DNA from: a virus
IMG/VR virus record: IMGVR_UViG_3300007960_000014
Span: 20,207-84,206 of that record
Direction: 5' to 3' (one strand)
Length of the DNA: 64,000 nucleotides
Each line of letters opens with the position of its first letter. The first letter of the stretch is position 1. Under the pieces are notes generated by a model, which ran no database searches, had not been told where the DNA came from, and saw only the letters and a program-made list of their open reading frames with translations. A program made the position numbers and the translations under genes. Shown piece by piece: positions 1 through 64,000 of this stretch.

Positions 1-7
1 AACCCCA

Positions 8-982
8 TTAGTAAGTCTCTAGCTCCGTGGGGAAAAATTCTTTAACCAAATCCATCAAGCCATGAGGTAAGTTCTCGTCAATCAAGGAGTGCATCATCTG
101 AGTATCCTCAATGTTGGCAAAATCAGAGATACCTAGATTCATCAAAAACTTCAAATCAAACTTGCAGTTATGGAAAATCTTTGCCTGATTTTTATTAGCA
201 CATACCTCCTTAAGCCTAGAAATCATCTCATTCAATTCCGTGCCAACAAAGGGGGAATCCTTATGATGGACAGGAAGAATAAACGTAGCAGAGTCTGAGG
301 CAATACCAATGGTCTGTACTTTATCCTTCTTATAATCAAGCCCTGTCGTTTCTATATCAACTGCAAGCTCGGTATCGTTCTTAATCAAATCGAACTGCTC
401 ATGAATACTATCAACGGTATCACATAGAACGAAATCAAGCTTAGAAAGCTTATTGTTTCCTAGTACAAACTTATCATAAGCATTGTTTACATCTTGGATA
501 AACAAAGTTCTTAGTTTGGGCTCTAGGTACAAAGACATTGGGTGGAGAGTTGGAACCACAGCGATTGGCTCCTTGCCCTCTTGCACAAAAGGAAACTCTT
601 TCCCCCTCTTGTTTGTAACCCCGGACTTCTTTATGACGGCTTTCATTGCCATATTGCCTAGAGGGATAATCAAGGTAGGGGAAATAGCATCTAAGTCTTC
701 GTACAAGTACTCCCTGTGCTTGGTAAGCATGGCAGTATCCACATCTGATTCTCTAAAGCCATACGATTTAATCGCCGCAACAAACTGGTAGGAATTGTTG
801 GGGAGCTTGGTCTGCTCTAAAAGATGTGAAAGAACACCGAACTCTTCGTCAGTGAACTCATATGTTACTCCATTTTCTCTATGAAAAGAATCATGAACAA
901 AGACAATTTTAGCGTCTGTCACCTCTTCTCGGTGAAATTGTTCATCATTCATAAAAGAATTTAGTAAAGAATCAGAAATCAT
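8..982 (-). CDS. UDG-like domain fused to a DNA-polymerase-type 3'-5' exonuclease, ends early
   Basis: A 324-residue protein. Residues about 100-155 resemble the uracil-DNA-glycosylase superfamily core (LIIPLGNMAMKA, then PTLHPMS), but without the family-4 iron-sulphur cysteines, so glycosylase activity is doubtful. Residues about 200-324 are a DnaQ/PolA-type proofreading exonuclease: Exo I is DIETTGLD (D209, E211) and Exo II is HNCKFDLKFL (N272, D276). The reading frame stops at residue 324, roughly 25-50 residues short of where the Exo III YxxxD motif normally lies. The stop (TAA) is real and only 7 bases of the window remain beyond it, so the missing motif and any polymerase domain must be encoded further left, in a separate or interrupted gene. 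In RM378-like phages the exonuclease and polymerase are, as I recall, separate genes. Start ATG at 982; a TATAAT-like element lies just upstream. Confidence 0.8.
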   Translation of the reverse strand: MISDSLLNSFMNDEQFHREEVTDAKIVFVHDSFHRENGVTYEFTDEEFGVLSHLLEQTKLPNNSYQFVAAIKSYGFRESDVDTAMLTKHREYLYEDLDAISPTLIIPLGNMAMKAVIKKSGVTNKRGKEFPFVQEGKEPIAVVPTLHPMSLYLEPKLRTLFIQDVNNAYDKFVLGNNKLSKLDFVLCDTVDSIHEQFDLIKNDTELAVDIETTGLDYKKDKVQTIGIASDSATFILPVHHKDSPFVGTELNEMISRLKEVCANKNQAKIFHNCKFDLKFLMNLGISDFANIEDTQMMHSLIDENLPHGLMDLVKEFFPTELETY

Positions 983-985
983 AAC

Positions 986-994
986 CTATTATAG
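986..994. promoter_or_regulatory. Divergent -10-like element between exonuclease and sigma genes
   Basis: The 16-bp gap between the two divergent start codons contains CTATTATAG, which reads CTATAATAG on the minus strand. It could serve as a -10 or late-promoter-like box for either gene; both ATGs lie within about 5 nt. It is only a loose match to the CTAWATAAYA motif seen elsewhere in the window. Confidence 0.35.
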
Positions 995-998
995 ACAC

Positions 999-1400
999 AT
1001 GGAAAGCTTAAAGAAAAATTATATTGATAATAAGCATTTTGAAAAAACTATAAGACTCTATCTTGAGGATAATGATACCTACGAAGAGGAAGTTGTTCGT
1101 TTATTCGACCTGCTTATTACCAATATATTATTATCTTTTAAATTTAAGATTGAATTTGATGACGCGAAACAAGAGTGTTTTTGTTTAGTCCTCAAAACAT
1201 TAAAGAACTTTTCTCCTGAAAAAGGTTCAGCCTTTAATTATTTTACTACCGTCATCTTGAACAATCTAAAGCTTCTCTATACAAAAAGAAAGAAGTATAT
1301 TGATAAGGTACACGAGTACCGAAAGATTATGGGTGATTTTGGGGTTCAGTCTCAGACTGAAAAAACTGATACAGATTTGAATACTCCACCTGGACGCTAA
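999..1400 (+). CDS. Late-promoter sigma factor, T4 gp55-like (sigma70 region 2)
   Basis: A 133-residue protein. Residues 54-97 match sigma70 region 2: an acidic-start helix DDAKQECFCLVLKTLKNF, then SPEKGSAFNYFTTVILNNL, the counterpart of the core-binding and -10 recognition helices (compare the 'F.P.KG..F..Y' signature). No region 4 is present, as in T4 gp55, which recognises the extended -10 late promoter together with gp33 and the sliding clamp. T4 gp55 is about 185 residues, so this is a short version. It lies in a plus-strand island at the left edge of the late cluster. Its last 74 bp overlap the end of the convergent thioredoxin-like gene. The many CTAWATAAYA elements in the window are natural candidate targets (inference). 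Confidence 0.75.
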   Translation: MESLKKNYIDNKHFEKTIRLYLEDNDTYEEEVVRLFDLLITNILLSFKFKIEFDDAKQECFCLVLKTLKNFSPEKGSAFNYFTTVILNNLKLLYTKRKKYIDKVHEYRKIMGDFGVQSQTEKTDTDLNTPPGR

Positions 1401-1659
1401 CCCTACCATTCTTTGTCGTCAGTAACGACGGCACTGAAGTGATGGAAAAGCTGGAGAAACATTCAGGAGTATCCCAACTGTTAATCAGATAGAGGGTTTC
1501 GTCCCCTTCCTGCTGCGCCCACTGTTCAGCCATTTCCAGGATTTTAGCGCACCTCTTATCCCACAGAGAGTGGTACAAGACCAGGATATCTGTCTCGCTC
1601 TTAGACTTAAGAGCTTCGTTTACTTCACTATCCGTTGTTAGTTTCTTTAGCGTTCTCAT
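1327..1659 (-). CDS. Thioredoxin-fold protein with degenerate active site
   Basis: A 110-residue protein taken from the ATG at 1659, which overlaps the end of the upstream gene and follows a GAGAAG purine tract. Residues about 24-100 have thioredoxin order: strand ILVLYHS, an active-site position reading WDKRC (residues 33-37) where WCxxC is usual, a helix, then SVPSLLTTKNGR with the cis-proline at 77. The first active-site cysteine is replaced by Asp34 while the second (C37) is kept, so ordinary disulphide exchange is unlikely. A structural or scaffold role, such as a polymerase-associated thioredoxin, is possible because a polymerase-type exonuclease lies next door, but this is inference. 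The 3' end overlaps the convergent sigma gene by 74 bp. Confidence 0.6.
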   Translation of the reverse strand: MRTLKKLTTDSEVNEALKSKSETDILVLYHSLWDKRCAKILEMAEQWAQQEGDETLYLINSWDTPECFSSFSITSVPSLLTTKNGRVSVQVEYSNLYQFFQSETEPQNHP

Positions 1660-1957
1660 CGGACTTCTCGGACTTCTCGTATTCAGCCATGATTTTTGCT
1701 TTTTCTTCTTCTGGCATGTTGCTAATCTTTTCATTCAGCTCTTCCATGGTGGCGGAAATGCCTTTGAAAAATAAGATTTTAGCAAGGTCGTCATCAGACA
1801 TACCAGCAGCCAAAGCGTTCTTTACGTTTTTCCACCCGGTAGTCTCTTCCTGAGTAAGTTTAATGTATAATTTCATCCTTCGTGTTGAATATTTAATTTT
1901 AAAGTTGTAATTGTTAGGGTTCAAAGACCCCAGAGTAATTTTTTCAGATTTTACCAT
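1628..1957 (-). CDS. Hypothetical small charged protein
   Basis: A 109-residue protein not recognised. The C-terminal half is a charged helix (MEELNEKISNMPEEEKAK) ending in a low-complexity E/K/N tail; the middle (VKNALAAGMSDDDLAKILFF) looks like a small helical domain. An internal ATG at residue 28 (position 1876) is an alternative start. It is the first gene of a two-gene leftward unit with the thioredoxin-like protein, whose start lies inside it (32-bp overlap). A TATAATA element lies about 9 nt before its ATG. Confidence 0.5.
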   Translation of the reverse strand: MVKSEKITLGSLNPNNYNFKIKYSTRRMKLYIKLTQEETTGWKNVKNALAAGMSDDDLAKILFFKGISATMEELNEKISNMPEEEKAKIMAEYEKSEKSDENAKETNNG

Positions 1958-1966
1958 TTTAGTTAC

Positions 1967-1976
1967 TATTATATTA
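1967..1976 (-). promoter_or_regulatory. Late-promoter-like element upstream of 1957 gene
   Basis: On the minus strand this reads TAATATAATA, a partial match to the window's CTAWATAAYA motif, 9 nt before the ATG at 1957. The divergent resolvase gene begins 2 bp to its right, so the same AT-rich gap may serve both. Confidence 0.4.
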
Positions 1977-1977
1977 A

Positions 1978-2484
1978 ATGGGAAAAAAGATTGAAGACAT
2001 TCTATCCCACGGCGAATTCAAACAAAAAAAGAGAATTAATAGCCGTAGAAAAGGAAATGCATTTGAAAGAAAAATCTCTACATTGTTAAACGAGAGATTT
2101 GAGACAAACGAGTTTTGCCGTTCTCCAGGTTCAGGAGCATTTGCAACAACTCATAAGTTACCTCAACACATTAAAGTCCACGGGGACTTAATTACACCAG
2201 AAAAATTTAAATTTGTTATTGAGTGTAAATCAGGGTACACGGTTGAGCTTGACGATTTGTTCAAACCTAAATCAGATTTTTGGGCATTTATCGACCAAGC
2301 TAAGAGAGATGCAAAAGCAGCCAATAAGGATTGGTTGATGGTGTACCAAAAAACTAGAAGAAAGGCAGTCGTGGTTTCTAATGTTAAATACGCTCTAAAG
2401 CATGTAGAGTTATTTGGAGACTGCTACATGTATAGCTTCGATGAGTTCATTAAGCTTCCTGTAAATTTTTTCTTCTCCGACTGA
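1978..2484 (+). CDS. Hjc-like PD-(D/E)XK Holliday junction resolvase / endonuclease
   Basis: A 168-residue protein. The PD-(D/E)XK core is complete: RRKGNAFERKI gives the first acidic residue (E30), then CRSPGSGAF, then HGDL with D70 and VIECKSG with E82 and K84. This order and spacing match archaeal Hjc and phage Hjc-like resolvases, which cut four-way DNA junctions before packaging, the job done by endonuclease VII (gp49) in T4. It sits alone on the plus strand, divergent from the 109-residue gene. Its 3' end overlaps the convergent 824-residue gene by 75 bp. Resolvase rather than general endonuclease is inferred from the family. Confidence 0.7.
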   Translation: MGKKIEDILSHGEFKQKKRINSRRKGNAFERKISTLLNERFETNEFCRSPGSGAFATTHKLPQHIKVHGDLITPEKFKFVIECKSGYTVELDDLFKPKSDFWAFIDQAKRDAKAANKDWLMVYQKTRRKAVVVSNVKYALKHVELFGDCYMYSFDEFIKLPVNFFFSD

Positions 2485-4884
2485 ATTAGTATTCTCTGAG
2501 ATTGCTGTTGCAAGTATATCAAAGAGTTTAGGTTTAATCTTTGCTTCCATCTTAGGATAGAACACTCCTCCACCCCGAGAAGTTTTTCCTCTTAGGTCAG
2601 TGGAGAACACAACCTCGTTACCTATAGTCCAAGTATAACCTCCAGATGGGGTTCTCGTAGGCTTAGCTTTGCTTAAAACATATTTGGCTACTTGATGGTT
2701 GCCAGCGAAGCGTATCTCCCCTCTCATAGCTTTCATCATAGCGTCATCCTCTTCGGTGACGAAGGAGCTAATCAAATCATTCATTGCAAAACCTTCGTTT
2801 AGAGAAGGGTCTTGCTCTGCTTTCAACTGCCTCAGGCGACGAATAAAATTAATTCTAGCATTACCAATGGCAGTATTATCCTTGCTAGCTATGGCGGTAT
2901 CGATTTCTTGTTGCCACTCACTAAGCATTCGTAGAGTATCCACATCCCCATCAGCCACGTCTCCTAACAAAACGGAGAATGTAGCTTTAATTGAAGAGCG
3001 AGCTCTAGCATCAGAGCCAAACATAGCCTCTGCTGAACGAGCAATAACAGCATCTACTTCCATAGCCTTCTCTGCTACATTACGCTGTGAGGGCTTTAAG
3101 AATTTCTTCCTGGTAGATGTAAACTCTGCTGCTTCCTCACACTTCTGCCTTTGTGCTGCAGTAGATAAAGTTTCGCAGGGGGTGTTGTGGTAAGCATATG
3201 CAGGAGTATAGTAAGAGCTGCCTGATGGAGTATCTTTATCAAACCCGCTTTGAGATTTTAGTGATACACCTACGCCGCCACCCCCGGTAGTGTCAACCGT
3301 TACCTGTCCTGCTCCCAAATCACTAAGGGCTTGAGCGAACTTTTGTGCATCGTTTACACTAGCAAACTCTACCATAAAATCTGCTTTAGTTGTGGCTGTA
3401 GAAACCTTACCTCTTGAAGTAACTCCAGTAGGGGATACCCCTGCATTTTTCGCTACCCGAGCTAAGAAATATGATTCTTTAATGGTGTCTTTTATATAAT
3501 CGACAGCAGCTTTGTTACAATTGTCGGTGTCTATGTCTTTTAGTAGAGATTCAGAAGCGACTCTAGCATCCTCATGCTCAAACGTCATGCCTAAGTTGCC
3601 ATCAGTAACAACAAAGTTCTGTATTTGCTCTCCCAAATCGCAGACATCCTTGATAGCTTGAGCAAATGCTTCCATGGCTTCGACAGTGGTAGCCACAGAT
3701 TCGGTGCCGAAAAAAGTATTTAAAGTTCCAATCATCAAATCTTCTTTCTTAGTTCCTAAAACTTGATAGATGTTACCTGCCCCACCACCAACACTAGAGT
3801 TAAAGATAGCGGGTCGGGTATCCCCCGTAGCGCTCCTCACTTCTATGCCTTTAAATTGAGAACAAATATCTTGAGTGTAGCTACCCATAGACATGCCATA
3901 CATCTCTTGCCCTGCGTATTGAGGGGAAGAAGCCATACCCTCTAAATAGGCTGCGAAGTTAGGGGCTACTCTCTTAACCGAGTCCATGGCTTGTCTTCTT
4001 CCAAACCAAGAACCCGCATTGGTTTTAGGGTTACGGCAAACAAAAGAATCTAAGAGTTTTCTTTCCCTGGGAGTTAAATCAGAATCATCAATGTAAGAGC
4101 CCTCTTTGATTTTTTTTGCTACGCCTATCAAATCCACATGCGCATTAAAAATTTCTTTTTGTACTTCTGGAGCTACCCACGGAGTATCCCCACCACGTAG
4201 AGACCTTTTGAACTTCATCAACTTGGTGTTGGCACCTGTAGGAGCTAATGTGATTCTATCGAATAAATCCTGAGCATCTATACCAGGAATAACACCATCC
4301 ATCTTTTGCGCGGCTTTCTCTATCTCTCCTGGCTGAGCTTCATAAGGAACGTAGTCTGCTGTTTGGTCAATTTCTTGTCCTGTGTTTGTGTCGAATACAG
4401 TTCCGTCGCTTTCTGTTTCGGGTGCCTGTTCCCCTCCAGGCTCAGCCTTTAAATTTGCTTGAGCTCCTTCATCATCCGCAATATCACCTTGCAAATACTC
4501 TATAGCTCCCGCTAGAGTTTTACTGTTGATTCCTGTATGTCCCCCGCCAACACTAAGAGTGTATCTTGTTCCTTTTTGTGTGCGGAACTCCACCTTAGGT
4601 AATGAGCCAGCTTTTTGCGAAGGAATATACATGGGGTCGTAAGTCCCCCCAGTTCCTCTCATCTGTTCGGGAGGCACTTGTAATTTTTGTAGAAGGTCTG
4701 CTTTAATTTGATTCTTTTGTGCGTCGGGTAATTTTGCCGTACCCCCCATCATGGAATTATATCTTCTACTTAGCTCTTGACGACCTTTATCTTTAGTAGA
4801 GGCATCTTCCTGTTCCGTAAGAGAATATTTTCTCTTACGGATGGCTTCATAAGATTCCATTAGTTGGTCGAAGATAGATTCCAT
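2410..4884 (-). CDS. Large probable internal head protein
   Basis: An 824-residue protein with no recognised enzyme domain. It is the last late gene on the left, directly after tail tube. The N-terminus (MESIFDQLMESYEAIRKRKY, then SLTE at 21-24 followed by Q) resembles a T4 capsid-targeting leader: a short amphipathic helix ending in an L-x-E prohead-protease site. Low-complexity stretches follow at about 130-190 (E/D/A/Q-rich), then mainly helical sequence with a Gly-rich turn near 535-550. A packaged or ejected internal protein is inferred from the leader and size. Start ATG at 4884 lies only a few nt beyond the terminator hairpin of the previous gene. Confidence 0.5.
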   Translation of the reverse strand: MESIFDQLMESYEAIRKRKYSLTEQEDASTKDKGRQELSRRYNSMMGGTAKLPDAQKNQIKADLLQKLQVPPEQMRGTGGTYDPMYIPSQKAGSLPKVEFRTQKGTRYTLSVGGGHTGINSKTLAGAIEYLQGDIADDEGAQANLKAEPGGEQAPETESDGTVFDTNTGQEIDQTADYVPYEAQPGEIEKAAQKMDGVIPGIDAQDLFDRITLAPTGANTKLMKFKRSLRGGDTPWVAPEVQKEIFNAHVDLIGVAKKIKEGSYIDDSDLTPRERKLLDSFVCRNPKTNAGSWFGRRQAMDSVKRVAPNFAAYLEGMASSPQYAGQEMYGMSMGSYTQDICSQFKGIEVRSATGDTRPAIFNSSVGGGAGNIYQVLGTKKEDLMIGTLNTFFGTESVATTVEAMEAFAQAIKDVCDLGEQIQNFVVTDGNLGMTFEHEDARVASESLLKDIDTDNCNKAAVDYIKDTIKESYFLARVAKNAGVSPTGVTSRGKVSTATTKADFMVEFASVNDAQKFAQALSDLGAGQVTVDTTGGGGVGVSLKSQSGFDKDTPSGSSYYTPAYAYHNTPCETLSTAAQRQKCEEAAEFTSTRKKFLKPSQRNVAEKAMEVDAVIARSAEAMFGSDARARSSIKATFSVLLGDVADGDVDTLRMLSEWQQEIDTAIASKDNTAIGNARINFIRRLRQLKAEQDPSLNEGFAMNDLISSFVTEEDDAMMKAMRGEIRFAGNHQVAKYVLSKAKPTRTPSGGYTWTIGNEVVFSTDLRGKTSRGGGVFYPKMEAKIKPKLFDILATAISENTNSVGEEKIYRKLNELIEAIHVAVSK

Positions 4885-4888
4885 GTCA

Positions 4889-4927
4889 ATATAAAAGGCT
4901 CCCCACCATTAGATAGGAAGCCTTTTT
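4889..4927 (-). terminator. Terminator after tail tube gene
   Basis: Arms AAAAGGCT (4893-4900) and AGCCTTTT (4919-4926) form a hairpin, extended by a CC/GG pair past one mismatch. Read leftwards it ends in TTTTAT. It lies between the tube stop (4946) and the ATG of the 824-residue gene (4884). Confidence 0.7.
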
Positions 4928-4945
4928 GGGAACTTTAATTATTTA

Positions 4946-5611
4946 TTAGCCAAGCCCGGGAATGAGGCTTCCTAAAAAGTTTTCAAAGGCGCTATCAGTG
5001 GTTTTATATTGTACAATCATATCGTACTTGATTTCGCAATCAATAGTTGCAAAATCATTCGTGCCATAAGAAAGTTCGCCAATAGACCATTTGATTGGGA
5101 ACGCGCCATAAAGCTTAGCTACCAGTTTTGGATTGCGCTGGTTATCTAATTGAATAACTTCTATCGTTCTCTTGAATTGGTCGCCTGCGATGACAGGGTT
5201 CGAGTGGGTACCAAAGATTGGGTCATAAGTTGTTCTCATCCACGCATATAGTAACTTAGCAGTATCTCCTTTAATCATATTATCAAAGGAAATGGTAGCC
5301 GTTTGCGTAGAAGGTCGTCCAGGATAGTAAAATCTATCGTTAACTTTGTTAACGTCGATAGTTTCTACGTTATAGGAAAGACCAGTTACACGGCGAGCTG
5401 CTAACGTTAAGGTATCGTTGGTGTCAGTAAAATTAAAGAAGTTATCTACTGTACCAAGAATACCAGCTATATTAGGGATTCTAACAATCCACCCATACGC
5501 CCGAAAAGAATCGTACATATGTGTGAGTTTGTGACCTTCGGTGATGTCGATATCAAGTTCACGGGAGCTTTGCCTCCAAAACTCGTCTACTGCTTCTACG
5601 TTAAATGCCAT
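4946..5611 (-). CDS. Tail tube protein (T4 gp19-like)
   Basis: A 221-residue protein. It polymerises as stacked rings forming the inner tail tube. The family pattern is visible: an N-terminal segment, a central KDTAKLLYAWMRT-type region and a C-terminal strand set (KWSIGELSYGTNDFATIDCEIKYD) typical of gp19-type tubes. It is longer than T4 gp19 (163 residues). It directly follows the sheath gene, the conserved order. A strong Shine-Dalgarno sequence (AGGAG, 5620-5624) lies 8 nt before the ATG, and a perfect late-promoter motif lies immediately before that, so tube is likely transcribed separately from sheath at high level. Confidence 0.88.
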   Translation of the reverse strand: MAFNVEAVDEFWRQSSRELDIDITEGHKLTHMYDSFRAYGWIVRIPNIAGILGTVDNFFNFTDTNDTLTLAARRVTGLSYNVETIDVNKVNDRFYYPGRPSTQTATISFDNMIKGDTAKLLYAWMRTTYDPIFGTHSNPVIAGDQFKRTIEVIQLDNQRNPKLVAKLYGAFPIKWSIGELSYGTNDFATIDCEIKYDMIVQYKTTDSAFENFLGSLIPGLG

Positions 5612-5625
5612 TGTTTAATCTCCTG

Positions 5626-5635
5626 TATTATATAG
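5626..5635 (-). promoter_or_regulatory. Late promoter of tail tube gene
   Basis: Reads CTATATAATA on the minus strand, exactly the consensus found also at 10029 and 62918. An AGGAG ribosome site follows within the next few nt. It lies in the 28-bp gap between sheath and tube. Confidence 0.7.
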
Positions 5636-5639
5636 GGTC

Positions 5640-8060
5640 CTAGCTAGCGCTTGCCACTCCTCCAGTCTGGCTAGTTACGTTGATTTCGAATACGACAATT
5701 TCTGCAGTTTTCGTAGGCTGTACGATTACCTTACACCAGAGTTCGTTTCTATCGATTCTAGCTGGAGTATTTACTGTCTCATCGCAGATTACCTTAAAGG
5801 CGTCTAAGCCTCTACGGTCTTTAATGTCTTGCAAGAGTGGTTGCAGAACATCAACAATTTGTTGTCTAGTGATTGCATCATTAGGTTCGAACACAAAGCG
5901 TCTAGTACCAGCTAGGATTTGTTTCCTAATTTGAATCATTAGTCGTCTTACGTTAATTCTATCCAGGGCGGTAGAGGCTCTTTGAGCAGTTCTTTGCCCG
6001 AAGATTACTAAACCGTCCTGAGGGAAGCTTACAATTGGGTTGATTACGTTGCCTCCAGCGTATAGAGTATCTCTGTCGCCTTGGTTAAGAGTAACTTCAG
6101 CTTCAGTAGGCTTGGTTAGTCTGCCTCTTCTCAAACCAGCAGGAGCAAACCATGGGTCTGCAACTTCATCTGTGAATGCCATCTGTCTGACAGCAAACAC
6201 ACCTGGGTCTAGATACTGGTCGGTAGCAGTGAAGACATTGAAAGTCTTTAGCCATGACCAATAAATAGCAGCGTAAGAGGAGTTAAGTGGAGAAGTTCTT
6301 CCATCACCTTTTCCGTTATGCCAGTTGATGGCTTCTTGTGCAGTTTTCAATCCTTGTGGGGGAGATAGTACAGCTAAGAAGTTTTGAGTTTGCTCAGCAA
6401 CTGTTACTAAGTTATTTTGAACTGATTGCGTAGTAATACCTGGAACTAGGCACAGAGATAGGTTTAAGGTATCATCTCTGAAAGCCTGCATACCGCTTCT
6501 GTTTACTTGGTTTCCAATCAGCGCTTGAGTTACATTAGTATTAGTTAGGCTGTTGTTGTAGCTACCTGCGTCACCATTTACCCCGCTAACAAAGTCGTAG
6601 TTTCCTGCGAGTACTTTAGGGAAGGTTAGTGTTTGTGCACCGTTAGCGTTGTTAAGAGCTAATGAAGCTGCGTAACTAATGCCTTGTTGGGCGTTACCAC
6701 TAACACCATTTTGTGCAGCTGCCGTGAACGTTCCACTGTACGTAGTAGGTCTGGTAGTTGTAGCCGCTCCTGCATAGAAGTTGTTAGAGTCTACGTAAGC
6801 AAATCTAGCGTAGTACAAGTCTGACGTTTCGTTATTGCCATAAGTATTGGTATTAAGCACATCCATAACATCGTAAAGAGTGCTGTTCGGGTCATTAACA
6901 AAATCTACAATATTGCTCTCAGCGGTAGCGCCGTCACTTTGCATATCAAAGACGGTATCCTTGCCTCTCTTGGCAGTAACCGCAGCTCGCAAGCCATAGG
7001 TAGTGACTCCAGTGCCTGTATTAGTAGAAGAGTAGTTATACCCTAAGCCTGGATGTAGTGATTGTAGGTTAATCGTACCACCCGTTGCCGAGGTAGGAGC
7101 TATGGTATTACCTAGAGAGTATACGCCAGAGCCGACCCAGCCTGATGCGTCTGCATCAGTGGGAAGTCCCGATAGTCCACCTTCGGCAAATCTCCAACTG
7201 TGCTGAACGTCTCCCATGGCAGTATAATCAACACCAGGAGTTCCAAACAGTCTCAGACCCCCCGCAGGACCAGCCATAGAGCTAGGAGCTCCGAAAGGCT
7301 TATCGTCGTTGTCTAAGAAGCCAGCGTTACTTCGTAAATCACTTACAGAAGGTTGAGCTACAGTTCCTCCAGGTCCTTGTAGAGATACATCTCCACCACC
7401 AGCGACCTGACCAGTAGAGCCTAAAGCGCTAAAGTGGCTTGCAGTACTGGCAAAACCGCGAACTTTCATGTAAGCACCTGCGCCAGCGAACTTAGAAACG
7501 AAAGCGCCAACGTGTCCTTCATCGCCGCTAACGAAAGTAAACGGAGCAGATTCATCTAGGTACGTGGCTACAGTTTCGTTAATAGTATTAATAACTTGGT
7601 CTTGGTCAGTAGAGCTTGGCACACCGACAACGTAAGGGTTATCAGGGCTTACTTGAACTCCATCTTGGTTCCAAACATCAATGAGGAAAGCGTAAGAAAC
7701 TCCAACACCAGCCGATTCGTTAAGACCACTTAGGGAGGAAACCCAGACAGCAGGCTGAGTACCAGCCGATACGTTTACGCTAGCAGCACTTTGTGTTTGA
7801 GCTGCTGCACGAACGAAGTAAACTGAGTTTGTTCTCTCCAGAATTTGGTAAGCACCCCACAGACCCTGACCGCCAACAACAGTTCTTGGGTCACCAAAAG
7901 TGTTGATTAACTGCTCTGCATTAGATACTAAGATTGCCTTATCTACGGGACCTTTAGACCCAAAGCCGAGAACCCCAACAACACTGCTGTTGAGGGAAGG
8001 GATGTAATCAGAAAAATCTTTTTCTATTACATAATTTCCGGGACTTACGAAACTTGCCAT
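5640..8060 (-). CDS. Contractile tail sheath protein (T4 gp18-like)
   Basis: An 806-residue protein (T4 gp18 is 659). The N-terminus (SFVSPGNYVIEKDFSDYIPS, then GVLGFGSKGPVDKAILV and NTFGDPR) is the typical sheath start, and the C-terminal third carries the conserved sheath core: YWSWLKTFN, ADPWFAPAGLRRGRL, QDGLVIFGQRTAQ, NVRRLMIQIRKQI and FEPND. Residues about 200-500 are a variable Gly/Ser/Thr-rich insertion, probably surface domains. A ribosome site (AGGAG) lies 7 nt upstream of the ATG. It follows the 80-residue gene and precedes tail tube. Confidence 0.92.
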   Translation of the reverse strand: MASFVSPGNYVIEKDFSDYIPSLNSSVVGVLGFGSKGPVDKAILVSNAEQLINTFGDPRTVVGGQGLWGAYQILERTNSVYFVRAAAQTQSAASVNVSAGTQPAVWVSSLSGLNESAGVGVSYAFLIDVWNQDGVQVSPDNPYVVGVPSSTDQDQVINTINETVATYLDESAPFTFVSGDEGHVGAFVSKFAGAGAYMKVRGFASTASHFSALGSTGQVAGGGDVSLQGPGGTVAQPSVSDLRSNAGFLDNDDKPFGAPSSMAGPAGGLRLFGTPGVDYTAMGDVQHSWRFAEGGLSGLPTDADASGWVGSGVYSLGNTIAPTSATGGTINLQSLHPGLGYNYSSTNTGTGVTTYGLRAAVTAKRGKDTVFDMQSDGATAESNIVDFVNDPNSTLYDVMDVLNTNTYGNNETSDLYYARFAYVDSNNFYAGAATTTRPTTYSGTFTAAAQNGVSGNAQQGISYAASLALNNANGAQTLTFPKVLAGNYDFVSGVNGDAGSYNNSLTNTNVTQALIGNQVNRSGMQAFRDDTLNLSLCLVPGITTQSVQNNLVTVAEQTQNFLAVLSPPQGLKTAQEAINWHNGKGDGRTSPLNSSYAAIYWSWLKTFNVFTATDQYLDPGVFAVRQMAFTDEVADPWFAPAGLRRGRLTKPTEAEVTLNQGDRDTLYAGGNVINPIVSFPQDGLVIFGQRTAQRASTALDRINVRRLMIQIRKQILAGTRRFVFEPNDAITRQQIVDVLQPLLQDIKDRRGLDAFKVICDETVNTPARIDRNELWCKVIVQPTKTAEIVVFEINVTSQTGGVASAS

Positions 8061-8070
8061 TTATATTCTC

Positions 8071-8313
8071 CTAGTTTTCATTTGTTACTTCAATTAACCT
8101 ATTCTGAAGATGTGAATTTGCGGTGGAAGAAAGAGTAACCCTGGGAACTGAAATAGCGTCACCCGGATTTAGCCAGAAATGTTGCCACTCACCTTTAATC
8201 ATCAGAATAAGTTCTAGTCCACTACCGCAAACATTAGCGACTCGCATAGTTTTAGGCGTAACAACGGGAGTAGTTTTGGGAGTTGATTTTTTAGTTGTGG
8301 TTTTTTTAGCCAT
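8071..8313 (-). CDS. Small basic protein next to sheath, unknown
   Basis: An 80-residue protein. It has a Lys/Thr/Pro-rich tail (residues 1-22), then a compact beta-rich domain (ANVCGSGLELILMIKG, then WLNPGDAISVP). The 'L.PG..I.VP' turn suggests a small jelly-roll or SH3-like fold, but the family is not recognised. It sits between the gp15-like and sheath genes with its own late-promoter motif and a GAGAAGAG ribosome site, so it is probably a small virion or tail-completion protein (inference). Confidence 0.5.
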   Translation of the reverse strand: MAKKTTTKKSTPKTTPVVTPKTMRVANVCGSGLELILMIKGEWQHFWLNPGDAISVPRVTLSSTANSHLQNRLIEVTNEN

Positions 8314-8326
8314 TCTCTTCTCTATG

Positions 8327-8336
8327 TATTATTTAG
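8327..8336 (-). promoter_or_regulatory. Late promoter of 8313 gene and probably sheath
   Basis: Reads CTAAATAATA on the minus strand, a full match to CTAWATAAYA. It lies in the 52-bp gap after the gp15-like gene and is followed by a GAGAAGAG ribosome site before the ATG. Confidence 0.65.
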
Positions 8337-8365
8337 AAGTTTCCGACGAGATAATGGTAAACTTT

Positions 8366-9133
8366 TTATGTAAGTTCTGTAGGAACAACCAAACTCTTAA
8401 TCTTCCCGTTAGTTGCAAGGAGATATTTGTGCTGTGGAAGGTATCCCTCCACGTTAACGGTAAAAGCTTTTTGAACTATTCTATCCTGTCTATCCCCTAC
8501 ACTCAAAGTTGATTGGTCTGTAGAGTACGCAATGAATGCTGGAGTGCCCTTTCCGAAAGAAGTGGTAACTGGCATGGAGGGTCTGAAGCTGTCCTCCAGC
8601 TGCTCGGAGAGTTGGTTTAAATCTTCGATGTACTTTGCCCACAAGTTTATCCTATACATCAGGTTCAGGGCTTTAGGAGCTAAGGAAACTACTCTCTGAG
8701 CCCTTCTAGTCTCAACGTCAAACTTTCTTTCCATAACAACATTAAAATCAGGCTTTCTTCTGTTTACATCTTCCTGGGTGTTGATAATAGAGACGGAAAC
8801 TAGAGGTAATTTAAAAGTTCTTGTTTCAGATAGTTTAGCAACAGCTCTCTCTTGGTTGGCAAAGATAACCTCAATATCTTCTATAGCTCTCCCCTGCGTA
8901 TCTACGATACTAAACCCTCTAAGATTATCCATCAGGGACTGAGTATACTCCCGATAAAAATTTACTCTGTTATTATTTTTCCTATCCAGCTCTTGAAGCT
9001 CATCGTACAAGTCGTTGTATAGTTTTGCACTAGAGTTAACAAAACCCGAGGCACTATTAATAACTAGTATCTCCTGGTCAACAGGAGGATTAGGAGGAGT
9101 TAAGTTTCCAGATAAGGTAGTTTTAGTAACCAT
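8366..9133 (-). CDS. Tail terminator / sheath stabiliser (T4 gp15-like)
   Basis: A 255-residue protein. The region about 115-190 carries the gp15 family pattern: PLVSVSII, a D-x-x-RRK stretch, then YRINLWAKYIEDLNQLSEQL followed by SFRPSMPV ('..L.IW.K...D..QI.EQI...F.P'). gp15 caps the tail tube and sheath and accepts the head. Its start overlaps the stop of the gp13-like gene by 1 base, so the two are co-translated neck proteins. A gp14 identity is less likely because a better gp14 match lies at 59.1-59.6 kb. Confidence 0.65.
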   Translation of the reverse strand: MVTKTTLSGNLTPPNPPVDQEILVINSASGFVNSSAKLYNDLYDELQELDRKNNNRVNFYREYTQSLMDNLRGFSIVDTQGRAIEDIEVIFANQERAVAKLSETRTFKLPLVSVSIINTQEDVNRRKPDFNVVMERKFDVETRRAQRVVSLAPKALNLMYRINLWAKYIEDLNQLSEQLEDSFRPSMPVTTSFGKGTPAFIAYSTDQSTLSVGDRQDRIVQKAFTVNVEGYLPQHKYLLATNGKIKSLVVPTELT

Positions 9134-10020
9134 TATCCAAAGGTAGTGAATGCGGCTGGCGGTTCTTCGATTTCAGTTAGAAGCTCTTGTAATAGTGTAG
9201 CTTTCTCAGCTTCAGACTCTTGTGATAGTTGAGGACCATTTAGCTGTGCTCCACCAGCAGGAGAAGGTAGTGTAGTATACTTACCTCTTATTTGACCAAG
9301 AATACCTTTAGACACAGCGGTAGCATATCTTTGCAGCCAATTAATATAATAGTGGTGAAGTGTAGGAGTGTTTAGAGCTTTGAATATAACCACAACCTGT
9401 TCGTTAATACTCGTAGGGACAGGGAACAGCTGTAGGTATTCACCATTAACCACGTTAAACATACCCTCTCTACCTAGAACTCTTCTCATGGTTTTTAAAG
9501 AAGTTTGTAGGATAAAGAAATCAGCTACTCCAAAATCTTGGAACAAGAAGTTTTCCTGGAAATATTTAATGAAGAAATCAAACTCTAGAGTTCCTGATTG
9601 CTCTGCAATAGACAATAATGTTTTTTTGTATGCTGCGTATTGTAGATTATTTAAAACGAACTTAGGTAGTTTATATAAGCCTACACCCAGCTGTGTTTGA
9701 AACGTCATATAGTTTATACACCAATCAGGAGCATGATAATCTAATCTAGATATAGCTTCATCTATAGCAGTTAATATCTGGAAGTTTGTTAGTTCTACTC
9801 TTACTACTGGATGTCCTAATCTAGCTTTTACAGAATCTTTTATAATAGTATAAAACTCATTAAAGGCAACTCTATCGGTAAAACGACGACGATTTAGCGA
9901 ATCAAAATCAATTTCATTGCCAGAAGTGGTTAACGCAGACGCGGCAACTCCTGGGTCTTCTCCTACTCTAACGCCAAAAGTAGAGCCGTAGGAAGAATTA
10001 GGTACAACAAACTTAGCCAT
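9133..10020 (-). CDS. Neck / head-completion protein (T4 gp13-like)
   Basis: A 295-residue protein, matching T4 gp13 (309). Conserved-looking stretches are FNEFYTIIKDSVKARLGHP, DEAISRLDYHAPDW, YINWLQRYATAVSKGILGQI and a final GAQLNGPQL segment. gp13 sits at the portal vertex and joins head to tail. The start is placed at 10020 (MAKFVVPN) rather than an upstream in-frame ATG at 10065, because a perfect late-promoter motif (10029-10038) and the MCP terminator lie inside the longer frame. No Shine-Dalgarno sequence is visible; the promoter box ends 8 nt before the ATG. Confidence 0.75.
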   Translation of the reverse strand: MAKFVVPNSSYGSTFGVRVGEDPGVAASALTTSGNEIDFDSLNRRRFTDRVAFNEFYTIIKDSVKARLGHPVVRVELTNFQILTAIDEAISRLDYHAPDWCINYMTFQTQLGVGLYKLPKFVLNNLQYAAYKKTLLSIAEQSGTLEFDFFIKYFQENFLFQDFGVADFFILQTSLKTMRRVLGREGMFNVVNGEYLQLFPVPTSINEQVVVIFKALNTPTLHHYYINWLQRYATAVSKGILGQIRGKYTTLPSPAGGAQLNGPQLSQESEAEKATLLQELLTEIEEPPAAFTTFG

Positions 10021-10028
10021 GGGTATAC

Positions 10029-10038
10029 TATTATATAG
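10029..10038 (-). promoter_or_regulatory. Late promoter of neck-sheath group
   Basis: Reads CTATATAATA on the minus strand, followed by GTATACCC and ATG. It sits directly downstream of the MCP terminator, so it restarts transcription for gp13, gp15 and beyond. The distance to ATG (8 nt) leaves almost no room for a 5' leader. Confidence 0.7.
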
Positions 10039-10040
10039 CC

Positions 10041-10080
10041 CAATAAAAAGAAGAAGCCCACTCAAAAAGAGCGGGCTTCT
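10041..10080 (-). terminator. Intrinsic terminator after the major capsid gene
   Basis: A 12-bp stem (AGAAGCCCGCTC against GAGTGGGCTTCT, one mismatch) with a 5-base loop, followed leftwards by TTCTTTTTATT. It lies 23 bp past the capsid stop codon and ends capsid transcription. Confidence 0.9.
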
Positions 10081-10102
10081 ATTATTAATCAGTCGTTATC
10101 CG

Positions 10103-11704
10103 TTAGGGAGCGACTTGGCTATTCAGAGATGCCTTAGCGAACGGAGTTAACAGGTAGTTAGAGTTCGCGCCGATAATACGGATGATTCGGTAGAATCTGG
10201 ACTCAGGTCCAATACCGACCTTGCCGTACCTAGTGAGCAAGCCCTTTCTAGGTTGGAAGGTTTCTGGGTCCGTAATGGTTGGTAGCATCTGGAGCGGAAT
10301 GTATGGGCAGTAGCAGTAGCCAGCATCCATAGGTGAAGAACCTTTGTAGCCCAGCATGATTTCATCATCTGGGTAAAGCGGGTCAACGTAAACGTCGAAC
10401 TGACCCATGAACTTACCTTTGTATTGGATGTTAGCACCGAGAGTGCCGATTTCCTCCTTAGGTGCGCCACCCTCAAGCTTAGAAGCTGAGTAAAGGATAG
10501 CAGCCATGAATGGAGAAGTAACAATCCAGTTAGCAGCACCACGCAAGGTACTCTTGTAGATATCTTGCGAAGCGAACTGAATCGCAGCCAACAAGTTGGC
10601 ATATACTTCACCAACGTGACGAGGAGCTAGACCAAGTGCACTCGTACCAAAGTCCACAAGAAGGACGTTTTGTAGCGAGCCAGCAGGGTTAGTACCAAAG
10701 TAACCGTTAGTGGAATCGTATTGGTCGGTAGTAACACCAAACTTGTTGGCATTATCGACACCATTCATAGCGTAATCGAATGCGCCTGGAGTAAAGTTTA
10801 CGCCATCGCTACCAAAGTTGTTAGCGTTAGGCTGTTCCAGGCTGCCACGATAACCCCATGCAGCAGAGTTCAGACCCCAATCGTAAGCTAGGTTACGAAT
10901 GTCTTCGATGATTTCACGGTCAATCTCAAGAGCAACTTCCTTACCAAGAAGGTCAGTCAGTTCACGCTCTAGGTCAAGGTTGTGATAAGCACGAAGGTCT
11001 TGTGCAGCCTCTAACGTCCAGAGAGCACGGAACTTACGGGTACGAGCCGTAACTGCCTGCTGTTCGATGTGGAAGTTAATTTGAGGAATAGCTGAACCAG
11101 AAAGTCTTTCACCAGCAGATACGTTGTACTTAGCACCGTAGTAATCAGTTGGAGCAACAGAACTTGGGAAGTTCGCAATGAAACCACCGACTGTATCAGG
11201 TGATGCAGTAAAAGCGTTACCAGAAAGACCAGATAGAGTCTTACCGCCAGCGCCAGCAGCGTCAGTGCTTACATCAAGTGCGCCTAGGTTACCCTGGGTA
11301 GTAGCAATCTTGCCTGCATAAGTGATGTTAAATCTGCTGTACATAGTGTTACCTTCACCACCGGCAGGGTTAGTAACTCGGTCACTACCTAAGTAGAATA
11401 CCTGAGAAACTGGACCTTGCATGGGCTGAACACCAGCAATCTTGTTAGCAATTAGTTCCGGGAACACGCGGCGAACTAGTGGGAAAGCGAACTTTTGAAA
11501 GGTACCGAGGTTGCCTACAGTAGTATCTTCTGAAAGCAAGCCGCCGTTCTCTTTCTGCATGTCAGTAAGGACGCTACGAGCTTGGTTTTCAAGAAGGACA
11601 GCAGTAGACTCGCGAACATACGCGTCATCAATACCCTCAAGAATAGGCTCCCACTTATGAATGAGAGGATTACCCTCTCTAGAATTTTCAGTGAGATATT
11701 GCAT
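10103..11704 (-). CDS. Major capsid protein precursor (T4 gp23-like)
   Basis: A 533-residue protein (T4 gp23 521). The N-terminus LIHKWEPILEG parallels gp23, and the pattern FALVRR-like FPLVRRVFPELIANKI, GVQPMQGPVSQVFYL and WTLEAAQDLRAYHNLDLE is diagnostic. T4 cleaves gp23 after Glu65; the matching site here is LLSE59 followed by D60, giving a mature protein of about 474 residues (prediction). It is preceded by a strong GGGGAGAA ribosome site. The order protease-scaffold-capsid is the standard T4-like prohead module, and a strong terminator follows. Confidence 0.95.
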   Translation of the reverse strand: MQYLTENSREGNPLIHKWEPILEGIDDAYVRESTAVLLENQARSVLTDMQKENGGLLSEDTTVGNLGTFQKFAFPLVRRVFPELIANKIAGVQPMQGPVSQVFYLGSDRVTNPAGGEGNTMYSRFNITYAGKIATTQGNLGALDVSTDAAGAGGKTLSGLSGNAFTASPDTVGGFIANFPSSVAPTDYYGAKYNVSAGERLSGSAIPQINFHIEQQAVTARTRKFRALWTLEAAQDLRAYHNLDLERELTDLLGKEVALEIDREIIEDIRNLAYDWGLNSAAWGYRGSLEQPNANNFGSDGVNFTPGAFDYAMNGVDNANKFGVTTDQYDSTNGYFGTNPAGSLQNVLLVDFGTSALGLAPRHVGEVYANLLAAIQFASQDIYKSTLRGAANWIVTSPFMAAILYSASKLEGGAPKEEIGTLGANIQYKGKFMGQFDVYVDPLYPDDEIMLGYKGSSPMDAGYCYCPYIPLQMLPTITDPETFQPRKGLLTRYGKVGIGPESRFYRIIRIIGANSNYLLTPFAKASLNSQVAP

Positions 11705-11706
11705 TT

Positions 11707-12339
11707 TTACTTTCTCCCCTCATTAATCAATTGTGAGAGTCTAATAACATCCTCGGATAGGAAGCGATTGGCGCTTGCCTGCTCGGAGAGTACCTTTCGG
11801 TCTGGGTCATTAGTGATTACTACAGCGGATTCAGAAGACTTGAAGGGCAGTGAAGCTGCCTCTTCTAAGTTTGCTCGTTGCTCTTGTAGATTAGCAACGC
11901 CTTCTTCTAATTCCGCGTTGGATTCTTCAAGGGTTCTAACTTTACCCTCAAGAAGAACGTTCTCCTGTGCAGCGATGTTTAAGCTTTCGTTCAGACTTCC
12001 AACGGATTCCTCCAGTTCAGAAATCTTAGCTTCATACTCGCCTAAGGCAGAATTCATGTCTTCATGGTCTATGTCGGTTGCAACCAAAGTCTTAACGGCT
12101 TCATATATTTTTAAAGCGCGAGCATTCTCATCACTTGCTTCGAACTCTTGTCTTGCAGCATGACGCATCTCATCTAATTTAAGACGTAAAAAAGAACTAA
12201 CTTTTGATTCAAGAAGATTAACTTGCTCTTGAACTCGTTCTTCTACAACTTCATCAACCAGAGAACACACTTCTTCAACACTTTGCTCCGAAATACCTTC
12301 GGTCAAAGTGCCAATGATTTGTTGAATTTTGTTTTCCAT
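11707..12339 (-). CDS. Prohead scaffold / core protein (T4 gp22-like)
   Basis: A 210-residue, strongly acidic, almost wholly helical protein; residues 95-165 are a long coiled coil (SALGEYEAKISELEESVGSL and following heptads). The C-terminus ASANRFLSEDVIRLSQLINE matches the capsid-binding tail of gp22-type scaffolds. It lies between protease and capsid as in T4. Several L-x-E sequences would let the prohead protease digest it. Ribosome site AGAGGAAA is well placed before the ATG, and a late-promoter-like box precedes it. Confidence 0.85.
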   Translation of the reverse strand: MENKIQQIIGTLTEGISEQSVEEVCSLVDEVVEERVQEQVNLLESKVSSFLRLKLDEMRHAARQEFEASDENARALKIYEAVKTLVATDIDHEDMNSALGEYEAKISELEESVGSLNESLNIAAQENVLLEGKVRTLEESNAELEEGVANLQEQRANLEEAASLPFKSSESAVVITNDPDRKVLSEQASANRFLSEDVIRLSQLINEGRK

Positions 12340-12354
12340 GGTTTCCTCTAGTAC

Positions 12355-12364
12355 AGTTATTTAC
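12355..12364 (-). promoter_or_regulatory. Late promoter of scaffold-capsid genes
   Basis: Reads GTAAATAACT on the minus strand, which differs from CTAWATAAYA at the first and last bases. It lies in the 54-bp gap after the protease gene and would boost the scaffold and capsid genes. Confidence 0.5.
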
Positions 12365-12393
12365 TTGTTTAAAATCCAAACGCTAAAAAAATT

Positions 12394-13008
12394 TTACTTT
12401 TTGCGCAGTTTTTTCTTTAGCGCAGTAATAAAAACTTTTTCTGCTTTTAAGTTTTCAAGATTCTCTACTATATGCTCCCTTTGTTCGGACACTAGTTGAG
12501 ATTCTTGAAGGGTAGGGAATGCTCCCTGACAGGAGGGGTCGGACACCATATCCCATGTAATCATCTTTAGGTTGTCTCCAACTTGCATATGGTTTTCACC
12601 TACAATAGGAGTTAGTGTTCCGGTGCCTCTAGATGAGATACCAATCTTAACACCTGCCTTTAGTAGTTCTTGAAGAACTTTACCGGAAGGGGTGTTTAAA
12701 ATCTCTGCTTCTCCTATAACTTGGTTGCCTTCCATATGCAAACCAGTTATTAAATGGGAAGCATTAGTTAAGTGAACTACTTCATTAGAAGGATGGTCTA
12801 GCTCACCGACTAATCTTCTTTCGGCAATCATTTCCTGCAATCTATTAACTTCTCGCGCAAGAGTATCTTTTTTATAGATTCTTTTGTTACCATTCGCTTT
12901 TTCTGCCTCTTGGAACAGACCTCTAACTTTCATGTTTCCATTTCCGCCACGAGACTCACTAATAATTTCAACGTGACCAAATCCATAAAAATCTCTTAGT
13001 AAACTCAT
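12394..13008 (-). CDS. Prohead maturation protease (T4 gp21-like)
   Basis: A 204-residue serine protease of the gp21/herpes assemblin type. The N-terminal G-x-F-Q-EAEK-N-NKRIYKKDTL pattern and LVGELDHPS give the catalytic histidine (H72), and GISSRGTG gives the nucleophile (S125 or S126). It digests scaffold and leader peptides, typically after L/I-x-E, to mature the prohead. The C-terminus is Lys-rich. It overlaps the upstream gene by 4 bases (ATGA-type coupling) and precedes the scaffold gene. Confidence 0.9.
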   Translation of the reverse strand: MSLLRDFYGFGHVEIISESRGGNGNMKVRGLFQEAEKANGNKRIYKKDTLAREVNRLQEMIAERRLVGELDHPSNEVVHLTNASHLITGLHMEGNQVIGEAEILNTPSGKVLQELLKAGVKIGISSRGTGTLTPIVGENHMQVGDNLKMITWDMVSDPSCQGAFPTLQESQLVSEQREHIVENLENLKAEKVFITALKKKLRKK

Positions 13009-13676
13009 TTCTTTCTCCTTTTAATTTTTTGTGGCTTTCCCGTAAAGTATACGGTTGAACTATCGGGAATCTTGGTTACAATGCCAGAGTTCCATGCTTT
13101 AGAAAACATCGGGTCTCCTTGAACTACATGCCCTTCGGCAACCTGAACTTTTTTCTTTTTCTTTTTCTTCTTATCCTTCTTAAGACCTGGGTACGAATAC
13201 GAAGGAGCAGGTGTATGTCCTGGTCCTCCCATATTCACGCCAATGGCACCTACCGTAGTCATTTCTTGAAGTATGTGTCTAGCAGCTTTAAGAACTTCAA
13301 TTTCTTCCTTAGTTAAAGTTTTCTTCAGCCGTTTCGATGCATGCCTATTTTGTTGCCCTGGGCGGAAGTTAGGGTCATTAATGTTCTTTAATTTCTTTTG
13401 AGCCTCCTTATCACCTTCCTCAGCCTTTATCTGCAAATCTTTCATTTTACCTTCCGCAAGTAAAGCAGATTGAATAAAAAGATTTCTTGCATTATCAGTA
13501 CAAGGAGGAAGAGCTTCGTGAACAGGAACTCCAGCGGAAGATGCCTTGGGTAATCTAGGGGATTGCATGGACTCATTGATGCTCTGAGTAGGAAAGGATT
13601 GAACATTACCTTCCTCATCAGAAACACCATAAGTGCTGAGTATTTCATCAGCCATTTGAGCCATGCTTTTTGCCAT
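13005..13676 (-). CDS. Basic prohead-module protein, unknown (gp68 position)
   Basis: A 223-residue protein, not recognised. It has Lys-rich segments at about 100-125 and a poly-lysine run KKDKKKKKKKK near residue 170, with a helical ALLAEGKMKDLQIKAEEGDK region. Its start codon overlaps the stop of the acidic gene before it (TAATG) and its end overlaps the protease start. It occupies the place of T4 genes 67/68 (portal-67-68-21-22-23), so a prohead core role is plausible from position only. Confidence 0.5.
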   Translation of the reverse strand: MAKSMAQMADEILSTYGVSDEEGNVQSFPTQSINESMQSPRLPKASSAGVPVHEALPPCTDNARNLFIQSALLAEGKMKDLQIKAEEGDKEAQKKLKNINDPNFRPGQQNRHASKRLKKTLTKEEIEVLKAARHILQEMTTVGAIGVNMGGPGHTPAPSYSYPGLKKDKKKKKKKKVQVAEGHVVQGDPMFSKAWNSGIVTKIPDSSTVYFTGKPQKIKRRKK

Positions 13677-14203
13677 TAGTTTACTTCCTTAACATAAAGA
13701 GCGTGCTCATACTCATCGTCTTCATCAACGACAATAAATTCACCGTTTTCATCTTCAGATAAGAAAGCGACAAAATCCGCATCCTCTTCACTCTCACAAA
13801 CAATGTAGTCTCTACCTTCAACGGTTAAAACAGTTTCGTTATCTTCTTCTGCTTCAACGTCTTCAGTAAGACCGACATAGTATTCACCTTCGATTTCGTA
13901 GATGTCCTCAGACAGTCCATACTCAACGTCATTAAATACTACGTTTTCAGTTATAACATTAGATTCAGTAAGTTGGCTGTACTGAGTGTCTGAAAGTTCT
14001 GCTAGCTTTAAGAACATAAAGTCTTCGTGCTCATAAACAGTTTCTTCCAAACCAAAAACACTACCATTGTTCTCGTACAGAGCGGGGATTTCTTCAGCCT
14101 CACCGACTGGAGCAGCTCCTAAACCTTCCATAAGGTGATTTACAAAATCTTGGGGAACTCCTTTAATGCCTAAAGAGTTGTTGTCTTGCGCGATATATTT
14201 CAT
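13676..14203 (-). CDS. Strongly acidic protein, possible prohead core component (gp67 position)
   Basis: A 175-residue protein rich in Asp/Glu (for example TEDVEAEEDNETV and EDENGEFIVVDEDDEYEH). It shows several short similar units with V/I-x-(D/E)-E-Y-(G/Y)-L/V (FNDVEYGLSEDIYEIEGEYY), hinting at internal repetition. There is no known domain. Placed just before the basic 223-residue protein and the protease, it may be an acidic core protein like T4 gp67, but this rests on position and composition. Confidence 0.45.
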   Translation of the reverse strand: MKYIAQDNNSLGIKGVPQDFVNHLMEGLGAAPVGEAEEIPALYENNGSVFGLEETVYEHEDFMFLKLAELSDTQYSQLTESNVITENVVFNDVEYGLSEDIYEIEGEYYVGLTEDVEAEEDNETVLTVEGRDYIVCESEEDADFVAFLSEDENGEFIVVDEDDEYEHALYVKEVN

Positions 14204-14205
14204 AA

Positions 14206-14652
14206 TTAATTCTCCTCAACTAAAAGACGCGCACCTTCGGGCGTGGTCTTTACTATTGATTCTAATTTATCTAGTCTTTGCTTATACAAATCAACTTCTT
14301 TTTTTGTTTTTTTTGCGAAGTTAGTAGGTAAAGGCATATTATCTTTTGCCCATGTTCTAAACCTCTTACTTAGGAGCGGTACCACAACAAAGATAAGTAG
14401 GTACCAATAACCAACTTTTTGGAGAAGGTCACCTGCTTCATTAAGGGAAGAAGCTACCGGTCCTATTGGCTCCGGGTCAGAAGAGTCGTCGGGAAAGGTA
14501 CTTTGGGCTACCGCGACTCCTACTGCTGCTCCTGCTGCAGCTCCTCCTGGACCCGCTAAACTTCCTGCTGCTGCTCCGCCAGCACCGAAGCCAATCGGGG
14601 CGAGCATTGAGCAACTAGCAAACAGAAGAGTAAATGCGACTAGGAGCCTCAT
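14206..14652 (-). CDS. Lipoprotein with glycine-rich segment and transmembrane helix, possible spanin-like lysis protein
   Basis: A 148-residue protein using the ATG at 14652, which overlaps the stop of the 34-residue gene (ATGA). Residues 1-14 form a short lipoprotein signal with a lipobox-like LFASC ending in C14. Residues 21-50 are a Gly/Ala-zipper-like stretch, 81-95 a transmembrane helix (YWYLLIFVVVPLL) followed by KRFR, and 112-148 a charged helix. A lipidated N-terminus plus a later transmembrane helix is the layout of unimolecular spanins, but the tail after the helix is unusually long. Envelope or lysis function is inferred; a longer frame from 14700 has no signal and is rejected. 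Confidence 0.5.
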   Translation of the reverse strand: MRLLVAFTLLFASCSMLAPIGFGAGGAAAGSLAGPGGAAAGAAVGVAVAQSTFPDDSSDPEPIGPVASSLNEAGDLLQKVGYWYLLIFVVVPLLSKRFRTWAKDNMPLPTNFAKKTKKEVDLYKQRLDKLESIVKTTPEGARLLVEEN

Positions 14653-14753
14653 ACCGCAAAAACACCAAGGACGAACCCCGCGACTAGAGCGAGGAGCCAA
14701 TCCCAGTTTCGGGCGATAGCAGCGTTCAGTTGTTCAAGAATGGTTTTCCACAT
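14649..14753 (-). CDS. Tiny single-span membrane protein (34 aa)
   Basis: A 34-codon frame: an amphipathic N-terminus (MWKTILEQLNAAIARNWDW) then a hydrophobic helix (LLALVAGFVLGVFAV). The stop TGA overlaps the lipoprotein ATG, so the two are translationally coupled. A near-perfect late-promoter box lies 4 nt before its ATG. It may be a holin-like or lysis accessory peptide, but at this size the function cannot be named. The coupling, promoter and clean N-in helix layout support it as a real gene. Confidence 0.6.
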   Translation of the reverse strand: MWKTILEQLNAAIARNWDWLLALVAGFVLGVFAV

Positions 14754-14757
14754 AATA

Positions 14758-14767
14758 AGTTATATAG
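14758..14767 (-). promoter_or_regulatory. Late promoter of membrane protein-lipoprotein pair
   Basis: Reads CTATATAACT on the minus strand (matches CTAWATAAY, last base T). The ATG is 4 nt away and there is no room for a Shine-Dalgarno sequence, suggesting a near-leaderless message. Confidence 0.6.
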
Positions 14768-14773
14768 TATTAA

Positions 14774-16405
14774 TTATCCGCGTTGCAATGCAATTCCTGT
14801 GGTGTAGCCAACTACTTTGTAGTATACTCCCTCGTCAAACCTAAGAGGAATTTCATATTGAATCGCGTTATCCCCAGAATCGTCCCTTCCTACTGGTTGC
14901 CAGTTGGCACCTCCACCAGCGCCGGTTAAGTCTCGCGAACCAGCAGCACGACATGCCAGAGCAACGAACATTGCATATCCTGGAGCTCCTACTTCAAGTG
15001 TTCCTGCACCGTTTTCGAAGCCTCCGCCGTCAGGTCCAGCCTGAAATGCATAAGCGGTGAATAAAATGTTAGTGATTTGGCTATGTATGTTTTCTAACCC
15101 AGGAATAGTTTTAAGCTTTACGGTTGTTAAAGGTTTAGTGCCGGTAACATTACTAAGGATTGTGTATGGAGTTGAAAGCCAAGACACGGACGTACCTACT
15201 GTTTGCTCTCCAATAATAGGAATATTGTCTACTTGAGCTTGGAGAGTTCCAATTAACGTATTGAGCTGGTCTATTTGAGATTGAATGGTGCCTGCACTGA
15301 AGTTTCTATTAATTTCGTAGGCAAACTTTTTATTAATCGACCGTAGAGTAGTGAACGGATTTAGTATGTTAGGAGCATCAGCAGTAGCAATCGCCTGTCT
15401 TTCAGGTAATGTTAATTCATTAGACCTAAAGAATGGTCTTATATCAATGAGATTATCTTCTGTTAATGCCGTGCCTTCAATATAATTGAAAGGAACTAGT
15501 ACGTAACATATAGGTAATCCAAAACTACTATTGCTTTGGCTAGCAACATAATCAACTAAATCAGCAACATTGATAGACGCTCCATCAGGACTTTGGCGAA
15601 GCGGAGTGTTTTCATATCCTTTTGAATTTAAAATATCAGCAGTAGGAACAGTTGTAAATAAAGGTTTGCCATCTCCAGGGTTAGTCTTTGCTTCGATTAA
15701 TACAGGAGGTACATTATTTACATCCTGAATCATTGTTCTAGGATTGCTCTTTGTGCCAGTGTTTTCGTATCGAGGTAGGTCGGTTCCTGACCTGCCGAAA
15801 GCACCGTTAGCTCCTCTAATAAAATAAGCTCCTCGTAAAACAGACAAGGACGGGGTTCCTCCGTCTTGGTCTTCGGATTTCTCTGCTTTGACGTACACTA
15901 AGTCTAGTCTGTACGCAGGAGGCAGGGAGTCTGAATCTGCTGGGTAGTCCTCTACGTTTCCGGCAGAAATCGGAACACTAGGTACGGTGCCGTCTTCATT
16001 TAATCTTAGTCTAACTAAAGACGTTCTCGCAGTTCCGCTAGCAAGAAATTGCGCATTTGATTCTACGTCAGTGGTTTTTACGTCAGCCGTTGGTAAACTT
16101 AAATCCTGATTGTCTTGGGTTTCTTCTAGTCCCGTAAACCTGTCGGACGCTGAATCCATTCTCGCCAAAAAATTACCAGGGTTAACAAAGACTCTACCGG
16201 GGTCGCCGTCTGATAAGAAGGGTTTTAGTTCCCCGAATGAAGCTCGTCCCTGAGTAACATCCAATTGGGAGCGAAGGTCGTCAATCTGAATCTGAAGTCT
16301 CTCATCGTTCGTCAACAAATCTTGCAAAGGTAGATTATCGACCTCGTAGTAATACGGGTCGTTTGGTAAGTAATACCGAATATTTTTATTAATTTTATCA
16401 GTCAT
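14774..16405 (-). CDS. Fibre/baseplate-attached structural protein
   Basis: A 543-residue protein. The N-terminus YYYEVDNLPLQDLLTNDERLQIQID is the attachment motif shared with the upstream fibre gene and with T4-like baseplate fibres ('..D.NiPL..L..R'). Residues about 300-360 contain FNYIEGTALTEDNLIDIRPFF, a pattern often seen in such fibres, and about 370-400 a short coiled coil. The C-terminal part is beta-rich and Gly-rich, likely a small knob. It begins at the last base of the 1334-residue gene, giving tight coupling. Confidence 0.6.
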   Translation of the reverse strand: MTDKINKNIRYYLPNDPYYYEVDNLPLQDLLTNDERLQIQIDDLRSQLDVTQGRASFGELKPFLSDGDPGRVFVNPGNFLARMDSASDRFTGLEETQDNQDLSLPTADVKTTDVESNAQFLASGTARTSLVRLRLNEDGTVPSVPISAGNVEDYPADSDSLPPAYRLDLVYVKAEKSEDQDGGTPSLSVLRGAYFIRGANGAFGRSGTDLPRYENTGTKSNPRTMIQDVNNVPPVLIEAKTNPGDGKPLFTTVPTADILNSKGYENTPLRQSPDGASINVADLVDYVASQSNSSFGLPICYVLVPFNYIEGTALTEDNLIDIRPFFRSNELTLPERQAIATADAPNILNPFTTLRSINKKFAYEINRNFSAGTIQSQIDQLNTLIGTLQAQVDNIPIIGEQTVGTSVSWLSTPYTILSNVTGTKPLTTVKLKTIPGLENIHSQITNILFTAYAFQAGPDGGGFENGAGTLEVGAPGYAMFVALACRAAGSRDLTGAGGGANWQPVGRDDSGDNAIQYEIPLRFDEGVYYKVVGYTTGIALQRG

Positions 16406-19400
16406 TATACTAAGGAATCTAAATCAAAGATGTTGAGTGAACGCACCCCAGGACTAAAATCTACGGCAGTAGGAGAACCATCTCTGCCTTCACCTCCCGT
16501 AGACACGGTGCTTCTGTATATAGATATGCCTCCAATTTGTCTAGTGGCTAGGTGTTTTGCATTTTGGAATAAGCAGGCTCCCGACTCATCTACAAAGTTT
16601 CTCATGTATCCTTGCCAATCTCCGTGAAGTGGTGGGATGGCAAACGCAGGAGAAGCAGTTATATTTGTTAAACCAGAATCAGTATTTTCAATATATGGGT
16701 TAATGTCCATACCTGAAGCGCTGCCTGGGTTAAAGCTAGCCGGGGTATAGTAGTTAATATCCGGGTTAACATAAGAAGCAACTCCCATAGTACCAGCAGG
16801 TAATCCAAAACCAAACACATAATCAGCTCCAGAAGTACTAAATCTGTCTTGGGTAGCTGGGTTTATTTGAGTGAAGTACCTTCTACCTTGAGCACCATTC
16901 GATAAAGCTCCAGGAAGCGAGTTACCTTGTCCAAAGAAACTCATATATCCTTGAGAGTTGATTTGGTCTAATGCCCAACCTTCCCCGTCAGCGCCGAAAG
17001 TATATTGGTAAGAGCCAGATGTTGGCGTCACACTATTTTGCCACAGGTCTGAGCTAACTCCATAGAAAGTTTTAACATCCCCTCTGTGTCCTAGCATCAA
17101 CCTAAAGATACCATAGTTTTGGAACCCAGCAGCTCCCACTTCACCATTATTGTTAGGGTTACCCGGAGTATACGTTGCATACCTTTGTGCCGCACCAAAT
17201 TCACCGAAATAATCCAAGGCTACTCCATTACCCCATTTGCCGGAAGGTCCATGATATCCTTTAGATACGCATTCCGAGTATGGGTTATTACCATTAATTA
17301 ATACATCTTGAACTTTGATTCTGGAAGTATCCGCGATATTCCAAATATGCAATCTAGTTCCAAAGCTAGATGCTTGGAAATGTATAGGAGGCATTTGTGA
17401 ACAATCTGAAGAGAAATCGTACTGATACTGATTGCCTTGACCTATTCCGCCTTCGTAAGCACCTCCACCTCCATTTCCTTGGAAACCTCCACTTGTGGCT
17501 TGGTCTCCCCAATCATTTCCGGGTTCTCCATCAGGATACTGTTCGCGTCCATAATTAGTAGGATTATAAACTACCCCTGATAAGTTGTGCTTATTAACAT
17601 CCATCTTAAAGTTTACACCAAGAACATCGATGTAACTTCCGTTAACAGCCCTTGCAACCATACCTCCCGTGGTAACGTTATCCATGGCTTCGGACGCGGT
17701 ATCAACAAGTAATCTACTTTGTCTGTGAGCTTTGCCCGTAGCTGAGGTTGCAGCATTGTACGCAGCTGGAGTGTTTGTGCTGAAGCCATTAGGATACGTT
17801 TGCACGTATGCTCCACTACAGGAACTCCACCACAGTGAAGACGTTATATAATTTTCGCTCTTGTAAAGACCTGAGTACTTGACTGATATCGAAGAAGGTG
17901 CTGTGCCTTGTCCTGCGGCTCCAGGAACACTGCTTACAAATCCGAACGGGAATCCGCCTAGGTTTTCTAATATAATTCCTGAGTTTTTATTTGCAACAAA
18001 GCAGGCTCTACTAGAGTGCACTTCTACCTGAGTATGATTTCTACTATCTAGGAGACCATACTTAACCACTTCCGGGATAGCTCCGTTTGAGGGAGTAGTG
18101 AACTTAACTAGAGAATTGTTATCCGCTAATGCGCCAACTCCAAATCTAGAAATTTTAGTAGGTCCAGTAAGTTCAATAGTCGAACCATTATCCGCACAGA
18201 TAGGGCTAGAAGTCCAGACTCGTGCTTGAGAACCTATAGTTCCTCCACTAGTATCCAAGAAGAATGTAGTATTAGACGCATTCGTTCCTCTAAACGCTAC
18301 TTTAGAACCGTCTGTTACGTAGGCGATTCTACCTTTGCCTGGAGAGTTCTCCTCGGCAGCTGCGCAGAAGTTAACTAACTCCACATCAGAGTTTCCTTCA
18401 ACAACCACACAAGGAACATCGGTTGCGCTGCCTCCATTATACCCGGCGTCATTCTTATACCTAGAATACTCCGAGCCGTGCCAAGTTGCAAAGCTTCCGG
18501 AAGCAGCATTATCAGTGTCGTTTCTTCCTTCGTAGTAATCTATTGATTGTCCTCCCCAGTTGCCCATGTAGTCTGGGATAGAGGAGGCATTTGTATCTTG
18601 GTACCAAGGTTTTACTGAAGAGTTGTTAGCTGCCCTTAGGTTCTGTCCATTATAGCTTACCGCAAAAGCGGGTTTGCTTTGTAACCAAGTTCCGTTAAAA
18701 ACCTGACCCCCGTTGGGTATTCTGTAATTTCCACCGGCATTATATCCATAAAGCTCGTCTCCTCGGTAGCCGTATACTAGTTGAGAGCCCTCTAAATTAA
18801 TGCCTAGTCCTTGGTTATCATCAGACGTAAACTGAGGAGACCTCATAACACTGTTTAATAATTTAAATCCTTCTCTATTATTAAACACATCCCAACGTCC
18901 CAAATAATTTAACTCAGAGTTAATAGCCTCCACGCCGTAGAGATAATTTTGATAGGATTGAATAATGCCTGTAGTATAATCAAGACCTCCAGCGTTAGGA
19001 CGAACTTCTCCATCTTGGAAAGTGCCTCCTTCAATTGTCGAGTTATTTAATTGAATTCCAATATCATTCTTAGCGAACGTAACTTGGAACCGGTTGAATG
19101 AGGTTAAAACCCCCGTGCCTAATGGGGTATCAGAAAAAACAATAGTAGAATTATTTGATTTCAGTCCCGTACCAAAATACTTTTTACTTCGCGTTCCATC
19201 AGTATTTTTTGGGTAAACTCTATAGGCAATCATGTTTCCCAAAACACCAATCTCGGAGTTTCTGAAACGGAAGCCGCTAGACCGTGTTCTACAAACCGCT
19301 GCGTTTTGTAAAATAATATCAGAAGAGTTTACGTCGAATCCGTGTTCCGTATTGTGGCTTAGCAAGAACGAAGCTTCAGAGTCTGTTCCACTAGCTCCGT

Positions 19401-20409
19401 CAACACAGATATTTGTAAACTTAATATCCCCGTTACAGTTTTTTACCGTAACCCCACGGAAATAGTTGCCATACATAGCAACGGATAATCTGTTTTTACC
19501 GTACGTAGCTGCAGCTTCATTATCATCATCTAGCTGCACTCTTCTTATTTCTAAGTTTTCCCCGAACCCTGATTGGGTTCTAGGAGCAAAATCGGTTCTA
19601 GTGGCTACGACACTACTAACAATAGATTTGTCTATGCTTCTTTTATATGGATTAATGGTTATCTCATCAGTAGCAGTGAATTCAGCTCCTTTAGAGAAGT
19701 ACATTCTATCCGATTCATTATTTGTGTCGGGAGCTTTCTGAGCAAAGACAGTGGTAAAATAATTTTTCGTTACAGTATCTTGTTGTGCTAAGGCAGTGCC
19801 ATTATAAAAAATTTCCCCTAGGCGTACTGAGGAGACTGCTTTAATACTGCCTTGAAGTCCACTAGCCTCATTAGGGCTATGAATTTTAGTTAGAGCGCTA
19901 AACTGTAAAGTAGTACCGGACGGGTTTGTAATTTGGTCATTAATACTAGCTTCAGTTTTCCCGGCGGCTGTAAGAGCAACCACAGTCTTGGTTACGGCAG
20001 AAGGTCCATAGCCAAAGTTTTGGTTTCTAACTTCAAGCTTTCCTTGACCAACTGTAGTAATATCATTGAAGGTTACTGCTCCTAAGTCCCCGTAAGTACA
20101 CAATTCAATAAGTAAGGGGAAGGATAGCCTGTTTGGAATCCGAGCAATAATATCATCCATGTTATCATAGATTCCGTTAGCCTCATCAGCTACAGAAGAT
20201 AACGTCATAGTAGTGGGTTTGTATTCTTCTCCTGGATAACCAGCATACTGATGAAGCAAATTAGTTCTTTCGATTAATTTAGCAAGAGGAATGTTATCTT
20301 GCTCCCAGTTATAGAACGTGCTGGCATCGAATAAATACCCCTCCTCAAATGTTCTCTTTAGAACATTGTTGCCTCCAGCGGAGCTAAAATCAGTTATATT
20401 AGTAGCCAT
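16405..20409 (-). CDS. Beta-helix tail fibre / tailspike-like protein
   Basis: A 1334-residue protein. The N-terminal 55 residues (FYNWEQDNIPLAKLIERTNL) form a baseplate-attachment motif shared with the neighbouring 543-residue protein. From about residue 300 to 900 the sequence is dominated by repeating short strands with Asn/Ser ladders (NSTIVFSD, NNSTIEGG, NSELNYLGRWDVFNN, NSVM), the signature of a right-handed parallel beta-helix as in pectate-lyase-type tailspikes. No depolymerase catalytic residues can be assigned by eye. It probably contacts the host surface. Confidence 0.7.
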   Translation of the reverse strand: MATNITDFSSAGGNNVLKRTFEEGYLFDASTFYNWEQDNIPLAKLIERTNLLHQYAGYPGEEYKPTTMTLSSVADEANGIYDNMDDIIARIPNRLSFPLLIELCTYGDLGAVTFNDITTVGQGKLEVRNQNFGYGPSAVTKTVVALTAAGKTEASINDQITNPSGTTLQFSALTKIHSPNEASGLQGSIKAVSSVRLGEIFYNGTALAQQDTVTKNYFTTVFAQKAPDTNNESDRMYFSKGAEFTATDEITINPYKRSIDKSIVSSVVATRTDFAPRTQSGFGENLEIRRVQLDDDNEAAATYGKNRLSVAMYGNYFRGVTVKNCNGDIKFTNICVDGASGTDSEASFLLSHNTEHGFDVNSSDIILQNAAVCRTRSSGFRFRNSEIGVLGNMIAYRVYPKNTDGTRSKKYFGTGLKSNNSTIVFSDTPLGTGVLTSFNRFQVTFAKNDIGIQLNNSTIEGGTFQDGEVRPNAGGLDYTTGIIQSYQNYLYGVEAINSELNYLGRWDVFNNREGFKLLNSVMRSPQFTSDDNQGLGINLEGSQLVYGYRGDELYGYNAGGNYRIPNGGQVFNGTWLQSKPAFAVSYNGQNLRAANNSSVKPWYQDTNASSIPDYMGNWGGQSIDYYEGRNDTDNAASGSFATWHGSEYSRYKNDAGYNGGSATDVPCVVVEGNSDVELVNFCAAAEENSPGKGRIAYVTDGSKVAFRGTNASNTTFFLDTSGGTIGSQARVWTSSPICADNGSTIELTGPTKISRFGVGALADNNSLVKFTTPSNGAIPEVVKYGLLDSRNHTQVEVHSSRACFVANKNSGIILENLGGFPFGFVSSVPGAAGQGTAPSSISVKYSGLYKSENYITSSLWWSSCSGAYVQTYPNGFSTNTPAAYNAATSATGKAHRQSRLLVDTASEAMDNVTTGGMVARAVNGSYIDVLGVNFKMDVNKHNLSGVVYNPTNYGREQYPDGEPGNDWGDQATSGGFQGNGGGGAYEGGIGQGNQYQYDFSSDCSQMPPIHFQASSFGTRLHIWNIADTSRIKVQDVLINGNNPYSECVSKGYHGPSGKWGNGVALDYFGEFGAAQRYATYTPGNPNNNGEVGAAGFQNYGIFRLMLGHRGDVKTFYGVSSDLWQNSVTPTSGSYQYTFGADGEGWALDQINSQGYMSFFGQGNSLPGALSNGAQGRRYFTQINPATQDRFSTSGADYVFGFGLPAGTMGVASYVNPDINYYTPASFNPGSASGMDINPYIENTDSGLTNITASPAFAIPPLHGDWQGYMRNFVDESGACLFQNAKHLATRQIGGISIYRSTVSTGGEGRDGSPTAVDFSPGVRSLNIFDLDSLV

Positions 20410-20984
20410 TAGAATTCAATTGTCCATCTAAAATCTAGAATAAAGTCCGACGTTTTTGTTATGTCGTTAAATTTTCTATAAGCACATAAGTAAGATTTGC
20501 CTATTGTCGTTTGGTGTGGGTTTTTACTGAACAAGCCTATCTCATTTAAAACTTGGCTATTCGCAGTGTTTTCATCAAGGATTATGCGCCATCTAACTTT
20601 TGTATCCGTTACTTTATCTATGTACGCATTGGGAATTACACCAAAACCCTCCCCTCTATGCTCGATGCCTGACGCAACTAAACTTTGTTCTACCGTTTCG
20701 ATTGTGTCGCCATAAGCTGTTCTTGCAATCGCAGCTCCTAGTCTACCATTGGAAGATACTTGATAGTTAAAAGTGCTATCGCCCTCAGTTCCAAGTTGGA
20801 ACAAAGTAATTTGAAAATTTCTTATATCTGAAGTTGCTGAAGCACCAAAAGCTAACGCCAAGCTAGCTCCCATTCCACTACAAACAACATTGTCTTCTTC
20901 AAAGTGCAACTCCTCACCTCCATCTGGAAAAACTTTCCAAATCTCTAGGTGTCCCTTGTAATCGCAGTAGTCGTTAAAATTCAT
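20409..20984 (-). CDS. Small baseplate/fibre adaptor-like protein, paralogous to the ends of the giant upstream protein
   Basis: A 191-residue protein. Its N-terminus (GHLEIWKVFPDGGEELHFEEDN followed by VVCSGMGASLALAF) parallels the giant neighbour's start (GIVEVVQHKQSGGSEVVYRDNN, then a VDGGKQTIV segment), and its C-terminal strand (FILDFRWTIEF) parallels the neighbour's final LTIIWTLYF. This suggests a shared tail-attachment fold with the giant protein carrying a huge insertion. Start overlaps with the flanking genes are 1-2 bp, as in a coupled operon. The exact role is unknown; a virion adaptor is inferred. Confidence 0.5.
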   Translation of the reverse strand: MNFNDYCDYKGHLEIWKVFPDGGEELHFEEDNVVCSGMGASLALAFGASATSDIRNFQITLFQLGTEGDSTFNYQVSSNGRLGAAIARTAYGDTIETVEQSLVASGIEHRGEGFGVIPNAYIDKVTDTKVRWRIILDENTANSQVLNEIGLFSKNPHQTTIGKSYLCAYRKFNDITKTSDFILDFRWTIEF

Positions 20985-20985
20985 G

Positions 20986-23900
20986 CTAAAAATATAGTGT
21001 CCATATTATAGTTAGTTTATCTGAGTTATCTCCAAGTTTTAATCCTCCTGGGAAAAATACTTTCTTAGCAAACAAATCAAACACGGGTTCATTTTCAATT
21101 AATTGTTCTGAGGTATATAGGCTACTATCGTAGTATGCACCATCATAGACTCTATCAATACTCATAAAGTTAGGAGCGCTCCAATCTGTGCTGAACGCAC
21201 TTACATCATTGTCCAGATATCCGGAATCAGTGAGGGCAAAATTATAGTCAGCAATTACATCCCCATTTGTAGTATTAGTTAATTTAACTTCGTCTAATCT
21301 AATCTCATTCCTGCCTGCCAACGAGGTTTCTTGGTCTTTGGCGAAGTACCACATGACATCATTTTCGCCTGCGGCAGACGCTGCTATGGAGAATGATTTA
21401 TTGAAGCTTTGCCATTGATTTTGTTTTCCAGCAAGCTCAACAACTCCAAAATGAGGAGAGCTTACATACCCTTTGGGAGTTCCTTGAGTCCCTAAATCGT
21501 CAACAACTTTATATTTAAATGATAAGGTCATTGCGTTTCCAACCCCTGAAGCCCAGCCCGATGGGTCAAAGGAAGGAGAACCAAAACCTGTATGGAACAA
21601 CCGAGAAACATTTTTTCTATTAACGTTATCCACAGGCTCTTCTTTTGCCCGCAAACACATAGAGTTTCGATATTGGGCTCCTTCAACAACGGCAGCGGGT
21701 GTAGGAGCTCCAGCATACCCAGCCAAATCACCCAAAGTCATTGTACTACTAAAGGGATATTGTGAGCCTGAAACCAAATACGGGGGAACAGCCATAGCTC
21801 TTTCGCTTCCTCGTTTCCGGGCTGTTTCTATCAAATTCATTGTATGCAAACCAACAGATTCAATGCCTCCATATTTCTTATCAAGAAGCTCCCATTCATC
21901 CCGTGATAGTGTAATCGCATACTTAACTCTAGGCTGTGCCATATCATCTCCAGGAGCACAAAGTCTCCTCAATGACAGATTGTCTACAGCCATGACTGAT
22001 GAAACAGCGTTTGCTGGAGATGCTGCACCCAGTGTATCATATATAAGGTTATGCCATTGTAGGTGACCATCAAGCTCCCCAGTCAGTGGCTCGTAAAAAC
22101 CTACCGCGCTGACGGAAGAAAATTCATTTGGACTGTTATCTTGTAGCCACTTCATCTCTGTGTCAGAGGCTAAGACTAAGAACTCTGTATCCGTTCCGGT
22201 ATCAGACTGCTCTAATAGCGCTACCGTTTGGTCCCGCCCGTCTCCACCTAAAAATTGAACATCTTGCTCCGCCAAATAGTTATAACCACTTGGAGCTGTT
22301 TCTTGATTAAACGAATAAGACAGTCCTTTAAGGTTTGCAGGCTCACCATCGTCGTCTCCAGACAATACTAAAGACCATCTAGAATCCCCTGGCTTCGAAG
22401 CATAAGCCCACTGTTGACCGGGGGTTGTATTCGGGTTGGTTCCTGATGTTATGGAAGAAAGGAAAGATATAGAGTCTCTTCCTTGTAGTCCTGTATACCA
22501 ATTGTTTGCTCCGTCATGGTCGTTAGTGCTTCCGCTAACCAGATAACCTCCTTCAAAGTTACCGTTGCTTCCCATCACATCAACTGAGGAAACGGATAAT
22601 AAATTATCAGTTAAGTAAAATACTCCGTAAGAACCTACGTGCGGAGCCTTTGTCTTAGCAGTAGAGGAAAAATAAACATCGTAACACGGCTGCATTACAA
22701 ATCCACAACTAGAATCAAACAAAGTACTTTTGCCATAAGGCATTCTTTGCTGCTCTAGAATGTAACCATTAGGAGTGATTACGGAGAACCGGTTAAGATT
22801 TCCATACAACGTCGTGGGAGTATCTGTTGCTGCTCCTCCCGCGCCCGACATATACAATATCCCTTCCGCAGGGGGATAACATCCATCAACCAAGGCTTCT
22901 TCTAAAGTTTTATCTCCAGTTGCATAATTAGCCGAAGTATAGAACTCAATATTGTTTAAGAAGTGACCTAGCTTTCCAGGAGTTCCTGGCGTGGCAGGTT
23001 GAATTGAAGTATCTTCTGGGTTTGGGAACTCAGGATAGACAGAGCTAACATCTTTATAGTCATACTGAGAATAGAACCTAAGGTTCCGAAGGTAAAACTG
23101 ACCTTTGCCCGTCTGCGGAGCAAACATTACAGTAAATATTCTTGGGTCAGAGGTTCTGCCTTCCCACTTAGGAATACTAATACCACTAGTAATCCAGTCA
23201 TGTCCTGGGTAGTAATCTTTTAAAGACTCGTTTGGAACCTTAAAAGGCTTCGTAACCTTTCTATACTTTGATAGCGAAAGAGGATAATTGTCGTTATCTA
23301 CCAGCCACGTATTTGTTGTGAAATCCCATACCTGCCGTTCTTTCGTATCTGTGTTGTATATTTGGAAAGCTTTGTACAGACTATCGAAACCTCCGCCCCA
23401 ATGGTCTACAGCAACGGAAGCTTCTTTACTAGTAAAGCCAAGGTTAGATATGTAATCTGAGTAGCAAATAGTAGGCTTCTGGTACTTGGTCGTATCCGAA
23501 CCAGAAACACCTAAGAATTGAGTGCCGGAAAAATCTCTTACAAAGATTTTAGGAATATCAGGCTCGTCTGTTTGAGGGTCTACAAAGTGAGTATGCCACC
23601 CTCCTACTAAGCCTACAGGAACATTGTCTACCTCTTCTGAAGTAGAAATGTTAGATTGATTAGATAGAATCGGACCGCCGTAAGCTCCTAGGGAAACGTC
23701 AACTAGCTCAACTTTATTTATTTTTACAGAACAGCCCTTGTTAAAGATTAAGAACAAGCTGTAAGTACTATTTTCGGTTGCACTTCCTTTCGCCGCGAAA
23801 GATGTTCCGTCGCTTCCGTTGGCTAGTGTTCCCATCATCTCATTCATACCATGAATAGGAATACAGATTTGGCTGTTGCCGGATAGTGAATATTCAGTGC

Positions 23901-26900
23901 TTGGAATTCCTTCCCCTAAAGAACCACTTAGGCTTTGTGGAGAAACAGCAAACAAGTCGCTTTCACTAGTTCCAATTTTAGTCCAAGTCCCATCCCCATC
24001 ATAAAAGAATACCCTTGGTTGAATAGCCTCAGTAGGTACGTCCGCTAAATTATATTGGAAGTGAGCTACAGTATCAGTGCACGTAGGATAGTTTCCTCTT
24101 ATTGAGAAGTCTGTAACGTAGCATTGTTGATTTGCTATACTCTCTGCGCTCGTATCGTCCTTATCTACGTCTCCATCCTTTGCAATCGTAAAGAACTCGA
24201 ATCCCGCGCTAAAGGTATCATCATCGTTTAGTATCCACGCAGCCTGTCTGTTAATAGCTGGAGTGTAAACTAGCTGCTCTTCGTTTCTAATCTCATTAAA
24301 CGGACTCCCTCCCTTACTAAATCTAAATCTATAGTTTTCTATATCCGGGTCTTCCGCAGCGGGCTTGTCTCCGACAAAACGTTTGAGAGAAAAATTATAA
24401 TAAAAACGAGTAGACTGAGGTCCGTTTAAAAATAAGTAACAACCAACATCTCTACTATCTGATATTGCATTAGATTCTAGTTCAGAGGTGTAAGTGGCGG
24501 ATAGTTCGCGTCGTGCGCTATCCACACTAAAAGTATACTTAGAGTTAGGAGCTAACGGAACATACAAGAATTGAGAAGGATGAAATTGTACTGCCCTCTC
24601 ATCTCTATTGTGGTATTCTGGGTTAGTAGTAGGAAGACCTCGATAGGAATCAACCTTTCTATCCGCAGCGCAGGGGTTTAGTATAGAGTTATATCCTGTG
24701 TATAAATTACCGGTGTTGTTTCCGCCTCCGTTTACCCCGTGATATATTCCGATTAATTTAGCAACGTCGGACTCCCCGTTCTGATTGTTTGTATAATCTG
24801 AATGCCATAACGAAACCGCTATTGAAGAGTCTTGGTTAAGTTGCTGCTTCTCAGCATCGATAATTAGATTATATTTTTTGTTTGGGTCGATGTCTGAGAA
24901 GGTTTGACCTATGTAGGTCAGCTCATCAAAGTTACTACCGTTGGTTGCATTGAAATTGGCTAATGCGTCAACCGCACTAAACATTATTCCCGTGCCGTGG
25001 ACTCCTCCTGGAAGTTGTAGCGAGGAGCGATTTGTAAGAGGATTGTTATTTAAGGCTTGGTGCCCGTACTCCCAGCCTTTCAGTCGTCCGAAACGAATAT
25101 TCTTAACAATGTACTTTGCAAGATGGTCAGCTCCGTCAACACCATCAGCGTCAATAATTATTCTAAACTTATCTCTAGTGTACGCTGTGGGTAATGTAAT
25201 AACTTTAGATACGCTTACAAACTCACCGGAAACAGCATTGCCATTTGCCTCACTAATCTCAAAAGGAACATTAGTTCCCCATTCCCCTTCTACATACCCA
25301 GATGCATCGTCAGTCCTAAAAGCGTAGTAAGTATCTTTAGATTCATTTACCAAACTCACTTTAATTCCTTTTGAAGTCGCAGACGCCACATACACATCCA
25401 TAGACATAGTCATTATTGGAGTGTGCATACCTCCGTCATTTAACTCTACCGTAGAGAACCACTCCGCCGCATAGTTAGGAATATTAAAAGATTGAGATAT
25501 ACTTGCACAAGCACTTAGGTCAAACGATTGCAACGCAGATGCTTGCAGCACCGCTCCGGTTTCTCCTATCGAATTACGATACAGGGTTACTGAACCCAAC
25601 GCACTAGCTTCATCAATTGGGTTAGAAGAGTTGGATAGAGGATTTATTACATCCCAGTTGGCAAAATCCACTAACCCTAAAGAAGACGCTAAGTAATCTG
25701 GAGCGTTGGTTAAGAAGGAGTATTTGCTTAAATCAGAATTAAAGAGATAATTCTCTCTCTCACCAAACGTTGGATTAGCTACAGAATAAACGTCACTATC
25801 GACAAGCTCTATACTTTCTAAAGCAACGAAGCCTTTTTCGTACAAGTATCTTCTAGGTAATATAAACCTAGCGACAAAATCACTACGAAGGTTAACTAGG
25901 AAGTTATCTTCTCTTTGTGGTAGCGGGTCGAAGGAAACAACAGTAGGTTGATTTGGTTTTAATTCAACTGTTTTATAATCTTCATAGGGTGTGAATATCT
26001 TCCGCTCAAAATTAAAATATTCTTGTTTTTCGTATGCAGTACTGAAAGGAACATTAGGCTTAGTTCTTCTATAAAATGCTACTTCAAAAGGAACACTAGA
26101 TTCCCCGTTTAAGCGCAGAGTTATAGGCTGCGTTGGAAGTGAAGGAATGGGAGCGTCAACTATAACGTAATCCTGTCCTTTGGTTTTGGTCACGCAATAG
26201 GCATCTACCGTATCTCCTTTAGCATTAGTATAAGAATACTTAATCTCAGGCTCCCCTTCTACTTGAGTTTCAGGAAGCAGAGATGTACTCCTAGCTTGAT
26301 TTCCATAAGATAGTTGCGCGGCTACGTTTTTATTTCCTTTATTTCCTACTGTATCAAAAATATGGTTATTAAGAGAAGGAGCTTTAGCAAATATAACAGA
26401 GCTAACGCCACTCATCTCTAAGTATTGTGCGCTGGCTGCAGTATAGTTATACTGCACTCCGTACCGGGAATCATGAGCGTCAAAGTTCTGTTTAGCAGAA
26501 CCCAAGGTCATAGCTTTTATTTGGTAGTTTCCTATTTCATCTAGATTAGGAGTCTTGTTTGTGTGCAGGCGGCGAACAACCACATTGTCTATGAAAAGTT
26601 GTGATTCGTCAAAGTTACTAGTGTTCGAATACGCAAAAGCATCTAAACACATAGTAGTTCCAGTGGTTGGTTGCCTGAAATCGTAAACCCCACTAACTGT
26701 AAACCAATCGTTGGTTGCCCACCCTGAATTAGAACTAGCTGCTAAAGTTACACTAGAAGTTGCGATATTGCCAGGAGTTAACTGTCTAAGCTTTATGGTC
26801 TTATCGGCAATAGAACCATTACCGTTTTTAACGTCCGCCTGAACGTAATAGAAATATCCTGAAGGACAGGAGATACTACTAAGAACTAACCTAGCTCCTA

Positions 26901-27342
26901 TTTCATCATCACTTCCTGGGCTCGTAGCACTTACGGCAAGATATCCGTCAGACTGATTACTAGTTGACGACCATATTAGTGCTACCTCATCTGCGGGGGT
27001 TGTCTTCCCCCAAAAAATATCAGATACTATTCGGAAGTTGTCGTCTGTTGGAGGGAAGTTTTTAACAGCTCCAGCTCCTGAATTCTTAGTGGAGGATAAA
27101 AAAGAACTGGAATCAAAGTACGCAGAGTTATAATTGGAATCAGCAACCAGATTAGTGCCTAAGTAAAAGATACTTCCATCAGGAGTTTTATAGGTATCAA
27201 CAGCTCCAGAAGGAGCTGGGATATGGGTTAGCATATTGACGATAGTTTGTTTTCCACCGTCTACAATCATGTTATTATCCCGATAAACAACCTCAGAACC
27301 TCCGGATTGTTTATGTTGAACTACTTCTACGATTCCTCTCAT
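20986..27342 (-). CDS. Giant adhesin-like virion protein with jelly-roll modules
   Basis: About 2118 residues from the ATG at 27342 (MRGIVEVV); an in-frame ATG at 27384 would overlap the previous gene by 41 bp. The first 45 residues and last 20 resemble the 191-residue neighbour. Between them are many beta-sandwich units resembling carbohydrate-binding jelly rolls, each with a 'FNSDLS..W.v' entry, aromatic strand and 'DNVVVRRL / IKNIRFGRL / LRNLRFY' exit strand (for example near residues 170-280 and 640-780). It probably decorates the baseplate and binds surface glycans. No enzyme motif is seen. No Shine-Dalgarno sequence is visible at the chosen start. Confidence 0.55.
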   Translation of the reverse strand: MRGIVEVVQHKQSGGSEVVYRDNNMIVDGGKQTIVNMLTHIPAPSGAVDTYKTPDGSIFYLGTNLVADSNYNSAYFDSSSFLSSTKNSGAGAVKNFPPTDDNFRIVSDIFWGKTTPADEVALIWSSTSNQSDGYLAVSATSPGSDDEIGARLVLSSISCPSGYFYYVQADVKNGNGSIADKTIKLRQLTPGNIATSSVTLAASSNSGWATNDWFTVSGVYDFRQPTTGTTMCLDAFAYSNTSNFDESQLFIDNVVVRRLHTNKTPNLDEIGNYQIKAMTLGSAKQNFDAHDSRYGVQYNYTAASAQYLEMSGVSSVIFAKAPSLNNHIFDTVGNKGNKNVAAQLSYGNQARSTSLLPETQVEGEPEIKYSYTNAKGDTVDAYCVTKTKGQDYVIVDAPIPSLPTQPITLRLNGESSVPFEVAFYRRTKPNVPFSTAYEKQEYFNFERKIFTPYEDYKTVELKPNQPTVVSFDPLPQREDNFLVNLRSDFVARFILPRRYLYEKGFVALESIELVDSDVYSVANPTFGERENYLFNSDLSKYSFLTNAPDYLASSLGLVDFANWDVINPLSNSSNPIDEASALGSVTLYRNSIGETGAVLQASALQSFDLSACASISQSFNIPNYAAEWFSTVELNDGGMHTPIMTMSMDVYVASATSKGIKVSLVNESKDTYYAFRTDDASGYVEGEWGTNVPFEISEANGNAVSGEFVSVSKVITLPTAYTRDKFRIIIDADGVDGADHLAKYIVKNIRFGRLKGWEYGHQALNNNPLTNRSSLQLPGGVHGTGIMFSAVDALANFNATNGSNFDELTYIGQTFSDIDPNKKYNLIIDAEKQQLNQDSSIAVSLWHSDYTNNQNGESDVAKLIGIYHGVNGGGNNTGNLYTGYNSILNPCAADRKVDSYRGLPTTNPEYHNRDERAVQFHPSQFLYVPLAPNSKYTFSVDSARRELSATYTSELESNAISDSRDVGCYLFLNGPQSTRFYYNFSLKRFVGDKPAAEDPDIENYRFRFSKGGSPFNEIRNEEQLVYTPAINRQAAWILNDDDTFSAGFEFFTIAKDGDVDKDDTSAESIANQQCYVTDFSIRGNYPTCTDTVAHFQYNLADVPTEAIQPRVFFYDGDGTWTKIGTSESDLFAVSPQSLSGSLGEGIPSTEYSLSGNSQICIPIHGMNEMMGTLANGSDGTSFAAKGSATENSTYSLFLIFNKGCSVKINKVELVDVSLGAYGGPILSNQSNISTSEEVDNVPVGLVGGWHTHFVDPQTDEPDIPKIFVRDFSGTQFLGVSGSDTTKYQKPTICYSDYISNLGFTSKEASVAVDHWGGGFDSLYKAFQIYNTDTKERQVWDFTTNTWLVDNDNYPLSLSKYRKVTKPFKVPNESLKDYYPGHDWITSGISIPKWEGRTSDPRIFTVMFAPQTGKGQFYLRNLRFYSQYDYKDVSSVYPEFPNPEDTSIQPATPGTPGKLGHFLNNIEFYTSANYATGDKTLEEALVDGCYPPAEGILYMSGAGGAATDTPTTLYGNLNRFSVITPNGYILEQQRMPYGKSTLFDSSCGFVMQPCYDVYFSSTAKTKAPHVGSYGVFYLTDNLLSVSSVDVMGSNGNFEGGYLVSGSTNDHDGANNWYTGLQGRDSISFLSSITSGTNPNTTPGQQWAYASKPGDSRWSLVLSGDDDGEPANLKGLSYSFNQETAPSGYNYLAEQDVQFLGGDGRDQTVALLEQSDTGTDTEFLVLASDTEMKWLQDNSPNEFSSVSAVGFYEPLTGELDGHLQWHNLIYDTLGAASPANAVSSVMAVDNLSLRRLCAPGDDMAQPRVKYAITLSRDEWELLDKKYGGIESVGLHTMNLIETARKRGSERAMAVPPYLVSGSQYPFSSTMTLGDLAGYAGAPTPAAVVEGAQYRNSMCLRAKEEPVDNVNRKNVSRLFHTGFGSPSFDPSGWASGVGNAMTLSFKYKVVDDLGTQGTPKGYVSSPHFGVVELAGKQNQWQSFNKSFSIAASAAGENDVMWYFAKDQETSLAGRNEIRLDEVKLTNTTNGDVIADYNFALTDSGYLDNDVSAFSTDWSAPNFMSIDRVYDGAYYDSSLYTSEQLIENEPVFDLFAKKVFFPGGLKLGDNSDKLTIIWTLYF

Positions 27343-27343
27343 T

Positions 27344-30300
27344 TTAAATACTGTACGGTGTCCAACCGCTAACTTGGTAATCAATAGTTGATTCTAATGG
27401 TCCTCCCCAAGGTTCTAGATATTCAGACCTAGCGCCGCCTTTAGTACCCAAACCTAATTCTTCACCTTTAGCCAAATCTCTAGTAGCTGTCGTCAGCCTT
27501 AGGGTATTAAAGTATTCTAAGAAATTTTTTGCCTCAGTTGTCGTCAAATTTTTAACTGATTCATTATACTCAACGTCCACAATGTTCAAGTTCCTCAGCC
27601 TGATATAAGGTCTGTTGGCATCGCTAATCACTTGTCTTTCCGGCATGAGTGGTATAAACTCCAGAGTATAGGAAGTATCAGAAGTATGTATGTTTCCATA
27701 CTCCGGACCTCTACTTATAGACATAAGCTGTCGCGTTTCAGGGTCTATCGGACCTCGGTGATTGTCTGTAGTGAACTCGAACTCAATCTTTTTAGTTTGA
27801 GGTACAGAGCCAGAAAGAACATCTATAAACGGAGGCAACTCCTGCATGGAGATGTTCATATTTTTACTTAAATCTCCAGGAGAGTTTAGTTGCCACCTAG
27901 CTCCAACACCGTTCCAGTCGTAAGCAAAACTCTTCATTGCGGAACCATTCACTAAAGGATTAGGAGTTGTTACTAATCTAATTCCTAAATAATCGGTTAA
28001 GCCTTCCGGGTCATGATAATCCACATACACCTCGGCTCTATACTTTCTATTAGGATACAAAGTATTTGATTGTTGCTTGGATATCGTCGCTTTGAACAAC
28101 ATATCTAACGTATAACTGCCGGTATTAGCACTAGAATACGGAGCAATCCACAACTTCCACCTGTCAGTTGGGGAGAAGGTTATATTTTGCGAAACATTTC
28201 CATCTATATTAGCAGAGACGGGAACATTAAACTCTTTAGATACTGTGTAAGATTTATTAGTAATCTCTCCCGCAGCAGGAGCTAAGCGATAGAAGGCAGT
28301 TTCCGTTCCCCAGGTGCCGTCGGATGGTTTATAAAAAACGTTCTTTGTTACGTTTCCGAGCACGAATCCAAATCCAGCAGTAGCCGCTAGTGAAGAAGCA
28401 GTTAATTCAATCTTGTAGTTCTCTCCGGGGATTAATGTTAAAGGACTATTTACAGCTTCTTCTTGCCTGCCTTCGTTTACGGTCGCAATCATTGATTTCT
28501 CATTGCCGCCGACCAAGGTAGGAGGATTATCTTTACTAAAGAATACGAGAACATCTTCGTAAGTTCCTGGAACCCCACTGTAATCTGCGAAATTAACTGA
28601 GCTAGGAGTTACCCAACCATAATTAGAAGGGAGAGCGCCGCTCCGGAACCTTGGAGTTCGTAGTGGGTCTAGAAGTTCCCAGTTAGATACCGCAGACAAA
28701 GAAGAACTTTCTAAGGTTCTGGCGGATGTGGGTTCTAATTTAAAGTCTCCGTTAGCAAGGAGATTAAAGTTTTTAGATAATGGGAACCTAACTCTAAGAG
28801 CATTGGACTTATCTGTAACATCTTCTTTACCCCCGAACACGGTAATACTCTTGTCTAATGCTGTAGAGGTAAGATATGGGTTACATCCGTCAGTAAAATC
28901 TTTATAGTTAAATACTGCTAAGTTGTTAGTGCCTTCTTTACACACCAACTCAATTCCAGATAAGATAGATTGGTTAGCCCAGATGTTGGTCTCTTTCCCA
29001 AACTCATACGTATCAAACACACTCTTATAAGAACCAAACCCTTGGCTAAAAATCAAACCTCTTAACGTGGCAGCTATCAGTCTACCGTTAGGGTCTTCAA
29101 AGGATTCCCCTACAATGCCGTCACTTCCAGCAATGTTTGCAAACTGTAAAGAACTGAGAGCAGTTCTATCTCCATCCCTATACGCACGCAACCCAGAGAA
29201 CTCGTAGTCTTGCCCAGGTAAGTTAGTGGCGGATGCGGCGGGACCACGCGTATTAAAGTCGTTGTTAAATACTAAAGGTCCGAAGGCGAAAGCTAATGCG
29301 TCGTGTCCACCTCCAGATAGATTTAAATTAAATTTACTAGGGTCCTTATAATCTAACCATAGCTGATGGAACCCGGAACCAAACTCAGAATATATCATGT
29401 TATGCTCTGAGAAGTCTAGGAAGGAGTAATCATCTTTTCCTCTACGCAATGCGTAATCGATAAAGATTTGCTTAGGAGATTTAGTAAACTGCCTTCTCTT
29501 TTCGTTGCTGCTACTACAGTCCAGTAACTCTTCTATCGCACGGTAAGGGAAGGAAAGATTTACAGGGACTCCTAAAATATTTGCATCAGGAGCATTACCC
29601 CGAATAACATTTTCATCAATGAATGCCGTATTTGAGGCATCGTAAATACCGCTCATAGCATTAATTGCAGGAGATATAAAGTTCTGTCCGGAGAAGTTAA
29701 ATCCCTTCGGAAGATATTGAGGTAAGTAGCCTGTTTCTGTTGGTATCAGGTCTAGTCTTCCACTTGTAGCGAAGGCGTTAGATATCGGAGCAGACCGTCC
29801 TTCTCGATTATAATTAGAACCGCTTAGGAGGTACCGATAACTTCTTCTCCTAATGGAGTTCCGCTCTAAGCCAGCGGCGGGTTCCCAAAATACAGGAGCT
29901 ACCTTAACATTGGCAATACCTAATACGCTAGTTTCTGAATGAGCAGTGGTATACCCCCCAGCGCGTCTATACGCAAACGCTCCAAACCAGACCGAAGGAC
30001 CAACTAATGCGGACGGGTTCAATGAAGATGTAGAGGAAACCCCTATGCTTCCCCCGTCACTGGGATATTCAAAATCCTGTTCTTTATAATGCCATGCCGT
30101 TCCTGAGGCTAAGGTGGAATCATTATTAGCAACCAAATTGACAGTTTCTATGTCCTCTGAATCAAAGGGTTCAGCTTGCTGAATATTAAAGGATATGGAC
30201 TTGTCTCGTTTATCTCCTGTCGCCGCTCTATACCAGAATGAGATTCTATATCTTTGACCTGGAGTAAATCTACTCGGGTCCATAAAAATAACATTTCCCC

Positions 30301-32770
30301 TGGTGTTAGGACCGAGATTTTCACCGAGGGTTAACGACGCACTAGCATAAAGCCCAACATCTCCGGAAGCTCCAGCGCCGTCGCCTGCCGACACGAAAGA
30401 CTTTATTGAGTTTGGCGCATCGTCAGTCTTGAACTCACTTTGAAAGGAGCCATATCTTCTAACTGCTTCATAGATAGCAACGCCTTTTCTTTGTTCTTCA
30501 CTTAGAGTAGGGTACTCTTCAGCGGTTGGGAAATCTGTGTTTATGTCTATTGGGTCATAGACTATGTAATTCCCATCAGGGTCCTGTTCATTCCATCTAC
30601 ATGTACCACCCCTAAGAGCTGGTTCATCTAAGAGGTTTCTCCCGGAGGTTCCCGGAAGGTATCTATTTTCTATAGTTGTTGTTGGGGGAAGCGGATTGTT
30701 TACGAGTTTAGCTAATCCCCCCGTGCCGTGAGTTCCCACCCAAGAAGACACGATATTGTTTTGCATGGCGACAGTATTAGTTTCTTGTAGCTGTCCTTTT
30801 ATAACCATACACATGCCAGCGTCTGTGTTTTGTTCTTCTGGCGTATACCCGTCACCGCTAAGGTCGACTCCCCCGTAAATTCTACTAAGAGTGTGTAGTG
30901 GAGTGTACTCTCTTAGAACATCAGAGATTCCTCTAATATCAAACGCAGTTAATTTATCAGTGCCGTTAAGAGAAGCTTCGGGCAGAACTAAGTATAAGTT
31001 AGAAGACTTAGAGCTCCAATAATCTAGAACTGAAATCTCTTGATTTGTTCCACCATCTACAACCGCAGAAAAGTTAGGAGCAATTGAGTTACCGGATGTG
31101 AAGAACTTAAGACCATTGTTGTCCCCAAAGAAGAAGTCTGCAGTGGATTCAGTCCCTAGCGTAGTGGAGCTGAGGATATAGTTTTCTAGTGCATCTACAA
31201 ACGAAGAAGGAACTCTAAATCCAAAACTAGCATTTTCTTGGCAATCTCCTTCTAGAGCTTTCCTTAGGTACACAAGAACTTCATTAGTTATTCGCGTGTT
31301 CTTGTAAAACGTATCATACTCAAATGGAGGTACAGCTAGTGTATATCCTTGTCTAGCTTCAAATCCAACACCCTTTGAAATATCTGCTAAAGATTTATGA
31401 TTAAATCTCATAAACCCTGTGTTCTTTTCGATGAATTCTAAGATAGCATCTACAGAGAACCTAATGTTTTTGTCATGGTCATAGGGGTCGATATTAATCG
31501 TAAGACCAGATACATTATTTACTTGGGTTTGTAGGTAAGTTGATAGAGACGAAAAATCAACGCAAGTGGGAGATTCCGTCTTAAGAGTATAATAAATTAG
31601 ATTGGGCAGGTACGACTCCCAACACTCTCTTATATCTGACGAAGCATCAAACGTACTAAGCTCTTTTGGGAATACAATCTTTATGGCATCTACTAAAGCC
31701 TGTCTTGTTCCTTTTGCTTTGTAAGTGTAAACCGCTCTACGCAGCTGTCCTCTCCACATAGAAACATCATCGCCTAAGAATCTCCATCCAATAACCGAAG
31801 CTAAGTGGTCTAAGAATTGAGGAGGACAGTTTTCAATATCAAACAAGTCCTGCATAGATTCAACAATCATGTCCAGGTCGTAAAAAGCCCACGAAGCAGC
31901 TTTCATAAACTTGGTAAAAGGACCAGAAGAATCGAACTTAGAATAAATCAAAGAAGACCCTTCAAGAGCTTCTAGAGAGTTACGAATAAACGGAGAGTCC
32001 TGGTCTTCCTTGTTTAGCCATACAGATAGTAAAGTTTGTAGTCTTTCTAATTGTTGGATGCCCGAAGCAAAGGTAACCCCTGATATAGAGGAAGTAGGTT
32101 TGTCGAACTCTGGGGGAAGGTATCTTCCGAACTCGGGAACAGCATCTCTGTTTTTCCAAATGTATTCAAAAAGCACATTTGCGGCAGTCTCTTCGGTAAA
32201 CTCGCCACCATTAGAGTAGTAAGCGCTTGTTACATAGTCTGCTAATACTGCTGATAACTCCGTGGTCGCATTTGCGTTAGACGAAGTATTAAGCATGTAC
32301 AGCAAGCCCACCGTATCAACTAGCCCAGAGTGAACTTGGGCGGATACTGTGTAATCATTATTAGGGTTAGAAGACACCCCAGACACAAAGGTGTCTGAAA
32401 GATGGCTAAGAACCATATTAGGCTGAATTGTTCCCGAAAAATAATTCTTAAAATCATCTTGGTTTTTAAAAGAATTAAAAGATTTATTTAAAGGAGCTAA
32501 GATAGCATCAGTAAATGTATTTGCATCTACTCTTGTAAGTCTATTCTCAGGGACAAAGAAAGGTTTAATAGAACTTAAAGCATACCCAGAGACAGTAAAG
32601 AATGTATCGCACTCATTTGCAGCAAGTAAATACTTTCCTAATAATTTATAAGCTATCTCTTCAACTTTTGTTTCACCTTTTTCTTCTGAAATGTATACCT
32701 CTGGAAGAAGCTTGGTTATCTTCTCCACATAGTTGTACTTAAATACATCTTCATTACCGCGATAAGGCAT
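27344..32770 (-). CDS. Baseplate wedge protein, gpI/gp7-like, with large adhesin insert
   Basis: A 1808-residue protein. Residues about 290-370 hold the tail-protein-I signature: YDLDMIVESM, NCPPQFLDHLASVIGW, then WRGQLRRAVYTYKAKGTRQA and AIKIVF, as in P2 gpI-type wedge proteins, the functional partner of gpJ/gp6. It directly follows the gp6-like gene, consistent with that pairing. The remaining 1400 residues are beta-rich, with jelly-roll-like units (FTPGQRYRISFWYRA near 870; LIPGENYKIELTASSLA near 1445). So a wedge protein appears fused to receptor-binding-like modules. T4 gp7 is 1032 residues. Confidence 0.7.
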   Translation of the reverse strand: MPYRGNEDVFKYNYVEKITKLLPEVYISEEKGETKVEEIAYKLLGKYLLAANECDTFFTVSGYALSSIKPFFVPENRLTRVDANTFTDAILAPLNKSFNSFKNQDDFKNYFSGTIQPNMVLSHLSDTFVSGVSSNPNNDYTVSAQVHSGLVDTVGLLYMLNTSSNANATTELSAVLADYVTSAYYSNGGEFTEETAANVLFEYIWKNRDAVPEFGRYLPPEFDKPTSSISGVTFASGIQQLERLQTLLSVWLNKEDQDSPFIRNSLEALEGSSLIYSKFDSSGPFTKFMKAASWAFYDLDMIVESMQDLFDIENCPPQFLDHLASVIGWRFLGDDVSMWRGQLRRAVYTYKAKGTRQALVDAIKIVFPKELSTFDASSDIRECWESYLPNLIYYTLKTESPTCVDFSSLSTYLQTQVNNVSGLTINIDPYDHDKNIRFSVDAILEFIEKNTGFMRFNHKSLADISKGVGFEARQGYTLAVPPFEYDTFYKNTRITNEVLVYLRKALEGDCQENASFGFRVPSSFVDALENYILSSTTLGTESTADFFFGDNNGLKFFTSGNSIAPNFSAVVDGGTNQEISVLDYWSSKSSNLYLVLPEASLNGTDKLTAFDIRGISDVLREYTPLHTLSRIYGGVDLSGDGYTPEEQNTDAGMCMVIKGQLQETNTVAMQNNIVSSWVGTHGTGGLAKLVNNPLPPTTTIENRYLPGTSGRNLLDEPALRGGTCRWNEQDPDGNYIVYDPIDINTDFPTAEEYPTLSEEQRKGVAIYEAVRRYGSFQSEFKTDDAPNSIKSFVSAGDGAGASGDVGLYASASLTLGENLGPNTRGNVIFMDPSRFTPGQRYRISFWYRAATGDKRDKSISFNIQQAEPFDSEDIETVNLVANNDSTLASGTAWHYKEQDFEYPSDGGSIGVSSTSSLNPSALVGPSVWFGAFAYRRAGGYTTAHSETSVLGIANVKVAPVFWEPAAGLERNSIRRRSYRYLLSGSNYNREGRSAPISNAFATSGRLDLIPTETGYLPQYLPKGFNFSGQNFISPAINAMSGIYDASNTAFIDENVIRGNAPDANILGVPVNLSFPYRAIEELLDCSSSNEKRRQFTKSPKQIFIDYALRRGKDDYSFLDFSEHNMIYSEFGSGFHQLWLDYKDPSKFNLNLSGGGHDALAFAFGPLVFNNDFNTRGPAASATNLPGQDYEFSGLRAYRDGDRTALSSLQFANIAGSDGIVGESFEDPNGRLIAATLRGLIFSQGFGSYKSVFDTYEFGKETNIWANQSILSGIELVCKEGTNNLAVFNYKDFTDGCNPYLTSTALDKSITVFGGKEDVTDKSNALRVRFPLSKNFNLLANGDFKLEPTSARTLESSSLSAVSNWELLDPLRTPRFRSGALPSNYGWVTPSSVNFADYSGVPGTYEDVLVFFSKDNPPTLVGGNEKSMIATVNEGRQEEAVNSPLTLIPGENYKIELTASSLAATAGFGFVLGNVTKNVFYKPSDGTWGTETAFYRLAPAAGEITNKSYTVSKEFNVPVSANIDGNVSQNITFSPTDRWKLWIAPYSSANTGSYTLDMLFKATISKQQSNTLYPNRKYRAEVYVDYHDPEGLTDYLGIRLVTTPNPLVNGSAMKSFAYDWNGVGARWQLNSPGDLSKNMNISMQELPPFIDVLSGSVPQTKKIEFEFTTDNHRGPIDPETRQLMSISRGPEYGNIHTSDTSYTLEFIPLMPERQVISDANRPYIRLRNLNIVDVEYNESVKNLTTTEAKNFLEYFNTLRLTTATRDLAKGEELGLGTKGGARSEYLEPWGGPLESTIDYQVSGWTPYSI

Positions 32771-34413
32771 TATACAAACTCAAAGTTAAGTTCAAAGTTG
32801 TTTAACTGTATGATTTCATTAAAGTTTACGAAAATATCTTCGTCATAATTCGTCACTTTAAAAAATCTAACGTCCGGATTATTCATCACAAAGTTAGCCA
32901 GCTCTGGGAATCTTAAAGGTTTACCAAAATCCATGCTGTCATAGGACAGATATTCTGTTATACTTCTACTCACACCCGCCTTTACATTTTCTTGGAGCGC
33001 TAACTTATTTCTATCTACAAAGACTGTTGCTACTAAATCAACAGTTCTCACTAGACCATCTACAATCGTCAACTCATCAGTAAGCATCTTATAGCTGTTA
33101 AGATGATTTAGTAAGTCTGATTTAAACGGCAAGGATGCTCTCTGCAGTTGGGTGTCTGTAGCTTTAGCTAAAACATAAATATCAATCATGTTTCCACCTG
33201 CTCCAGACTGACGAGCAACAGCTAGAGCTTTGCCCGTTTGACCTGTAGTTCCAGCATAGCTATTTGCAATAGCTGTATAGTCTTCTCCAGTAACAGCTCT
33301 ATACTGAGTTCTGAAGAAGTATGGTGCATATTTCTTTGCGTGAGCAACAGTTTCGGCATTTGCTCCACCAGCAGCCACTGTTGTATTTGTAATTGTACAC
33401 TCTACAGGCGAACTTCCATTTTTCAATCCATTAACCTGAGTTCTTATAGCTCCTTCTACAATATCTCCACGGTTACCTCCACCAACTCTATAAACTACAG
33501 TGTAGTCCTGACCGTTCTGAGGGCTCTTACCTCTGATGTCGTCACCAAACAGTAGGCTGCAAGAATAATCGTCGTTGTAAATTTTCTCAAAGACCGCGTC
33601 AGTGCTGCCTGAAGCTAGACTAAGGCTTTGGATTTCAGAATATACTTCATCTCCAGACGAGACAAAAATACTTCCTTCGATAATCGAAGGGTCAGGAACT
33701 CTAATTCTCTTGGAAGACTGCGCGGTAGAGAAGGTTCCTTGCAGAGTTTTGTAAGTACCCTCCAATAACACAAGACCCGTGAAGTTAGAGCCCTCACCAT
33801 AGCTGTTATAATCCAGAAGAAGGTCTCCCGTTTGGGCGGTAGTTGCTTCATCAATAAGTCCCGTAGCTTTGTTTATTTTATAAAGAGTATAGGTTAGTTG
33901 GGTGTTGTCTCGTTGTGAAGTGGTCGTTACTGTTCTTTGATTACTAGGTATAGTTAATGTATCACCCCCGGCAAAAGATACGCTACTCTCTGGAGTTAGA
34001 AGAGCCGTAGCTTTACTGGCTATCGGACCTTTCATTTTTACTCCAATTAGTTCTAAAACTTTTCTTAAGTTTTCTGGAGTCTTAACAGTGCTTAAATAAG
34101 ACTCATTAGCCAAGAAGTCTGCTTTTAAAGAAAGCACTGAAGCTAGGTAGGCAAACAATTCAATAAAAACAACACCTAGGTCTGATTGTACGAAGTTATT
34201 GTAATCATCAGGATATACAGCCTTAACATAATCCATCAAGGCTTCTTTGAATTCATCAAAGTCCGCAACCGAATAATCAATCAGTTGAGATTTGGCTAGC
34301 TCTTGGATTTTACCAAGTCTCATAAAATCTGACTGCACAGTGCCATCAAAAGCCGAAGCGTTATACCTGATAGGGTCGGCAGCAGCGGGAGGAATATAAT
34401 TTAAATTTGCCAT
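32770..34413 (-). CDS. Baseplate wedge protein (T4 gp6 / gpJ-like)
   Basis: A 547-residue protein. Residues about 60-130 (FKEALMDYVKAVYPDDYNNF, then SDLGVVFIELFAYLASVL, then RKVLELIGVKMKG) form the conserved gp6/gpJ start, and about 330-400 have TVAHAKKYAPYFFRTQYRAV, then GEDYTAIANSY, the typical core ('..vTaeDye.la..'). gp6 dimers form the inner baseplate ring that triggers sheath contraction. It begins at the stop of the gp25 gene with 1-bp overlap; gp25-gp6-gpI is the conserved wedge order. Confidence 0.9.
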   Translation of the reverse strand: MANLNYIPPAAADPIRYNASAFDGTVQSDFMRLGKIQELAKSQLIDYSVADFDEFKEALMDYVKAVYPDDYNNFVQSDLGVVFIELFAYLASVLSLKADFLANESYLSTVKTPENLRKVLELIGVKMKGPIASKATALLTPESSVSFAGGDTLTIPSNQRTVTTTSQRDNTQLTYTLYKINKATGLIDEATTAQTGDLLLDYNSYGEGSNFTGLVLLEGTYKTLQGTFSTAQSSKRIRVPDPSIIEGSIFVSSGDEVYSEIQSLSLASGSTDAVFEKIYNDDYSCSLLFGDDIRGKSPQNGQDYTVVYRVGGGNRGDIVEGAIRTQVNGLKNGSSPVECTITNTTVAAGGANAETVAHAKKYAPYFFRTQYRAVTGEDYTAIANSYAGTTGQTGKALAVARQSGAGGNMIDIYVLAKATDTQLQRASLPFKSDLLNHLNSYKMLTDELTIVDGLVRTVDLVATVFVDRNKLALQENVKAGVSRSITEYLSYDSMDFGKPLRFPELANFVMNNPDVRFFKVTNYDEDIFVNFNEIIQLNNFELNFEFV

Positions 34414-34847
34414 TATCTTATTACTACGTCAATAACTTCTTCCTCATAGGGCGTTGCAGTGAAGCCCACATTTAAGGCTACGTAAATGCTGTTGGGGTCA
34501 GACTCAGGACCTTGAACAACTTTTAAATCTTTTACAAAAACTCTAGGTTCGTATACTTGGATAACATTTCTAATATCTCTGTTTAGCTCTTCAAGAAGCG
34601 ACCCCGTTAAGGGTTCGAACAATGCTGCTTTTAGATTAGTGCCGTAGTCTGGATACATAACCCGTTCCCCTTTTTGAGTAAGGAGAAGCTGTCTTAAGTT
34701 TTGGTAGACTACTTCCTTATCAAAGCTTTTGGGGAAAAAACCTCCATCCGCAGGAGCCGTGGGCAATGGAAACCTAAGACCGACAATCCTATCTCTTCTT
34801 GAGGTAGTAATGTAGTCTAGGTTATTTGCGAATAGAGTATCAGTCAT
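34413..34847 (-). CDS. Baseplate wedge protein (T4 gp25-like, lysozyme-family fold)
   Basis: A 144-residue protein, close to T4 gp25 (132). Diagnostic features are LLLTQKGERVMYPDYGT (residues 54-70), the following FEPLT, and the EPR motif at 100-102 (VYEPRV) conserved in gp25, gpW and type VI secretion TssE. It nucleates the sheath at the baseplate. It overlaps the gp6 gene by 1 bp. Confidence 0.92.
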   Translation of the reverse strand: MTDTLFANNLDYITTSRRDRIVGLRFPLPTAPADGGFFPKSFDKEVVYQNLRQLLLTQKGERVMYPDYGTNLKAALFEPLTGSLLEELNRDIRNVIQVYEPRVFVKDLKVVQGPESDPNSIYVALNVGFTATPYEEEVIDVVIR

Positions 34848-34848
34848 T

Positions 34849-37800
34849 TTATGTTATATTAATATTTTTGAAATATCCTTTTTGTGCGTCAAAGTTTTTC
34901 TCAACTTCATTTGTATTTAGGGGTCTTGTGTAAAGCTTAAAACTTCCAACATATCCGTCCAACCCACTTCGAGGAATATTCCTATTTACGCCAGAGTACG
35001 TACACCCTCCAAGACCGGGAGTATGCTGTCCTGTAATTCCACCGCTGGAAACTTCAGCTACCTTGGTAAAATATGTATCATTTGTATTGCTTCCCAAGAA
35101 TCCAAATGGAGTGGTATTAAACCCAACCTCCTCTTGGACTTCATACGAACGTGGGCATGTGTCGGTAAACCCTCCACCAATAATCCAAGGAGTTTGCATC
35201 GGTAACTCAGGAGCTATAACTGAACCCTCATGCAAACTTTCCGTGTAATTATCTGCTTTTGAGACGCTGGTTCTAACACCTAGGCTATTTTCATACCCGA
35301 AATTCTTTTCTACAAAGCTAGGTACATTTAAGGGCTGCGCGGCGTCTAAGTAGAATGCATCAGATATAGAAGACGATATAAGTTTCTTACCATCCAGGTA
35401 AAGAGAAATTTCGTTTCCTTTATAATTTACTGATACATGGGTGTGCATGAAGGTATCCTGCACACTGCTGATAGAGACTCCCGACAGCGCTCCTGCTTCT
35501 GTAAACACGTCAACAGGAACTTTAAACCCTAACTCTGTGTACGTAGAGTTTGGGTCATAAGGGTTACTAGGAATGCCTGCAATGGCTACGCTGTGCCCAA
35601 ACTTTCCATCTGGTTTATTTTGGGATACGGTCGGGAGAACAACAAACTCAAGTTGATTGATGTTACTGTTCGTTGAAGCCATGCCATCAGTGGCATTATT
35701 TTTCTTATCTCTCCAACCCATAATCAAACCGTGAACTTTAGACGGGTCTCTTTCCTTAGAGACTCTACCATCAGGCAAAATTGTGTTTGGGTTTTCAGTT
35801 ACAGCACCAGCGCTTCCTAAGCCCAGAGCTTGACCTGAGTTTTCACAGCCAAAAATAACACGGTACCTATGCCAGCTTCTCAAAGAACTCCATACCTCTG
35901 GGATGTGAGCCCAGAAATCCACTGAGAATCCTGCATCAGAGTATGTTAGTCCGTCAAGACTTTCCGTAAACGGAGTTAGCTCACCCTTACTAATATTATT
36001 TTTTAGCCTGACGTAACTTCCGTTCGGCACATTAGAGTACCAGGGTTCTGGAGAGAACTGTCCTTCTGCATCATACAAAACGCCTCGCAAATAAGGAATT
36101 GATAATCCTGAAGGGAATACGTCCGTGGCAGTTTTACCAACCAGTTTTCCGTTTAGGTGAGTGTATGATGAAGCTTTATTATCTAACTTATAATCTAAGG
36201 AAGACGGAGCCTCGACATCACCTTTCAAGAAGTTGTAACATACAATCAGGGAATCCGTCTCGATACCGTCATCAAGAGATTTTATAAAAGGCTTAACACT
36301 AGAAACAGATGCGTAGTCTGCAGGGCTGGTTTCTATGTGGGGGAAATCTGTGTTGCCTTCTGGTGATACATTTAAATCTCTTAGGAATACCGTGTTTTGG
36401 TTTGCCGCTTTTATAAACTTAGGAGCAATAGGTAGAATAATCCCTGAAACATCCGCAGACTGTAGGAGAGCTTCTTGTTGGAATTGTAAATCAGGGACAA
36501 GACCGCTCCCTTTTAAATAACCAAAATCGTTCAAAGGGATTCTGTCTAATATTTTATGAACTGTAACTCCCCGTTCCTGGGTTTCGGTATTAAAGTATAC
36601 TATGTTGTCTGGAGATATGGTATATCCCGGAGGGAAGTTTTCTATATCATACCTAGCACCAGACGAATCTAAGATATACCCTCCGCCTAAAGGAAAAGTT
36701 TTTTCCGTGATGGTGTAAGTTCCATACAAGCCAGCAACTTGAAGCTGCTTTCTTCTTTTTCTAATTTTATCGTCGTAGCTATATGCGATAGCCGCAATAC
36801 TTCTATAGTAGTTTTGTACTATAGCCGATGACCTAGTGTACCCTGAAGCAACAAGTTCTGATATTTGACCGGAGACTTCATTAGTTTGAATTGCCTTGTC
36901 TGAGATAAACGACTGTAGGATGTCGTCATTCTTATACAAGAATTCAACAACGTCATTAGTCTCTGTGTATTCGTCACTGAATACGGTATTTGAGTAGTCT
37001 TTTAACCTATCTTCATGCAGCAAAACACCTTTACCACCTTTGTTCGGGTTGTACTTTAACTGCCAGTTGCTCGCTAGGATTTCTTGGGCAACTACATTAG
37101 GCACTCCTCCTCCACGAGAATCGTAGTATAGACCATCGCGGGATAAAATAAACTTTCCTGAGGTGGAAATTGGAGGACCAAAGATAATATCGAAAGGATT
37201 TTCTTCTTCTTCCGTCTCCTCTTGTACAGCCTTGAACTGTGCTTGGTATGCTGCTATGCCTGCCGCGTTTTGTTCGTAAGGCTTTACAATATTGTTTAGT
37301 GCGAACTCTTTGTATCTTTCTATTCTTGCTAGGTCTCCTGGCTCTAAAGAATCAACATACTCCGAAAGGTCTGGGTTAGACCAATCAATCTTGGGCTCGG
37401 TAAGGGTTCCGTCAGCTCTGCCTTGCAGGGTTTCACTAACTTTTTGAGAATCAGCTAACAGCTTAATAATTAATGCCATTACAGCAGCGCGAAGAGCGGT
37501 AAGAATAGCTAACTTAATCGCTGCGATAAGAATCATCGCTAGGCTGCTGAACGGATTCGAAATCCCAAAAGCGTTTAATTCAAGTCCTAATGTTGGAATA
37601 CTACCAATACAAGCTACGTCAATCGTATCGATTTGAAATGGGTTCCCTATAGATGTAAGATTTTCTAAAGAGGTAATGGCTTCACCCAATGCGTCGTCGG
37701 GTTCGTTTTGAATCGCCTCTAACTCTGCAATCTGAGCATCAAGACTAAGTAACTCCGCTTGAAGACCGCTTAGTTTTTCGCTGATAGCATTATTAATAAG

Positions 37801-37911
37801 GGTAAGAATCTGAGACGAAAGCAAGCTCAATACACAAGTGCTTATCTCTTGACCTATATCAAGAGCTGCAGTTTCAGCTGTTCCCTGAAAAATATCTTCG
37901 TACGAAACCAT
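34849..37911 (-). CDS. Large baseplate-region protein with hydrophobic helices and LamG-like domain
   Basis: A 1020-residue protein. The N-terminal 170 residues are helical with a coiled coil (QAELLSLDAQIAELEAIQ) and a long hydrophobic pair (SLAMILIAAIKLAILTALRA, then AVMALIIKLLAD) that looks membrane-compatible. The C-terminal 370 residues show a concanavalin/LamG-like fold: FSVDFWAHIPEVW, HTHVSVNYKGNEISLYLDG, and a final GLDGYVGSFKLYTRPLNTNEV, the classical 'G.i.....y.r.Ls..Ei'. No T4 counterpart is recognised. Its place between spike and gp25 makes it a baseplate component, perhaps both membrane-touching and glycan-binding (inference). Confidence 0.55.
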   Translation of the reverse strand: MVSYEDIFQGTAETAALDIGQEISTCVLSLLSSQILTLINNAISEKLSGLQAELLSLDAQIAELEAIQNEPDDALGEAITSLENLTSIGNPFQIDTIDVACIGSIPTLGLELNAFGISNPFSSLAMILIAAIKLAILTALRAAVMALIIKLLADSQKVSETLQGRADGTLTEPKIDWSNPDLSEYVDSLEPGDLARIERYKEFALNNIVKPYEQNAAGIAAYQAQFKAVQEETEEEENPFDIIFGPPISTSGKFILSRDGLYYDSRGGGVPNVVAQEILASNWQLKYNPNKGGKGVLLHEDRLKDYSNTVFSDEYTETNDVVEFLYKNDDILQSFISDKAIQTNEVSGQISELVASGYTRSSAIVQNYYRSIAAIAYSYDDKIRKRRKQLQVAGLYGTYTITEKTFPLGGGYILDSSGARYDIENFPPGYTISPDNIVYFNTETQERGVTVHKILDRIPLNDFGYLKGSGLVPDLQFQQEALLQSADVSGIILPIAPKFIKAANQNTVFLRDLNVSPEGNTDFPHIETSPADYASVSSVKPFIKSLDDGIETDSLIVCYNFLKGDVEAPSSLDYKLDNKASSYTHLNGKLVGKTATDVFPSGLSIPYLRGVLYDAEGQFSPEPWYSNVPNGSYVRLKNNISKGELTPFTESLDGLTYSDAGFSVDFWAHIPEVWSSLRSWHRYRVIFGCENSGQALGLGSAGAVTENPNTILPDGRVSKERDPSKVHGLIMGWRDKKNNATDGMASTNSNINQLEFVVLPTVSQNKPDGKFGHSVAIAGIPSNPYDPNSTYTELGFKVPVDVFTEAGALSGVSISSVQDTFMHTHVSVNYKGNEISLYLDGKKLISSSISDAFYLDAAQPLNVPSFVEKNFGYENSLGVRTSVSKADNYTESLHEGSVIAPELPMQTPWIIGGGFTDTCPRSYEVQEEVGFNTTPFGFLGSNTNDTYFTKVAEVSSGGITGQHTPGLGGCTYSGVNRNIPRSGLDGYVGSFKLYTRPLNTNEVEKNFDAQKGYFKNINIT

Positions 37912-37912
37912 A

Positions 37913-37922
37913 AGTTATTTAG
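37913..37922 (-). promoter_or_regulatory. Late-promoter motif at the LamG-like gene
   Basis: Reads CTAAATAACT on the minus strand, with the ATG 1 nt further on. It lies in the 13-bp gap after the spike gene. No ribosome site fits between box and start codon. Confidence 0.5.
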
Positions 37923-37924
37923 AG

Positions 37925-39355
37925 CTATCCTAAGACTAATATGGGTTTCCCATCAACGCTAATTGTTGGGCATGTATGAATGTCTACACCAAGAATACTT
38001 CTTAGTCCTAAAGATACCGTTGGGTGACCTACAAAATTAACAACGGTTCCTGAATCAACAGTAACAACACCAGTAAATGTGCTTGCTCCAGTAAAAGATT
38101 GCAACCCATTAAACTCAGTATCTCCATTAAAAGTAGTTTGCCCTGTTATAGCCGCAGTAGAAGCCATGCTAACTGCTCCTCCTATATTAACGATGCCTTC
38201 TAAATTTATTACCGGAGAAGTTACGGAATATTCTGTAGTTGCGGAATGGCTTTGAGTAAGGAAAGTTGAGGTAAACTCGCCTAACAAGGATTGTATTTGA
38301 ACTCCTAAGGGAGTAAATGTTTGAAACGTTAACGCTCCTTCCGTCAAAGGCTTGGAGTTTATTGGATTGACCAAAACGCCGCAACCTAAAAATAAGGACG
38401 GGTCGGTAGGAACTAGTTGTGCGCTACCCGGAGTTGAGACAACTTCCGCTGTATCCGCTACGATTCCTGCGCCCACTGGAGCTGTGGGGTTTGTTGTCGC
38501 AAGAAAATCAAAACCCGCCTGCCCAAAGGTGCTAACTGTGCCTCTACTTGATTCAATATTTATTGAGCCCGCCTGAGTTCTATTGTTTACGTTTACGGTA
38601 CCGCCGCTGTTTTTTATATTTTTTATTCCAATATCAATCAAACCTCCTTCCGTAGTAAGCTCCGCTTTATTCTTTGCGTGAACTTCGACTGAATCGGTAA
38701 ACTCGTCAATCTGAACTCGATTGTTGTTTCTATCCGAAAGAAGGATTCTGCTTTTGCTGGGCTCTACCTTATCTTTCTCCCCGGTTATTTTGTTTGGGAG
38801 TTTTCTTGGATTAGGACCTGAAGGAAATCCAGGAGGGTTTTCCTCCATTAAAAGTTTTTTACCAGAAGCTGTTTTTAATTCTACGTAATCACCTCCAGCC
38901 TCTGAGCCTTTTGAACTCATTCTCAGCCTTGCTCCTTTCTTATCTCTTAATTGGACTACTGCGGGGACACCATGTTCTTTGGTGTATGCGTCAGGGGGAA
39001 CTTGTCCAAAAACATTAAGCGCTCTACCTTGAGTATTTGCATCTTGCCCTTCAATAACTTCAGGGTATTTTGCTACGTCTGTAGTGGAGTGAGGAGTCGT
39101 TTCTTTATCTAATCCCAGAATAGAGGGTTGTGCTACCTGATTTATCCAATAATACGACTTTTGGTTCTTTTTTATATAAGCACAAACAACCATTACATAC
39201 TCCCCTTTGCCCGGAATGGCGAACATGTTTGGCGGTCCTGCGTAGTAGACAGGCTCGTCGGGACTTATAAGAGGATTCTCTACAAAAATCTTCCCGTCAG
39301 GCGCATCTGATGTTACCTGTGTTACTTTTGCTACGAGAAGAGGAATGTTTTCCAT
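37925..39355 (-). CDS. Baseplate central spike (gp5/gpV-like, no lysozyme domain)
   Basis: A 476-residue protein. The N-terminus has an OB-fold-like pattern (IPLLVAKVTQV, then FAIPGKGEYVMVVC, then YYWINQVAQ). The middle (RLRMSSKGSEAGGDYVEL, then SRILLSDRNNNRVQIDEFT, DSVEVHAKNKAELTTEGG) is the repeated strand pattern of a trimeric beta-helix. The C-terminus has a second run of similar short repeats (TFNGDTEFNG, FTGASTFTGVVTV). T4 gp5 carries a lysozyme between OB and helix; none is seen here. The adjacent hub gene supports the call; a separate PAAR tip was not found. Confidence 0.7.
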   Translation of the reverse strand: MENIPLLVAKVTQVTSDAPDGKIFVENPLISPDEPVYYAGPPNMFAIPGKGEYVMVVCAYIKKNQKSYYWINQVAQPSILGLDKETTPHSTTDVAKYPEVIEGQDANTQGRALNVFGQVPPDAYTKEHGVPAVVQLRDKKGARLRMSSKGSEAGGDYVELKTASGKKLLMEENPPGFPSGPNPRKLPNKITGEKDKVEPSKSRILLSDRNNNRVQIDEFTDSVEVHAKNKAELTTEGGLIDIGIKNIKNSGGTVNVNNRTQAGSINIESSRGTVSTFGQAGFDFLATTNPTAPVGAGIVADTAEVVSTPGSAQLVPTDPSLFLGCGVLVNPINSKPLTEGALTFQTFTPLGVQIQSLLGEFTSTFLTQSHSATTEYSVTSPVINLEGIVNIGGAVSMASTAAITGQTTFNGDTEFNGLQSFTGASTFTGVVTVDSGTVVNFVGHPTVSLGLRSILGVDIHTCPTISVDGKPILVLG

Positions 39356-42207
39356 TAGTTTATTTCAGCGAACGGCTGTCTTAGTAGTTCGAACGTTGTA
39401 GTGTACATAGAACCCGCAGAGATATTGTGGGTATAGGAAGTTATAATATATATGCCCGAAGTCCAGTGCTTCGGTCCCTCAGGCAATCTAGGGTTTGATA
39501 TTTGAAGTCTTATCTTTCTAATATCCCAATCTACAATCCAGTCGCTTACTTCCGGAATACCTAATGTTGTTACAGTGGCTGTAAAAGGAAATTCAGCATA
39601 ATTTTTCTCCCACAAACCTTTTTTTCTTAAAAATTCTTGTAGGCTGTACACATTATCCATGTCCGAGAAAAAGGATTTATCGATAATGTATCGAGGTTGA
39701 GATTTAATTTTTATTGATTTCCCATTCACGGAATAAGTTGCTACGCTTCCATCTTTTTTCATAAACATGTCTCTGAATATCGTGCTGTTTACAAAAGAAT
39801 ATAAAGCATTTAGTCTATCCTCTGTGTCGTCAGAACTATGAAAAGCTCCAGATTGATTTATCTTTTGAAACTTTGTATAGTACTTGTTCATTTGAATTAG
39901 AAATTGAGTAAAGTCTATTTCCTGAGGATTCGCAGCAGCTTCCTCTAGAGCTTTTACAGTCTTAAAAGCTTCTGTATTAAGACCTAAAATTTCTTGTAAG
40001 TCTGAGCCTCCTTGGAACGTGCTTCTAATTGTTTGCCCAATCGATGTCGGTGTAGTTTGTTCGGTTGCAGTTGTAATTACATAAACAAACGTACCAATCA
40101 AACTGGAAACGGAAAATCCTCCAGCTCCCCCTTGCCAAACTTCATCCAACTTGATAATGTCGCTTTGCATTTGCCCAGCGCCAGCTAAAGGAGCAAATAT
40201 ATCTTGATTGAATCTAAAATCAGTAACAATGGAATCGTTGTATCCTACTCTTAAATTTAACAAGCTAGTAATACTACCATCCTCAACATTTGATACATTT
40301 TGATTTGGTAAATCTTCACTCAAGGAAGGGAATGATTGCAGTGCAGCTAACTCTTGAATTTCACTAGTTCTATCGGCTGCGTCGTTAGTTAGAGCTCTTT
40401 TATGAGTGTTCCCATCCGCGACAACCAACAAAGCCTCCGTGTCGTCAGGCGTGTTTCCATTTTCGAACGTAGTGGTAACTCTCTCCCACCCATTAAAACT
40501 AGGGGGACCTGCGCTTTGCAAAGTAGATTTATAATAAGGTCTGACCTCAAATGCGTCATCAGACTCCTCCAGGATAGGAAGATAAAAATCATTAATAGAA
40601 CGTATGAGAGCATTTAGTATAGTCATCAAGGAAGTATACTCGTTCTTTGTTATTGATGCTCTAATAAAGGGTTTTGGTTTTGCGGCAGGAGGGGTTTTTT
40701 CTGGCTCTGGTTGTTTTGCGTGGGTTTTCGCATCATTATCCCCTTCATCTGTAAACACGCTTACCGCAGTAGCGTATGTTGTGGCTTCCCAAAGTGCCTG
40801 ACTATTAGCTACAGCAACATAGAATCCTTGCGAGATTGTAGAACTACTTCTATTCTTATTTAAGGGAAAATATCCAGTTTCAGCGATACTGAAAACTTGT
40901 GCGGGGGTCGCAGTTCCTCCATCTTTGGATTCTCCATGAAATCCATATCCGAAGGGTCTCCACGGTATGGCATTTGGGAAACCCCAGTCACTTGCATACG
41001 AGCCATCGATGCTGCCGCTAAGCTCAGGAGGTCGCTCCCATCTTTGACGGCTGTTGTCGATATTAAAAACTTCGTTACGCACAAAATCATGATTCGGGTC
41101 GTCTTCATTATTTAAAGCTAGAAGAGCCGTTCTTACAGTAAGTCCTGTATCAGTGGGCGGGATAAAACCCTCATTCCTTACAATCCGCAAGTTATCGCCT
41201 AATCGTATGTCATTGAGTTTTGGAAGAGGTTTATCTGAATTTCTATTTACCCTCGCCTGAGGATTTTTAGGGGTGTCTTCGGACTCGCTGCGGTTTTGTT
41301 TTAGTTCGCTTGCTCCAAAACTAATCCCTAAGTACCTAAAAACCATATCATAAGCCTGTCTAGCTGCCCACCTCGGGGAGCCAGCCCCGTTTATAATTAA
41401 ATTTTTATAACCAACCCATTGAGTATCCTCTCCTATGCCGTACGAATCTAGTAGTTTCTGGGTTTCTGCATCTAGAGGTCTGGAATAATCCCCGTCATCT
41501 GGAATGACGGCGGAGTTTGACCCGAACCCATCGGACAAACGGTTGGTTAGTTCAGCCCACGCTTTATCAATAAAGGACAAATCAATATCGTGATAAACTA
41601 CTCCTCTTAGATTAGGAAATGCTCCTAATATTTGCCCAAGCAAATCTTTTACAACTTCAGAAGGAGCAACTAAACTCCCGTCATCTTTTAATATGTCTGG
41701 ATACTCAAAGGTTTGAGCTACTCCGTTATTTGCTTGGACGTTTGGATTTTTTGTAGTATCAAAACTTAACGTATCCATAAACGTTAACGAGATTACCCTT
41801 TCAGCATCATCCGTAACACTGTAATTTACGTTAGTTAAAATACCCGTTACTAATTTGGACATACCTTGGTCTTCACTACCATAGCCCCATCTCATATAAA
41901 ACGTTATTGGTTCAAGTTCGTCTGTCGTTTGTCCGACCCCTAAACTACTAGTCTTAGCGCTGTTGGCAAATAAGTTTCTAAAGACTGGTGTAACCGCTCT
42001 CTCAAACTCTTGGGTAGGGTTAATAACAGTAAGGTTTACTTGAAAACTGTTTGAAGCGGCACCAGGAAGACCAGCGGTATAATTAAATTCCGTGAGAGTA
42101 TCGAATAAACCAAACTCATCTTTGTAGCCAGCAACATCAATCAATGCTTCTTTGTCCTTAGAAAGCATTACGATAGGCAGTCTATCCTTTCCTGTGAGAG
42201 CGACCAT
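39355..42207 (-). CDS. Large baseplate hub protein (gp27/gpD-like)
   Basis: A 950-residue protein. The N-terminal 160 residues have the hub first-domain pattern (LTEFNYTAG, FQVNLTVINP, then WGYGSEDQ, LVTGILTNVNYSV, ISLTFMDTL), and the end has the hub closing pattern (HWTSGIYIITSYTHNISAG, then MYTTTFELLRQPF). Between them about 600 residues of insertion include low-complexity and helical regions. T4 gp27 is 391 residues, so this is over twice as long. It shares its boundaries with the spike gene (1 bp overlap). The hub trimer holds the spike and starts the tube. Confidence 0.75.
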   Translation of the reverse strand: MVALTGKDRLPIVMLSKDKEALIDVAGYKDEFGLFDTLTEFNYTAGLPGAASNSFQVNLTVINPTQEFERAVTPVFRNLFANSAKTSSLGVGQTTDELEPITFYMRWGYGSEDQGMSKLVTGILTNVNYSVTDDAERVISLTFMDTLSFDTTKNPNVQANNGVAQTFEYPDILKDDGSLVAPSEVVKDLLGQILGAFPNLRGVVYHDIDLSFIDKAWAELTNRLSDGFGSNSAVIPDDGDYSRPLDAETQKLLDSYGIGEDTQWVGYKNLIINGAGSPRWAARQAYDMVFRYLGISFGASELKQNRSESEDTPKNPQARVNRNSDKPLPKLNDIRLGDNLRIVRNEGFIPPTDTGLTVRTALLALNNEDDPNHDFVRNEVFNIDNSRQRWERPPELSGSIDGSYASDWGFPNAIPWRPFGYGFHGESKDGGTATPAQVFSIAETGYFPLNKNRSSSTISQGFYVAVANSQALWEATTYATAVSVFTDEGDNDAKTHAKQPEPEKTPPAAKPKPFIRASITKNEYTSLMTILNALIRSINDFYLPILEESDDAFEVRPYYKSTLQSAGPPSFNGWERVTTTFENGNTPDDTEALLVVADGNTHKRALTNDAADRTSEIQELAALQSFPSLSEDLPNQNVSNVEDGSITSLLNLRVGYNDSIVTDFRFNQDIFAPLAGAGQMQSDIIKLDEVWQGGAGGFSVSSLIGTFVYVITTATEQTTPTSIGQTIRSTFQGGSDLQEILGLNTEAFKTVKALEEAAANPQEIDFTQFLIQMNKYYTKFQKINQSGAFHSSDDTEDRLNALYSFVNSTIFRDMFMKKDGSVATYSVNGKSIKIKSQPRYIIDKSFFSDMDNVYSLQEFLRKKGLWEKNYAEFPFTATVTTLGIPEVSDWIVDWDIRKIRLQISNPRLPEGPKHWTSGIYIITSYTHNISAGSMYTTTFELLRQPFAEIN

Positions 42208-42214
42208 TTAGTTA

Positions 42215-42517
42215 TTATAGTACTGGAATCTTGATTTCGTCTCCAGATTTTAAACCGCTCAAAGCATCTTCAATACCATTTGCCAAAAGAATAACCCACC
42301 AATATCCCGGTGTTCCATAGGCTGCTTGAGATATTAGGTCGGGTCGGTTTTCAAACCTGGGCGATATCGTAGCCAGTCTAAAATCAGTGTTTCCTAGGTC
42401 GGAATAAAATATATCAAACTTAGGGGAGGAAGTAATATCTTTAATAATCTTTCCCCGGTGCGTTATCTTTGTAGGAGAGTACAAAGTAAATCGCGATGTG
42501 TTAGAATAAGATATCAT
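42215..42517 (-). CDS. Small LysM-like baseplate protein (gp53/gpX-like)
   Basis: A 100-residue protein. The C-terminal 55 residues (ISPRFENRPDLISQAAYGTP, then GYWWVILLANGI, then LKSGDEIKIP) follow the LysM-type pattern seen in small tail proteins that clamp hub and wedge, such as gp53-like proteins and gpX ('RpDliA...YG....ww.Ia..N.i.d....l.pG..l.iP'). It is half the length of T4 gp53. It sits between the tube cap and the hub, with its start at the last base of the gp48-like gene. Confidence 0.7.
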   Translation of the reverse strand: MISYSNTSRFTLYSPTKITHRGKIIKDITSSPKFDIFYSDLGNTDFRLATISPRFENRPDLISQAAYGTPGYWWVILLANGIEDALSGLKSGDEIKIPVL

Positions 42518-43566
42518 TATACGTTACCCCTGGGAATACCTCCCGAATCAAATATAGTGTTCCAACCGAATGGACCTTGTTGCCCTGAGTTTACAATGCC
42601 ACCTTCTTGGCGGAACTCCTCCAGAGCAAGTTTTACTCTTATCATTCTTGAGTAAAAAGTTGCGTTATCCATTCCCGCACGGAATGGGTCTATCTCAATC
42701 TTGTAAGATTTTACAATACATGGAATATAATCATATGCGGTACCGAATTTTAGGTACGCAATCGGAGGACCATACTTTACTTTTTCTGCTGCTCCTGCAT
42801 CGACAGTAGAGATTATGGAGCTTCTTATAATATTCATAAAGTAATCTACCAACCCAGCAATCATAGAATGATAATCACTATCAAGCGCGTTAGCTCTAAA
42901 GAACCCTTTACCATCTAGCTCGTTCCTTTCTCCTAATCTAACAGGTTGGTTTACTGGCATTCTAGGTCCAGCTGTTTCATAACTAGTTGTATTCCCCGCT
43001 GCAAAGTCGGCATCGGTTATCGCAGTTCCAGCTTTATAACCTACAACTTTACCTCCTACGCTAACAAACCCAGTAGCTCCTGGATAAAGTTGCGTATTTC
43101 CTTTAGTTGCTTCGTCTCGCTTTAATATTTCTTTGTACCTCGTTACTGTGTCTGCAATCTCTTGTCGTTGTTGGTCAGTACAAACACGCTCATAATAATT
43201 ATTATAAAAAGCTCCGATATGAGGAAGAGTATACATAAGCTCAATATCAAACTTAGTAGCACCTGCGCCAGTAAAAAGACGAACAGGTTCATTTCTCATG
43301 AAGATGGATGTCTCTGCGTAAGAAGCTCCTCTAGATTCATTTATTCTTGGGTTTTCAAAGAATGGAAGCTTCCTAATTGTATTGGTGGTAGCCATCCCCG
43401 GCACTGTTGGATATTTAAATTCAATAAACCCTCTCTCTTCGATGGCGTGGTCATAGCGAGGAGTTCCAGTCTTGTCTCCTGCATACTCGTCCCAGATAAT
43501 GTCTTCAGGCGGAAAAGGGCTGAAGGCATCTAATAAAATATTGACTCCTAGTGGTATGTTTGCCAT
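42517..43566 (-). CDS. Baseplate tube cap / tube initiator (T4 gp48-like)
   Basis: A 349-residue protein (T4 gp48 364). Recognisable parts are IRKLPFFENPRINESRGASY, the FDIELMYTLPHIG stretch, and the C-terminal YIPCIVKSYKIEIDPF followed by SRMIRVKLALEEF, which matches the tube-like fold shared by gp48, gp54 and tube proteins. It sits right after the tape measure gene as in T4 (29-48). gp54 has no separate counterpart in the window, so this protein may do both jobs (inference). Confidence 0.7.
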   Translation of the reverse strand: MANIPLGVNILLDAFSPFPPEDIIWDEYAGDKTGTPRYDHAIEERGFIEFKYPTVPGMATTNTIRKLPFFENPRINESRGASYAETSIFMRNEPVRLFTGAGATKFDIELMYTLPHIGAFYNNYYERVCTDQQRQEIADTVTRYKEILKRDEATKGNTQLYPGATGFVSVGGKVVGYKAGTAITDADFAAGNTTSYETAGPRMPVNQPVRLGERNELDGKGFFRANALDSDYHSMIAGLVDYFMNIIRSSIISTVDAGAAEKVKYGPPIAYLKFGTAYDYIPCIVKSYKIEIDPFRAGMDNATFYSRMIRVKLALEEFRQEGGIVNSGQQGPFGWNTIFDSGGIPRGNV

Positions 43567-43569
43567 TTA

Positions 43570-45276
43570 TTACTCTCCCAACCCGAGGGACTCTACAAGG
43601 TATCTAGTTTGTTGACGATTTGCTTTTCTCAACTCTGCAGTAAGTCCCCTAATAGCTTCTTCAGAAGCATTGGCTTCCATTGCGTCCACCAGCCTCGATA
43701 GTAAATCTGCTTGTACGCCTAAAAGGTCCTCGTCTCGACCCCTGATATTTTGCCCAAGGACCCCCCGAGTATCTTCAATCGTTCGATTTGCCTCCATAAA
43801 ACTAGCGGGCATGACAGTGCCACCTGCTTCTTTGTATGCCGCAAATTCAGGTGATTTCCCGGCAGCGTAGACGCGAGCCATTACATCAAACATGGTGTCT
43901 CCGAACATTAAACCTTTACCAGACGCTAGCCCAGCGTTAATAGCGGTAAACGCAAGCGTCATAGAGTCGAATAAATTAACCATTTTACTAAACGCAGGCA
44001 CGATATGATTATCGAACAATCCTACAAAGTAAGCTTGCATATCGTCTATTGCTTTTTTGACCTCTGCTAGGGTATTATCGAAAATTGCAGGTAGCGTGTT
44101 AACGAAGAAGTTTTTAGATATAGCAAACCATTCAGGTACATTCGTCATTAAGTAAGCCTTAGCAATCTTAAAGTATTCATTACCCATCTTCGCCATCTCT
44201 CCAAACGCCCTTAGACCTGATTCTATATTTTCAGAGGTTACATTCTTCCGTATCCAATCACCTAGTTCGGTAGTAAAATTAATTATATCGTTATTAAATT
44301 TCGGAAGTACTTCTTTGAACGCAGTAAAAATATTACTTATCATTTCTGTACTAGCGCTAATTAGCGGCATCAATGCACTTTGAAGCTCCAATTGAAGTTC
44401 TGCTAATTCATCAGTAAACAGCTTAGTTGCTTGCTGTTTAGCCATTTCTATCCTGCTAGCTTCCTCAGCCATAGCCAACTGAGACATGTTTACCTGAGCT
44501 AATTGCCTAAGAACATTAACGTCTCCTTGTGACAGCCCAAACATTTGTGCAGCAATACCAGCAGTAAACGGAGCTCCAGGGGTGACTAGTCTATCAATCC
44601 TAGAAATTACGCCTTGAGCAAGTGCAACCATTTGCTCAGGAGACTCCATCGCTCCCATACCCCCGCCAGCCAACGCAGCTCTCCTAAATCCTTCAGGGTC
44701 GGCAGTAATAAACTTGGACATTACAGGACCAAGCCGCTCTGCCATCATCGGACCCATTGCAGCTCCTAGACCCACAATAGACTCTGCGAAACCTGCCGCA
44801 GCTGTAGCGCCAAAGGCATTGCTTATTCTTGCCATAGGTTCTACTAGACTGCCCATTACTTTCACTAGCTGGTCGGCGTTTCTTCCGAATGTGGCTGCGA
44901 AATCTATAGTAGCGTCTACTAAGTTACCTGTAGTCGTTTCATTCATACCAAGAACCTGCTCAAAGGTTCCCATAGTACTCATGAAACTTCCTAAGTTAAA
45001 CCCAAGACGTTTAACATCAATAATAAGCTGCTTGTTTACTCCCTGTATATCAACGCCCGTTTGAATGCTTTGTCCCAACATTTGGGTAACATCCTTCATA
45101 GACACGTCTAAGCCACGGAACTGGTCGGTGAGACCTTTAAAGTTATCACCAAAATCTCTGCCTGTCCGTAACGTAACTTTGGTGAGCTCCTCAATAGAAT
45201 GCATCAACGGCGGAAACAGTGATGGCATCACCGTATCTTTTAGTTCATTGAGCGTTTCGTTAAGATTATCAGCCAT
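43570..45276 (-). CDS. Tail tape measure protein (T4 gp29-like)
   Basis: A 568-residue protein (T4 gp29 590), helical throughout with long hydrophobic Ala/Gly-rich segments near 120-215 (LVDATIDFAATFGRNADQLV; FGATAAAGFAESIVGLGAA) and amphipathic helices up to 400. It sets tail length and is probably ejected with the DNA. The tape-length rule of about 1.5 angstrom per residue would give a tail near 85 nm, similar to T4 (estimate). The start overlaps the stop of the 197-residue gene by 1 bp. The hub chaperone gene lies 4 kb upstream. Confidence 0.8.
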   Translation of the reverse strand: MADNLNETLNELKDTVMPSLFPPLMHSIEELTKVTLRTGRDFGDNFKGLTDQFRGLDVSMKDVTQMLGQSIQTGVDIQGVNKQLIIDVKRLGFNLGSFMSTMGTFEQVLGMNETTTGNLVDATIDFAATFGRNADQLVKVMGSLVEPMARISNAFGATAAAGFAESIVGLGAAMGPMMAERLGPVMSKFITADPEGFRRAALAGGGMGAMESPEQMVALAQGVISRIDRLVTPGAPFTAGIAAQMFGLSQGDVNVLRQLAQVNMSQLAMAEEASRIEMAKQQATKLFTDELAELQLELQSALMPLISASTEMISNIFTAFKEVLPKFNNDIINFTTELGDWIRKNVTSENIESGLRAFGEMAKMGNEYFKIAKAYLMTNVPEWFAISKNFFVNTLPAIFDNTLAEVKKAIDDMQAYFVGLFDNHIVPAFSKMVNLFDSMTLAFTAINAGLASGKGLMFGDTMFDVMARVYAAGKSPEFAAYKEAGGTVMPASFMEANRTIEDTRGVLGQNIRGRDEDLLGVQADLLSRLVDAMEANASEEAIRGLTAELRKANRQQTRYLVESLGLGE

Positions 45277-45869
45277 TAGAGAGTAGCGTTGTAGTTATCT
45301 GGGTCTATTGCAGCGAAGTTGGATACGTAATTTTTGTTAAAAACTCTGTACCCTTCTCCATTATAAAATTTTATTTTTAAAGCATCCAGCATGGTTACGT
45401 TTCGTCTTTTTCCGTATCTTGAAATTAACTCACTAACCAAGAATGGTGCTAAAGTATCTAGCCTTATGCCAGCAAAGTACTGATTTCCTACAGCTAAGGA
45501 TTTTCTAGGTTTCTTGGAATATTTCCTGTTCCTCAGAAAAGACTTAGAGACTCTGCTAGAAGTTTTCCCAGTAAATTTATTTCTTCTCGTAATTAGGGGA
45601 GGGTAGGGAAGACCTGCCATTTCCACAGAAGTGTGTTGGAATGGCTCATAATTAAAATACATAGAATTGCTTCTATCCGTATCGACAAGCATGATAAGAG
45701 CTGTGTCTTCTCTAGAGTTTGGACCGTTATACTCAAAATAATAGATGCAAGAATTCTCTACTCTACCTAATCCAATTAGCGGTAACGCTCTTCTGGTGGC
45801 TACAAAGTTTTGAAACTCAGGTGTAGCGTTGTATAGGTCTAGTTTTTTTGGAGTATTTTTCTTTGCCAT
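45276..45869 (-). CDS. Unknown tail-module protein
   Basis: A 197-residue protein, not recognised. The first half is beta-rich (SCIYYFEYNGPN, TALIMLVDTDRSNSMYFNYE), the middle is basic (RRNKFTGKTSSRVSKSFLRN) and the C-terminal part is helical then beta (DTLAPFLVSELISRYGKRRN). It is the first gene of the tape-measure-to-spike group, behind a strong late-promoter box, and is 1 bp coupled to tape measure. A baseplate or tape-measure-binding role comes only from position. Confidence 0.45.
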   Translation of the reverse strand: MAKKNTPKKLDLYNATPEFQNFVATRRALPLIGLGRVENSCIYYFEYNGPNSREDTALIMLVDTDRSNSMYFNYEPFQHTSVEMAGLPYPPLITRRNKFTGKTSSRVSKSFLRNRKYSKKPRKSLAVGNQYFAGIRLDTLAPFLVSELISRYGKRRNVTMLDALKIKFYNGEGYRVFNKNYVSNFAAIDPDNYNATL

Positions 45870-45885
45870 TTTTAAGAATTCCCTC

Positions 45886-45895
45886 TATTATATAT
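45886..45895 (-). promoter_or_regulatory. Late promoter of the tape measure-baseplate group
   Basis: Reads ATATATAATA on the minus strand (CTAWATAAYA except first base), then GAGGG 10 nt later as ribosome site. It directly abuts a plus-strand copy at 45896-45905. Confidence 0.6.
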
Positions 45896-45905
45896 TTATA
45901 TAATA
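45896..45905 (+). promoter_or_regulatory. Plus-strand late-type promoter back to back with the minus-strand one
   Basis: Reads TTATATAATA on the plus strand, one base off consensus, about 26 nt before the ATG at 45932. The pair forms a divergent promoter in a 60-bp gap. Confidence 0.5.
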
Positions 45906-45931
45906 TACTAGTTTTGGAATACGACATACAA

Positions 45932-46237
45932 ATGATGGAGTTTATGGACCAAATAAACCACTGTTTATCCTTAAGGTTCAAAGAAAAGTGGAGGCACAAA
46001 TATAGTGCTAATTTTATTAGTCTATTCCAAGAAAGGGTTCTGAAAGCTCTAGACACGCAGAAACCACTAAAGAAGTCTACGCTGTATACCCTATACACCA
46101 AAAAGCATAAATATAATCCAGACGTTGTTTTTGATTTCTTTAAAGAAATAGATATAAGCTTATATTATCCAGTTATATTTGACGACGATAAGTTCTTTTT
46201 AATTAGAAAAGAATACAGAAAGTCCAAAGAGCGTTAA
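45932..46237 (+). CDS. Hypothetical small protein
   Basis: A 101-residue protein with start at the ATG pair 45932/45935 (an upstream in-frame ATG at 45848 lies inside the opposite gene and before the promoter, so it is rejected). The sequence is basic and helical (NHCLSLRFKEKWRHKYSANF; STLYTLYTKKHKYNPDVVFD) with a final FDDDKFFLIRKEY. No family is recognised. Its stop codon shares TTAA with the stop of the convergent nuclease gene. It lies in the primase/nuclease island, so a replication or transcription accessory role is possible. Confidence 0.5.
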   Translation: MMEFMDQINHCLSLRFKEKWRHKYSANFISLFQERVLKALDTQKPLKKSTLYTLYTKKHKYNPDVVFDFFKEIDISLYYPVIFDDDKFFLIRKEYRKSKER

Positions 46238-47019
46238 TCCTTCTTTCTAGACTCTTGTGCTTCTTGAATTGCTCCTGCTAATACGCCAGGGCTAGAATTG
46301 AATGCAGGGCAGATATCTTTATATCCACACCAGTCACAGAACCTATTTGTAACAGGGGGAAAATCAGTTCTTTTTCTTTTTCTTATTTCCCAGACCTTCG
46401 TTTTTAGCTCCCCCTTAACATATGCATTTACCTGAGTTGGTGGGTACTTGATTGAGACTAGTTTATCCAGGTGAGGGTAGTAGTGAGCTACTGTAATGTC
46501 GCCAATAGGTACGTTATACTTTTTGTTTATTGCAGCAGCATACATCAACATTTGAGGGTCTCTAAATAAATCCCTTTGCGTAGAAGCTCTCTTGCTTGTC
46601 TTATAGTCAATCACAAGATACTTACCCGTGCTTCCCTTGATTACGCGGTCAATAATACCGTTGATTGTAAAATCATCCGTAATCTGCTCACGAAACACTA
46701 GCTCTGTACTAACGGTTTCTCCCAGCTTGGAGTTAAATTTAAAGAAGTTTTTTATGCACTTCTCAGTTAGCTTCTCTTTTTCGGGTCCAAACTCGTACTT
46801 GTCACGTTCTTGTCGAGCAATCTCCCACAGCTCCTCTTCGCTCTTGGCTTCTACACCTAGTTCAAATATCTTGTGAATATAAGAACCAAAGTGCATTGCA
46901 TCCTTTGAGCTGTTCTCGTTGTATTTATCGGGAACTCTGTCAATATATCTGAGTTTGTACTTCAGTTTACACTCATCATATACTTTAATCTTACTGGGAG
47001 ATACTGTGTTTATGAACAT
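46234..47019 (-). CDS. Cas4/RecB-type PD-(D/E)XK exonuclease with iron-sulphur cluster motif
   Basis: A 261-residue protein from ATG 47019. The family layout is complete: SPSKIKVYDECKLKY with C17, the HFGSYIHKIFE motif (H49), E106, GIIDRV (D124), VIDYKTSK (D138, K140), a QMLMYAA motif, and RFCDWCGYKDICP with C228, C231 and C237. Four cysteines in this 1+3 arrangement hold a 4Fe-4S cluster in Cas4 and AddB-type nucleases. Probably a recombination exonuclease replacing T4 gp46/47 functions in part (inference). The start codon overlaps the divergent primase start. A longer frame to 47109 is rejected because the conserved domain begins at the chosen Met. Confidence 0.8.
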   Translation of the reverse strand: MFINTVSPSKIKVYDECKLKYKLRYIDRVPDKYNENSSKDAMHFGSYIHKIFELGVEAKSEEELWEIARQERDKYEFGPEKEKLTEKCIKNFFKFNSKLGETVSTELVFREQITDDFTINGIIDRVIKGSTGKYLVIDYKTSKRASTQRDLFRDPQMLMYAAAINKKYNVPIGDITVAHYYPHLDKLVSIKYPPTQVNAYVKGELKTKVWEIRKRKRTDFPPVTNRFCDWCGYKDICPAFNSSPGVLAGAIQEAQESRKKD

Positions 47020-47998
47020 TACGATACCTGCTAATCTTATTAAAGAGTATTTACGAGAAAAGTTCGAAGAGTTTCGAGAAAGAAACTCGGAGTTTCTCGT
47101 TAATTCCATATTCTACGATGACCAGAAGTTCCATATGTCCATTAACATGGAGACTGGACTATGGCAGGATTTCAAGGCTCACGAGTCTGGCAACTTTTAT
47201 CACCTGATTTCTTTGTTGGAAGGGATTTCTTACTCCGAAGCCGTAAGAAAAATAAACAAAAAATTACTTAACAATGCTGCAGAACTAATATTCTCCCCGC
47301 CTCCCGTGGAAGCGAAGCAGCTCTCTACAAATAGCGTTGCTGAGGAATTTAAAAACTTTAAAAAAATAGATGTCGCTAAGTTTTACTGGTCAGATGTTCT
47401 GTACGAGAGACTGGCAGCTAAGTTCATAATCGATAGAGGGCTGGAGAAAGGTACCTTCTACTATGCCTTTGAAGGTAAGTACTGCAACCGCATCATCATT
47501 CCTTATATGAAGAACGGTGTTCCTTATTACTTCCAGGCTCGTACCCTCACGCGCAACAAATTAAAATACATAAATCCTACCAAAGCCGAGCACGGGGTAA
47601 AGTCCTCAGAGATTTTGTATCCGTTCGACCGTAGCAAAGATTACGTAGTTATTACTGAAGGTCCTATAGATGCTCTTACCTTGCAGCTTAACGGTATAAA
47701 TGCTACCTCAACTCAAGGCTGTCATATTTCCTACGCCCAATTGGATATGTTGAAAGGGAAAAAACTTATTTTCTCGTATGATAATGACGAGGCGGGGGCG
47801 ATAGGTTTGAAGAACGCTAGGCAAGTGTGTTTGCGTAAAAATATATCGCAACTATATCAAACCACTCCTCCTACTGGGTTCAAGGATTGGAATGAGCTTC
47901 ACGCAAAAAAGAAGGACCCAAAGCTCTTATTTGATATATTAAACCTTAATGTCGCGAGGATGGATTTTGAGTACTTTGCTACCTCACTATTACCTTAA
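47012..47998 (+). CDS. DNA primase with TOPRIM domain (T4 gp61-like), zinc cysteines lost
   Basis: A 328-residue protein (T4 gp61 342). The TOPRIM motifs are EGPIDA (residues 216-221, catalytic Glu) and SYDNDEAG (D257, D259), preceded by the RNA-polymerase-like region (IIIPYMKNGVPYYFQARTLT). The N-terminal 85 residues occupy the position of the zinc-binding ribbon (GLWQDFKAHESGNFYHLISL) but have no cysteine at all. It makes RNA primers at the fork. The start at 47012 has a GGGAG ribosome site 11 nt upstream and overlaps the nuclease start on the other strand. The 3' end overlaps the convergent 330-residue gene by 20 bp. Confidence 0.8.
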   Translation: MNITIPANLIKEYLREKFEEFRERNSEFLVNSIFYDDQKFHMSINMETGLWQDFKAHESGNFYHLISLLEGISYSEAVRKINKKLLNNAAELIFSPPPVEAKQLSTNSVAEEFKNFKKIDVAKFYWSDVLYERLAAKFIIDRGLEKGTFYYAFEGKYCNRIIIPYMKNGVPYYFQARTLTRNKLKYINPTKAEHGVKSSEILYPFDRSKDYVVITEGPIDALTLQLNGINATSTQGCHISYAQLDMLKGKKLIFSYDNDEAGAIGLKNARQVCLRKNISQLYQTTPPTGFKDWNELHAKKKDPKLLFDILNLNVARMDFEYFATSLLP

Positions 47999-48971
47999 AC
48001 TTCTTACTGTATATCCGTTCGTTTAGTACGTCGTATTTAGCTTGGATTTGGTATACACCTCTTGGAGTACCAAAACCGTCATTTGCCGCGAGAGTGGTCA
48101 ATACGTTAGTATCGAAATTAAATATTACAGTATCGTCCGAAGTGATTCTCACTAAACCTGAAGTATCGGCATACCCCGAAACCTCGTACTGCCCTGTAAA
48201 ACCAACCTCTTCGTTTAGTTTAGTTATCCTAATCGCAGCGTTTTGAATGATTGATTCCCTGAAGCTGTCCCGAACTTCTACCGGAATGTTTCTATTCTCT
48301 GACGTAAATGAAGTCTCTAACGTTAAATCAACTGTTGAGCCAAACTCGATGTATTTTTGTTTAAGTCGAGTGTTGGTCGTTAAGGTCAGGGGTTCTGTGG
48401 TAGTAACCCAGACATCATTCTTTAGTCTGAACTTGTTGCTGTACGTGGTCCAAGCGCCAGTCTCTGTGTTCTTAACTACCCACAAATCAAAGTACTGACC
48501 CGCCGCGCTAGCCTCGTTACTTCTTACAGCAGAAGTTTCTGGCTGAATGCCGCTCGCATCAGGAACTAGAACGCAAGCAAACTGACCTACACCTGTTCTG
48601 TAAATTCCGCTAGCACCCGAAACGCCGCCCGTAAAGTTTCCCGCACTAAAGTCTGAAGCTGTGGTGTCCCTTTGTCCTCTGTGCCAGTCAATATTATGGA
48701 AGGTCATGACGGCGTCTTCTACAATATCGTACTTAGGGAGCCCGTATCTGGAAGAACTAGTATCTAAATCTAATAGAGGTTCTGGGATACCATTGGTAGT
48801 ATACCCTAATTCTGCGCTAGACGCGTTGGTGTCTTTAAATACGTATACCGCTGAAATCGCGTAAGGGTCCGTGTAACTTCCGTTATTGTAGAAGTTTAGC
48901 TCCAAATCAGTCTTTGACTGGACCGTTGGGCGATTATGACGGGGGACGACTATTATATTGTTTAGCTTCAT
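47979..48971 (-). CDS. Unknown virion-type beta protein
   Basis: A 330-residue protein, not recognised. It is beta-rich throughout, beginning with a short domain-entry strand set (LNNIIVVPRHNRPTVQSKTD), then alternating strands with Thr/Ser and aromatic residues, and a final GVYQIQAKYDVLNERIYSKK. The last segment resembles an Ig-like strand ladder. It sits directly after the hub chaperone gene and before the primase island, so a tail or baseplate protein is likely. There are no catalytic motifs. Confidence 0.45.
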   Translation of the reverse strand: MKLNNIIVVPRHNRPTVQSKTDLELNFYNNGSYTDPYAISAVYVFKDTNASSAELGYTTNGIPEPLLDLDTSSSRYGLPKYDIVEDAVMTFHNIDWHRGQRDTTASDFSAGNFTGGVSGASGIYRTGVGQFACVLVPDASGIQPETSAVRSNEASAAGQYFDLWVVKNTETGAWTTYSNKFRLKNDVWVTTTEPLTLTTNTRLKQKYIEFGSTVDLTLETSFTSENRNIPVEVRDSFRESIIQNAAIRITKLNEEVGFTGQYEVSGYADTSGLVRITSDDTVIFNFDTNVLTTLAANDGFGTPRGVYQIQAKYDVLNERIYSKKFKVIVR

Positions 48972-48977
48972 TATACT

Positions 48978-49169
48978 TTATTTATTCTTCGCCTTCTCAA
49001 TTTGTTCCCTTTCTCTCTCATTTTCTTCATGTTTGAGGGAAATATACCTTTCCCTCTCTTTTCTAGTGAGCATGAGAACGTCCTTGAACGAAAATCGGCA
49101 ATGCCTTATAAGTATATACGCTTCTTGTTCCAACGAGTCGTCAGCTAATCTCTGACTCAGTTCACTGAA
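48978..49169 (-). CDS. Predicted -1 frameshift extension of the gp26-like chaperone (63 codons)
   Basis: This frame has no usable ATG at its beginning yet is fully open from the T-tract at 49168-49175 to TAA at 48978. It encodes a strongly protein-like sequence: a helix ELSQRLADDSLEQEAYILIR, then FSFKDVLMLTRKERERYISL, then a charged helical tail. A -1 slip in the T8 run of the gp26-like gene, two codons before its stop region, would append 63 residues to 273 residues, making about 336. The pattern 'Y.l....fs..dv..m...er..yi' is like the T part of tail assembly chaperones. The nearest internal ATG would leave only about 34 residues, too little for the conserved-looking part. Confidence 0.7.
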   Translation of the reverse strand, partial: FSELSQRLADDSLEQEAYILIRHCRFSFKDVLMLTRKERERYISLKHEENEREREQIEKAKNK

Positions 49170-49987
49170 AAAAAATGTTCATTCAATGTCAGGGTTGTTT
49201 TGTTCTCCCGCTGACACCCTCCGCAAGGATAAATAATCTCATTTTCAAATCCTAGTGAGAAATCAAATATTTTCTTCCTGAGTACTGTAACGTCTTTTAC
49301 AGTGGTTTTTCTAATAAACGCAAAGATGATAGCTTCATCTGTCACGCCCTCTACAGAAACGACAAAACGATTAATATTGTCTACTATCTGTTCTGGAGTG
49401 CTAAGGTGTGGTTCGTCTATAACTCTAGGGAACCTGATAATAGCTGTCTTCTTAGAATCCGGCAGGAAAACCTTCGTATACTCTTCGTAATCCTCCTGGA
49501 AATACGTTACCGGCAGTGCCGATAACTCCAGTTTCAATGTGTTGTTGGTTTTGCAAGTATCACATTTGCCTACAATTGGATACGTGCTTCCGTAGGAAAG
49601 CTCTCTAAGCTTAAATAAAATATAATTTTTATCAAATACGGTTAGAGCCTCTACCGGAATTCCTCTTATGCAGTTGTTTAGGAGAGAAACAATTGCTTCG
49701 TTACCTGCTCCTTCTTGAGCAGCCAATCTAAGATTTCTTTCGTCATCGAACGTAAAGGGTCGTATTTCTATGCTATCGTTGTTGTAGTCATTATAGCATT
49801 TTCCTAGTGATGGCAACTTGATTGAAACCCATGATTTTTTCTCTACTACGTTCTCCAAGAGAGCGTTTAGAGTTTCATTAATTTTATCATTGTCCGTAGG
49901 TCTTTCTACCGGAGCTTTAGGAGTAACAGGCATAGCTTGTAAGCCATCCTCTCTCATCATGTCTACAATACCTTTTTCTTCTGACAT
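49157..49987 (-). CDS. Baseplate hub assembly chaperone (T4 gp26-like)
   Basis: A 276-residue protein (T4 gp26 208). Residues about 50-135 (WVSIKLPSLGKCYND, then IEIRPFTFDDER, LLNNCI and ILFKLRELSYG) and two CxxC pairs (KCDTCKTN near 142, YPCGGC near 255) match the zinc-ribbon-bearing gp26-like family found beside tape measure genes. It is a tail assembly factor not expected in the mature virion. The end of the gene, HFFSVN followed by stop, contains the eight-T slippery tract that leads into the 63-codon extension. Start ATG at 49987; a TATAAT element lies about 30 nt upstream. Confidence 0.7.
   Translation of the reverse strand: MSEEKGIVDMMREDGLQAMPVTPKAPVERPTDNDKINETLNALLENVVEKKSWVSIKLPSLGKCYNDYNNDSIEIRPFTFDDERNLRLAAQEGAGNEAIVSLLNNCIRGIPVEALTVFDKNYILFKLRELSYGSTYPIVGKCDTCKTNNTLKLELSALPVTYFQEDYEEYTKVFLPDSKKTAIIRFPRVIDEPHLSTPEQIVDNINRFVVSVEGVTDEAIIFAFIRKTTVKDVTVLRKKIFDFSLGFENEIIYPCGGCQRENKTTLTLNEHFFSVN
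49168..49175 (-). promoter_or_regulatory. Slippery T8 tract, candidate -1 frameshift site
   Basis: On the minus strand the codons read CAT TTT TTT TCA; slipping back one base after the second TTT gives TTC AGT GAA and opens the 63-codon frame. The zero-frame stop follows 9 nt after the tract. It is the longest T run inside a gene end in this window that I noticed. No strong downstream stem is obvious by eye. Confidence 0.65.
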
Positions 49988-50066
49988 AGTAATATTTACC
50001 TTCCATCTACATTATAGGGTATTTTTTCAAATTTATGATAAAAAAAATACTTTAATAAATAAATCT

Positions 50067-51419
50067 ATGATTGAAATAGTAGTTGGCAACATCACTTCGG
50101 TGCTAAAAACTAAGAGCAAAAAACTCCTTCAGATTCTAGAACAGAAGTATACAAAAAAGCTCCCAGGCTATCAGTACAGCTCAGCGTACAAAAGACGTGG
50201 ATGGGATGGAGGAAAGAAGTATTTCTCAGGCAAGACAGGCAAATTCGGCTCAGGATTGCTTTCTCATATAATAGCAGATTTGGAGTACGGAGAACTTCCT
50301 TACGTTATTAAGGATGAGAGGACCCTTTTCCCCTTTTCTCCTTCGTACATAGACAGCTTGGATTTGAGAGAATACCAAACTAGTATGGTCGAAGAAGCCT
50401 TGGAAAGAAGAAGCTGTTTAATAAAAGCTCCTACAGGGTCAGGCAAGACCATTATTATGGCATCTCTACTCCAAGCCCTTAAAAAAAGAAAGGGGTTGGT
50501 GTTCTTTACGAAGAAGCAGCTACTATACCAAACCTATAAATTTCTAGAAAAACATGGGATAGAAGTAGGTGTAGCTTTTGGAGACGGTGTGGATATCAAG
50601 CCCATCACTTTGTGCACTATACAATCTATTCATAAGGTTCTAGACTCGCATTTAGAAGATTCAGAGTTTATTATGTTTGATGAGGTTCATGAGTTTTCAA
50701 AGGGAAAGCTGGCAACAAAGGTGTTAAAGTCCTTTAAGAACGCTTCTTGTCGTATAGGGTTTACTGCCACAGTACCTCCTGAGGATTACGCCAAATTAAA
50801 TCTAATCTCTTACCTTGGGGAGGTGGTAGAAGAAACCGACATCAACCAACTTATTGATGAGGGTTTCCTGACCAAGCCCGAGATAACCGTATTTGATATC
50901 CCTGATAGGGGAACCGTAGAGGACACGGAAATTCCTTATCGTGAGGTGTACACAAAATACATTACTGAAAACGAAGAACGTAACGGTATTATTGTGGACT
51001 TGTGCAAGAAAATATTAGCCAAGCCTAGTAAGACTCTTGTGCTTGTGAAAGACCTTAAGCACGCAGATATTCTGCACGAGCTAATCCCCAACTCTTATAA
51101 ACTAGAGGGTAAAGACTCTCTCTTGTGCAGGGAAGCTACTTTAGAAAAATTTAAAAAAGAGGAAAGCTCTGTTATGATTGGCACCACTATTTTTCAGACA
51201 GGGGTAGATATACCCGAACTCACCCACTTAATAAACGCTAGAGGGTTAAAATCTGAGATTGCTACCATACAAGCTTTAGGACGTGCGCTACGTGTGCATG
51301 AATCGAAGAATAAAGTTTTTATCTATGATTTTAAAGATAAAGTTCCTTACCTACAAAAACACGCTAATTTAAGAATTAAGTCCTATAATAATTTAGGATT
51401 ATCCGTAACAATACTATGA
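50067..51419 (+). CDS. SF2 DNA helicase (T4 UvsW-like)
   Basis: A 450-residue protein (T4 UvsW about 500). Motifs in order: an N-terminal DNA-binding part with YKRRGWDGGKKYF, Walker A APTGSGKT (121-128), motif II DEVH (205-208), motif III GFTATVP (231-237), and motif VI ALGRALRV near the end. UvsW unwinds branched and R-loop structures and switches replication mode. The start is at 50067 (MIEIVVGN); the longer frame upstream lies inside the opposite gene. No Shine-Dalgarno sequence, only AT-rich sequence with TAAATAAAT before the ATG. It is coupled by ATGA overlap to the 83-residue gene. Confidence 0.88.
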   Translation: MIEIVVGNITSVLKTKSKKLLQILEQKYTKKLPGYQYSSAYKRRGWDGGKKYFSGKTGKFGSGLLSHIIADLEYGELPYVIKDERTLFPFSPSYIDSLDLREYQTSMVEEALERRSCLIKAPTGSGKTIIMASLLQALKKRKGLVFFTKKQLLYQTYKFLEKHGIEVGVAFGDGVDIKPITLCTIQSIHKVLDSHLEDSEFIMFDEVHEFSKGKLATKVLKSFKNASCRIGFTATVPPEDYAKLNLISYLGEVVEETDINQLIDEGFLTKPEITVFDIPDRGTVEDTEIPYREVYTKYITENEERNGIIVDLCKKILAKPSKTLVLVKDLKHADILHELIPNSYKLEGKDSLLCREATLEKFKKEESSVMIGTTIFQTGVDIPELTHLINARGLKSEIATIQALGRALRVHESKNKVFIYDFKDKVPYLQKHANLRIKSYNNLGLSVTIL

Positions 51420-51667
51420 CAAAGAAAGATATTTATTTTACCACCGAAGAGAAGAAGATTGAAGCTGCCAACAAACTCTCTGACGAAGACATAGAGCAAC
51501 TTAGATTTTTTAAATCTGAGCTTGATGCAATACTAGAGTCTAAGACCATTAGCCTCCAAAATACGCAAAAGCTGGATAATCTTGTTACCCAGCTTCTTAC
51601 TATGCGTTCTAGACATTCTTTTTCAATTATGTCTTGGCTACGCCAAAAATACATTATTGATTATTAA
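51416..51667 (+). CDS. Small helical protein after the helicase (UvsW.1 position)
   Basis: An 83-residue protein starting inside the helicase stop (ATGA). It is helical and charged (KKIEAANKLSDEDIEQLRFF; NTQKLDNLVTQLLTMRSR). In T4 a small helical protein, UvsW.1, is likewise encoded right after UvsW, but sequence similarity cannot be judged by eye, so this is a positional suggestion. Its TAA overlaps the stop codon of the convergent 575-residue gene in a shared TTAA. Confidence 0.5.
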   Translation: MTKKDIYFTTEEKKIEAANKLSDEDIEQLRFFKSELDAILESKTISLQNTQKLDNLVTQLLTMRSRHSFSIMSWLRQKYIIDY

Positions 51668-53391
51668 ACGTCCATATCTTCTTGCTCGTCACCTTCAAGC
51701 TTATCGAAATCTAAATCTTTCATTAAGTCTTTCATGTCGGAGACTAAGCTTTTTATTTCTTCATCAGAAAGCGCACCTTCAGCAGGAGGAGCTTCCTCTT
51801 CTTCAACCTCTTCAGTCTCAGGAGCTTCTTGTTCAGGAGCTTCAACTGCTTCGGTTACTTTCTTCTTCTTTGAACGAAGGTTTTTCAAGTCTTTTTCATC
51901 AATATCCCCATCTTTGTCGGTATCCATCTCGTCGCTTTGCTCTTTAGATAGACCCTTCTTATCCTTCTTCTCTTTCTTGTCGTCCTCCTTTTCACCGTGG
52001 TCTTTTGATGGAGTACCTTCTTCTTCGTCGTCAACGTCCATCTCGTCCTCATCATCACCTCGGTATTGACCGCCGCCAACATCAGAAGGCTTAGCCTTTT
52101 TAGCTTCTAGTAAGCCGTACTCTTCGGCAACAACGTCGCCTAAATATTCCATATCAACGCTTTCGGTTAACCAGTTAGAATCTTCATCATCAGACTCGAA
52201 GCACTCGTTGATGAAATCGTTAATATCTAATACTTCAACTCCGCCTTTACCTTTGATGAAGGCACCGAACTCGTGTAAGAAGTCGCCAAGAACCTTGCTA
52301 TCTTCCGATAGGCGCGAGAGAGCTTCAAACATTACAGACTGAGTTTTCGCTAAGTTTGAGAAAGAAGGGATAAACTTAAGGTTGTTTACGTTTACCCCGT
52401 AAGTTTCGTTAAGAGCGGAAATCATTATAGCTTTCGCAGGCTTCTTCATCTCAAAGATTTTAGATACGAAACTTCTAATATCTTTCTTCGTAACGGTTCC
52501 AGGGTCAGTTACTTCGTACACGGAGGTAATTACCTCATTGATATCAGACTTCGACGCTAACGCAAAGTAAGGCACGTTCCTGATGGTTTCTACTATAGCT
52601 GCCTCTATCGCCTCATCTTCAGAGTAAATGCAGGAGGCGAGCCTAGAAATGCTCTCATTGTCTGCCCACAGGGAGGCAAAGTTTTTCTTAGATTCTAGTA
52701 GCTCTCTGCTGATAAGCTCCTGTCTGCAGATGGTCTCGTAAAGAGAATGCTTTAGATTTTTGCTTACATCAATAGAGCCTACGTTTATAATCTCAGCTAA
52801 TTTTAAATTAGGTGCGTCAAAAGCGGTAGAGAGAGCTTTTGTTAGTTTAAGACCGTTAACAATGTCGTTACATTCAAATATGGTATCTCTGTTCTCAGCA
52901 ATAAACTCCTTAATCTGAGTCTTCATTTCCTGTAGCTTGTGATACTCTACAGTATCTCTTACAGTTGTCTTGTGGTCAAAGCGGCTCATCTTCTTGTAAA
53001 GCTCGCTTCGGACTTCATTTATTTGATTTCTGTAGGAAAACGCCGCTAGGATTTTACCGAATGAATTTTCGGCACCTTCGTAGGTATTTTTATGCAAAGA
53101 CCGAACTAGCTCGCTAACGTTCTCAGCAACAAACTCGTCTACCTTTTCGTCGGAGACGATACTGTCTGCGCTTTCTAATTCAAAATCTGATAGTTTAGTA
53201 TTGCCGTTACTAAAATCGTAAGTGGCTCCGACCAGATACCCCGACTCAGTTAGAAAAGTTGCTCTGTTCTTGGCAGCAGCAACATCAAAAACGACGACGT
53301 TTTCTCTAATGCAAGTGCCTAAGTAGTCAGCTGCCTCACTAATGCGAACAAAAGTAAGATTGCGTTCTTCAAATAAGTTGTTAAATTCCAT
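51664..53391 (-). CDS. Charged head/prohead-core-like protein with an EF-hand loop
   Basis: A 575-residue protein directly after portal. Residues 1-430 are mostly helical (FAENVSELVRSLHKNT-like segments; ECNDIVNGLKLTKALSTAF). Residues about 430-575 are low-complexity acidic/lysine-rich and include a textbook EF-hand loop DTDKDGDIDEKD at 490-501 (ligand positions 1, 3, 5, G6, I8 and D12). In T4 the genes after portal are the core proteins 67 and 68; position and composition suggest a similar scaffold or internal role. No catalytic motif. A late-promoter box and an AAAGGAAAA ribosome site precede it. Confidence 0.5.
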   Translation of the reverse strand: MEFNNLFEERNLTFVRISEAADYLGTCIRENVVVFDVAAAKNRATFLTESGYLVGATYDFSNGNTKLSDFELESADSIVSDEKVDEFVAENVSELVRSLHKNTYEGAENSFGKILAAFSYRNQINEVRSELYKKMSRFDHKTTVRDTVEYHKLQEMKTQIKEFIAENRDTIFECNDIVNGLKLTKALSTAFDAPNLKLAEIINVGSIDVSKNLKHSLYETICRQELISRELLESKKNFASLWADNESISRLASCIYSEDEAIEAAIVETIRNVPYFALASKSDINEVITSVYEVTDPGTVTKKDIRSFVSKIFEMKKPAKAIMISALNETYGVNVNNLKFIPSFSNLAKTQSVMFEALSRLSEDSKVLGDFLHEFGAFIKGKGGVEVLDINDFINECFESDDEDSNWLTESVDMEYLGDVVAEEYGLLEAKKAKPSDVGGGQYRGDDEDEMDVDDEEEGTPSKDHGEKEDDKKEKKDKKGLSKEQSDEMDTDKDGDIDEKDLKNLRSKKKKVTEAVEAPEQEAPETEEVEEEEAPPAEGALSDEEIKSLVSDMKDLMKDLDFDKLEGDEQEDMDV

Positions 53392-53407
53392 GTGGTGTTT
53401 TCCTTTA

Positions 53408-53417
53408 TATTATATAT
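53408..53417 (-). promoter_or_regulatory. Late promoter of the EF-hand protein gene
   Basis: Reads ATATATAATA on the minus strand (consensus except first base), followed by AAAGGAAAA 10 nt before the ATG. It lies in the 57-bp gap after portal. Confidence 0.55.
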
Positions 53418-53448
53418 TGCCCTTCAAAGGGTCTTTTTTACTAAACCT

Positions 53449-55143
53449 CTAAGTTTTAGTCGCTCCAGTTGCTTCCCTGGAATCGGAGAAGTCGTCTAGC
53501 ACGTCCCCTCCCATAGATTCACCTTGCGGTGGAACCTCTCCACCTGCGGGTGCTGGTACTGGACCTCCTGCCATAGGAGCTCCTTGTTGGGCTAATGCAG
53601 CATCTTTTTCAGCTTCTTCAGAAACCCTGTCTTTCATATCACTAATTTCCTCTTCGGTCATGCCAAAGTAGGTTTTATATAGGTATTCTTTATCAAATAA
53701 CATCAGCCCTTGAACGCCTTGTACGATTCTGATTTTTTGTTCATCGATTTCTAAGCGGCGTTTTTCATGCATATCGGATGGAGGACACAGAGTGACCTCA
53801 ACATCCTTCAAGAACTTCTTCTCAAAGCCCTTGAGCATTAAGTGTCTTCTTACGAGAGTGCCGATACCGAGCTCAACATCTTTTTGAACCCGATGTACCG
53901 CTTTAGCAAACTTAACATCCAACTGGCTAAGGTTAGCTTTTCTCTCTGGGGACTTATCTTTTTCAACGATAAAGTCCTTAGGAATCTTCATGGCGGCTAA
54001 AAGCTTGTCTCTGAAGTACTTAACATCATCAACTTCGCCTAGATTCTGGGCTCCGGGTAAGGTATCGATTTTTGTGCCTTGCCCATTACGCATTGGAATA
54101 AAGAAGTCCTCGTCTGAGGCTAGCGGGTTATACCTCTCATCTATACCTTTGCCAGGGTTAAAGAATTTTTCTTTCTTAAACTTATCTTTTACTCGCTCCA
54201 TGAACGTTTCTACCTTAGTAGCAGGCATGTTGCCTGTCTCAATATAGAACGCCCTTCTTTCTGGAGCTCTCTGCACGCGGTAGATAATCATGGAGTCTTC
54301 CATTAGGCGTAGGGATTCCCACGCACGAACACCCATTGCGGCGACCCCTTTCCCATAAGGATAGTAATTAGGGTCGGCAGTCCTTCTTCTAAAGTGAACT
54401 ACTTGGTTTTTATCTAGAACGATAGTGTTCTTTTTACTCATTGGGTTGGTTTGACCTGCGTACATAGATTGTCCTTTTTCAGGAATCTCTTGTAAGAAGT
54501 TTTGCAGGTACCCATATTGGTCTTCAACGCGGTATATGAAGTTCGGGTTTAGTATTTTAAGGCGCTGAATACCGGCAGCAGTGTTGTTTAAGTCCACGAT
54601 GTTCTCTACGAAACAATCTCCATACTTAACTGTATTTCTTACGATGTCCCACATGAAGTAGTCTAGCTTAGTATTTTTTACAAACTTCTCAATCTCCTCC
54701 CGTATCAGCTTATCGGTGGTCTTAATAACAAAGGAGTTTCCTTTAATATCCTCCTGAGTGCTATCGTCAGCGTAAATATCAAACGCTGCACCAATCTCAG
54801 GGTACTCGTCCATAAACTCAAACTTCTTATATCTTCTAGTTCTTTGGTTTTCTATAGCCGGAAGCCTAGCGAAGCCTTTAGATACACTAATACCTCCGAC
54901 ACCAGCACTATCAAATACATCTCCTCCAAGAGGAGTTAGAGAATCTCCCTCTAAAGCAGTAGTTGCTTTTCGTGGCGGTCTGCCCGGACCACTTTGTTTT
55001 TTAGTTCCAAATACAGATTTAAAGAAAGAAAAGAATTTACCTGAAAACAGGGAAGTGTCGTTGCCATATCCTACTGGTTCAGGGAATTCAGTCAAGCTTT
55101 CCTCTAGTATTTCGTTTTCGTTATTTTTTATTTCAGAATCCAT
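53449..55143 (-). CDS. Portal protein (T4 gp20-like)
   Basis: A 564-residue protein (T4 gp20 524). Conserved stretches: EYPEIGAAFDIYADDSTQED, DIVRNTVKYGDCFVENIVD, YPYGKGVAAMGVRAWESLRL, MEDSMIIYRVQRAPERR, FYIETGNMPATKVETFM and FFIPMRNGQGTKIDTLPG, all typical of gp20. It forms the dodecameric ring for DNA passage and anchors terminase and neck. The C-terminal 50 residues are a Pro/Gly/Ala-rich tail. The start overlaps the end of terminase by 16 bp. Confidence 0.95.
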   Translation of the reverse strand: MDSEIKNNENEILEESLTEFPEPVGYGNDTSLFSGKFFSFFKSVFGTKKQSGPGRPPRKATTALEGDSLTPLGGDVFDSAGVGGISVSKGFARLPAIENQRTRRYKKFEFMDEYPEIGAAFDIYADDSTQEDIKGNSFVIKTTDKLIREEIEKFVKNTKLDYFMWDIVRNTVKYGDCFVENIVDLNNTAAGIQRLKILNPNFIYRVEDQYGYLQNFLQEIPEKGQSMYAGQTNPMSKKNTIVLDKNQVVHFRRRTADPNYYPYGKGVAAMGVRAWESLRLMEDSMIIYRVQRAPERRAFYIETGNMPATKVETFMERVKDKFKKEKFFNPGKGIDERYNPLASDEDFFIPMRNGQGTKIDTLPGAQNLGEVDDVKYFRDKLLAAMKIPKDFIVEKDKSPERKANLSQLDVKFAKAVHRVQKDVELGIGTLVRRHLMLKGFEKKFLKDVEVTLCPPSDMHEKRRLEIDEQKIRIVQGVQGLMLFDKEYLYKTYFGMTEEEISDMKDRVSEEAEKDAALAQQGAPMAGGPVPAPAGGEVPPQGESMGGDVLDDFSDSREATGATKT

Positions 55144-56603
55144 GATAAATAATCCTTCAGCGTTTCAGCACCTTTCTTATCATATTTAGCCATTGAGCCA
55201 TAATAATCCGGTTGCTTCTTTTCGGAAATACCCTTGCTGATGGGTACAGGGCTTTTTTCTATGATTTTTTCGGAGGCAAAGCATCCTAAAGCTAAGCTCA
55301 TCACTAGGTCATCGTTCCTTCCCTTGTCGGCTTGCACCTTGCCGTTTTCGGTTATAATAAAACTCGTAAGTTCGTTAACTGTTCTTTCTGAGTTTATTCT
55401 AATTTCGGATGTTCTTACCGCGTTTTCCATTCGGTTAAGAACAATGTCTCTGTTTTTTACAGTTATTAAAAGCCCTAAGTCGCCTTTATCGTCTTCCCAC
55501 ATGTTCTCATACTCTAGTTCATTGAATAAATCTTCAATCAGAGCGAGACCTAACCCGTTTCTTTCTACTACAACATACGCCAAATTATATAAATTAGCTT
55601 CTTTGTAGATAACTTTTGCAAAATCTCTCAAAGATATCTTGTTTGAGTAAAACTCAGCTACTTGTTCCCCATTGTATAGGTTTATAATATGGAATGCCGA
55701 GTTATCTTTGTTCGTTCCATAAGACGCGTCTGCGCAAAGAACATACTGGTGGAAGGGTACTGGGTCTTTCCACACCCTCATCATGTGAGTATACTTAGAA
55801 TAATAGTGTGGGTTGGTGCCTGCAAGTATTTTTTGTAGTGTGCTACGGTTAAGAAAGGTATCGCCTGTACCCAAGAACTCGCATTCATACTCTTGCAGCC
55901 ACATTCGTTCACCAATATTAGGTCTTATCTCCTCAGCCCACTCATCAGTGTATTCAGGGTGTTCTCTCCAAAAGATATCGATTGCGTGAAAATTATTAGT
56001 TTTCGCTACCGCCTCTGTATACAACTTGTAGTATAGGTTAGAAGTTCCATTTACTGTGGATAGTAGTACCGCCGCGCCACCAGTTGAAATGGTAGGATAC
56101 ACAGCAGCCCAGAATTGCTCCATGTTATCTACGAATGCCGCCTCGTCAACAATCAGCAGCGAGGTAGATTCACCTCTACCAGCTCCAGCAGGCTGAGATT
56201 TAATCTTACTTCCCGTTGAGAACACAATCGTGCTTTTATTTTTCTCTGGAGTTTCGGGCTTTAAGAAGGCGGGAAGGTCTTCATACATTGCAGTGACCCT
56301 TGCCAGGAACGCTTTTGATTCTCGGTCACCGATAGACACCACTAGGATGTTCTTATTGTCTTTAAATATCGCTAACCACAAAGAATACGCACACATGATG
56401 GTAGTAACACCAGCCTGTCTGAATTTTTTAATTATGCTGAACCTGTGGGAATCTATCTCATTTACAATTCTTTCCTGAAATCTGTACAATTCAAAGGGAA
56501 TTATACCTTTAATAGGGTGGACAATGTTCACGTACTTCTTAATGAAATACACGGGGTCCTCCTTACAGGCATGATATTCCTTAATTAATTCGTCACGGTC
56601 CAT
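55128..56603 (-). CDS. Terminase large subunit (T4 gp17-like)
   Basis: A 491-residue packaging motor. ATPase: Walker A region KFRQAGVTT (60-68), without the usual GK-S/T Lys, Walker B LLIVDEAAF (D153, E154), and C-motif STVNG (182-186). Nuclease: D292 (CADASYG), E347 (VVERNG) and D431/D432 (NDDLVMS), as in the RNase H-type domain of gp17. T4 gp17 is 610, so the protein is shorter. It is coupled to portal and has a late-promoter box 3 nt before its ATG. No small-subunit gene was recognised in the window. Confidence 0.95.
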   Translation of the reverse strand: MDRDELIKEYHACKEDPVYFIKKYVNIVHPIKGIIPFELYRFQERIVNEIDSHRFSIIKKFRQAGVTTIMCAYSLWLAIFKDNKNILVVSIGDRESKAFLARVTAMYEDLPAFLKPETPEKNKSTIVFSTGSKIKSQPAGAGRGESTSLLIVDEAAFVDNMEQFWAAVYPTISTGGAAVLLSTVNGTSNLYYKLYTEAVAKTNNFHAIDIFWREHPEYTDEWAEEIRPNIGERMWLQEYECEFLGTGDTFLNRSTLQKILAGTNPHYYSKYTHMMRVWKDPVPFHQYVLCADASYGTNKDNSAFHIINLYNGEQVAEFYSNKISLRDFAKVIYKEANLYNLAYVVVERNGLGLALIEDLFNELEYENMWEDDKGDLGLLITVKNRDIVLNRMENAVRTSEIRINSERTVNELTSFIITENGKVQADKGRNDDLVMSLALGCFASEKIIEKSPVPISKGISEKKQPDYYGSMAKYDKKGAETLKDYLSWILK

Positions 56604-56606
56604 TAA

Positions 56607-56616
56607 TAGTATTTAG
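56607..56616 (-). promoter_or_regulatory. Late promoter of terminase
   Basis: Reads CTAAATACTA on the minus strand (8th base C instead of A), ending 3 nt before the terminase ATG. It lies in the 15-bp gap between divergent terminase and glycosyltransferase genes. Confidence 0.5.
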
Positions 56617-56618
56617 AT

Positions 56619-57314
56619 ATGAAGAAACTAGCTTTTATTCCAACTCGTGAGGAGAAAGAATACGAAATTTGCTCTTTTTTAAAAGAAGCAGGTTTTGAAG
56701 TTCATCTCCTCGTCAACAAAAAAAGTATTTTTGAAGCGTATGCTAACGCATTATCGGAGCATGACGTTAAAAAAGACGATATCGTCGTTATGTGCCATGA
56801 TGATATTCAAATCCTTTCTAATCATAGTGTATTTAATGAAATTTTAGAAGCAAATCTTTCACTAGAAAAAGCAGGATTTGTCGGAGTGGCAGGAACACAA
56901 CTCCTTCAAAGAAGTGGTGTTTGGTGGGAAGGCTTAAACCATGGTGCTCCTGTTAGCCCTATGAACCCACTACACGGGTGCGTATACCACGGGGACAGCA
57001 TTCATAACATGTCTCCAACTTATTACGGTGGTTTTGGCAGAGCAGTAGTTATGGATGGAGTTTTCCTCGCAGCAAAAGGAAGTACTTTGTTTTCAATTGG
57101 TCTAAGTAAGCCTCCGTACTTAAAAGGAAATTGGGATTTTTATGATATCTTGTATACGTTCAAAGCTTTTAAGAAGGGTCTTGATAATAGAGTTGTTCCC
57201 ATCAGTATTCTTCATAAATCCCACGGTATGGGAATCCAACAGGACTCATGGAAAGAGAACAGAGAAGCTTTTACGCAACGATTCTCTGACCACTTACCTG
57301 CAGCGATACCCTAA
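56619..57314 (+). CDS. GT-A glycosyltransferase-like protein
   Basis: A 231-residue protein. The N-terminal strand-helix set (KKLAFIPTREEKEY, then VHLLVNKKSIFEAY) precedes DDIVVMCHDDIQIL, where H60-D61-D62 resembles the DxD nucleotide-sugar site. FGRAVVMDGVFLAAKGSTL (D146) and GNWDFYDILYTF followed by HKSHGMG (H203) match the acceptor and late metal-ligand positions of small single-domain transferases. It may glycosylate virion proteins, DNA or host glycan; the target is unknown. It is divergent from terminase across only 15 bp, and its stop abuts that of the convergent SLOG-like gene. Confidence 0.7.
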   Translation: MKKLAFIPTREEKEYEICSFLKEAGFEVHLLVNKKSIFEAYANALSEHDVKKDDIVVMCHDDIQILSNHSVFNEILEANLSLEKAGFVGVAGTQLLQRSGVWWEGLNHGAPVSPMNPLHGCVYHGDSIHNMSPTYYGGFGRAVVMDGVFLAAKGSTLFSIGLSKPPYLKGNWDFYDILYTFKAFKKGLDNRVVPISILHKSHGMGIQQDSWKENREAFTQRFSDHLPAAIP

Positions 57315-57815
57315 CTACTCCTCGTAAAAAAATTGAATATGTCTATCCTCAGGTGTCACGCTACAAATAGCGTCCACCTGGGATAGCAGATTTGATTTTT
57401 TACTGGTATTGGCTTGTATGCTTAATATTTTACTGCTGTTATCATCTATAAACCTGATGGCTTCATCCATTAGGGTATTTTTTTGGGATATTTCGTCGGA
57501 TTCGTTCATCACTATCACATTTTTAGCGTCCATACAGGCTTGATGTATCATCGCTTTGTATTTTGGGTCTGCGACGTGCATAAAATCTTTATGAGGAACA
57601 ACAAGAATGTACGGAACCTCTATCATATTTAAAATGGCAAGCATTTCATGGCATACTCCCTCTGTGGGAATCATATAAATCAGGTTCGCTTTAAGATGCT
57701 CTAGCAAATGCATTATTTTTTTTAGAGCAATACCTCTTTTTTTCGTAGAATATCCTTTTCCTAGCTTAGGGAAGGTCTCTTCCCCAAAAACACCAAGAAT
57801 TTTTTCTCTTTGCAT
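57315..57815 (-). CDS. SLOG/YspA-like Rossmann protein
   Basis: A 166-residue protein. The pattern is that of SLOG-superfamily proteins (DprA/YspA/DUF1273 type): an alpha/beta core with YMIPTEGVCHEMLAI (residues 48-62), then PYILVVPHKDFMHV, then a helix and KNVIVMNESDEISQKNTLMDEA. Such proteins bind nucleotides or nucleotide-derived ligands. Role in a phage is unknown; a ligand sensor or nucleoside-handling enzyme are both possible. The start at 57815 is 2 nt from a late-type box and shares the divergent promoter with the basic protein gene. Confidence 0.55.
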   Translation of the reverse strand: MQREKILGVFGEETFPKLGKGYSTKKRGIALKKIMHLLEHLKANLIYMIPTEGVCHEMLAILNMIEVPYILVVPHKDFMHVADPKYKAMIHQACMDAKNVIVMNESDEISQKNTLMDEAIRFIDDNSSKILSIQANTSKKSNLLSQVDAICSVTPEDRHIQFFYEE

Positions 57816-57817
57816 AC

Positions 57818-57827
57818 TATTATATGT
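57818..57827 (-). promoter_or_regulatory. Late-type promoter of the SLOG-like gene
   Basis: Reads ACATATAATA on the minus strand and ends 2 nt before the ATG at 57815. It is divergent to the box at 57831-57840. Confidence 0.5.
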
Positions 57828-57830
57828 ACC

Positions 57831-57840
57831 CTAAATAATC
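57831..57840 (+). promoter_or_regulatory. Late-type promoter of the basic protein gene
   Basis: Reads CTAAATAATC on the plus strand, consensus except the last base, ending 3 nt before the ATG at 57844. Confidence 0.6.
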
Positions 57841-57843
57841 TAT

Positions 57844-59127
57844 ATGTCACGTAATAATAGTCCCTCCGAACAAATAATCGATGAGATTGTTGCAAAAGTT
57901 CTTGCCGCTCCTATTACAATACCTCTTGGTATGGCGGGAGCCATAATTAAGTCCGCAGGAAAAGCCGGGGCTAAGGGTGTTGGCGCTGCTGGAGATGTCG
58001 GTGCTGCTGCAAGAAAAGCCACGACCGACACTGTCGGACTTACCAAAACTCCTGCAGAGCAGCAACAAGCCCAAAAAGCGAAGAGAGAGAAGCTTATTAC
58101 TAAACAGCTCAAAAAAGACCCTAAAAAAGCCGCAGAAATGAGTAAAGCTATTGAACCCACAGAGAAAACTAGCATGGAATCATTAAAAACACACCTTGAT
58201 GGAAATTTTGAGCTCTTCGTAGAGAATATTTTAGATGAAACTAGACTAAAGCCAGCTGACACTCCTCAAGGAAAATTCCAACGCGCAGAAAGTGCTAAGA
58301 GAGAGGCTGAGCAACGAGGAAAATCTGATGCCGAACAGCGCCAGATAGTTGCAAATAGAACTAAAGAAAGACAGCAAGGAACTCCTGCCGCAAAGATGCA
58401 AGCCAAAAAAGAGCTAAGACCTCTTAAAGCCAGGGATGTTAAAAAAGCTACTGCAGGTGTTGTAGGCAGAGCGGCTCAAAGAGTTGGTCAAGCCGAAGCA
58501 TCAGCAAAAGAGGCTAGAAAAGAAGCCACTCAAGCTAAAGCTGAATCAGACAAAGCAAGACAGAAAAACATAAAAGTAACTCAAAGAGCTCAAGCTTCCG
58601 CAGAAAGAAGAGCATCCGCAGCAGAAAGAAAATCCGCCTCCGAAGTTGCAGCTACTAGAGCTCAAAGAGAAAAATCAGCAGCTCGTTACAAAAAAGCTAA
58701 AGCTCGCATGACAGGAAAAAGCGATGCTTTCTTTAGAAAGAACAGACCTGAGTACAAAGAAATAGCTGCTAAGAAAGAAAAAGAACTTACCAAAGCAAAA
58801 GCAGAAGCTAAGTATGCTCCTAAACTTGCTAAAGCTGAAGCAAGAGGGGAGCGCAAGGCTGCGATGGCTAGATTTAAAGGTACCGAAGGCGGAATCGTTA
58901 GACGAGGCATTCGCAAAGCCCTTGGTAGAGAAGAGAAATTCCAGAGAAGACTAGCCCAGTACGGCTCTGAAAAGTTTGGTGGTGGAGTTGCCGCTCGCCA
59001 AGCTGCTTCGGAAAAAGCACAACAAAGAAAAGAAGAAGCTACGAAGAGAGCAAGCGAGAAAATCGTTGGCGAAAGCAAACGAGGCAGACTCGATTCTCTT
59101 ATCCGAGAGGGAGCGACTCGTCAATAA
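57844..59127 (+). CDS. Long Lys/Ala/Glu-rich basic helical protein
   Basis: A 427-residue protein. After a hydrophobic Gly/Ala-rich segment (LAAPITIPLGMAGAIIKSAG, residues about 20-40) the rest is almost continuous charged helix rich in Ala, Lys, Arg and Glu (AKEARKEATQAKAESDKARQ), with repeated AERR/AERK units around 250-275. Composition resembles histone-H1-like or core/DNA-binding proteins. It is alone on the plus strand among minus-strand late genes, with a late-type promoter, so it is probably made late. Function unknown; a packaged DNA-binding protein is inferred. The 3' end overlaps the gp14-like gene by 29 bp. Confidence 0.5.
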   Translation: MSRNNSPSEQIIDEIVAKVLAAPITIPLGMAGAIIKSAGKAGAKGVGAAGDVGAAARKATTDTVGLTKTPAEQQQAQKAKREKLITKQLKKDPKKAAEMSKAIEPTEKTSMESLKTHLDGNFELFVENILDETRLKPADTPQGKFQRAESAKREAEQRGKSDAEQRQIVANRTKERQQGTPAAKMQAKKELRPLKARDVKKATAGVVGRAAQRVGQAEASAKEARKEATQAKAESDKARQKNIKVTQRAQASAERRASAAERKSASEVAATRAQREKSAARYKKAKARMTGKSDAFFRKNRPEYKEIAAKKEKELTKAKAEAKYAPKLAKAEARGERKAAMARFKGTEGGIVRRGIRKALGREEKFQRRLAQYGSEKFGGGVAARQAASEKAQQRKEEATKRASEKIVGESKRGRLDSLIREGATRQ

Positions 59128-59647
59128 GACTTTCTAAGTCTCTTCTTATCTTACCAGATGCTACTAGGTGGTATACACCGTAGGATTGGAATGCATCTTC
59201 TTGTACCTCAAATACCTCAAACATAAGGTTTTGGAATCTTGGCTGTATAGCATCACCAGGGATTAGCTTACGTCCTAGCTTGCTTTCTATGTACGCCTTG
59301 TTAAACGTGAACGTTTGGTCGTTTGTAAGCTGAATACCAAACTCACTAAGGTCTTCTTGGATTGCTAGAGGCTCGTAATGTCCTCGCACCAAAGTTTTAG
59401 AAAAGTATTTCTTTACCCGGTCTTCTCCGTACAAGTCATCTTTGGTATCCCCATCGGTCTCATACTTGTACACATAGAATTCAGAACCCCCAAGACCGAT
59501 AATCTCTTCATCAACTAAGTTAAACAACGAAATATCAGCGTTGTTTTCATCGAACATGTTAAGAAGCGAGGCGTCCCTGGATAAGGATTCTTCCTCTCCC
59601 ACGGATTCAAATTCGCGGAAGTGCTTCTTGTAGTCGTTCTCCGCCAT
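59099..59647 (-). CDS. Neck protein (T4 gp14-like)
   Basis: A 182-residue protein (T4 gp14 256). The gp14 pattern is clear: FNLVDEEIIGLGGSEFYVYK, then TKDDLYGEDRVKKY, then LSEFGIQLTNDQTFTF, LGRKLIPGDAIQP, LMFEVFEVQED and YGVYHLVASG, as in gp14 of marine T4-like phages. gp14 forms the neck ring under gp13. Here it is almost 50 kb from the gp13-like gene, on the far side of terminase and portal. It begins at the stop of the 154-residue basic protein with 1-bp overlap. Confidence 0.75.
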   Translation of the reverse strand: MAENDYKKHFREFESVGEEESLSRDASLLNMFDENNADISLFNLVDEEIIGLGGSEFYVYKYETDGDTKDDLYGEDRVKKYFSKTLVRGHYEPLAIQEDLSEFGIQLTNDQTFTFNKAYIESKLGRKLIPGDAIQPRFQNLMFEVFEVQEDAFQSYGVYHLVASGKIRRDLESLIDESLPLG

Positions 59648-60111
59648 TAGTCTTTCTCTTTTCCGGTAGAGGCTTGTCTTTGTTCGGATTCTCTACGGCG
59701 AGCAATTTCTTTTGCTCTTGAAACTAGTGAGTCTCTCTCAGTACTCAATGCTTTTCTGTCTTTGCGAAGAACACTAGAATTCCTATCCCAGTTCACTCTC
59801 ATAGCATTTAGCTGTTTTGTAATACCTGAGATTCTAGCTTGGATACCAGGAAGCTTGTCGGAAGGGTCGTTAGATTCTTGAACCCCGTAACGGTCTTTGC
59901 TTCGTACTGTACCAGTCTCATCAGTCTTGAATTTTTTCTTCAACGACGGAACTTGCTTACCCGACTTCTTATATCTCTCAGGAGACGTGGAGGGCTTTAC
60001 ACCTGCTTCTTCTCTCTCTTCAGGAGTAAGTGGCGTAAAGAACTTTTTAATCTTTTTTATCGCACCTTTCACCAGACCGGCTTCTTCTAAAATGTAATCT
60101 ACTTGCCTCAT
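59647..60111 (-). CDS. Basic protein, unknown
   Basis: A 154-residue protein rich in Lys/Arg (KGAIKKIKKFF; RYKKSGKQVPSLKKKFK) with a helical C-terminus (ARISGITKQLNAMRVNWDRN). Residues 6-11 read YILEEA, an L-x-E-type site that the prohead protease could cut. A TTAGGAAA ribosome site lies just before the ATG, which overlaps the upstream stop (ATGA). One of a run of basic proteins; internal head protein is inferred. Confidence 0.5.
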   Translation of the reverse strand: MRQVDYILEEAGLVKGAIKKIKKFFTPLTPEEREEAGVKPSTSPERYKKSGKQVPSLKKKFKTDETGTVRSKDRYGVQESNDPSDKLPGIQARISGITKQLNAMRVNWDRNSSVLRKDRKALSTERDSLVSRAKEIARRRESEQRQASTGKEKD

Positions 60112-60725
60112 TTTCCTAATTTTCCTTTCTTAAGTTTCTTACGACGTTTTTCTTCAGCCTTAGCTTCTTTAGTTCCAGGCTTGATTCCCATGTCTGCGTA
60201 TCCTTTTTCATAGTTTTCGGAAATGCCTTGAGCGTCCCTAGCTGCAAGTTTAGCCGCCATAGTTCTAGACTTAAAAGTTTCTGGAGGAGCTTGAGCCATT
60301 TTAGACTCAGGCTTGATAGCACCTTTTCTTATGCGTCTTAGTTTATTTGCCATAATTTTACGAGTTCCGGCTGCAATCGCAGTGCCCTTCTTCAAGCTAC
60401 CGCTATACTGTTTTTCAACGACTACAAACTCTCCACGGGACATGCCTTCTTCAAAGTTTTTAACTTCGCTACCGTAGCTTACTTTACGCTGCTTACCGTA
60501 ATCAGAGTTTTTCTCATAGTCAGGACCCGTGTGCGCAGTGTACTCTTCCCCTTGATTGTTCACACCAATGGCTACATCACCAGGGACGGTCATTTTCGTC
60601 CAAGGAGCTTTTACATTAGTCTTAGAAATAGGGTCGTTAGCCTTCTCCTTTTTCATTTTTGTTTTTTTACCTTTAGCCTCATACGCTTCAGATAGCGGGT
60701 TGCTTTTGTGATTGAATAAGTCCAT
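60108..60725 (-). CDS. Basic protein with capsid-targeting-like leader, unknown
   Basis: A 205-residue protein from ATG 60725. The start MDLFNHKSNPLSEAYEAKGK has an L-S-E followed by A at residues 11-14, like a T4 capsid-targeting leader cut by the protease. The body is basic (SGSLKKGTAIAAGTRKIMAN; KRRKKLKKGKLGK) with an Ala-rich helix before the tail. The chosen ATG is 2 nt past a perfect late-promoter box; an upstream in-frame ATG at 60773 lies inside the 57-residue frame. Probably internal or DNA-binding virion protein (inference). Confidence 0.5.
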   Translation of the reverse strand: MDLFNHKSNPLSEAYEAKGKKTKMKKEKANDPISKTNVKAPWTKMTVPGDVAIGVNNQGEEYTAHTGPDYEKNSDYGKQRKVSYGSEVKNFEEGMSRGEFVVVEKQYSGSLKKGTAIAAGTRKIMANKLRRIRKGAIKPESKMAQAPPETFKSRTMAAKLAARDAQGISENYEKGYADMGIKPGTKEAKAEEKRRKKLKKGKLGK

Positions 60726-60727
60726 AT

Positions 60728-60737
60728 TATTATTTAG
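60728..60737 (-). promoter_or_regulatory. Late promoter of the 60725 gene
   Basis: Reads CTAAATAATA on the minus strand, exactly consensus, and ends 2 nt before the ATG. It overlaps the stop codon of the 57-residue frame. Too close to the ATG for a ribosome site. Confidence 0.6.
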
Positions 60738-60903
60738 TGTCTCTAGTTTGTTTTTTGCTCTCTTCTCCAGCATAAACTTCAGGGTCTATCCCTTTTCGCA
60801 GTTTAATTCTCCGTCGCGTAGCCTTCTTTGCAGATTCGTCCTTCTCAGCATCAGTAGTTGTACCTTGCTCAGTTTCAAAAAGTATTTTACCTATTATCTT
60901 CAT
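60730..60903 (-). CDS. Small basic hypothetical protein (57 aa)
   Basis: A 57-codon frame between 60725 and 60935, basic and helical (KDESAKKATRRRIKLRKGID). The frame stays open for 18 codons upstream of the ATG (YTTRKKIREKIAKDK), overlapping the end of the 63-residue gene, so a non-ATG start or a shift at the AAAAAAA tract are possible but unproven. It fills the only gap in this run of small basic genes. Confidence 0.45.
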   Translation of the reverse strand: MKIIGKILFETEQGTTTDAEKDESAKKATRRRIKLRKGIDPEVYAGEESKKQTRDTK

Positions 60904-60934
60904 CTTATCTTTTGCGATTTTTTCGCGAATTTTT

Positions 60935-61126
60935 TTACGAGTCGTATACTCGTCCTACGTTTTCCGAACCTAATTTTCCGGCAAGTGATTCAAGCTTTCC
61001 AGGCTTTTTCTTAAAGTGTTTTTTCATCGCAGCTTTTTCCTTATCCTTAAGGTCTCTCATATCAGATAATTTTTTCTTAGCAGTTTTAATCGTGCGACTT
61101 TCTTCGATAATTCCGATAGGTTTCAT
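60935..61126 (-). CDS. Small basic protein (63 aa)
   Basis: A 63-residue protein, highly Lys-rich (ESRTIKTAKKKLSDMRDLKD; AMKKHFKKKPGKL), helical. It starts immediately after the 266-residue gene. No family recognised. Part of the basic-protein run. Confidence 0.5.
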   Translation of the reverse strand: MKPIGIIEESRTIKTAKKKLSDMRDLKDKEKAAMKKHFKKKPGKLESLAGKLGSENVGRVYDS

Positions 61127-61127
61127 A

Positions 61128-61928
61128 TTAGCAATTCCATTTACGTAGTGATTTGTTTATTCTAGAATCAGGGTCATTTGCAGTCTTTGCAGATGTTAGT
61201 CTTTTTTTCATACCGCTCATTCTAGCACAAAATGATTTGCGGCGCTTAGCAGATTTGCTTCCCTTCTTTAGCTTAGATGGCTTCGTAGTGACAGCAGTTT
61301 TTAGCTTAGAGCCAGGGTTCGCAGCTCGATAAGAAGCTACTCCTTTTTCGTTCAGACCACCTTCAGGGTTCTTGCCAGCTTTACGTTGCCACGCAGGGGA
61401 TTTGGCTTCTCTTAGATGCTCACTTAGAGATTTTTTCTTTTTTCCTTTTTTTCCTCCAGGCGTGACCTTTCCACTGCATACAGCAGAGGCATACATGTTG
61501 GCATAGGCAGATGGATAAACTTTAAATTTTCTTTTGGCTGCTGATTTCCCTTTCGGACATAGCTTGCCTTCAACGACGCGATATTCTTTCATAGTTTTAA
61601 CATTAGTAGGTTTAGGTCCTGTATTTCCAGCAGCTCTCTTTCGTTGAACAGCTGAACGTTTCTGTGATTTAGACATAGAAGCAGCTTTAGAAGATGGCAC
61701 ACATTTCGGATAGCCTTTACGTTTCTCTCCTTTCTGCCGTCCGCAGGGCTTATAACCTCCGCCTTTCTTAGGAGCTCCGATATCAACCCATTTTTCTGCA
61801 ACCCATTTGCGCAGGTCTTCGGTCAACTCCCCCCGCTTTTTCATGTCCAAGGCGATAGCAACCGCTTGCTTTTGTGGTTTACCTTCTTTCTTTAGAAGAC
61901 GGATTTTCCCTGAAACTGTCTTAGCCAT
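61128..61928 (-). CDS. Basic Cys-containing protein, DUF5872/DUF6321-like
   Basis: A 266-residue protein. Two recognisable parts: residues about 40-95 (KWVDIGAPKKGGGYKPCGRQ then KGYPKCVPSSKA) match the DUF5872 pattern, and about 170-266 (SPAWQRKAGKNPEGGLNEKG, VASYRAANPGSKLKTAV, RRKSFCARMSG, NDPDSRINKSLRKWNC) match DUF6321, seen in many large environmental phages. A KFKVYPSAYANMYASAVC segment joins them. Function unknown; probably a DNA-binding or internal virion protein. First gene after the terminator, with a late box 1 nt before the ATG. Domain names are from memory. Confidence 0.65.
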   Translation of the reverse strand: MAKTVSGKIRLLKKEGKPQKQAVAIALDMKKRGELTEDLRKWVAEKWVDIGAPKKGGGYKPCGRQKGEKRKGYPKCVPSSKAASMSKSQKRSAVQRKRAAGNTGPKPTNVKTMKEYRVVEGKLCPKGKSAAKRKFKVYPSAYANMYASAVCSGKVTPGGKKGKKKKSLSEHLREAKSPAWQRKAGKNPEGGLNEKGVASYRAANPGSKLKTAVTTKPSKLKKGSKSAKRRKSFCARMSGMKKRLTSAKTANDPDSRINKSLRKWNC

Positions 61929-61929
61929 A

Positions 61930-61939
61930 TCTTATTTAG
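61930..61939 (-). promoter_or_regulatory. Late-type promoter of the basic-protein run
   Basis: Reads CTAAATAAGA on the minus strand, one base off consensus, ending 1 nt before the ATG. It restarts transcription just after the terminator. Confidence 0.5.
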
Positions 61940-61942
61940 GTA

Positions 61943-61984
61943 TAATAAAAGAATAAGAGCCCAGATATTATCTGAGCTCTTTAA
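61943..61984 (-). terminator. Terminator after the 298-residue gene
   Basis: A palindrome AAGAGCTCAGATA / ATCTGGGCTCTT (61955-61981) forms a 12-bp stem with one wobble pair, followed leftwards by ATTCTTTTATTAT. It lies 20 bp past the stop codon at 62001. An A/T tract flanks the other side too, so it may work in both directions. Confidence 0.85.
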
Positions 61985-62000
61985 AAAAATTAGATATTTA

Positions 62001-62897
62001 TTAGCTATAATCGTGTCGGTTTATATCGTAATGAACAATTTGCTTTCCAGCTCTAGGCATGTAACCTAGTGGATTAGTAGCTGCGTCATAATAGGACCAG
62101 TGGTATAGATTAGCACCCGTTTGGACGGCTACGCCTAAACCATCTAATAGGTCGAATACATCTTGGGTCGTATCGTCCGCAGCAGCGTAAGCTCCACTCT
62201 TCACTGCATAACCGCCATTAAATATATCCCATTCCGTGAGGTTACTACGAGGGGATAGTTCTGGGAAAATGTTCCATTCATAACCCATGAAGACAGAATA
62301 CTGATTCCATATGTCTGGCTGATTAATATATACGCCTGACGCTACGCAATAGTATGTGTATACTTCCTCGGCCTGAGAAGCAGTGAAATCACTGTTGTCC
62401 CATGGTCTACGATTGAAATATTTTTGAGTGGTTTTTATAGAACCGCCCGGACCTAGAGTTCCGGTGACAAGAGTTCCGTATGAGATACCGTTAGCATCGG
62501 CACTTGCGGGATAAACAGTAAACTTCTGCGGTTGAGTGTAAGACGAGGTAGTGTATCTGTCGTATGACTTCGTCGCAGTGTAGGTTACATTTATCTTAGC
62601 AGCTAGCGCTGTGTGGTATTGATAACCAGATACAACGTTAACGGCAGGAACAAATCCTGATAGCGCAAAGTCAGCGTTACTTAGACGCGCACGCGACATT
62701 CTAGGATATCTAAAGTACTCTACTTCCATCGACTGGGTTTCGATAAACCATGGACCTGAAGAGTCTAAAGTTCCAAGACCGCTAGCGGCACCGCTAACGG
62801 CTGGAATCCCGGATGCGTTTCCGGTATAGCCTCCGCCACCTGATACATTCCAGGTAGTAGAGTTGGGGACTGAAGGGGTGGGTGCTGGTAAAGGCAT
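62001..62897 (-). CDS. Unknown virion-type protein, first late gene at the right end
   Basis: A 298-residue protein. A Pro/Ser/Gly-rich start (PLPAPTPSVPNSTTWNVSGG) is followed by beta-rich, aromatic sequence (NVTYTATKSYDRYTTSSYTQ, EVYTYYCVASGVYINQPDIW). No cysteine-rich or catalytic motif. It stands as a single gene between a perfect late promoter and a terminator, so it is probably expressed strongly, as for a major decoration or fibre protein (inference). Ribosome site AGGAG lies 13 nt before the ATG, a long spacing. Confidence 0.5.
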   Translation of the reverse strand: MPLPAPTPSVPNSTTWNVSGGGGYTGNASGIPAVSGAASGLGTLDSSGPWFIETQSMEVEYFRYPRMSRARLSNADFALSGFVPAVNVVSGYQYHTALAAKINVTYTATKSYDRYTTSSYTQPQKFTVYPASADANGISYGTLVTGTLGPGGSIKTTQKYFNRRPWDNSDFTASQAEEVYTYYCVASGVYINQPDIWNQYSVFMGYEWNIFPELSPRSNLTEWDIFNGGYAVKSGAYAAADDTTQDVFDLLDGLGVAVQTGANLYHWSYYDAATNPLGYMPRAGKQIVHYDINRHDYS

Positions 62898-62917
62898 TGG
62901 GTGTTATAATCTCCTGT

Positions 62918-62927
62918 TATTATATAG
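62918..62927 (-). promoter_or_regulatory. Late promoter of the 298-residue gene
   Basis: Reads CTATATAATA on the minus strand, preceded by a C and followed by ACAGGAG. Same core as at 5626 and 10029, so the best-supported examples. Confidence 0.7.
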
Positions 62928-62967
62928 GAAATATGTTTGTGTTATAAGTGCATTTTTAGTATTATTT

Positions 62968-63104
62968 TTAGGAGTCCCAGTTCGTCTAGGAGTCCCAAAG
63001 CTTAGGAGTCCCAGTTCGTCTAGGAGTCCCAAAGCTTAGGAGTCCCAAAAACCTGTAAATGAGACTCTGTGTATGTATTAAGATGTACGCGAGTAGGAGT
63101 CCCA
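62968..63104. repeat. Iteron-like repeats TAGGAGTCCCA in the control region
   Basis: Six exact copies of TAGGAGTCCCA start at 62969, 62987, 63003, 63021, 63037 and 63094. The first four form two perfect tandem copies of a 34-bp unit (62968-63001 and 63002-63035), with a partial third. They lie in the about 290-bp gap between the leftward late gene (62897) and the rightward early promoter (63151). This gap has no gene. Such arrays usually bind a regulator or replication initiator; no spacer structure suggests CRISPR. Confidence 0.8.
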
Positions 63105-63150
63105 AAGACGCGAAGTTTTCCGGTGGCGAAAAAAAAATCCCATAAAAGGC

Positions 63151-63178
63151 TTGCATTCCTCGACGGCTATGGTATAAT
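63151..63178 (+). promoter_or_regulatory. Sigma70-type early promoter
   Basis: TTGCAT, 16 bp, TATAAT, followed by AAGGAC and ATG. The start codon is 7 nt from the -10 box, so the transcript would begin at or next to the ATG. Confidence 0.7.
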
Positions 63179-63184
63179 AAGGAC

Positions 63185-63562
63185 ATGGAAGACACCCTGA
63201 AATATTGGCTCGGTGATGTCGAGCAGGCGTTCAAAGAGTTAGACCTTACGCCCGTGTTCAGCTTCCAGGGCTTACACGCCAAGGTTGGAAAGTATACCGT
63301 ATCGTGCCAATGGCACACTGGGGTACACTGCGATAACTATATGGCGGAGAACCCCGAGGAGTTCTGTAACGACTTCGAACTTGGTATTTGGGAAACCAAC
63401 TCGGGCAAGTGGATGCCGCTACATCCCGATAGCGTCTACGGAGACTCGCAAGTTATCGGCTATGTTGAGTGGAATAAACTCGTTCCTATTCTCTGCGTCG
63501 TTCTCAACGCGCACCTTTACAATAAGCCTGAGCTGATGCGTACGATTGGGAGCTGGGTGTAA
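63185..63562 (+). CDS. Hypothetical early protein
   Basis: A 125-residue protein, acidic N-terminus (EDTLKYWLGDVEQAFKELDL) then a mixed alpha/beta body with Trp/His/Cys (YTVSCQWHTGVHCDNYMAEN) and a hydrophobic C-terminal helix (LVPILCVVLNAHLYNK). No family recognised. It is the first gene right of the control region, read away from the late genes, with higher GC than the late cluster. Early host-takeover function is a guess from position. Confidence 0.6.
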   Translation: MEDTLKYWLGDVEQAFKELDLTPVFSFQGLHAKVGKYTVSCQWHTGVHCDNYMAENPEEFCNDFELGIWETNSGKWMPLHPDSVYGDSQVIGYVEWNKLVPILCVVLNAHLYNKPELMRTIGSWV

Positions 63563-63585
63563 GCCCGGCTCTCATAACCACTTAG

Positions 63586-63610
63586 GCGCGGGGCGCGGTC
63601 CCCGTGCGCG
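63586..63610. other. GC-rich hairpin after the early gene
   Basis: GCGCGGGG and CCCCGTGCGC flank a short loop 25 bp past the stop at 63562. There is no T-run, so it may be a weak terminator or an RNA stability element. The sequence between here and the next promoter (63611-63654) shows nothing else. Confidence 0.4.
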
Positions 63611-63654
63611 TAAGTACTTGTCCTGTAAGGGTTTAGGATTTTTAGGAAAAGTGC

Positions 63655-63682
63655 TTGACCTGCCCTAGCGCGACTGTATAAT
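63655..63682 (+). promoter_or_regulatory. Second sigma70-type early promoter
   Basis: TTGACC, 16 bp, TATAAT, followed by AAGGAC and ATG. Its last 19 bases, GTATAATAAGGACATGGAA, are identical to the first early promoter/start. Confidence 0.75.
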
Positions 63683-63688
63683 AAGGAC

Positions 63689-63931
63689 ATGGAAAACAGC
63701 GAATGCATCCCCTGCGGTAGCACCGAAATCCGCGATTGCGACTTCCGAGATGAAATCTCCCAGCAATATAACGCCTGGGTGGGAGGAATGTGCCAAAACT
63801 GCCAAGATGCAATGGTCCGCTCGCAACGCGTGAAAAACCTTTACGGTTTTGAAGATGACGTGGAAAACCTTTACGGTTTTGAAGATGATAACGACCCGAA
63901 CCCTTACCACGGAACCTACTCGGAGGAGTAA
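63689..63931 (+). CDS. Small acidic protein with CxxC pairs and a 10-residue duplication
   Basis: An 80-residue protein. Two CxxC pairs (CIPC at about 6-9, CQNC at about 35-38) suggest a zinc ribbon. The C-terminus carries a tandem unit, VKNLYGFEDD then VENLYGFEDD, encoded by two 30-bp copies differing at 2 bases (63830-63889). It is acidic, as in small phage inhibitors, but no target can be named. Own early promoter directly upstream. Confidence 0.6.
   Translation: MENSECIPCGSTEIRDCDFRDEISQQYNAWVGGMCQNCQDAMVRSQRVKNLYGFEDDVENLYGFEDDNDPNPYHGTYSEE
63830..63889 (+). repeat. Two 30-bp tandem copies inside the small acidic protein gene
   Basis: Units 63830-63859 and 63860-63889 match at 28 of 30 bases and keep the reading frame. 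This points to a recent duplication, since third-codon positions have hardly drifted. Confidence 0.85.
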
Positions 63932-63933
63932 AA

Positions 63934-64000
63934 ATGCCACTTCCGCCTGACCTCTCTAAGCCTCTCTTTGCTCTGTTCCCTGACGCGGCTGACGCTGTGA
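63934..64000 (+). CDS. Start of a further early gene, cut by the window end
   Basis: ATG at 63934 follows a good GGAGGAG ribosome site, 2 nt after the preceding stop. The 22 visible codons begin MPLPPDLSKPLFALFPDAAD. Too short to assign. Confidence 0.5.
   Translation, partial: MPLPPDLSKPLFALFPDAADAV

Follow-up and report, generated by a model that had tools for sequence, protein, structure and literature searches.

The gp26-like gene analysed here very probably gives rise to two proteins, with ribosomes slipping back by one base at a run of T near its 3' end so that a second, longer product is made. A programmed -1 frameshift yielding a pair of tail assembly chaperones of the G/GT type is the best explanation of the locus, and we assign it a probability of roughly 0.86. 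Judged from sequence, gp26 would be the short and a gp26-gp51 fusion the long member of this pair. The frameshift had been proposed in a preliminary description of this DNA, and it is now supported by the slip site, by an extension that behaves as coding sequence in the -1 frame, by the lack of a usable start codon for that extension in relatives, and by the homology of the two parts to gp26 and gp51. The features concerned are listed below; coordinates are those of the window, the whole stretch of 64,000 nucleotides that was analysed.

49157..49987, minus strand: gp26-like gene, 276 aa, the putative short, G-like chaperone form (PF12322 and phrog_150 matches).
49175-49168, minus strand: run of eight T (T8) containing the slippery heptamer (sequence; invariant in loci L001-L006).
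49169..49175, minus strand: slippery heptamer T_TTT_TTT, read from 49175 to 49169, zero-frame CAT TTT TTT (sequence).
49157..49159, minus strand: zero-frame stop codon TGA, 8 nt (CA GTG AAC) past T8 (sequence; TAA in relatives).
48978..49169, minus strand: -1-frame extension of 63 codons plus TAA, predicted gp51-like C-terminal (T-like) domain (translation, pN/pS and profiles).
47979-48971, 43570-45869 and 51664-53391: large proteins around gp26 without a Pfam or PHROG family.

The gene ends ...AAT GAA CAT TTT TTT TCA GTG AAC TGA, in agreement with the earlier report of a T run closely followed by a stop, and the last base of CAT together with the two TTT codons makes an in-phase U_UUU_UUU heptamer. 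From the slip the -1 frame is open for the 63 codons that had been claimed, from 49169 to 48978, and translates as FSELSQRL...EKAKNK; a fusion formed at this point would have 273 + 63 = 336 residues, the length given before. The combination is rare in the window. It has 65 open reading frames that reach 100 aa, counting both strands and spurious frames; five of these have an in-frame X_XXY_YYZ heptamer within their last 15 codons, and the gp26-like gene alone (1/65) joins such a heptamer to a -1 frame that stays open for 30 codons or more beyond the stop.

The arrangement is also conserved. The gp26-like gene is present at 99-100% identity in four contigs, which do not differ in T8, the stop or the open -1 frame, and at 73-76% protein identity in L005 and L006, which come from independent assemblies. 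T8, the near stop and the -1 extension are kept in all of L001-L006, and thus neither the slippery tract nor the open frame has been lost in the more divergent L005 and L006. When the window is compared with these two, the extension has a pN of 0.10-0.12 and a pS of 0.69-0.73 in the -1 frame, with no excess of silent changes in either of the other two frames. The extension is therefore under strong purifying selection, and in the -1 frame only; a T tract and a -1 frame conserved together, the latter with a synonymous bias, are what the preliminary description had proposed to look for in relatives. A 15-nt block (ATTTTTTTTCAGTGA) is invariant among the window, L005 and L006; the retention of T in Phe codons is by itself weak evidence, TTT being used by all three sequences at 8 of the 12 conserved Phe positions in any case.

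The identity of the zero-frame product is clear at the level of the family. In profile searches the protein matches PF12322 (T4_baseplate) with E=1.8e-22 and 80.5 bits against a curated cut-off of 24.5, and the PHROG family of baseplate hub proteins phrog_150 with E=9.7e-25. Its closest named relatives, at ~25-30% identity, are found in Bacillus phage SP-15, Listeria phage LIS04 and Streptococcus phage GXN1. The model predicted for it has a mean pLDDT of 76.5 and in BFVD matches the baseplate hub subunit of SP-15 with E=3.1e-18. The top PDB match of this model is the HK97 chaperone 2ob9, weakly (E=1.0, prob 0.23), and a sequence-profile search against solved structures gave no match. Named phages returned nothing by direct DNA similarity, nor by tblastn with the extension. 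PF12322 is represented once in the 84-kb record, a viral contig that may be a fragment, and no second gene of the family was found in it.

The window also encodes a terminase, a portal, a gp25-like baseplate protein and a baseplate wedge subunit, and this gene content is consistent with a myophage of the T4 superfamily. The divergent neighbour of gp26 is a UvsW-like superfamily 2 helicase (50067-51416); uvsW of T4 likewise lies near genes 25, 26 and 51. The preliminary description had placed the gene beside that for the tape measure protein, and here the picture is mixed. No tape measure or tube gene was recognised in the window, and the large proteins around gp26 (330, 568, 197 and 575 aa) have no Pfam or PHROG match by which a sheath, tube or tape measure gene could be recognised among them. 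In SP-15 and LIS04, however, gp26 does lie between the tube and tape measure genes.

The extension can be assigned to the C-terminal domain of gp51. Its profile aligns with gp51-type extensions of cyanophages (hhalign 87%, E=4e-6), which agrees with the T-part character ascribed to it earlier. The chain can be followed further, as the profile of the window lineage matches that of the SP-15-type extensions at 75.5% and the cyanophage-type profile matches the SP-15 type at 95% and the C-terminus of T4 gp51 at 89% (E=2e-6; all hhalign). The extension is predicted to fold as a helical bundle (pLDDT 89), for which the best BFVD match is Gp51 of P-HM1, with a probability of 0.99 but E=0.14; a tail assembly chaperone of a Microbacterium phage is also among the best matches of the model, with weak E-values. 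The DUF6760 family (PF20546) occurs near contractile injection system genes, and the extension (48981-49169) scores below the cut-off for it, at 15.7 bits against 27 (E=0.016) and 14.2 bits in the genome search. A link to contractile injection systems was dropped, the match being sub-threshold and without support from the distribution of gp26: no SP-15-type gp26 was found on plasmids, and in one bacterial phylum, for which 392 genomes were covered, PF12322 turned up in just 4.

T4 itself shows what the long form looks like as one gene. Residues 1-201 of T4 gp51 are a PF12322 domain (E=3.9e-52), the extension motif comes after it, and the gene lies beside gene 26 on the opposite strand. The fused long form thus exists as a single gene in T4. 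Whereas the window lineage would shift frame, T4 has no frameshift but a duplicated and fused gene, gp51 being a gp26 paralogue with the extension joined in frame. The idea that T4 gene 26 has an extension of its own was rejected, because gene 25 follows at once.

The arrangement recurs in distant relatives. In a set of 80 fetched cyanophage-type loci (L067-L146), 80/80 have T_TTT_TTC and a -1 frame that is open from there onwards, with exactly one codon between slip and stop in 78, and the median extension is 59 codons in the -1 frame against 4 in the +1 frame. The codon before the Phe pair encodes Ser, Asp, Ala or Asn, yet it always ends in T; the nominal value of 10^-16 for this overstates the case, because the rows are related. 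T_TTT_TT(C/T/G) stands at the same place in nine named phages (ZZ01, P-HM1, S-RIM2, S-RIM44, phiM7, phiWae14, ACP17, RHph_Y68 and Vibrio D527). An ATG occurs at the fourth codon after the slip in 56 of the 80 cyanophage-type loci, and some of these phages could make both the fusion and a free gp51 fragment.

These sites bear directly on whether the slip might take place during transcription instead. RNA polymerase could add an extra U on T8, giving a fraction of U9 mRNA in which gp26 and the extension lie in one frame, and the protein would be the same. Long homopolymers favour polymerase slippage, and the T8 found here is longer than the six T of the homologous cyanophage sites. Such an origin is nevertheless unlikely: those homologous sites have only six T, set in phase as the ribosomal heptamer in every cyanophage-type locus, and they argue for a ribosomal mechanism, which covers the whole family, phase included.

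Re-initiation near the stop would produce a separate small gp51-like protein and no fusion, and several distant loci lend this some colour. A TAATG overlap starts the gp51-type extension in a 595-kb phage (L017:3889-3893) and in the Vibrio phages VP-1 and D493 (L030:2194-2198, L028:2077-2081), where it suggests stop-restart instead of frameshifting; the early ATG of many cyanophage-type loci points the same way, as does the annotation of 'gp51' as a separate gene in database records. Within the window lineage, however, the evidence is against it. The first ATG is codon 33 of the extension, as the earlier claim that none lies near its start implies; the one TTG, at codon 13, is replaced by TTA in L005, where no ATG, GTG or TTG precedes codon 34; residues upstream of the candidate start codons are conserved, and no ribosome-binding site was found at these candidates. 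Ordinary re-initiation cannot explain the extension given the state of L005, and a separate gene with a conserved start of its own was rejected for the window lineage and its close relatives by this start-codon survey, which leaves re-initiation here very improbable. As for annotation, none of 16 annotated phage records marks the gp26 gene as joined, and some annotated small genes start inside the conserved extension domain (L021:2256-2393, L024:2271-2393), as expected if annotators needed a start codon for a frameshift extension. Homopolymers are error-prone in sequencing and a single extra T would join the frames into one continuous gene with T9, but a sequencing error or recently broken gene is excluded by T8, a conserved in-frame stop and an open -1 frame in independent assemblies at 100% and 73-76% identity, and by homologous genes that share the broken arrangement with different run lengths.

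In the programmed -1 frameshift that we prefer, most ribosomes would stop at TGA and release the short chaperone, gp26, of 276 aa. A minority would slip by -1 while two Phe tRNAs are on U_UUU_UUU, in tandem and at low frequency, and would read 63 more codons to give the 336-aa gp26-gp51 fusion as the minor form. If lambda gpG/gpGT is taken as the model, the gp26 part common to both products may coat the tape measure protein, and the extension, carried by the minority form alone, may serve to recruit tube subunits or hub partners; the two forms would depart before tail completion. Downstream RNA structure was not stronger than in shuffled sequences (z +0.8 and +1.15), so that a stimulatory hairpin after the slip was set aside, and there is no clear Shine-Dalgarno stimulator upstream. 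Lacking either of these, the slip could be of low efficiency.

A second decoding route may operate in the group that holds the closest named relatives of the window. The gp26 genes of SP-15-like and rumen-type phages (L014, L015, L016, L032-L063 and L147) also have a gp51-type extension just past the stop, which lies in the +1 frame. Twenty-one of the 27 distinct loci combine TTY TTT C with a +1 frame that is open from there; the site coincides with the Phe-Phe codons of the -1 sites, and GT (giving CGT) usually comes next. From the Phe pair onwards, the zero frame reads FF-V/A/G-stop in the -1 clade (L018, L020-L025, L029) and mostly FFRP in the +1 clade (L014-L016, L032-L063); the shifted frames read FFR in the former and FFV in the latter, and the two reading frames look swapped between the clades. 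No description of the +1 clade was found in the literature searched, and it may be new.

In a tree of 44 gp26 sequences the SP-15-like clade is separate and well supported (98/92), and the window lineage forms a long branch outside it, between this clade and the T4/cyanophage type. The sampled sequences can be explained by a single switch between -1 and +1, for which the unrooted tree gives no direction. On balance we favour a reading in which the gp26 family has kept a two-product output while the decoding route varies. The routes would be -1 frameshifting in the T4/cyanophage-type clade and the window lineage, +1 frameshifting in SP-15-like phages, TAATG stop-restart in some lineages, and duplication with fusion in T4.

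How new the locus is has to be judged against earlier work. In lambda, gpG and gpGT arise by a programmed -1 frameshift (described in PMC5009743), and the same 2016 review considered G-T frameshifting to be widely conserved 'except T4'. Sullivan 2010 noted that the gp51 of cyanophages is only about one fifth as long as other gp51 proteins, whose C-terminal part it matches (PMC3037559). More recently, as cited in PMC10885494 and PMC12846349, Vladimirov, Gautam and Davidson (2022, Virology 566:9-15) recognised gp26 and gp51 as the tail assembly chaperones of T4-like phages, and poly-T slip sites in the short chaperone genes are cited from the same work. The preliminary description held that a frameshift at the gp26 locus of a T4-like phage would be notable in itself; going by these citations of the 2022 paper, that was overstated, and we do not present gp26/gp51 as newly recognised frameshifted chaperones. 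What is new, and well supported, is a deep, divergent and previously undescribed lineage of a known frameshifted chaperone type, to which the window locus is, on the 2022 identification as cited, a divergent addition.

The likenesses and differences are specific. With the T4-like system, as the 2022 work is cited, the window shares the PF12322 family, the logic of a short and a long chaperone and a poly-T slip site ending the short-form gene, but its lineage is deep and separate, at the low identity to named phages given above, and it has T8 with U_UUU_UUU and two codons more before the stop where U_UUU_UUC and one codon are usual. With lambda gpG/gpGT it has in common that two frames overlap, that a -1 slip would take place close to the 3' end of the first, and that the long chaperone, predicted to be the minority form, would have an additional C-terminal domain; sequence homology is not detectable and the slip sequence differs. 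As to HK97-type chaperones, the structural match is not significant. Cyanophage and Prochlorococcus gp26 with its short 'gp51' has a homologous extension and a slip site with an open -1 frame, but is annotated as two genes and often has an ATG soon after the slip, which the window lineage lacks. The SP-15/LIS04/GXN1-type gp26 (Thornevirus-like, rumen-type) likewise combines a PF12322-type protein with a homologous extension located shortly after the stop, but has it in the +1 frame.

The phages in which one gene yields two tail chaperones gain a deep lineage with the window locus, which also provides independent sequence evidence in support of T4 gp26 and gp51 as the counterparts of lambda gpG and gpGT. 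The long-obscure gp51, a 'hub assembly catalyst', thereby gains a testable role. Many phage records annotate gp51 separately, several of them with a start codon inside the conserved domain. A single family that apparently uses -1 and +1 shifts, restart and duplication is a good natural system for the study of changes in recoding direction, and if all four routes are real, selection preserves the long form and not the mechanism by which it is made.
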